The translations under genes were made by a program, and so were the position numbers. Under the pieces are notes generated by a model. The model did no database searches. It saw only the letters and a program-made list of their open reading frames with translations, and was not told the origin of the DNA. Below, piece by piece: positions 1 through 21,742 of a DNA stretch of 21,742 bases. The DNA is taken from the IMG/VR virus record IMGVR_UViG_3300049793_000137, positions 1-21,742 of that record; one strand, 5' to 3'. The stretch is from a virus. Numbering within the stretch: the first letter of the stretch is position 1; each line of letters opens with the position of its first letter.

Positions 1-280
1 GGAAGAATTTGCCCCTGAAGAAGTCGCCGCCAACATCGCGCTGTCGATCAAGATGATGGCTGAACGACCGGTTATTCGGAATGTCGAGCCGGAGATGAAG
101 ACCGCGGCCAGTCCGACGATCAACATCGCAATGACCGACAATCGCGAGCCGACGGTCGTCAATGTCGCGCCGCCGAACGTCATCATAGAGGCAAAGCACA
201 CCAAGGAAATCACGACTGTCACCGGCTACGACAAGAACGGTCGGATCAAGTCGTTTGAAAAAGAAGAGGTGGACAAGTGA
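1..280 (+). CDS. C-terminal end of an upstream phage head-region protein (5' partial)
   Basis: The reading frame is open from base 2 with no start visible, so the gene begins upstream; the ATG at 53 is probably internal. About 92 residues are visible. The first part looks helical. Then comes a stretch rich in Val, Pro and Asn (TVVNVAPPNVIIEAK) and a charged end (VTGYDKNGRIKSFEKEE). From memory, this style of ending, with alternating V/P strands followed by a 'YD..GRI..FE' motif, is common on small proteins or C-terminal tails near the portal and capsid genes of proteobacterial siphophages. I cannot name the protein. Its stop codon overlaps the next gene's GTG start (GTGA, 277-280), so the two are translationally coupled. 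Confidence 0.7.
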   Translation, partial: EEFAPEEVAANIALSIKMMAERPVIRNVEPEMKTAASPTINIAMTDNREPTVVNVAPPNVIIEAKHTKEITTVTGYDKNGRIKSFEKEEVDK

Positions 281-678
281 CACTCCAATATTCCGTTGCC
301 GTAAGAAATGCCAAGCTCGACGCGATCGAAACGGCGATCAGCACGTCGGCGATCATGAAAATCAGGACGACGACGGTTCCTGCCAATTGCGCGGCGGCTG
401 ATGCTGGCGCGGTGCTCGCGACCGTTGCGCTTGGCGCGGATTGGATGGCCGCCGCCTCGGGTGGCGCGAAAGCAAAATCCGGCACATGGGAAGACACATC
501 CGCCGATGCATCGGGAACGGCTGCGCATTTCCGCATCTATGCTTCTGACGGCACGACCTGCCATATCCAAGGCACGGTCGGCACCAGCGGCACCGACATG
601 ATCGTGGATTCGGTCAGCTTCACGGCCGGCCAGGATTTCATCGTCAACACGTTCACCATCACCGACAACAACGCCTGA
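277..678 (+). CDS. Small phage virion-type hypothetical protein, 133 aa
   Basis: The GTG start overlaps the previous stop and is preceded by a purine-rich AGGTGG at about 267-272. The N-terminus has a short helix (VRNAKLDAIETAI). The rest looks beta-rich, with many Thr, Ser, Ala and Gly and a motif read as DWMAAASGGAKAKSGTW. Two Cys are present, one in VPANCAA and one in TTCHIQG. I recall this protein type as a recurring hypothetical between head genes in alphaproteobacterial phages, but it has no assigned function that I know of. Its position between head genes suggests a minor virion or decoration protein; that is inference. A 13-nt gap with a strong AGGAGGAG site leads to the next gene. 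Confidence 0.8.
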   Translation: MTLQYSVAVRNAKLDAIETAISTSAIMKIRTTTVPANCAAADAGAVLATVALGADWMAAASGGAKAKSGTWEDTSADASGTAAHFRIYASDGTTCHIQGTVGTSGTDMIVDSVSFTAGQDFIVNTFTITDNNA

Positions 679-691
679 GGAGGAGCATAAA

Positions 692-880
692 ATGACCATC
701 CGTGCCACAGTCCTGCTTGGCGGAGATCATGCCACCAATCTTAGCAATAATCCGGCTGCCGCTACCATCAATATCCCGTTCGTTATTACGATTTCTGATT
801 CATCGTCTACTACCTCGCCGACTTTCAATACCCAAGGTCAGGTGACCATATCACTAGGACTCAGCTCGAAAAAAAGCTGA
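692..880 (+). CDS. Very small hypothetical protein, 62 aa
   Basis: The ATG is preceded by the best Shine-Dalgarno of the region (AGGAGGAG at about 678-685), which supports a real gene despite its size. The protein is Thr/Ser/Asn-rich with alternating hydrophobic residues (INIPFVITISD, QGQVTISLGLSS), which suggests a small beta fold or strand-forming peptide, and it ends in Lys-Lys-Ser. There are no Cys, no membrane segment and no signal peptide. I do not recognise a family. It lies between two probable virion proteins, so a small structural or decoration role is plausible but unsupported. The 3' end is followed by a 114-base AT-rich spacer, the first break in the overlapping gene chain. Confidence 0.65.
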   Translation: MTIRATVLLGGDHATNLSNNPAAATINIPFVITISDSSSTTSPTFNTQGQVTISLGLSSKKS

Positions 881-931
881 TGATGCCCTACGAAATAGCG
901 TTGCAGCTTTTATGCTGACACTCGATCCAAC

Positions 932-959
932 ATATATTATCGATCCTGACGATATATAT
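932..959. repeat. AT-rich imperfect inverted repeat in the 881-994 spacer
   Basis: Arms at 932-942 and 950-959 pair over 10 bp with one bulged T, around a 7-nt loop (atcctga). Four T (959-962) follow directly. The spacer is clearly more AT-rich than the surrounding genes. It could be a weak terminator, an operator or simply promoter-like AT-rich DNA. I see no well-spaced -35/-10 pair that would let me call a promoter. Confidence 0.35.
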
Positions 960-994
960 TTTCCCATGTCGCGATAAAAAAGGGCACCAAGTCT

Positions 995-1540
995 ATGGGT
1001 CGGCAACTTTTTCAGGATGGTCCATTTATTGACCCACCGGTCACTGCTCCGGGCGCCTATTCCACAACAACGATCGCCCCGCTGTGGCCGGCCGCATCGT
1101 TCACGCCAATCTTTGCCAACGATCCGAAGGCAGGGAAAATCTATTGTGTCCGTGCTGGCGGCATTATTACCATGTCCGTCAACACCTGCTCGCTGTTGAT
1201 TACGCCTAAATACGGAACTGGTCTTGTTGTCCTCGGTGCCGGCCCGGCGCAAGTCCTGCCGGTCATGACCAACATCCCATGGTATCTGCAGGCGGAACTG
1301 GTGTTCAGGACCATTGGCGCAGCCGGCACGAACTCGACGGCGGTTCTGTCGGGTGTGATGTCGATCCAGGGCACACTTGCCACCGCCGGCGCAGGGACAA
1401 ACGTGGTCTTCGGCTCAACGGCATCGGTTAATGTCGACGCCACGATCAACAGCAACATCGAGATCAACACGACGCTGGGTGGCACTACGGGGTCACCGTC
1501 TCTACAGACGCTTTGGGCATATCTGTTCAGCCGGAATTAA
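995..1540 (+). CDS. Probable phage virion protein (beta-rich), 181 aa
   Basis: The ATG at 995 has a modest AGGG site about 10 nt upstream. The sequence opens with an extended segment (GRQLFQDGPF, then APLWPAA) and is then Thr/Val/Ala-rich with alternating strands (IYCVRAGGIITMSV, VVLGAGPAQVLPV, ELVFRTIGAAGTNS). The last third includes VFGSTASVNVDATINSNIEI and the aromatic end LWAYLFSRN. This pattern fits a jelly-roll or beta-sandwich virion protein such as a capsid decoration protein. That assignment rests on composition and context, not on a recognised family. It ends three bases before the repeat protein, so the two are surely co-translated. Confidence 0.75.
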   Translation: MGRQLFQDGPFIDPPVTAPGAYSTTTIAPLWPAASFTPIFANDPKAGKIYCVRAGGIITMSVNTCSLLITPKYGTGLVVLGAGPAQVLPVMTNIPWYLQAELVFRTIGAAGTNSTAVLSGVMSIQGTLATAGAGTNVVFGSTASVNVDATINSNIEINTTLGGTTGSPSLQTLWAYLFSRN

Positions 1541-1543
1541 ACG

Positions 1544-3073
1544 ATGCCGACATTCCACGGGACACGTCAACAAGGTGGCGTTCCAAATGTCCCGCGCTCG
1601 TTGCCAGTCGTTCGAAGCTACCAGAAAAGGATACCCAATCCGCTCGGCGTAATCACCGGCACTGTCGCGGCAACTGAGGCTGCTGACAGCGCCTCGATTG
1701 CGGCAATCTTGAAGGTGCAGGCTACATTCTCTGCGACCGAAGCGGCCGATACGGTCTCGGCAACGGCAGTTGTCAAAATCCAGTCAAGCCTGTCGGCAAC
1801 AGAAAGCGCCGATACCCTCGCATCTGCCGCGGCGCTGAAGATCAAGGCGACGTTGGCCTCCACCGAGGGTGCCGACACGCTTTCTGGCGCGGCCAAGGTA
1901 AAGCTACAGGCCACAGATGCGACCACAGAAGCTGCCGACACGCTCTCCTCGGCATCGGCGCTTAAAATACAGGCATCTGTTTCTGCGACGGAAGCCACGA
2001 ATACCCTATCGTCAGCCGCCGCTCTCAAGTTGCAAGGATCTCTGTCGAGGGCAGAAAGCGCCGACACATTAACAGGTTCTGCAAGCCTCAAACTTCAAGC
2101 GGCGTTTGCAAACACGGAAACCGCTGACAGCCTCGCCAGCGCGACCATTCTGAAACTGAAAGGAACCGAGACCGCCACCGAAGCTGCGGATACAGTTTCC
2201 TCGACGGCTGCGCTCAAAATTCAGAGTTCGCTTTCCGTAACCGAAGCGGCAGATACGCTATCGTCTTCCGGCGTATTGAAGCTTCAGGCCACTTTTTCGA
2301 CGACGGAGTCCGCAGACACCTTAACCTCGTTGGCTGTTCTGAAATTACAGGCCGGCGAAGGCACTACGGAAGCGGCCGACGCATTGTCCGCTTCGGCGGG
2401 TCTGAAAATTCAGGCATCGCTGACGGTGACAGAAGGCGCCGACATTCTCTCGGCATCGTCAGTCATCCCGATCAATGCGGTGCTGGCGAAAAGCGAGGCT
2501 GCCGACACGCTCGGTTCAACGGCAAACCTGAAGGTTCAAGGAGCAGAGGCAGGCGTCGAGCGGGCTGACACCCTTGGCTCTGCCGCCAAACTAAAGCTGC
2601 AGGTAGTTCTAACCAGTACGGAAGGAGCAGACACATCAACGGCGGCTGCCGCACTGAAAGTTCATGCGAGCCGCGCCGGACTTGAACAGGCCGACACGCT
2701 GGCCGCCAGCGCATCGCTTAGGCTCAAAGCAAGCTTCTCTCAGACCGAAGCCGCTGACACGATGGATTCAGTCGGAAGTCTGGAATTTGCCGATACGCTT
2801 GTTTCAAATTCGGGTGCCGAAGTCGCCATTATTGCTGGTCTGGGGACTATTGAAGCGGCCGATGTGCTGGCCTCTATAGCCACCATACCCGTTCAGGAAA
2901 TCTCATTTGGCGGCGTCGTTTTCCATCGGCCCCGTCGCGCCCAACCTCCGCAACTGTCCACTATCACTGCGCGGATCGATATCAATGAAAACGGCGACAC
3001 CTGTGAGGCATCGGCCGCTCTCGGCTTTGATCCTGTCGCCATGGACAACGACTTGCTGCTCATCGCGGCTTGA
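1544..3073 (+). CDS. Tandem 21-residue repeat virion protein, 509 aa
   Basis: Residues 1-42 form a basic, Pro-rich leader. Residues 43-399 are 17 uninterrupted repeats of exactly 21 residues with consensus roughly TEAADTLSSAAxLKIQASLS. Glu3, Ala5, Asp6, position 7 (Thr/Ser), Leu8, Leu14, Lys15 and Gln17 are the most constant. Residues 400-434 look like two fused damaged repeats, a last partial repeat follows (435-451), and residues 452-509 are a different, probably globular end. I recall unnamed TEA-x-DT repeats in other proteobacterial phage structural genes; I know of no function. Position among head genes suggests a capsid-surface or neck-associated fibre. The copies differ strongly in DNA while the protein pattern holds, arguing for selection on the protein. 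Confidence 0.85.
   Translation: MPTFHGTRQQGGVPNVPRSLPVVRSYQKRIPNPLGVITGTVAATEAADSASIAAILKVQATFSATEAADTVSATAVVKIQSSLSATESADTLASAAALKIKATLASTEGADTLSGAAKVKLQATDATTEAADTLSSASALKIQASVSATEATNTLSSAAALKLQGSLSRAESADTLTGSASLKLQAAFANTETADSLASATILKLKGTETATEAADTVSSTAALKIQSSLSVTEAADTLSSSGVLKLQATFSTTESADTLTSLAVLKLQAGEGTTEAADALSASAGLKIQASLTVTEGADILSASSVIPINAVLAKSEAADTLGSTANLKVQGAEAGVERADTLGSAAKLKLQVVLTSTEGADTSTAAAALKVHASRAGLEQADTLAASASLRLKASFSQTEAADTMDSVGSLEFADTLVSNSGAEVAIIAGLGTIEAADVLASIATIPVQEISFGGVVFHRPRRAQPPQLSTITARIDINENGDTCEASAALGFDPVAMDNDLLLIAA
1670..2740 (+). repeat. 17 tandem 63-bp units encoding 21-residue repeats
   Basis: Exact 63-base spacing runs from 1670 (codon for Ala43) to 2740 without a single length change. 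The unit starts are marked by codons for [TSA]-E-x-[AT]-[DN]. Synonymous choices differ widely between copies, for example several different spellings of Ala-Asp-Thr-Leu. The array is therefore old or has diverged under protein-level constraint rather than being a recent expansion. From 2741 the period breaks: the next block is 105 bases, followed by a partial unit starting at 2846. Confidence 0.9.
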
Positions 3074-3083
3074 GGAAATCTGA

Positions 3084-3566
3084 ATGTCAAAACTCGTGCC
3101 CAAATACACGATGTGGGAAGCGCTCAACGCCACTCTCAGTCTCGGCCAGAAGGCGCTCGACGAGATCCGCACGCTCGCGCGCATGCCTGGTCCGGCAGGC
3201 AAGGACGGCATCGGCGTTGATAATGTCAAAGTCAAACATTTGGACAAAGGCCGCATTCAAATCTTTAGTTTCATGCTCAAAGGCGAGGTTGTTTCAGAAC
3301 AACGCCTCGTGACCTCAAATCAGATTTACCGCGGCGTCTACCAGGACGGAAAGCAATACCTGTGCGGTGACACCGTCACATGGAGCGGCTCGCAATGGCA
3401 TTGCGACGCCGAAGAGACGACCGAAAAGCCTGGGCACGTCGACGGCAATGACAAAGCGTGGACGCTCTCCGTGAAGCGTGGATCCGACGGCAAAGACGGC
3501 AAAGACCTTGTTACTGGTCCGCTTCCTTCGGTGAAAATCGACAAGCCTGACGGCAAGGCTGACTGA
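3084..3566 (+). CDS. Collagen-like / carbohydrate-binding-like phage protein, 160 aa
   Basis: The ATG follows a GAGGA site. The N-terminal 30 residues look helical. A collagen-like GPAGKDGIG lies at 36-44 and a second, GSDGKDGKD, at 133-141. Between them, residues 82-131 carry a pattern like the small chitin-binding CBM5/12 fold: YxGVYQDGKQYLCGDTV, then WSGSQWHC, then TTEKPG and AWTL. Aromatic residues W100, W105 and W126 could form the binding face. C94 and C107 could form a disulfide. Phage proteins with this 'GD.V..GG..W....T...PG..W.L' element next to collagen-like repeats are common, and binding to cell-surface glycans is the usual guess. Its place before the gp6-like connector is odd for a tail fibre and suggests display on the head or neck. 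Confidence 0.7.
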   Translation: MSKLVPKYTMWEALNATLSLGQKALDEIRTLARMPGPAGKDGIGVDNVKVKHLDKGRIQIFSFMLKGEVVSEQRLVTSNQIYRGVYQDGKQYLCGDTVTWSGSQWHCDAEETTEKPGHVDGNDKAWTLSVKRGSDGKDGKDLVTGPLPSVKIDKPDGKAD

Positions 3567-4237
3567 TGCGCAACCTGTTCACCGTCACGACCGCGAACAG
3601 CGACCCGCTGCTAACGACGGCAGAGGCGCGCGCCGCAGTAGGCATCACCGACACGTCACGCGATGCTGATCTGACGCGGCTGGTCGCTCGCATCTCGGCC
3701 GCGATCTACCGGGCGTCAAAAGTCAGGACCGACGGCGTACATGCACCGACTTTGCTCTCCGAAAGCGTCACCGAGACCTTCCGGAGCACCACGTTTGAGA
3801 CTTGCGGTCTGAAAAGCCTGCTGCTGTCGCGCCGGCGCATCAGCGACATCGAGACGATCACCGAAGGCACGACCGAGCTCGTCGACGCGGACTTCGAATA
3901 TGATGCGGCCAGCGGCGAACTGTTCCGGCTTGGCTCGAGCGATGTCACCGTATGGCCGAGCGGGCTGATCACAGTCGAATATATCGCTGGCCTGATCGCG
4001 CCGTCAGATGATCTGAAGCTCGCTGCGGAGACATGGCTGCGGGCATTGTGGCGTGATGCCTATCAGACGCCGGCGACGATTCTCGATCCGTTCGAGAAGG
4101 TTGTCGAGATTCCAGGGGTAATTCGACGTGAGAGATGGATCAGCGCGATGACTGTCAATGCAGACATGTCGCTAATGCCGGCAGAGGTAGAATCCATCCT
4201 CTATGACGGCGGCTACATCGAAACATGGGTGGCATGA
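3566..4237 (+). CDS. gp6-like head-tail connector protein, 223 aa
   Basis: The start overlaps the previous stop (TGATG at 3564-3568). The N-terminal part has the HK97 gp6-like (Phage_gp6-like / DnaT-connector) pattern: 'LTTAEARAAVGI' followed by a helix with 'DADLTRLVARISAAIYRASK'. In this family the protein forms a ring under the portal as the first head completion piece. The middle section (residues about 65-150) is beta-rich and the C-terminal half has the helix LKLAAETWLRALWRDAYQ. The length is typical of alphaproteobacterial siphophage connectors. The next gene begins two bases after the stop. The family assignment is from pattern memory; the position between head genes and neck genes agrees with it. 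Confidence 0.75.
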   Translation: MRNLFTVTTANSDPLLTTAEARAAVGITDTSRDADLTRLVARISAAIYRASKVRTDGVHAPTLLSESVTETFRSTTFETCGLKSLLLSRRRISDIETITEGTTELVDADFEYDAASGELFRLGSSDVTVWPSGLITVEYIAGLIAPSDDLKLAAETWLRALWRDAYQTPATILDPFEKVVEIPGVIRRERWISAMTVNADMSLMPAEVESILYDGGYIETWVA

Positions 4238-4238
4238 G

Positions 4239-4646
4239 ATGAACAATTCTGGCAGTTTTGTCCTTTTTGCCGCCGGCATCACAACCGCGCTCACCGCGCA
4301 GGCGCAGACGCCAATTGACGAGCTTGAGGGGATGCTGTCGGCCAGTATCGTCGCTCGATTTGCCTATGGCGGATCGGGAGGCACGAGCGTCTCGGCCTTG
4401 GTCCAGACGAGTTTCGATGGCGGGACAATCTTTTTTGATGTGGCGCGGCTCGACTTCGCCACATCAAGCGGAACCAGATATGTCAACCTGTCCGGCCTCA
4501 CGGCAAAGGGCGCGACGGCCTATGCGGCACTTTCCGCAGAAGGCGTCAATGATGGTTTGCTCGGGCCGATGTTCCGAGCGGTGATCACGAGTGTCGGCAC
4601 CTACGTCTCGGGCACGCTCCTCGATCTGCGGATGGTTGCACGATGA
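4239..4646 (+). CDS. Phage structural hypothetical protein, 135 aa
   Basis: I choose the ATG at 4239 because it lies immediately after the upstream stop (TGA 4235-4237). The earlier in-frame ATG at 4203 would overlap the connector gene. The protein begins MNNSGSFVLFAAGITTALTAQAQ, which superficially resembles a signal peptide but is more likely the first strands of a beta domain. The body (SASIVARFAYGGSGGTSVSALVQTSFDGGTIFFDVARLDF) looks like a compact beta-sandwich. I recall homologous-looking hypotheticals next to connector genes in Rhizobiales phages; no function is known to me. Translation is coupled on both sides: the stop overlaps the next ATG (ATGA, 4643-4646). Confidence 0.75.
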   Translation: MNNSGSFVLFAAGITTALTAQAQTPIDELEGMLSASIVARFAYGGSGGTSVSALVQTSFDGGTIFFDVARLDFATSSGTRYVNLSGLTAKGATAYAALSAEGVNDGLLGPMFRAVITSVGTYVSGTLLDLRMVAR

Positions 4647-4828
4647 TTAGTCGCGGTCTGTTCGGTGCGGCCGGGATCATGAGCGATTATCGCGCGTTCC
4701 GCCGACAGGGCATGGGCTTTTTCGAGGCTTGCGGTGCGGCCTTCGATTATTGGCGGTGGGATTGTCAAAACTGGATGGCTTGGGATGGCAAGCCTCGCGA
4801 TCTCGCTTTCCGAAAGTGGTTCCGGTGA
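4643..4828 (+). CDS. Small aromatic/basic hypothetical protein, 61 aa
   Basis: It overlaps its neighbours at both ends (ATGA at 4643-4646 and GTGA at 4825-4828), which is strong evidence that this short frame is translated. It has 11 Trp/Tyr/Phe in its last 50 residues (YRAFRRQGMGFFEACG, FDYWRWDCQNWMAW), a net positive charge and no membrane segment. Tiny proteins with 'YR.FRR.GM..FEA' are frequent between connector genes of alphaproteobacterial phages, but I know of no role. Close coupling to the head-closure candidate suggests an accessory of neck assembly; that is inference. Confidence 0.7.
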   Translation: MISRGLFGAAGIMSDYRAFRRQGMGFFEACGAAFDYWRWDCQNWMAWDGKPRDLAFRKWFR

Positions 4829-5211
4829 GTGGTCTCCGTGAGACGCTCGACGCCGCCTTGCTTGAGGCGGCCGAGGACATCGTGCTTCGCCGGCAGGTCG
4901 CGAGCGGATCGAACATCGCCAACATCGATGTCACCTGCCGCGCTCGGGTCGACACCGTCGGCGCGGATGAGATCGCCGGCACGATCTCCGTGTCGGACCT
5001 GAAGATCATCATGTCGCCGACTGAAATCCTAGCGGCGCAATGGCCGGGCGGCGTTCCGGCCTATCCAGTTTCGAACGCCAGCGATGTCCGCATCCCGCGC
5101 ATCACCGATTTCGTCATCGCGCGTGGCAAGGTGCGGCAGGTGAAGATGGTCGATCCCAAGATCATCGGCGTTGATGGCTGGTGCAGGGTCAATTTGGTGG
5201 TGGCAGGCTGA
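4825..5211 (+). CDS. Probable head-closure (head-tail stopper-like) protein, 128 aa
   Basis: I choose the GTG at 4825, which overlaps the previous stop as GTGA. The longer frame from ATG 4729 would run through the whole preceding gene and has an unlikely N-terminus. Residues 1-20 are helical (GLRETLDAALLEAAEDI). Then come beta strands with VTCRARVDTV, an 'EIAGTISVSDLKIIMSPTEI' block, 'AQWPGGVP' and 'IARGKVRQVKMVDP'. A helix followed by a small beta-barrel with a 'SPT.I' turn and a 'G..R.V..V.P' strand resembles head completion / stopper proteins that plug the portal ring and receive the tail. Position after the connector and before the gp10-like and terminator genes supports this. No sequence family was confirmed. 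Confidence 0.65.
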   Translation: MSGLRETLDAALLEAAEDIVLRRQVASGSNIANIDVTCRARVDTVGADEIAGTISVSDLKIIMSPTEILAAQWPGGVPAYPVSNASDVRIPRITDFVIARGKVRQVKMVDPKIIGVDGWCRVNLVVAG

Positions 5212-5333
5212 TGGCTTCCCACGGTTCCCACTCGATAATCATCTGCCCAAAGTGTGGCTTGGCGTTCAACGTGAAGCGCCAGTTCGATCAGCATTTCCCG
5301 ACGTATACGGGCACAGGAAAGGTGGTAGGCTGA
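5211..5333 (+). CDS. Micro-gene with a CPKC zinc-knuckle-like motif, 40 aa
   Basis: This very short frame starts at the ATG overlapping the previous stop (TGATG at 5209-5213) and ends in a TGATG that starts the next gene (5331-5335), so it fills its interval exactly. The sequence contains Cys12-Pro-Lys-Cys15 and then His28 twelve residues later, i.e. the first three ligands of a C2H2-type finger; His4 and His7 near the N-terminus could also bind metal. It may bind zinc, but nothing shows a partner or DNA contact. The evidence for it being a gene is the perfect stop/start coupling on both sides and the non-random CPKCG motif. Confidence 0.6.
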   Translation: MASHGSHSIIICPKCGLAFNVKRQFDQHFPTYTGTGKVVG

Positions 5334-5530
5334 TGGGTATCGTTTCAAGCCGTCCTGCGGTGCCACGGCCGCCGCTATCGAGCAACCCCGAAATCCGTGA
5401 GATACAGTTGCGCGAACGGGCGATTGCCGCCCTGCGCAACGACCGACCACAAAGGCAACCGGATAATTCTTCAATCCTTGGCAATTGGATAGGGCCATTC
5501 CTATTCGGCTGGCTTATGGGACACGACTGA
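5333..5530 (+). CDS. Small protein with hydrophobic C-terminus, 65 aa
   Basis: I take the ATG at 5333, which overlaps the stop of the 40-aa gene. The open frame extends further upstream but only as a shadow of the neighbouring genes. The N-terminal half is Pro/Arg-rich (SSRPAVPRPPLSSNPEIREIQLRERAIAAL is partly helical). The last 20 residues, ILGNWIGPFLFGWLMGHD, are hydrophobic and aromatic, enough for a membrane-associated or buried helix but short for a confident transmembrane call. It is coupled to the next gene by TGATG (5528-5532). I do not recognise a family. Confidence 0.6.
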   Translation: MGIVSSRPAVPRPPLSSNPEIREIQLRERAIAALRNDRPQRQPDNSSILGNWIGPFLFGWLMGHD

Positions 5531-6606
5531 TGACAGACGGTAAGCTCCTACATCGCATCGTGGTCTGGCCGACCTACGAGGACGCCGCTGCGGCCAAAGA
5601 GGATGCGGCAAGCGTTGACTGCAAGCGGGACAACAGACTCACGGTCTGGCCGACCTATGAACAGGCTGCCGCGCATACGAATATAGGCGCTGGCGGGGGC
5701 GGTGGAGCGCCTGAATGGGTGCCTGCCAATGCCGTCGTTCATTCCGACTTTGCCGCCGGCAATCACTGGGCCGGCAACGCGGTCGTGATGCTTGGTGATC
5801 TGTGGGAAGAGAACCTAGATTGGAGCGCCTTTGATCCCGCTCTGGTGACGGCATCTGGTTTGACTAATCATCCGAACGATGCCGCGCCGACTATGAACCG
5901 GACATACTCCGCGCCGCTTTTGGCTGGTGATTTCTATTGCCTGACAACGGCTACCATTGATGTCAATGCATCGTTCGAAATGGCTGCATCGGAACTGCCA
6001 GGGTATACGCTGCATCGGGAACTAGACCCGTCCGCGACCACTGGCACTGTTGGCGGCAACGTGCAGGATTTTGCCGATCTCAGTGAGGACATGCCAAGCC
6101 CGCCCGTCGCGTATCCCAACCTAGGCGCAGTCATGGCTGTGACGGCCGGCACCATCAGAACCGCGATCAATTATAGCGCGGTGAACGAATATAGCGTCGA
6201 TACTATCGGCGACCCTTTGACTGACCTTGAGATTGGCATTCTTGGGTCCGACAATTCGGCGATCATCACAGTCACATATTACGCGGGAGTACCATCCGAC
6301 GCGACCATGCGGACGCTCTCGCTTGTCGGAACGCCAACTGCGCCGAGCAATCTCACCGTCCCCGTTATTCAGGATTTTGGTACGGAAGTCGATGTGATGG
6401 AAGCTGGAACATGGGAGGCAAACCCTCATCCAGAGGATAACTTGACCTATCAATGGTATCGCGATGGTGTGGCGATTGATGGCGAAACGAATTCGTACCA
6501 TGCCTACGTGCCAGAGGATTCCGGTGCTTCCATGAAGGTGCGAGAGACAGCGACCAATGCAGTCGGCTCGGCCAGCGTAGATTCCAACACGATCACGGCT
6601 CCATGA
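5530..6606 (+). CDS. Ig-like-domain virion protein, 358 aa
   Basis: The start is the ATG overlapping the previous stop. The N-terminus carries two copies of a short motif, VVWPTYEDAAA (11-21) and TVWPTYEQAAA (38-48), then a flexible GAGGGGG linker at about 53-59. Residues 60-265 form a beta-rich domain beginning APEWVPANAVVHSDF, a type I recall from several alphaproteobacterial phage proteins without a name. Residues about 268-358 are a bacterial-type Ig-like domain. The core Trp is W309 in YQWYRDG, and the last strands are VRETATNAVGSASVDSNTIT; the usual partner Cys is replaced. Ig-like domains on phage virions are thought to aid weak attachment to carbohydrate or mucus. It is the last gene before a noncoding break with a terminator. 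Confidence 0.75.
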   Translation: MTDGKLLHRIVVWPTYEDAAAAKEDAASVDCKRDNRLTVWPTYEQAAAHTNIGAGGGGGAPEWVPANAVVHSDFAAGNHWAGNAVVMLGDLWEENLDWSAFDPALVTASGLTNHPNDAAPTMNRTYSAPLLAGDFYCLTTATIDVNASFEMAASELPGYTLHRELDPSATTGTVGGNVQDFADLSEDMPSPPVAYPNLGAVMAVTAGTIRTAINYSAVNEYSVDTIGDPLTDLEIGILGSDNSAIITVTYYAGVPSDATMRTLSLVGTPTAPSNLTVPVIQDFGTEVDVMEAGTWEANPHPEDNLTYQWYRDGVAIDGETNSYHAYVPEDSGASMKVRETATNAVGSASVDSNTITAP

Positions 6607-6893
6607 GCGACTGACGGTGACCCAGTGAAATCCCTCCTGTTTCTTCGAACGCGATCTGCGGCTTGCTACGACAGGGCTTGAGCAGGATCAGATAAGCCGA
6701 AAAATAAATTCGCGGGAACATACGCTAGGTATAGTTCCGCGTTTGCGTCACTGCCGGTTGCCGGCGTAAGTTAGACATTCGCAGCGGGCTACTGTTTGGC
6801 CATGCAAGGCGCCGTGGCGCAATGCTCGGCAAAGCGCGGCAAGGCACGGATAAAAAGCGGTTCTTCGGGGCCGCTTTTTTCGTTGAGGTAACG
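6607..6893. other. Noncoding interval within the late operon (287 bases)
   Basis: No convincing frame is found on either strand. It holds an imperfect hairpin (6711-6719 with 6734-6741, one bulged G, followed by TTT), a small GCCGG/CCGGC hairpin at 6753-6765, a run of GGC-spaced bases at about 6798-6850, and the strong terminator at 6852-6880. A longer version of the next gene could start at 6822, but this would force the terminator stem to be coding, so I reject that start. Confidence 0.6.
6852..6880 (+). terminator. Strong intrinsic terminator with UUCG tetraloop
   Basis: A 12-bp stem is formed by 6852-6863 (aaaaagcggttc) and 6868-6879 (ggggccgcttttt read from its third base). It has two G-U pairs and is capped by the hyperstable C(UUCG)G loop at 6863-6868. 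Six T (6875-6880) follow the GC part. Because the 5' arm begins with five A, the reverse transcript also ends in a T-run, so the element can act in both directions. It lies only 5 bases before the ribosome site of the next gene. Confidence 0.8.
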
Positions 6894-7517
6894 ATGGCGA
6901 CTGGCTTCGAATTCTTCGAGAGGGACTTGCGCCTTAGCACGGTCGGCCTCGAACCGCAGGCTATCGCGAAGGAACTGGCAAAATTCGCCCGCTCTGAACT
7001 GTCGAAGGTTCTGGCGGCTGGTGCCAGCCCGCAATACGAGACGTTCGTCAATGGCAGGTCCGGCGCGCCGCTGGAGAGCGTCATCCCTCCCGGCCCGATT
7101 TTGTTCGTTTTCAGCAATTGGAGTTTGGTCATCAGGGCCGCGCTGGCGGAACTTCAGCGCCGCGCGCCTCGCCGGTCTGGTCGCTATGCCGGATCGTTCA
7201 TTGTGGTGGTCGGAGGCCGAACTGTCGTGACCGATTATTCGAAAATCAGGGCGGATAGTGAGGTCGTCATCTTCAACGCGCAGCCCTACACCAGACGCAT
7301 TGAGACCGGCTACAACGGTCCTGGCAAGCGCCACTTCGACCTGGCCAGAGGCGCGCTCAATCGACGCTTCAAAGGCGCGTTCGAGTTCGAGATGAAATAT
7401 GTCGACGTTCCGGGCGGGATCAATCCGCTGGTTCCGTACAAGCTCAAGCGCACGACCAAGCGACGCGCTGCCGGAACGGCTTTGACCTATCCCGCCCTCA
7501 TCATCAACGCCGTCTGA
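6894..7517 (+). CDS. Putative neck / tail-completion protein (HK97 gp10-like), 207 aa
   Basis: The ATG at 6894 follows GAGGTAAC, directly after the terminator. The upstream ATG at 6822 is rejected because the terminator lies inside that extension. The protein starts with a helical block (residues 20-45, EPQAIAKELAKFARSELSKVL). The motif RRAPRRSGRYAGSF at about 90 resembles the 'AP..TG.L..S' signature of HK97 gp10-type tail-completion proteins, and VVIFNAQPYTRRIETGY resembles their 'P.YA..VE.GT' strand. It is basic throughout. Position just before the tail terminator matches gp10, which joins the head and tail in related phages. It is longer than the usual 120-150 residues. Family membership is inferred from motifs and order. 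Confidence 0.65.
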   Translation: MATGFEFFERDLRLSTVGLEPQAIAKELAKFARSELSKVLAAGASPQYETFVNGRSGAPLESVIPPGPILFVFSNWSLVIRAALAELQRRAPRRSGRYAGSFIVVVGGRTVVTDYSKIRADSEVVIFNAQPYTRRIETGYNGPGKRHFDLARGALNRRFKGAFEFEMKYVDVPGGINPLVPYKLKRTTKRRAAGTALTYPALIINAV

Positions 7518-7686
7518 AGTAATCTATGTGCTCATCCGGCTGAAGATCGTCAGTTATGATGTCGGCATTGATCCATTCTTGATGCCGACCATCCCGCTGA
7601 CCACGGAAATAGAAGTGTCCATCAGGGCCTTTGTAGCGACCGTCTGGCTGAAGGTAGTAGCCATTCAGTGAGAGGGGTTCGTCCAT
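7504..7686 (-). CDS. Small reverse-strand ORF, moron-like candidate, 60 aa
   Basis: This is the only plausible reverse-strand gene, and it fills most of a 203-base gap that has no + strand frame. Reading leftwards from ATG (complement of 7684-7686), a GAGGAG site lies 10 nt upstream. The product is aromatic and charged (GYYLQPDGRYKGPDGHFYFRG, then HQEWINAD) and does not look like a shadow translation; two 'PDG' turns are spaced seven residues apart. It overlaps the 3' end of the gp10-like gene by 14 nt in tail-to-tail orientation. Such isolated, oppositely oriented small genes in late operons are often morons expressed from the prophage. I found no clear -35/-10 pair. I do not recognise the protein. 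Confidence 0.5.
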   Translation of the reverse strand: MDEPLSLNGYYLQPDGRYKGPDGHFYFRGQRDGRHQEWINADIITDDLQPDEHIDYFRRR

Positions 7687-7720
7687 GTCTCGCCGGCTCC
7701 TCAGTGTGGAAAATCTCTGA

Positions 7721-8149
7721 ATGTCCAGTTTAACTGCCTACGACGCCTTTGAACAGCGGCTACGCAGCCAATGGGAAACATGCCCGTTGGTAATGGAGAA
7801 CGAATTCTACACGCTGCCCGACACGCCGGCGCCGTTCGTCTATGTCGAAATCTTCGGAGACACCTACGACCAAGACACGATGGGCGCGCCGCAGGCCAAT
7901 GAATGGCTGGAGACCGGCGTCACCTATCTGCATGTCATGACGCCGAGCGGGCAGGGGAGCCGGCAGGCGCGGCAATATGCCAACAGCCTGCTCTATCTCT
8001 TCCGCGAGCAGCCGATTTCGACGCTGTTCATGCCTGAAATGTCGATCGGTGCCGGCGATCCCGGCAAGGATTGGCCCGGCTACTTCGCCTTGACCGCCTC
8101 CATTTTCTGGAGACGCCGCGACATCACGAGCGTTCCACCCGCGTCCTGA
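7721..8149 (+). CDS. Phage tail terminator-like protein (DUF4128 type), 142 aa
   Basis: The tail terminator caps the finished tail tube and joins it to the neck. The pattern fits the DUF4128 / Phage_tail_terminator_5 family: an N-terminal helix with YDAFEQRLRSQW, 'PLVMENEFY.LPDTPAPFVYVEIFGD', a central 'ETGVTYLHVMTPSGQGSRQARQYANSLLYLFREQPI' block, and a final strand containing 'GYFALTASIFWRRRD'. The length is typical. The ribosome site is weak (GTGGA about 10 nt before the ATG). The gene stands directly before the tail tube gene, the canonical order. Confidence in the family is good; it comes from remembered patterns, not a search. Confidence 0.78.
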   Translation: MSSLTAYDAFEQRLRSQWETCPLVMENEFYTLPDTPAPFVYVEIFGDTYDQDTMGAPQANEWLETGVTYLHVMTPSGQGSRQARQYANSLLYLFREQPISTLFMPEMSIGAGDPGKDWPGYFALTASIFWRRRDITSVPPAS

Positions 8150-8200
8150 TAACTAAACCCCGGCCAACGACCGGTCATCCCACCCATAAGGAGAACTACC

Positions 8201-9136
8201 ATGACTGTGGCCGACGGCTCACAAACTCGACTCGCGACCGTCACGGAAGCGACCATCAACACCATCCCGACCACCCCGACCTTCCAGACCATGCGCTATG
8301 TCTCGTCTGACGTGCGCCTGGCAAAGCAGGTCGACATCCCGAATGAAATCCGCGCCGACCGCAATGTCGGCTCGATCGTCGATGTAGGGCGCATGGTGCA
8401 GGGCACCATCCAGACGCTCTATAGCGCCGACACCTATGACACATGGCTGGAATACCTGCTGTGCGCCAACTGGGGCGGCGGCGTGCTGAAGAACGGCATC
8501 CTGCAGAAGGCTGCGACAATGGAGTTCTTCTTTGAGCAAGGTGCGACGGACACCTTCGTCCGCTACCGCGGCACGCGCTTCAACACGCTTGATCTCAGCC
8601 TGCGGCCGCGTGCCTCAGTCTCGGCCGCATGGGGTATCATGGGCATCGGTAGCCCGACGCCGACCAATGCCATCCTGTCGGGTGCAATGTATACCGATCC
8701 GACCACGACTGAAGTCTTCAATGCCGCGCTCAATGTGGCTGCGCTCGACTTCACCGGCATCGCCAACGCACCGAAGATCCAGGCTCTGACCTGCCGCATC
8801 AACAACAACATCTATCCGGTGGATGTGGTCAGCCAGTATGAGCCCTACGCGCATGGTCTCGGCCGCTTCGAGGTCACCGGTTCGATGACGGCGCTGTTCG
8901 AAAACCTGGACACCTATAACGCCATCCTGAACCACACCGATGTCACCATCGGCTTCACGCTGACGGATGCCGCCGGCAATTCGCAGGCATGGTCGCTGCC
9001 GAAGTGCAAATTGCTCGACGGCGGCCCGACGGTTCCCGGCAATGGTCAGCCTGTCGTTCTGGAAGTGCCATTCCAGGCGAAGTATTCAGCTTCAGATAGT
9101 GCCTCGCTGACCATCACGAGGGTTCCGATCTCATGA
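8201..9136 (+). CDS. Major tail tube protein (Phage_tube_2 type), 311 aa
   Basis: Hexamers of this protein stack to form the tail tube. A very good AAGGAG site (8188-8193) precedes the ATG, as expected for the most abundant tail protein. The N-terminus has the family pattern 'GSQTRLATVTEATINTIPTTPTFQTMRY', then 'IRADRNVGSIVDVGRMVQGTIQTLYSADTYDTWLEYLL' and a beta-rich C-terminal half with 'SQYEPYAHGLGRFEVTGSMTALFENLDTYNAIL'. This matches the Phage_tube_2 proteins (about 300 aa) of alphaproteobacterial siphophages. It lies between the terminator and chaperone genes, as it should. Its stop overlaps the next gene's ATG (ATGA, 9133-9136). Confidence 0.85.
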   Translation: MTVADGSQTRLATVTEATINTIPTTPTFQTMRYVSSDVRLAKQVDIPNEIRADRNVGSIVDVGRMVQGTIQTLYSADTYDTWLEYLLCANWGGGVLKNGILQKAATMEFFFEQGATDTFVRYRGTRFNTLDLSLRPRASVSAAWGIMGIGSPTPTNAILSGAMYTDPTTTEVFNAALNVAALDFTGIANAPKIQALTCRINNNIYPVDVVSQYEPYAHGLGRFEVTGSMTALFENLDTYNAILNHTDVTIGFTLTDAAGNSQAWSLPKCKLLDGGPTVPGNGQPVVLEVPFQAKYSASDSASLTITRVPIS

Positions 9137-9432
9137 CGACCTTCCTGCCGGCGGTGAATTTTACCGGCTTTCCAGACGGTAATCATCGGAACCCTGTGCG
9201 GTTCAAGGTTGGTGTCGAGAGCGTCCCGGTACCGGAAGCGTTTGCGCAACTGGTGCGCGAAAAAGGTCTGGTGGCAACCGATGCGGATGCGAAGTTTCTG
9301 AGGGCTTCGGCACAAGTTCCTCGGGAACCAACCCGCATCGATCCTCCAAAGGCTGCGGTTTCGAGAAAGATCGCTGCCGCAACGAAATCCCGCCGCACCG
9401 GTAAGGCGGTGGGTCGGTCTTCAAAGACCTGA
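9133..9432 (+). CDS. Small tail-module hypothetical with basic C-terminus, 99 aa
   Basis: It is coupled to the tail tube gene by ATGA. The first 50 residues look like a small fold (NFTGFPDGNHRNPVRFKVGVESVPVPEAFAQLV). The C-terminal 30 are strongly basic and probably disordered (VSRKIAAATKSRRTGKAVGRSSKT). I recall short proteins with 'F.G.PDG...P.RF..G...VPV...FA.L...KG' directly after tail tube genes in related phages, without a known role. It may assist tube assembly. It is followed by a hairpin that begins within ten bases of the stop codon. Confidence 0.7.
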   Translation: MTTFLPAVNFTGFPDGNHRNPVRFKVGVESVPVPEAFAQLVREKGLVATDADAKFLRASAQVPREPTRIDPPKAAVSRKIAAATKSRRTGKAVGRSSKT

Positions 9433-9439
9433 AAACAGA

Positions 9440-9470
9440 AACGGCGGCTCCCCAAAAAGGAACCGCCGTT
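9440..9470. terminator. Hairpin after the 99-aa gene; weak terminator or RNA processing structure
   Basis: Arms 9440-9451 and 9459-9470 form a 12-bp stem with a single C-A mismatch around a 7-nt loop (ccaaaaa). The stem is strong, but the next bases (catctgcc) lack a T-run, so classical termination on the + strand is doubtful. It may reduce transcription, protect the 3' end of the abundant tail-tube message, or separate tube from chaperone expression levels. Confidence 0.5.
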
Positions 9471-9475
9471 CATCT

Positions 9476-9554
9476 GCCTTGCCAGGACTCGCGGCGACTT
9501 GCCATGCCGATCCTTACTAGGCCTTGCCACGCCGTGCCATGCCATTGCCGCGCC
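9476..9554. repeat. GCC pentanucleotide array in the chaperone leader
   Basis: GCC recurs with a 5-base period: 9476/9481, 9501/9506, and a run at 9521, 9526, 9531, 9536, 9541 followed by 9547 and 9552. The two bases between copies vary (tt, ac, gt, at, att, gc). The array lies in the 159-base spacer before the chaperone gene. A less regular array of the complementary GGC form lies in the other large spacer at about 6798-6850. Function unknown. Confidence 0.55.
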
Positions 9555-9591
9555 TTTCGGCGACGACTGGCCAATCCTATCAGGAGTATTT

Positions 9592-10011
9592 ATGACGGTA
9601 AAGTTAAGCAGCGTCAGAGCCGATTTATCCCGCGAAGCCAAAGGCGACTGGATCGATTATCCGGACTGGCCCGGCGTTGCGTTCAACGTCTCATCCCTCC
9701 TTTTGCCTGCCTACAGGATTAATCGCGATCTCCTCGGGCAGCGCCTCTCCCGTCAATACAAGGGCAAGCCCATTCCTCCGGAGGTCGTCACCACCGAGAT
9801 TGGCAAGCTCTATCACAAGCACATCCTGCACGGCTGGCGTGGCTTCGATGAGCCCTATTCGCGCGAGGTCGCCGGCGAGATGCTGCCCGATCCGGAATAT
9901 CGCAACCTCGTCGCCGCCGTCGAATGGTGCGCTGCGAAGGTCTCCGATGTCGATGTCGAGTTCATCGAGGACGCCGCAAAAAACTCCGACAGGCCTTCCG
10001 GGACCGATTGA
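9592..10011 (+). CDS. Tail assembly chaperone, short form (gpG-like), 139 aa
   Basis: The ATG at 9592 has a CAGGAG site 7 nt upstream; earlier in-frame starts would run through the GCC array. The protein coats the tape measure during tail assembly in the manner of lambda gpG and is not expected in the finished virion. It starts MTVKLSSVRADLSREAKGDWIDYPDWPGVAFNVSSL, then has a helical region 'INRDLLGQRLSRQYKG' and 'IGKLYHKHILHGWRG'. The acidic end is VEWCAAKVSDVDVEFIEDAAK. It sits directly before a second frame-shifted ORF and the tape measure gene, the diagnostic arrangement of tail chaperones. The zero-frame stop (10009-10011) lies in the loop of the frameshift hairpin. Confidence 0.8.
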   Translation: MTVKLSSVRADLSREAKGDWIDYPDWPGVAFNVSSLLLPAYRINRDLLGQRLSRQYKGKPIPPEVVTTEIGKLYHKHILHGWRGFDEPYSREVAGEMLPDPEYRNLVAAVEWCAAKVSDVDVEFIEDAAKNSDRPSGTD

Positions 10012-10367
10012 GGCGGGAAGGCCTTCCAGAAGGTCGGCAAGAATGGCTTGAAGCGCTTGCCGACGAATATCCGGATGAGGATTGGGTGGTCAAAGCCGCC
10101 TTTCCCGACGGTCGGATCGAGTTCGAAGCCGAGGTTTGGCACGGGCTCTATTGGGAAGCATGGGATGCGCTGCGCTTCGATCGCCAATATGGCGTTTATG
10201 GCGGGCAGATGCCGATCCCGTATCAGGTGATCAGTTCTTATGCGGCAGACCACGGCATCATCGGTGACGATCTATGGCTGTTCAGGATGTTCATGACCGC
10301 CATCGATTCCGAATGGTTGAAGCACGTCGCCGACAGAGATAAGGAAGGAGGGAAGACAGATGGCTGA
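9592..10367 (+). CDS. Tail assembly chaperone, -1 frameshift fusion (gpGT-like), about 258 aa
   Basis: Ribosomes that slip back one base at 9978-9984 leave the gpG frame and read 9984-10367. This replaces the last ten residues of the short form with about 127 new residues (LRQAFRDRLRREGLPEGRQ, then YPDEDWVVKAAFPDG and a Trp-rich region WHGLYWEAWDALRFDRQYG). The T part alone has no credible start in its own frame. In lambda, the G/GT ratio set by such a slip is essential for tail assembly, with the T part binding the tube protein. The fusion ends 8 bases into the tape measure gene. This shift is inferred from a canonical signal in the right frame and place; no protein evidence is available. 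Confidence 0.82.
9978..9984 (+). promoter_or_regulatory. -1 programmed frameshift slippery heptamer A AAA AAC
   Basis: The zero-frame codons are GCA AAA AAC (9976-9984), so the heptamer A AAA AAC has exactly the X XXY YYZ register needed for tandem tRNA slippage. After the slip the codons read CTC CGA CAG, continuing in the only long downstream frame. Confidence 0.88.
9991..10024 (+). promoter_or_regulatory. Frameshift-stimulating hairpin
   Basis: A perfect 9-bp stem forms between aggccttcc (9991-9999) and ggaaggcct (10016-10024), with a 16-nt loop holding the zero-frame stop. The spacer from the slippery site is 6 nt (9985-9990), within the 5-9 nt usual for stimulators. Outer pairing of ccgac (9986-9990) with gtcgg (10033-10037) across a bulge is possible but would invade the spacer. 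Confidence 0.8.
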
Positions 10368-13300
10368 AGTCGAACTTCGAACCCTCCGCGTCTCTGCGCA
10401 GGTGGATGCCGGGCAATACAAGGCCGGTGCTGCCGACATGGTGGCCGCCGACAAGTCAATGGTCGCCTCAAAACGCGAACTCGGACAGGCGGTCGCGGCG
10501 AACGATTCCAAAATCAGCCAGTCCGGAGATGCCCTTGCAAAGCTAACGCGTCTGATGATCGATGGCGCTGGCACGCAGCAGAAGTTCGCTCAAGGTCTTG
10601 GCGTGATTCAGCGCAGTCTGGATACCGGCAAGGTCAGTATCGAGGGCGCTGCGGCTCTCTTAGTCGGGATGAACCAGAAGCTCGGCCTGACCGCCGATGT
10701 CACGGTTTTCGCGGCAAAGGGGCTGACGCAAATGGCCGAAGCGGCCACCATAGCCAACGCGAGAATAGAAGCTAATACTGGCTCGCTGTCGCGTGCGGTT
10801 GGCGAATATCAAATCTACATCGCACAATTGAAAGAGGCGCAAGCAGCACAGAACAGCAGCCAGTTTGCGAGCGCTAACCAGAACAAGTTCAATTCCCTGC
10901 TTGGCGTGCAGACCCAACCATCTTCGAGCGCGCGCGAATCCGCATCGGTGTTCGCTGCCGGACTACAAGACATCGATAATATCGCGCAGTTGAAAGCGCA
11001 GCAGATCGGCCAGAATTTCGGCAATGATCTCAACATTTCGCTCGTCGCCGGCAGTTCAAAGTCGGCTCGTGATGCGGCTGCGGCCTTTAGTACCGAACTC
11101 GACCGGATCGATGCTCTGGCGCAGTTGAAGGCTACCCAGATCGGGGCCAACTTCCAGAGCGATCTCAACGCATCACTTGGCGTAGGCTCATTTGGTGGTG
11201 GTTCGGCGCGGGCGTCAGCGTCGGTATTCGAGGAAGCCGGCCGCGAAGCCGATCAGATGGCGTCGAAGGTCGCGGCGCTACGGGCAGAATTGAACCCCGT
11301 GGCTGCGGCTCAAGACCGCCTCAACGCCGAATTGGCCGAATTTAATAATCTTGCGGCAAAAGGCGCCATTTCTGCGGAAGAATTGGCAGCCGCGCAGACT
11401 ATGGCGCGCAGCCGCGCAGCCGCAAACCAGGGTGGCTTGAACCGCTTCGGCGCGATGAACGCCACAAGCCAGCTTCAAGACATCGCCATCACAAGTGCCA
11501 TGGGCCAGAGCCCAATGACGATTGCGCTTCAGCAAGGCACCCAACTTGGCATGGCAATGCAGATGTCTGGCGTCCAAGGTGGGGCAGGCCTTGTCAAAAG
11601 CCTTAGCACTGCCTTTACGGGTCTTCTTACGGAGACAAATCTTGTCGCCATAGGGCTCACCGCCGTCGCCGCTATCGCCATCCAGTTCGGTTCGAAACTC
11701 TTCGATGGTTTCAAAAGCGCGGAGGAGAAGGCGAGAGAGTTCAATAAGCTGCTGAGCGACCAGAAGGAGATCATCCAGTCTCTTGGTCCCGCCTATGCGG
11801 AGGCGGCACGCCAGCAGCAGTCCACGGGACCGTTTGAGAGCGTCGGCGTCGGTCGTTTGGTGCTTCAACAGAACCTGGATGACGCTAGAAAGGCGTCACA
11901 AGAGCAGGGGCGAACCGCCCTGAAGGAAATCCAGGGGTCTAGCGGCACCTTCATGAATCTCATGAACACGCTCCCGGAGGGCCTTCAGAAAAGCATAGGC
12001 ATCGAGCCGGCGTACATCGAATTTAAGCGCATCATAAATGCTGCCTCCGATGGCGAGATGAGCATCAACGATGCTCGTACCGCTCTGCAGAGATTTGGCG
12101 AGGTCCACCCGGACTTCAGCTATCTCATCGGCCGATTTCTTCAGATGTCCGAGGAAGCCGCCAAGACCGAACGTCAGGTCGGAGGCCTCGTCGGCATCCT
12201 CGATAGGTTCGCGAAGATACGCCTCCCCGAGGCTGGGGTTTTGCCGAAGGGTGTAGCCGGCGATCAAATCGCTTCGGCCACACTTGCCGCGCAAAATCGC
12301 ATGCAACAGCAGTTCGCCGCTGACAATCTCGCCAACTTCGCCAAATCACCACAGGAACTGGCTGCAGCCGCGCGTGCGCGTGCAGCGCTCAATCCACAAG
12401 GTAGCGCTGCCGAACAGGCGACCCGCGTCGAACTCGCCGGCAAACGCGCGCTAATCGATGCCGAGCACGCTCTGAAGGAAGCGCAGGACCAGCGCCTGCG
12501 CTCGCTCAATCAGACGCTCGCCTCGGCGCAACTCGATGTAGAATTAGTTGGCAAGACGAAGGTAGAGATCGATAGTCTGCGCATGGCCGCGCAACTTGAA
12601 GCGCAAGTGCGCGAGGAAGCGGCGCAACACAACATCACCAATGAAACCGAAATCCAGCGTCTCTATGGAAAAGAGATCGCCCAGATCAAGGAGAAGGCCG
12701 CCGCAACCGCCATGCAGAAGGCAATCGCGGACGCTGGTACAGCTCTCCACGGCCGAGAGCAGGAGCTTGAACTCCAGCGCGCAGAAGTCGGCCTGCTCGG
12801 GCAAAATACGCTTGCTCGTGAAGCCGAAATGGCAGCGCTCAAGACAGAACAGGATATCCGCGAGCGTGGCATTCCGCTTTACGGCAAGGAAGCCGAGGGA
12901 CTGCGCGCCGTCACGGCGGCTGAATCTGCCAATGCTGAGGCTCGGGCAAGAGCTTCAATGCAGGCCGATTTGCTTTTCCAGCGCTCGCAAATCCTGCGCA
13001 ATTCTACGGATCAAGCGATAGCCGCAGCCCAGCAGAGCGCCGGCCTGCCGATCGATCTCAATTCCGCCGAAGCCAATATGATGCGCTACAACATGGCGCT
13101 GCAGGAGACCAAGGACACCTTCAAGGGTTTTGCCACCGACATGCTGTCCAGCCTGAAGGAAGGCAAGACGGTATGGGAAAGCTTCGCCACTGCCGCCACC
13201 AACGCACTTGGCAAAATTGCCGACAAGCTCATCGATCAGGGCCTCGACGGCATCTTCAACAATCTGTTCGGCGGTGAATCGGCGGGCGGCGGAACGCTCG

Positions 13301-14739
13301 GTGCCCTGCTATCGGGGAATAGCGGCCAGTCGGGTTCATCGGCCGGCGGTGCATCATCGATCCTGAGCAATCTGTTCGGCGGCGGTCGCTCGCAATCCGT
13401 GGCCACGATGCAGGTGCAGGCAGCGACTGTCTTCATCAATGGTTCACCGGTTGGCGGTGTCGCGGGAGGATTGGGATCGCTGCTCGGTGGCTCCGGCTTT
13501 CAGGCCAACACGACGCTGTCGGACATTCTCGGTTATGGCGGCGGCGCGGCCAATCAAAACATGATCCAGAGCCGCATCGATGGGGCATTCGGCACCACCG
13601 GGCAGGATTATATTCAGAAACGGATAGATCAGGCTTTTGGAACGACTGCTGCCGGGTTTGGCGGCATCATGTCTCCGGCAGGTGGCTTTGCCAGCGTGCT
13701 TGGCGGCGGCCTCACCGGCAGCATGTCGTCATACGCCAGCGCCATCAAAATGATCGAGAGCGCCGGCAGTGGTGGCTATTCGGCACTCGGCCCAGTGCTC
13801 AAGAGCGGCGACCAGGCGCTTGGCGCCTATCAGGTGATGCGGAGCAATCTGCCGTCCTGGTCGACGGAGGCTTTCGGCAAGCCGATGTCGCAGAGCCAGT
13901 TCATGTCGGATCCTGCCGCGCAGGATGCGATCTTCTCGCAGCAGTTCGGCAAGTATCTGTCGAAATACGGCAACCCGCAGGACGCCGCATCGGCATGGTT
14001 CACCGGCGGCCCGTTGTCGGCTGGCGCTGGCAAGTCCGATGTTCTCGGCACCACCGGTTCCAAGTATGTCGACATGTTCAATGACAATCTTAAGAAGATG
14101 GGCGGCAGCGCTTCGCAGGCAAGCAGCGCGTTGAGCGGTCTCGGCGGCGCATCGGAAGGCCTGATTTCACAGTTCAGCAAGATGGGCCAGAGCCTGCTGT
14201 CGCAATTGACGCCGGCGACGAGCAGCACGAGTTGGTTCCAAGGCCTGTCCGGCATGTTCGGCGGGTCGTCTGGCGCGCTCGGCTTCATGAGTTCGATCTC
14301 ACCTGCGGCAACGAGCGACATCCTGTCCGGCTCGTGGGGCCTGTTCGACACCGGTGGCTTCACTGGTCTTGGCGGCAAAAATCAGCCGGCTGGCATCGTG
14401 CATCGCGGCGAGATCGTATGGTCACAGAATGATATCGCGCGCGCTGGCGGCGTTGGTGCAGTTGAAGGCATGCGCCGCGGCTATGCCGGCTATGCCGATG
14501 GCGGCTATGCTGACAGGATTCGCATGCGCTTTAGTAGCGGGCGACACAACGACAACATGGGCGCTGCGGCTTCCAATTCCAACGGTCGTAGCGGCTCTGT
14601 TGCGAATGACCGGCCGGCGCAGAACATCCAGCAGACCAACAACTTCATCTTCCGCGAAAATCCTGCCGCGCCTGCCAGTCAGAACCAGATCGCGCAGAAA
14701 AGCGCCAAGGCTTTGGAACGCCTGACGAGGGTTTCATGA
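10360..14739 (+). CDS. Tail tape measure protein with lytic transglycosylase-like domain, 1459 aa
   Basis: This is the largest gene, right after the chaperones, with a strong AAGGAAGGAGGG site. Residues 1-300 are long helices and include about 2.7 copies of a 45-46-residue repeat (178-223, 224-268, 269-about 302). The tape-measure segment 'SQLQDIAITSAMGQSPMTIALQQG' precedes a hydrophobic stretch at about 428-445. A second helical region covers 600-950. Gly-rich linkers at about 960-1110 include a tandem 16-residue repeat (1068-1099). Residues about 1128-1245 resemble a lytic transglycosylase: IES with Glu1133 as likely catalytic acid, then ALGAYQVM, and AASAWFTGGP. The end has the typical 'FDTGGFTG....PAGIVHRGEIVWSQNDI' motif (1329-1358). 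It sets tail length (at about 0.15 nm per residue, near 200 nm) and may cut peptidoglycan at entry. Confidence 0.88.
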   Translation: MAEVELRTLRVSAQVDAGQYKAGAADMVAADKSMVASKRELGQAVAANDSKISQSGDALAKLTRLMIDGAGTQQKFAQGLGVIQRSLDTGKVSIEGAAALLVGMNQKLGLTADVTVFAAKGLTQMAEAATIANARIEANTGSLSRAVGEYQIYIAQLKEAQAAQNSSQFASANQNKFNSLLGVQTQPSSSARESASVFAAGLQDIDNIAQLKAQQIGQNFGNDLNISLVAGSSKSARDAAAAFSTELDRIDALAQLKATQIGANFQSDLNASLGVGSFGGGSARASASVFEEAGREADQMASKVAALRAELNPVAAAQDRLNAELAEFNNLAAKGAISAEELAAAQTMARSRAAANQGGLNRFGAMNATSQLQDIAITSAMGQSPMTIALQQGTQLGMAMQMSGVQGGAGLVKSLSTAFTGLLTETNLVAIGLTAVAAIAIQFGSKLFDGFKSAEEKAREFNKLLSDQKEIIQSLGPAYAEAARQQQSTGPFESVGVGRLVLQQNLDDARKASQEQGRTALKEIQGSSGTFMNLMNTLPEGLQKSIGIEPAYIEFKRIINAASDGEMSINDARTALQRFGEVHPDFSYLIGRFLQMSEEAAKTERQVGGLVGILDRFAKIRLPEAGVLPKGVAGDQIASATLAAQNRMQQQFAADNLANFAKSPQELAAAARARAALNPQGSAAEQATRVELAGKRALIDAEHALKEAQDQRLRSLNQTLASAQLDVELVGKTKVEIDSLRMAAQLEAQVREEAAQHNITNETEIQRLYGKEIAQIKEKAAATAMQKAIADAGTALHGREQELELQRAEVGLLGQNTLAREAEMAALKTEQDIRERGIPLYGKEAEGLRAVTAAESANAEARARASMQADLLFQRSQILRNSTDQAIAAAQQSAGLPIDLNSAEANMMRYNMALQETKDTFKGFATDMLSSLKEGKTVWESFATAATNALGKIADKLIDQGLDGIFNNLFGGESAGGGTLGALLSGNSGQSGSSAGGASSILSNLFGGGRSQSVATMQVQAATVFINGSPVGGVAGGLGSLLGGSGFQANTTLSDILGYGGGAANQNMIQSRIDGAFGTTGQDYIQKRIDQAFGTTAAGFGGIMSPAGGFASVLGGGLTGSMSSYASAIKMIESAGSGGYSALGPVLKSGDQALGAYQVMRSNLPSWSTEAFGKPMSQSQFMSDPAAQDAIFSQQFGKYLSKYGNPQDAASAWFTGGPLSAGAGKSDVLGTTGSKYVDMFNDNLKKMGGSASQASSALSGLGGASEGLISQFSKMGQSLLSQLTPATSSTSWFQGLSGMFGGSSGALGFMSSISPAATSDILSGSWGLFDTGGFTGLGGKNQPAGIVHRGEIVWSQNDIARAGGVGAVEGMRRGYAGYADGGYADRIRMRFSSGRHNDNMGAAASNSNGRSGSVANDRPAQNIQQTNNFIFRENPAAPASQNQIAQKSAKALERLTRVS

Positions 14740-15395
14740 CGTTTTACAATGCCGTTCTTCCGGGCTTCGTTTCGAAGGGCAGCGAAGCATCGCCGGTCAG
14801 TCTGGTCGACATCGCGCGCGGGCCGACAGGGTATGAACAACGCCGGTCAAAGCGCTCGCGCCGGCTGCGTCGCTTCAATCTCGGCAAGGATATTCGCGAC
14901 ATCAGCGACATCTATCAGGTGCTCGAATATTTCGAGGTGATGAACGGCCCGGAACATTCCTTCGCCATCCAGAACCTTAACGATTACAAGAGCTGCGCGC
15001 CTGGCGACGACATCACCATGCTCGACGCCCTGCTCGGCGTGGGTGATGGGTCCAACCCAACTTTCCAGATGAAGAAGCAATACAAGGTCACCAAGCTCGA
15101 CAGTTCCGTCATCGCCATAAACAGGACGATTTATCTGCCAATGCTGTCACCCGCGCCACTGATCGCCGTCGATGGCATGTTGCAGACAGAAGCCACCGAC
15201 TATGTCCTCGATTATGAGACCGGTGAACTCATCTTCGAAAGCGGTCATGAGCCGGCCAGCATGAAGAATGTGACCGCCGGTTTTCACTTCAATGAAAAGG
15301 TCCGCTTCGACACCAACGATCTCAGCCAGGTGATGGAAGCTTTCAGGGCTGGCTCGGTGCCGTCTATCCCGCTGGTCGAGGTTCTGAATGACTAG
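14736..15395 (+). CDS. DUF2460 distal tail protein, 219 aa
   Basis: The ATG overlaps the tape measure stop (ATGA). The protein starts 'MTFYNAVLPGFVSKGSEASP', has the basic 'YEQRRSKRSRRLRRFNLGKDIRD' segment followed by 'YFEVMNGPEHSFAIQNLNDYKSC', and ends with 'LIFESGHEPA....AGFHFNEKVRFDTNDL'. This is the DUF2460 (TIGR02217) pattern, equivalent to the distal tail protein of the Rhodobacter gene transfer agent and functionally like the Dit ring at the tail end. The length is typical. It is first in the conserved four-gene tip cassette and overlaps the next gene by 8 nt. Confidence 0.88.
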   Translation: MTFYNAVLPGFVSKGSEASPVSLVDIARGPTGYEQRRSKRSRRLRRFNLGKDIRDISDIYQVLEYFEVMNGPEHSFAIQNLNDYKSCAPGDDITMLDALLGVGDGSNPTFQMKKQYKVTKLDSSVIAINRTIYLPMLSPAPLIAVDGMLQTEATDYVLDYETGELIFESGHEPASMKNVTAGFHFNEKVRFDTNDLSQVMEAFRAGSVPSIPLVEVLND

Positions 15396-16452
15396 GACCG
15401 TCCCTTCGCCGGTCGAGACGGCGATCAACGACACTGCCTATGAACTGGCAACTCTGGTACTGATCACGCTTTCCGATGGAACCACCATCCCGCTAACCGA
15501 ATGGAACGAAAAACTCGATGTCGATCTGCGTGGCGGTGGCGTTGAGACCTATCTGCCCTACCAGTTTCAAGAGCTTTCGGCTTTTTCCGCGCAGATCAAT
15601 GCACCGATCGATGATCGCGAGTTCACGATTATCCTCGGCGCCACCACGCTGACGGCAAAGGACGTTCGTCGCGGAAAGCTCAACAATGCGACGGTGGCGA
15701 TTGGCTATGTCGTCCCGAGCGATCTGGCAAATCCATGGTTCTATTGCACCTATGATCTCGGCCAGTCCGATATCAAGGGACTGGTTTCCCGGCTGGAACT
15801 CATGGGCACCGAGAAGCGGCTTGAACAGCCGGTTGGTGTCACCCTATCGGCAAACTGCTACAAGTCCTATGGCGATTTCGACTGCGGCATCCCGACCCGC
15901 GCCAATGTCTGGTCGGCCATGGGGGGTTATGCCGTCGAAGACCTTGTCAAACGACTGACAGGAACCGGCATCTTCTGGTTCAAGGCGACGGTTGCAGGCA
16001 CCAGCGCAGGAACCGAACCGACATGGCCGGTGGTTCTCGGAGGCACAGTCGTCGACGGATCCGTGACATGGACAGCAATCCGCGCCCGTCGCCTAATCGG
16101 CACAGTCTCCGCCGTCACTGATCGCAGGACATTCACAGCGACTGGCATCAGTGTCACCAGCGACTATTTCGGCGAGGGCTTCATCACCTTCCAGACCGGC
16201 GACAATGCCGGCGATGTCCGGCGGGTTCGATCTGACAACGGCACCGGCACGCTGATCCTGCATCTCGGCGCCTATGACGATATCCAGATCGGTGACACGT
16301 TCGAGGCACTGGTCGGCTGCCGGCACCGGCGCCAGGAGGACTGCATCACCAAGCACGACAACGCGCACAACTCGCGCACGCTCACGCTGCGCTTCGGCGG
16401 CTTCGACTTCCTCGCCGGTGAGAACATCACCGCCACCGCACCCAAGGCCTGA
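15388..16452 (+). CDS. DUF2163 / BR0599-type tail hub protein with probable Fe-S cysteines, 354 aa
   Basis: The first 150 residues (DTAYELATLVLITLSDGTTIPLTEW...) match DUF2163 and the end matches the BR0599-type C-terminal domain (TIGR02218). It forms the hub ring at the tail end. Four Cys stand in two pairs, C157-x8-C166 and C311-x7-C319, reminiscent of lambda gpL and the GTA hub, where four Cys hold a [4Fe-4S] cluster. Between the pairs, residues about 192-232 form a short inserted module (FKATVAGTSAGTEPTWPVV, then VDGSVTWTA), a recurrent element in phage tail proteins; the family is normally around 300 residues without it. The start overlaps the DUF2460 gene. Confidence 0.85.
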   Translation: MTRTVPSPVETAINDTAYELATLVLITLSDGTTIPLTEWNEKLDVDLRGGGVETYLPYQFQELSAFSAQINAPIDDREFTIILGATTLTAKDVRRGKLNNATVAIGYVVPSDLANPWFYCTYDLGQSDIKGLVSRLELMGTEKRLEQPVGVTLSANCYKSYGDFDCGIPTRANVWSAMGGYAVEDLVKRLTGTGIFWFKATVAGTSAGTEPTWPVVLGGTVVDGSVTWTAIRARRLIGTVSAVTDRRTFTATGISVTSDYFGEGFITFQTGDNAGDVRRVRSDNGTGTLILHLGAYDDIQIGDTFEALVGCRHRRQEDCITKHDNAHNSRTLTLRFGGFDFLAGENITATAPKA

Positions 16453-16455
16453 TCC

Positions 16456-16857
16456 ATGAGCGCTGAAGACTTCCTCGCCGCCGCACGCGGCTTTCTTGGT
16501 GTGCCTTGGATGCACCAGGGACGCACGGACAAGGGCATGGATTGCGTCGGGCTTATCGTGCTGTCTGCACGCGCCGCAGGCATCGATGCCCCTCTGACGG
16601 CCGACTATGGCCGGATGCAGGACTATCGGCAGGCGAGGCGGTATCTGGAACAGTTTTGCGACCGTGTCGGCTCTCCAGAAATTGGCGATATCGTGCTGTT
16701 CAAGACATCCCAGACCTTGCATATGGCGATCGTCTCCGAAGTTGACGGCTTGCGCCCGACGCGGGTTATCCAGGCGCTTGGCCCGAAGTCGAATGTCGTC
16801 GACACCGCGCTGCAATTCTCGCCGCTGATGCTGTGGAGGCCAAAATGGCCTTCATAG
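16456..16857 (+). CDS. NlpC/P60-family tail peptidase, 133 aa
   Basis: This is a cysteine peptidase of the phage_NlpC family (TIGR02219) found in tail tips, thought to cut peptide crosslinks of peptidoglycan during entry. The catalytic Cys30 is in GMDCVGLIV at the start of a helix, and His89 is in LHMAIVS. The third polar position, usually His in 'IHA', is Gln106 (VIQALG). The N-terminus AARGFLGVPWMHQGR and the end LMLWRPKW are typical, as is the length. It is placed between the hub and tip genes, as in the gene transfer agent, and begins three bases after the hub stop. Its end overlaps the next gene by 13 nt. Confidence 0.88.
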   Translation: MSAEDFLAAARGFLGVPWMHQGRTDKGMDCVGLIVLSARAAGIDAPLTADYGRMQDYRQARRYLEQFCDRVGSPEIGDIVLFKTSQTLHMAIVSEVDGLRPTRVIQALGPKSNVVDTALQFSPLMLWRPKWPS

Positions 16858-19800
16858 CGCCATTAGCCGGTCTCGCAGTCGGCGGCGGCCTCCTCGGTTC
16901 GATCGTCACGACGGCTGTTGGCGTCGGCATCAATCTGGCCATCGCCTATTTCTTCCCGCAGAAGATCAAGGGTCCGCGCGCCGAAAGCCTCAAGGCGCAG
17001 ACATCGCGCTATGGTGAGCAACTGGCACGCACCTATGGTTCGATCCGAACAGCCGGTGCAGTGGTCTGGCTCAAGGGCGATCACGTCGACGAGCATGTCA
17101 AGACAGAGCGGCAGGGCAAAGCGCTCGGCCCGGAGGTGACGACATACAGTTACACCGCAACCTTCGCCGTCGCTTTCGCGTGGAATGGTCCCTTTGCAGC
17201 GGTGCCGCGCATCTGGGCCGACGACAAGCTGATCTATGACGCCTCATCGGAGGCGCTGCAGAATGCCATCGACAATGGCGGCTCTGCCATTGGCGTTGCC
17301 AAAGGAGCGACAGTCACCATCCATCTTGGCACCGACGACCAAGCCTCAGACTCCGACATCGAGGCCGACAAAGGCGCTGGCAATGTGCCGGCATGGCCTG
17401 GCATCTGCTATGTCGTGATCAAGAACCTGCCGCTCGATGAATTTGGCATTCGTGTACCCAACATTGAAGGGGAACTCGTTCGCGTTGGCTCCAGCAGCTA
17501 TCTGGAGGTAGCACTTGGGGCGATCGGCACCGGTGGCGGATTTTTTTCGTGGGATACCAATGGCCTCTATGCTGCATGGAGTGGTTTGCACTCGTCCGTT
17601 GACAGTTTCTTCATATGGTCACTGCCGGCCGGGACAAGGCGCGATATCCAGGTAAGCACGTCGGGCGGCGGCGTTCATATAGACGACAGAAATAATGTCA
17701 TTCTCTGCAATAGGACAACCATCTATGTCTACGACGCTGCAACGGGATCGCTTACCCAGACGATAACAAGGGGCATAACCGGGTCAACCACCATTTTTGG
17801 CTCCGTTATGGATGATGTCACGGTTGGCGGAACGACTTACCTTCTGATGTTCACGACCGACGGCCATTACTTCACGCTGCTGACCAACGACGGTACGGGT
17901 TACGCAAAGCAGTGGGAGACTGCATCTACGTTCTTTTCCAGTATATTAGGCGCACATGGTGCTAGTGTTGGTCCAGACTGGGGCTATTTTATTCGCAATA
18001 ATAATACCGACATCATCCGGGTAAAAATTCAGATCTCCGGATTGTCGGAAGTGGCTATCGCTCCATCTGGCCTTACTGATGACATCGCCATCTGCAACTA
18101 TGATGAGGATTCCGACAGTGTCGTCATCGTCTGTGTAAACGGCGATATCTTCGTCTATAACGCGGCGCTTTCGAGCTTGCTCCGGTCTAAGACCGGGAAT
18201 GGCTTTACGGTCCCTGTCGCGCAGGGTTCCAATTCCAAGAGGATGAAAGTCGCCAGCGACGAGATCGGCATCGTTGCCGATGGCAACACAGTCTACATTT
18301 TCAAGCTGTCGGACCTCTCACTTATTAGGTCGATTGTCCCCAGCGTCGTCGGATGGTCGTACAGTTCCAGCGAGCGGGCAGTCTTCAGCTTCAATTCGAC
18401 GATGGCGATGATCTTTGCCGCCTATCACGTTCTGCCAAGCTACCTCTGGTTTATGCCCCGTTCTGATCGCGGGCCGGAATCACTTGCTGATATCATCGAG
18501 CAGGAATGCCTTTATGCAGGTCTGCTTTCCGATGTCTCTGCGATATCGACGCAGATCTATGGCTATGGTGATAGAGCCGGCACACCGCCGCGCGGCATTA
18601 TCGAAGATCTGACCCGCGTCAATTTCATCGATTTCGCGCAGATCGACGGCGTCCAGACATTCTTTCCTCGCGAGACAAACGCGTTCCGCACCATCACGCT
18701 TGATGAAATCGGCATGGCGCTCAATGCCGAACCCGATCCGGTGCAGATCAGCGAGGAGTATCCATCGGCGCTCGACATGCCGGAACAAGTCATCATCACC
18801 TATCCGAGCTATGATGCCGTCTATCGCATCGGCGCACAGGCCGGCAACACTAAGGAAGACCAAAAATTTAATGATGAGCCGTCGCAGGCCGATGAGACTG
18901 GCGCGCCGATCAAGGTTCGGCGCAAGCGCGCGATGGAGTTTTCCACTGCACAGGTGCTGACTGATCAGGATGCGGCCAGGGTCGCCGATATCCTGCACAA
19001 TTCACTGATCGACGCCGCCACAGTCTACAAGACCACCACCAGCCAAAAGCATATGGACCTGCATCCAGGCCAAGTCGTCAACCTGCCGCTCGATGATACC
19101 AGAGCGACCAAGGCCGTCCTGACCAAGATGTCAGGCGATACCGTCCTTGAAATGGAATTCCGCAAGCGCGGCGACAGCTACACATCCGACGCAGTGGCAC
19201 AGCCGACACCCTATGTTGTCGACACTCTGCTCGGGATTGCCGATGCCACACCAGTTTTGATCGATGGTCATCTGCTGCGTGCCGCAGACAACAATGATGG
19301 CTTTTACGCTGGCGTGGCTGTGGTATCGGCTGGCAACTTCCGTTCAGCATCGATCTATCGTTCCGAGGATGGCGGATCGAATTATGCACCTTGGGCTGGT
19401 TTCACCAACGGCATGATCCGCGGCATTGCCTTGGATGCGCTGCCCAACAGGCCACATCCGGCCGCCTTCGATCGCGCCACGAACTTCAACATTGCGGTCC
19501 CCGTCGGCACGGCACCAGACAATGTCAGCGAGGAAGTTCTGCTTGCTGGCGAGACCTCGAATGCCTTTGCCGTCTGGAACGCCAGTCTCGGCGATTGGGA
19601 GTATATCCGCGCTGCCTCCGTGGTCGATAATATGGATGGCACATGGACGCTGTCGACGCTACTCAGGGGTTTGAAGGGCACCGAGTTCGCCATGGTCGGC
19701 CATGCAGCAGGTGCTGTCGTCTACCATCTGGATGATCAGGCAATGACGAGGGCACTTGAAGGTGATCGCACGTTGTCACGCATCTATGTCGCCGTGCCGA

Positions 19801-20195
19801 CCTCGACGGTGTTCGATTCCACCGGTGCGGTCACCTTCACCAACTATGGCAAGGGGCTTCGCTGCTGGTCGCCGCAACTCGTCAGCGCCGTGCTCGATGA
19901 TGGAACTGGCGACTGGATACTGACATGGAATCGGCGTGATCGTCTCGGCCAGGCATGGCCGGAGAGTGGTTCTGAAACGCCGCCGATGAGCGAAAGCGTC
20001 GAGTCCTACACAATCAACATCTATGACGGCATGGGCGTTCTGGTGAACAGCTATGCCTCGACCGTCGAGACCTATACCTACACCTCAGCCGACCAGACGA
20101 CCGATTTCGGCTCTCCCCAGACAACCCTTGAATTTGGCATTGCCCAGGTCTCTTCGATCTATGGCGATGGCGTCGAATTGAGAGAAGCCGCCTAG
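16845..20195 (+). CDS. Tail tip / host attachment protein with beta-propeller insert, 1116 aa
   Basis: I prefer ATG 16845, with GGAGG 5 nt upstream, over the in-frame GTG at 16833. The N-terminus has a hydrophobic Gly/Ala segment (PLAGLAVGGGLLGSIVTTAVGVG, residues about 5-35) typical of these tip proteins. Residues about 40-220 form the first conserved domain, ending DEFGIRVPNIEGELVRVG. Residues about 221-535 appear to be an insert that reads as seven blades of a beta-propeller. The Phage-tail_3-type region then resumes (SLADIIEQECLYAGLLSDVS, EYPSALDMPEQVIITYPSYDAVY, about 545-770), followed by C-terminal beta domains (LLRGLKGTEFAM, about 905-1116). It lacks the TIM-barrel of the GTA homologue. 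The protein is expected to close the tail tip and contact the host. Confidence 0.82.
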   Translation: MAFIAPLAGLAVGGGLLGSIVTTAVGVGINLAIAYFFPQKIKGPRAESLKAQTSRYGEQLARTYGSIRTAGAVVWLKGDHVDEHVKTERQGKALGPEVTTYSYTATFAVAFAWNGPFAAVPRIWADDKLIYDASSEALQNAIDNGGSAIGVAKGATVTIHLGTDDQASDSDIEADKGAGNVPAWPGICYVVIKNLPLDEFGIRVPNIEGELVRVGSSSYLEVALGAIGTGGGFFSWDTNGLYAAWSGLHSSVDSFFIWSLPAGTRRDIQVSTSGGGVHIDDRNNVILCNRTTIYVYDAATGSLTQTITRGITGSTTIFGSVMDDVTVGGTTYLLMFTTDGHYFTLLTNDGTGYAKQWETASTFFSSILGAHGASVGPDWGYFIRNNNTDIIRVKIQISGLSEVAIAPSGLTDDIAICNYDEDSDSVVIVCVNGDIFVYNAALSSLLRSKTGNGFTVPVAQGSNSKRMKVASDEIGIVADGNTVYIFKLSDLSLIRSIVPSVVGWSYSSSERAVFSFNSTMAMIFAAYHVLPSYLWFMPRSDRGPESLADIIEQECLYAGLLSDVSAISTQIYGYGDRAGTPPRGIIEDLTRVNFIDFAQIDGVQTFFPRETNAFRTITLDEIGMALNAEPDPVQISEEYPSALDMPEQVIITYPSYDAVYRIGAQAGNTKEDQKFNDEPSQADETGAPIKVRRKRAMEFSTAQVLTDQDAARVADILHNSLIDAATVYKTTTSQKHMDLHPGQVVNLPLDDTRATKAVLTKMSGDTVLEMEFRKRGDSYTSDAVAQPTPYVVDTLLGIADATPVLIDGHLLRAADNNDGFYAGVAVVSAGNFRSASIYRSEDGGSNYAPWAGFTNGMIRGIALDALPNRPHPAAFDRATNFNIAVPVGTAPDNVSEEVLLAGETSNAFAVWNASLGDWEYIRAASVVDNMDGTWTLSTLLRGLKGTEFAMVGHAAGAVVYHLDDQAMTRALEGDRTLSRIYVAVPTSTVFDSTGAVTFTNYGKGLRCWSPQLVSAVLDDGTGDWILTWNRRDRLGQAWPESGSETPPMSESVESYTINIYDGMGVLVNSYASTVETYTYTSADQTTDFGSPQTTLEFGIAQVSSIYGDGVELREAA
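17506..18450 (+). other. Probable seven-bladed beta-propeller insertion in the tail tip gene
   Basis: About 315 residues between two conserved tip domains show repeating strand patterns of 40-48 residues with acidic turns. Examples are DDRNNVILCNRTTIYVYDAATGSL, YDEDSDSVVIVCVNGDIFVYN and ASDEIGIVADGNTVYIFKLSDLSL. Seven such units can be drawn. Local codon use is more AT-rich than the flanks, for example around 17930-18020. Confidence 0.55.
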
Positions 20196-20383
20196 AGAAA
20201 GTGCCGGTCTTTCCCGGCTGTCAGACCCCGGACACCAGCGCCGGCAAAGACCCTCTTGCGAGGTAGGGATTCGAACCCTGTTTCTCACCTGATCTCGGTC
20301 AACGAGGCGGAATCGAACCGCGCCACCTTCGGACACCATTGCTGGCGAAACTGTCATTTCCTCCCTTGTTATAGGCGAAAAGC
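20196..20383. other. Noncoding spacer with hairpins and duplicated T-arm-like elements
   Basis: No frame on either strand is convincing over these 188 bases. A GCCGG/CCGGC hairpin sits at 20203-20218, with a competing ggtct/agacc pairing (20206-20210 with 20223-20227). Two imperfect direct repeats follow: CGGACACC-type blocks at 20229-20248 and 20330-20349 (16 of 20 bases equal), and GAGG...TCGAACC-type blocks at 20260-20280 and 20304-20321. A T-run terminator is not seen. Confidence 0.5.
20265..20321 (-). repeat. Two tRNA T-arm-like sequences (reverse strand)
   Basis: On the reverse strand, AGGGTTCGAATCCCT (20279-20265) and GCGGTTCGATTCCGC (20321-20307) each have a 4-bp stem and the 7-base TTCRAWT loop of a tRNA T-arm. 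Reverse-strand 20323-20317 could pair with 20264-20258 at 6 of 7 positions like an acceptor stem. The space between is too short, and I find no proper anticodon arm, so this is not a functional standard tRNA. It may be a remnant or mimic. Confidence 0.5.
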
Positions 20384-21742
20384 ATGACGACTTCAAACCG
20401 GCTCGGCATCACTGAGATGGCCGAGACGCAGAACAATCGTTCAGCCACCTTCAATGCTGCTGTCGCCATGCTCGAGGCGGGCGCGACCTGCTTTGCCGCC
20501 ATCTCGATAGGCGATACAGCGCCTCCAGGATCGCCTGCGGAAGGCGATCTCTATGTGCTCGGCTCATCTCCGACCGGCGCATGGTCCGGCAAAGGAAAAT
20601 ATGTCGCCGTCTACTACAATGCCGCATGGGTCTTCCTGCCGCCGATTGAAGGCGCGTTTGCCTACGCCCAGGACGACAACGCCTATTATTTCTACAACGG
20701 CTCGGCATGGGCGCTCTTTGCCGGCGGCGGCGGTTCTGGCGATGTCGTTGGCCCTGCGAGCGCCATAGACAGCCGTATTGCCGCCTTCGATGGCACGACA
20801 GGCAAGCTTCTGAAAGATGGCGGGGCAACGATCGCTTCGTTGCTGCCTACATCCTATCTCGACACTGATGGCACCCTAACCGCCAATTCTGACGCCAAGA
20901 TCGCCTCGCAGAAAGCGACTAAGACCTATGTCGATCAGATCGTCGCGGCCAATGATGCCATGGTATTCAAAGGCGTCATCGATTGCTCTGCCAATCCGAA
21001 TTATCCTGCTGCTGATCGCGGTTGGACATATCGCGTTTCGGTAGCCGGCAAGATCGGCGGTGCGTCCGGAACGAACGTTGAAGCAGGTGACCTTCTTCTC
21101 TGCCTGACAGACGGCACCTCATCGGGCACACAGGCTGGTGTCGGGTCTTCCTGGACCATAGCGCAGACGAACCTTGACGGGGCGGTCATCGGCCCTTCAT
21201 CGGTCACCGATGGCAACCCGGCCGTGTTCGACGGGACCACCGGCAAGCTGCTAAAGCAACTGACTTTCACGCAGTTCACCGCAGCACTCAATGCGATGAC
21301 CGGTGATCTCGGGGCAGGCGGGCTTAAGGGACTGGTCCCCGCGCAGACGACAGGCGATGCCGCAGCGGGCAAGTTCTTGAAGGCTGACGGGACATGGGCT
21401 GTACCGCCTGGCTCTGGTGTAACTTTCACCACGACCACCGAAGTCCTGACAGGCACCGATACCGCCAAGGCGGTATCGGCTGATGCGCTCGCGGCTCTGT
21501 GGGAGAAGGGCGCCGATGTCGCGAGTTCCGGCACCATCTCGCTCGGCGAGGGCGGCTATTTCCACATCACTGGTACCACCACGATCACCGATATAGATTG
21601 GGCAACAGCCAAGGATGGCCGCGTCGCATGGGTAATCTTCGATGGTATCCTGACGCTCACGCATCATGCAACGACACTGAAACTGCCCGGTGGTGCCAAC
21701 ATCACCACGGCGGCCAGTGATCGCGCCTGCTTTGTTCAGGAC
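20384..21742 (+). CDS. DUF2793 tail fibre-like protein (3' partial, at least 453 aa)
   Basis: The frame opens at ATG 20384 and has no stop to the window end. The ribosome site is weak (GGCGAAAAG). The first 110 residues show the DUF2793 pattern: 'SNRLGITEMAETQNNRSATFNAAVAMLEA', 'PPGSPAEGDLYVLGSSPTGAWSGKGKYVAVYYNAAWVFLPPIEG', and 'YYFYNGSAWALFAGGGG'. A Gly linker leads to a fibre-like section with recurring 'FDGTTGKLLK' (two copies, about 137-146 and 285-294) and 'GKFLKADGTW' elements typical of receptor-binding tail fibres. Further strands (ISLGEGGYFHITGTTTITDI) suggest a beta-helical or beta-prism shaft. Following the tail tip gene, it is the probable side fibre or receptor-binding protein. 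The C-terminal receptor domain is outside the window. Confidence 0.82.
   Translation, partial: MTTSNRLGITEMAETQNNRSATFNAAVAMLEAGATCFAAISIGDTAPPGSPAEGDLYVLGSSPTGAWSGKGKYVAVYYNAAWVFLPPIEGAFAYAQDDNAYYFYNGSAWALFAGGGGSGDVVGPASAIDSRIAAFDGTTGKLLKDGGATIASLLPTSYLDTDGTLTANSDAKIASQKATKTYVDQIVAANDAMVFKGVIDCSANPNYPAADRGWTYRVSVAGKIGGASGTNVEAGDLLLCLTDGTSSGTQAGVGSSWTIAQTNLDGAVIGPSSVTDGNPAVFDGTTGKLLKQLTFTQFTAALNAMTGDLGAGGLKGLVPAQTTGDAAAGKFLKADGTWAVPPGSGVTFTTTTEVLTGTDTAKAVSADALAALWEKGADVASSGTISLGEGGYFHITGTTTITDIDWATAKDGRVAWVIFDGILTLTHHATTLKLPGGANITTAASDRACFVQD

What the first reader, a model, noticed from the sequence alone, without database searches (positions are those of the whole stretch)
1544..3073. 509-aa phage protein built of 17 exact 21-residue repeats
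Seventeen consecutive units keep an exact 63-base period, while synonymous and hydrophobic positions drift. The invariant core is Glu, Ala-Asp-Thr-Leu and Leu-Lys-x-Gln. The position among head/connector genes is unusual for a long repetitive fibre. A 17-unit solenoid or trimeric shaft with a regularly spaced acidic pair could be a capsid-mounted fibre or a metal-binding rod. I know of similar unnamed repeats but of no function.
Basis: partly seen in the sequence, partly recalled or inferred. Interest (0 to 1): 0.7.

Follow-up and report, generated by a model that had tools for sequence, protein, structure and literature searches.

The report
String of a beaded phage fibre
A phage protein made of about twenty 21-residue units is probably the string of a beads-on-a-string virion fibre whose bead protein is encoded just upstream, and the two proteins appear to have changed together across many phages.

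Summary
The repeat is real: 17 ungapped 21-residue units (residues 43-399) plus about three degenerate ones. Periodicity score is 655 against a shuffle maximum of 53, and synonymous sites are saturated, so the array is old. The protein has no Pfam or PDB match. It is not an isolated oddity. In 42 of 47 viral contigs with this repeat, a small beta-rich protein (phrog_3758; window 277-678) lies upstream on the same strand. Searching from that protein instead, 47 of 52 loci with at least 3 kb downstream carry a 20-24-residue repeat ORF; portal-matched contigs without it carry one in 2 to 5 of 65. Its solved relatives are the garland protein of phage 7-7-1 and a KPP25 virion protein; its predicted fold also resembles a protein in the Sf14 neck, where whiskers are threaded. 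Bead residue 5 tracks the chemistry of the repeat: Tyr with Glu..Asp or other polar repeats (56/60), never Tyr with Leu..Val repeats (0/30), even between beads 80-90% identical. I conclude that the repeat protein is the string and phrog_3758 the bead of a virion appendage, probably on the neck or head. Direct binding, stoichiometry and location are inferred. An independent beta-solenoid shaft is the main rival. Metal binding is unlikely.

The parts
277..678 (+). Bead gene: 133-aa beta-rich virion protein (phrog_3758), relative of the 7-7-1 garland proteins and KPP25 gp07; carries Tyr5, as expected for a Glu..Asp string
   Evidence: PHROG match E 1.3e-32; PDB profile matches 44nx_B 3e-15 and 9rkv_A 1.4e-8; fold match of a homologue's model to 9rkv_A
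1544..3073 (+). String gene: 509-aa protein of about twenty 21-residue units
   Evidence: phrog_38872 (unknown function) E 3.4e-22; no Pfam or PDB match
1670..2740 (+). Seventeen ungapped units, consensus xTEAADTLSSAAALKLQASLS
2741..2893 (+). Degenerate units after the regular array (residues 400-450)
2957..3070 (+). Last unit (about residues 472-495, ENGDT) and C-terminal tail PVAMDNDLLLIAA, shared with L003 and the G001 prophage
2..280 (+). 3' end of a gene open at the window start; in the related prophage G001 the whole gene follows the portal gene and precedes the bead gene
995..1540 (+). 181-aa protein of unknown function between bead and string genes; possible further appendage part
   Evidence: no confident family match
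3084..3566 (+). 160-aa protein with a weak CBM5/12-like segment; follows the string gene also in L003 and G001
   Evidence: (Pfam E 0.0044, below cut-off)
3566..4237 (+). Head-tail adaptor: downstream landmark of the slot
   Evidence: phrog_442 E 4e-14

Best explanation
The repeat protein is the string of a composite, beads-on-a-string virion appendage. Each 21-residue unit is one docking site for the bead protein (phrog_3758, window 277-678; its solved relatives form dimers). Unit positions 3 and 6 (Glu..Asp here) meet the bead's N-terminal segment, in which Tyr5 reads them. The number of units sets how many beads bind and hence the length of the fibre (one unit in a related prophage, about 40 in some phages). 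In several relatives an N-terminal lectin-like domain sits at one end of the string and a short C-terminal tail at the other, one of which should anchor it to the particle. The appendage most likely sits on the neck or head, where Sf14 carries its whiskers, and helps the particle adhere to host surfaces. Shown: repeats, partner synteny in both directions, homology of the bead to solved virion proteins, residue-class covariation. Inferred: direct binding, one bead dimer per unit, location, adhesion.
For: (1) String to bead: 42 of 47 IMG/VR loci with the repeat have phrog_3758 upstream on the same strand, 6 nt to 3.3 kb away; four of the five without it have short upstream sequence. (2) Bead to string: 47 of 52 bead loci with 3 kb downstream carry a 20-24-aa repeat ORF, mostly period 21; in bacterial genomes 19 of 26. 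(3) Control: contigs selected by a portal protein have such repeats in 5 of 6 cases with bead and room, but in 2 of 65 without bead, or 5 if coiled-coil hits in the portal itself are counted. (4) Covariation: polar strings go with bead Tyr5 in 56 of 60, hydrophobic strings in 0 of 30, Fisher 7e-20; at 80-90% bead identity the Tyr state agrees in 0 of 48 opposite-class pairs and 91 of 104 same-class pairs; the next columns are 13, 3 and 17, all N-terminal, the bead end farther from the string gene in most loci. (5) Solved relatives of the bead: 7-7-1 gp014, reported as homodimeric garland protein; KPP25 gp07, two chains with one chain of gp06 in 44NX; weaker fold resemblance to a chain of the Sf14 neck, where one gp30 chain threads through two whiskers. 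(6) PMC10811340 describes related-fold dimers in A511 as beads on a string and says that the string of the Milano garland is unknown. (7) Named phages with the bead have 20-23-aa repeat proteins beside it: Curvibacter P26059A, Pan4, Mae-JY02, Mwe-JY26, Charlie gp22, Send513 gp32, 7-7-1 gp009.
Against: No complex was modelled or measured. AlphaFold2 gave conflicting folds for the repeats. The bead tree is poorly resolved: 13 changes of string class on the best tree but only one pair on well-supported branches, so the number of independent switches is uncertain. String classes were assigned by pattern and twelve assignments were set by eye. Mwe-JY26 (Gln..Asp string with Leu5 bead) looks like an exception. 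KPP25 and Seuss have the bead but no 21-residue repeat protein nearby. The bead seed alignment came from string-bearing loci. In 7-7-1 the bead is at the baseplate, not the neck, and in mycobacteriophages and Seuss the gene lies among tail genes, so location cannot be read from homology.
Confidence: 0.6

Rival explanations
1. The repeats fold on their own into a rigid beta-solenoid or multimeric shaft with 21 residues per turn (about 8 nm for 17 turns); phrog_3758 binds at one end as anchor or cap only.
For: Strict period; one of five AlphaFold2 models of six units is a three-strand-per-turn solenoid with pLDDT 76, pTM 0.65. A ladder would also keep all units in one residue class.
Against: The other four models scored 30-50; Foldseek finds no PDB match at E<=0.001; a second prediction gave helices. 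Stacking 17 Glu and 16 Asp in register would be unfavourable. A cap alone does not readily explain why the bead residue tracks a residue shared by every unit.
Confidence: 0.22
2. Same bead and string, but part of the tail tip or baseplate receptor-binding net (garland-like) and not of neck or head.
For: 7-7-1 gp014 forms a garland around tail fibres; in Charlie, Send513 and Seuss the bead gene lies among minor tail genes.
Against: In the window and G001 the genes lie between portal and head-tail adaptor, in L127-type phages directly after the portal, in Mwe-JY26 after the major capsid gene; Sf14 whisker genes occupy the portal-capsid slot. Gene position is only a hint.
Confidence: 0.3
3. The regular Glu..Asp pairs bind metal ions and stiffen a rod.
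For: Glu3 17/17 and Asp6 16/17 in the window.
Against: Similar strings with the same period and neighbour have Leu..Val, Gln..Gln or Asn..Ser there; the acid pair is predicted by bead Tyr5.
Confidence: 0.03
4. Bead and string merely travel together as a cassette, and the residue covariation is shared ancestry rather than contact.
For: Poorly resolved bead tree; genes usually within 3 kb.
Against: Association is peaked at columns 5, 13, 3, 17 rather than spread over the bead, and flips between beads up to 87% identical (L118 Tyr, L108 Leu). Linkage would favour the bead end nearest the string gene; the peak is at the other end.
Confidence: 0.15

Closest known systems
Garland proteins of Agrobacterium phages 7-7-1 (gp014, gp012) and Milano (gp125, gp127)
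   Same: 7-7-1 gp014 and gp012 are sequence relatives of the bead, and a Milano protein is 77% identical to gp014; small beta-rich proteins reported as dimers forming a chain; 7-7-1 gp009 and gp010 next to them are also repetitive
   Different: Garland sits at the baseplate; its string has not been identified; 7-7-1 gp009 has only five units of another sequence (APMADA)
Neck whiskers of Shigella phage Sf14 (gp30, gp31; 9C39)
   Same: Fold resemblance of the bead model to 9c39_K (probability 0.84, E 0.056); one gp30 chain threads through two whiskers; genes lie between portal and capsid
   Different: Two dimers per whisker, no repeat protein described; resemblance is weak and by fold only; which Sf14 gene chain K is was not checked
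BW3TFN connectors T4 gp8 and A511 gp105 (from PMC10811340)
   Same: Reported beads-on-a-string arrangement in A511 in which an extended chain runs across dimers
   Different: The link to the window bead goes through the Milano garland proteins; T4 gp8 and A511 gp105 did not appear in the Foldseek list
KPP25 gp06/gp07 (44NX)
   Same: gp07 is a bead relative (3e-15) and is in one PDB entry with gp06, two chains to one
   Different: gp06 (620 aa) has no 21-residue repeats; I could not read the coordinates
PHROG family 38872
   Same: Matches the repeat region, E 3.4e-22
   Different: No function assigned; repeat-driven match

Membership tests
phrog_3758 / garland-type bead (window 277-678) | Sequence homology over full length | tested here: met
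   PHROG 1.3e-32, residues 2-132; PDB profile matches
phrog_3758 / garland-type bead (window 277-678) | Same fold as a solved member | tested here: met
   Model of homologue L018 (bead about 70% identical to the window's) matches 9rkv_A: E 4e-6, probability 1.0, TM 0.60 by target
phrog_3758 / garland-type bead (window 277-678) | Dimeric and present in the virion | not testable with these tools
   Reported for 7-7-1 gp014; not known for this phage
Bead-associated 21-residue string (proposed here) | 20-24-residue tandem repeat protein beside a bead gene, same strand | tested here: met
   Window: period 21, bead gene ends 866 nt upstream
Bead-associated 21-residue string (proposed here) | Residue class at unit positions 3/6 matches bead residue 5 | tested here: met
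   Window: Glu..Asp with Tyr5; group statistics
Bead-associated 21-residue string (proposed here) | Physical binding of bead to each unit | not testable with these tools
   No multimer prediction available
Beta-solenoid fibre | Confident solenoid model with structural relatives | tested here: inconclusive
   1 of 5 models at pLDDT 76, no Foldseek match E<=0.001; contrary model
Metal-binding repeat rod | Acidic pair conserved across the family | tested here: not met
   Replaced by Leu..Val or Gln..Gln in relatives with the same period
Ig-like (Hoc-type) head fibre | Ig domain matches in the protein | tested here: not met
   No Pfam match in the repeat protein

The most novel reading that the evidence does not exclude
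A widespread, modular class of phage appendage built from one bead fold and interchangeable 21-residue strings: bead residue 5 and unit positions 3/6 form a readable specificity code, unit number sets fibre length, and strings such as 7-7-1 gp009/gp010 are the missing string of garlands or the unidentified capsid fibres.
Probability: 0.4. Interest if true: 0.85.

Novelty: new variant of a known kind. Interest (0 to 1): 0.7.

Why it matters
Structural papers report garlands, whiskers and beads-on-a-string dimers but leave the string of the Milano garland and the 7-7-1 capsid-fibre proteins unidentified. This finding offers a string family recognisable by sequence in many phages, mainly of Alphaproteobacteria but also in Burkholderiales, cyanobacterial and mycobacterial phages, and a specific residue code that can be tested with single substitutions. 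It would also give function to two unnamed phage protein families (phrog_3758 beyond 'structural', phrog_38872) and suggest a simple way in which phages lengthen or exchange adhesive fibres.

Tried and rejected
Single-protein search of IMG/VR with the window protein found no relative; a profile of four-unit pieces found 47. Pfam on 40 six-unit fragments gave only scattered weak matches; PDB profile hits to BMC shell proteins at E 0.02-0.9 were judged chance. A model of bead plus string of L018, joined by reading the two stop codons between the adjacent in-frame genes as glycine (a tether for modelling only), did not settle docking: bead parts above 90 pLDDT, repeats helical at low to medium confidence, coordinates not available. 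The bead profile over all subtypes was too diverse to search with; a closer set worked. Searching with the tail-tip protein gave only two related prophages, which were nevertheless useful. Metal binding, Ig-type head fibre and recent repeat expansion were considered and rejected. Eight literature searches found no description of the string family.

Full report
What is there. The window is a 21,742-base IMG/VR virus fragment with the gene order of a long-tailed phage: an upstream gene cut by the window start, a 133-aa structural protein (277-678), two further ORFs, the repeat gene (1544-3073), a CBM5/12-like protein, a head-tail adaptor, tail terminator, tape measure (called from size and position) and a tail-tip protein with a Rcc01698-like C-terminus. 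The repeat protein has 17 ungapped 21-residue units plus about three degenerate ones. The periodicity is far beyond chance, and its synonymous sites are saturated, so the array is old. Window units do not pair in order with those of the nearest full-length relative L003, so units have been reshuffled or have drifted. Two near-identical phages, L018 and L027, differ by exactly one unit. The related prophage G001 has a 128-aa version with a single clear unit and the same C-terminal tail at the same place.

Relatives. A profile of unit blocks found 47 IMG/VR loci. The proteins have from three to about forty units, nearly always 21 residues apart, with occasional spacing of 22-25. Several carry other domains in front of the repeats: a laminin-G-type lectin domain in L024 and DUF2341 in L011, both above the Pfam cut-off, and a sub-threshold SPRY in L009. 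This fits a shaft or tether with a binding head.

The partner. In 42 of the 47 loci the same gene, phrog_3758, lies upstream on the same strand, from 6 nt to 3.3 kb away. Four of the five exceptions have little upstream sequence, and one of those (L021) lies on a contig that also bears a bead. From the bead side the link holds too: 47 of 52 loci with at least 3 kb downstream have a repeat ORF of period 20-24, and 47 of the 57 such ORFs have period 21; 19 of 26 loci in bacterial genomes have one. As control I took contigs selected by a portal protein: with bead and enough sequence 5 of 6 have such repeats; without bead 2 of 65 do, or 5 of 65 if coiled-coil hits in the portal itself are counted. 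The string sequences differ widely (TEAADTLSA, TLGAVTLSATG, GTLPLTGSATG, TQAAQT), but the period stays.

Covariation. In 98 non-redundant bead-string pairs I classed the strings by the residues at unit positions 3 and 6. Of 90 usable pairs, polar strings (Glu..Asp, Asp..Asp, Gln..Gln, Asn..Ser) go with Tyr at bead position 5 in 56 of 60, and hydrophobic strings (Leu..Val type) with Leu, Phe or Lys in 30 of 30. At 80-90% bead identity, same-class pairs agree in Tyr state in 91 of 104 and opposite-class pairs in 0 of 48. The next most associated columns are 13, 3 and 17, so the signal is concentrated in the N-terminal segment. The limits: twelve class assignments were set by eye after the automatic pass, and the bead tree is too short to be well resolved (13 changes on the best tree, one supported pair). 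Outside this set, Curvibacter P26059A and G001 (Glu..Asp, Tyr) agree, Pan4 (hydrophobic, Phe) agrees, and Mwe-JY26 (Gln..Asp, Leu) does not.

What the bead is. A profile of the bead family matches two PDB sequences: 44nx_B (3e-15), identical to Pseudomonas phage KPP25 gp07, and 9rkv_A (1.4e-8), identical to Agrobacterium phage 7-7-1 gp014. The 7-7-1 paper (PMC12796354) describes gp014 as homodimeric garland protein around the tail fibres. The model of a bead homologue matches 9rkv_A by fold (E 4e-6) and, more weakly, chains of the Sf14 neck and the Bas63 connector. The Sf14 paper (PMC11821841) reports whiskers of gp30 and gp31 in which one gp30 chain threads through two whiskers, encoded between portal and capsid. 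The Milano paper (PMC10811340) compares garland dimers with T4 gp8 and A511 gp105, describes beads on a string in A511, and states that the string in Milano is unclear. In 7-7-1 the genes beside the two garland-type proteins gp012 and gp014 include two more repetitive proteins: gp009 with five 21-residue units at its C-terminus and gp010 with a period near 41.

Interpretation. The simplest account is that the repeat protein is a string whose units each hold bead protein. It explains the two-way synteny, the constant period with changing sequence, the uniform residue class of all units within one string, the covariation, and the free variation in unit number. A self-standing solenoid with the bead as cap is the main rival; structure prediction does not decide. 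Gene position (between portal and adaptor here; after the portal in L127-type phages; after the major capsid gene in Mwe-JY26) suggests neck or head, but the 7-7-1 bead is at the baseplate and mycobacteriophage and Seuss copies lie among tail genes, so location is open.

Physical estimate (inference only): an extended 21-residue unit spans up to about 7 nm, so 17-20 units could span some 100-140 nm if fully extended, compared with about 8 nm for a 17-turn solenoid. Length measured by microscopy would separate the two models.

Verdict. Observation confirmed; interpretation as virion appendage partly supported; metal rod unlikely. A new variant of a known kind (garland/whisker bead assemblies) with a testable residue code.

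Noticed in passing
L056 (Agrobacterium phage 7-7-1) 8918-10345 and 7902-8924: gp009 has five C-terminal 21-residue units (APMADAFV type, z 33) and gp010 repeats GDWEYPxY with period about 41 (z 9.7), beside the garland-type proteins; candidates for the garland string or the unidentified capsid fibres.
   Followed up: partly
L018 5917-5925 and L010, L016, L027 at the same place: Bead and string genes are adjacent and in the same frame, separated only by TGA, one codon, TAA; whether read-through occurs was not examined.
   Followed up: no
window 5485-6606: 373-aa protein with an Ig-like C-terminus (weak matches to Hoc-like and tail-protein PHROGs) between adaptor and tail genes; probably another appendage.
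   Followed up: no
L211 (prophage G001), reverse complement 10416-13773: Between bead gene and one-unit string gene lie two glycine-rich proteins and a 506-aa fibre-like protein, so the slot may be a hot spot for adhesin exchange.
   Followed up: partly
L014, L028, L033, L034, L039, L041-L045, L047: A second bead subtype (NGTRPANPNTAITSQ) goes with TEAPDT strings with frequent 24-residue spacing and WTPV-rich tails.
   Followed up: no
L221, L228, L234: Bead genes also occur in contigs assigned to Anaerolinea, a Clostridiales bin and Gemmata; the latter two also have repeat ORFs nearby.
   Followed up: partly
window 16833-20195: Tail-tip protein with a Rcc01698-like C-terminus and a Phage-tail_3 domain; the window's tail module resembles gene-transfer-agent-type tails.
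   Followed up: no
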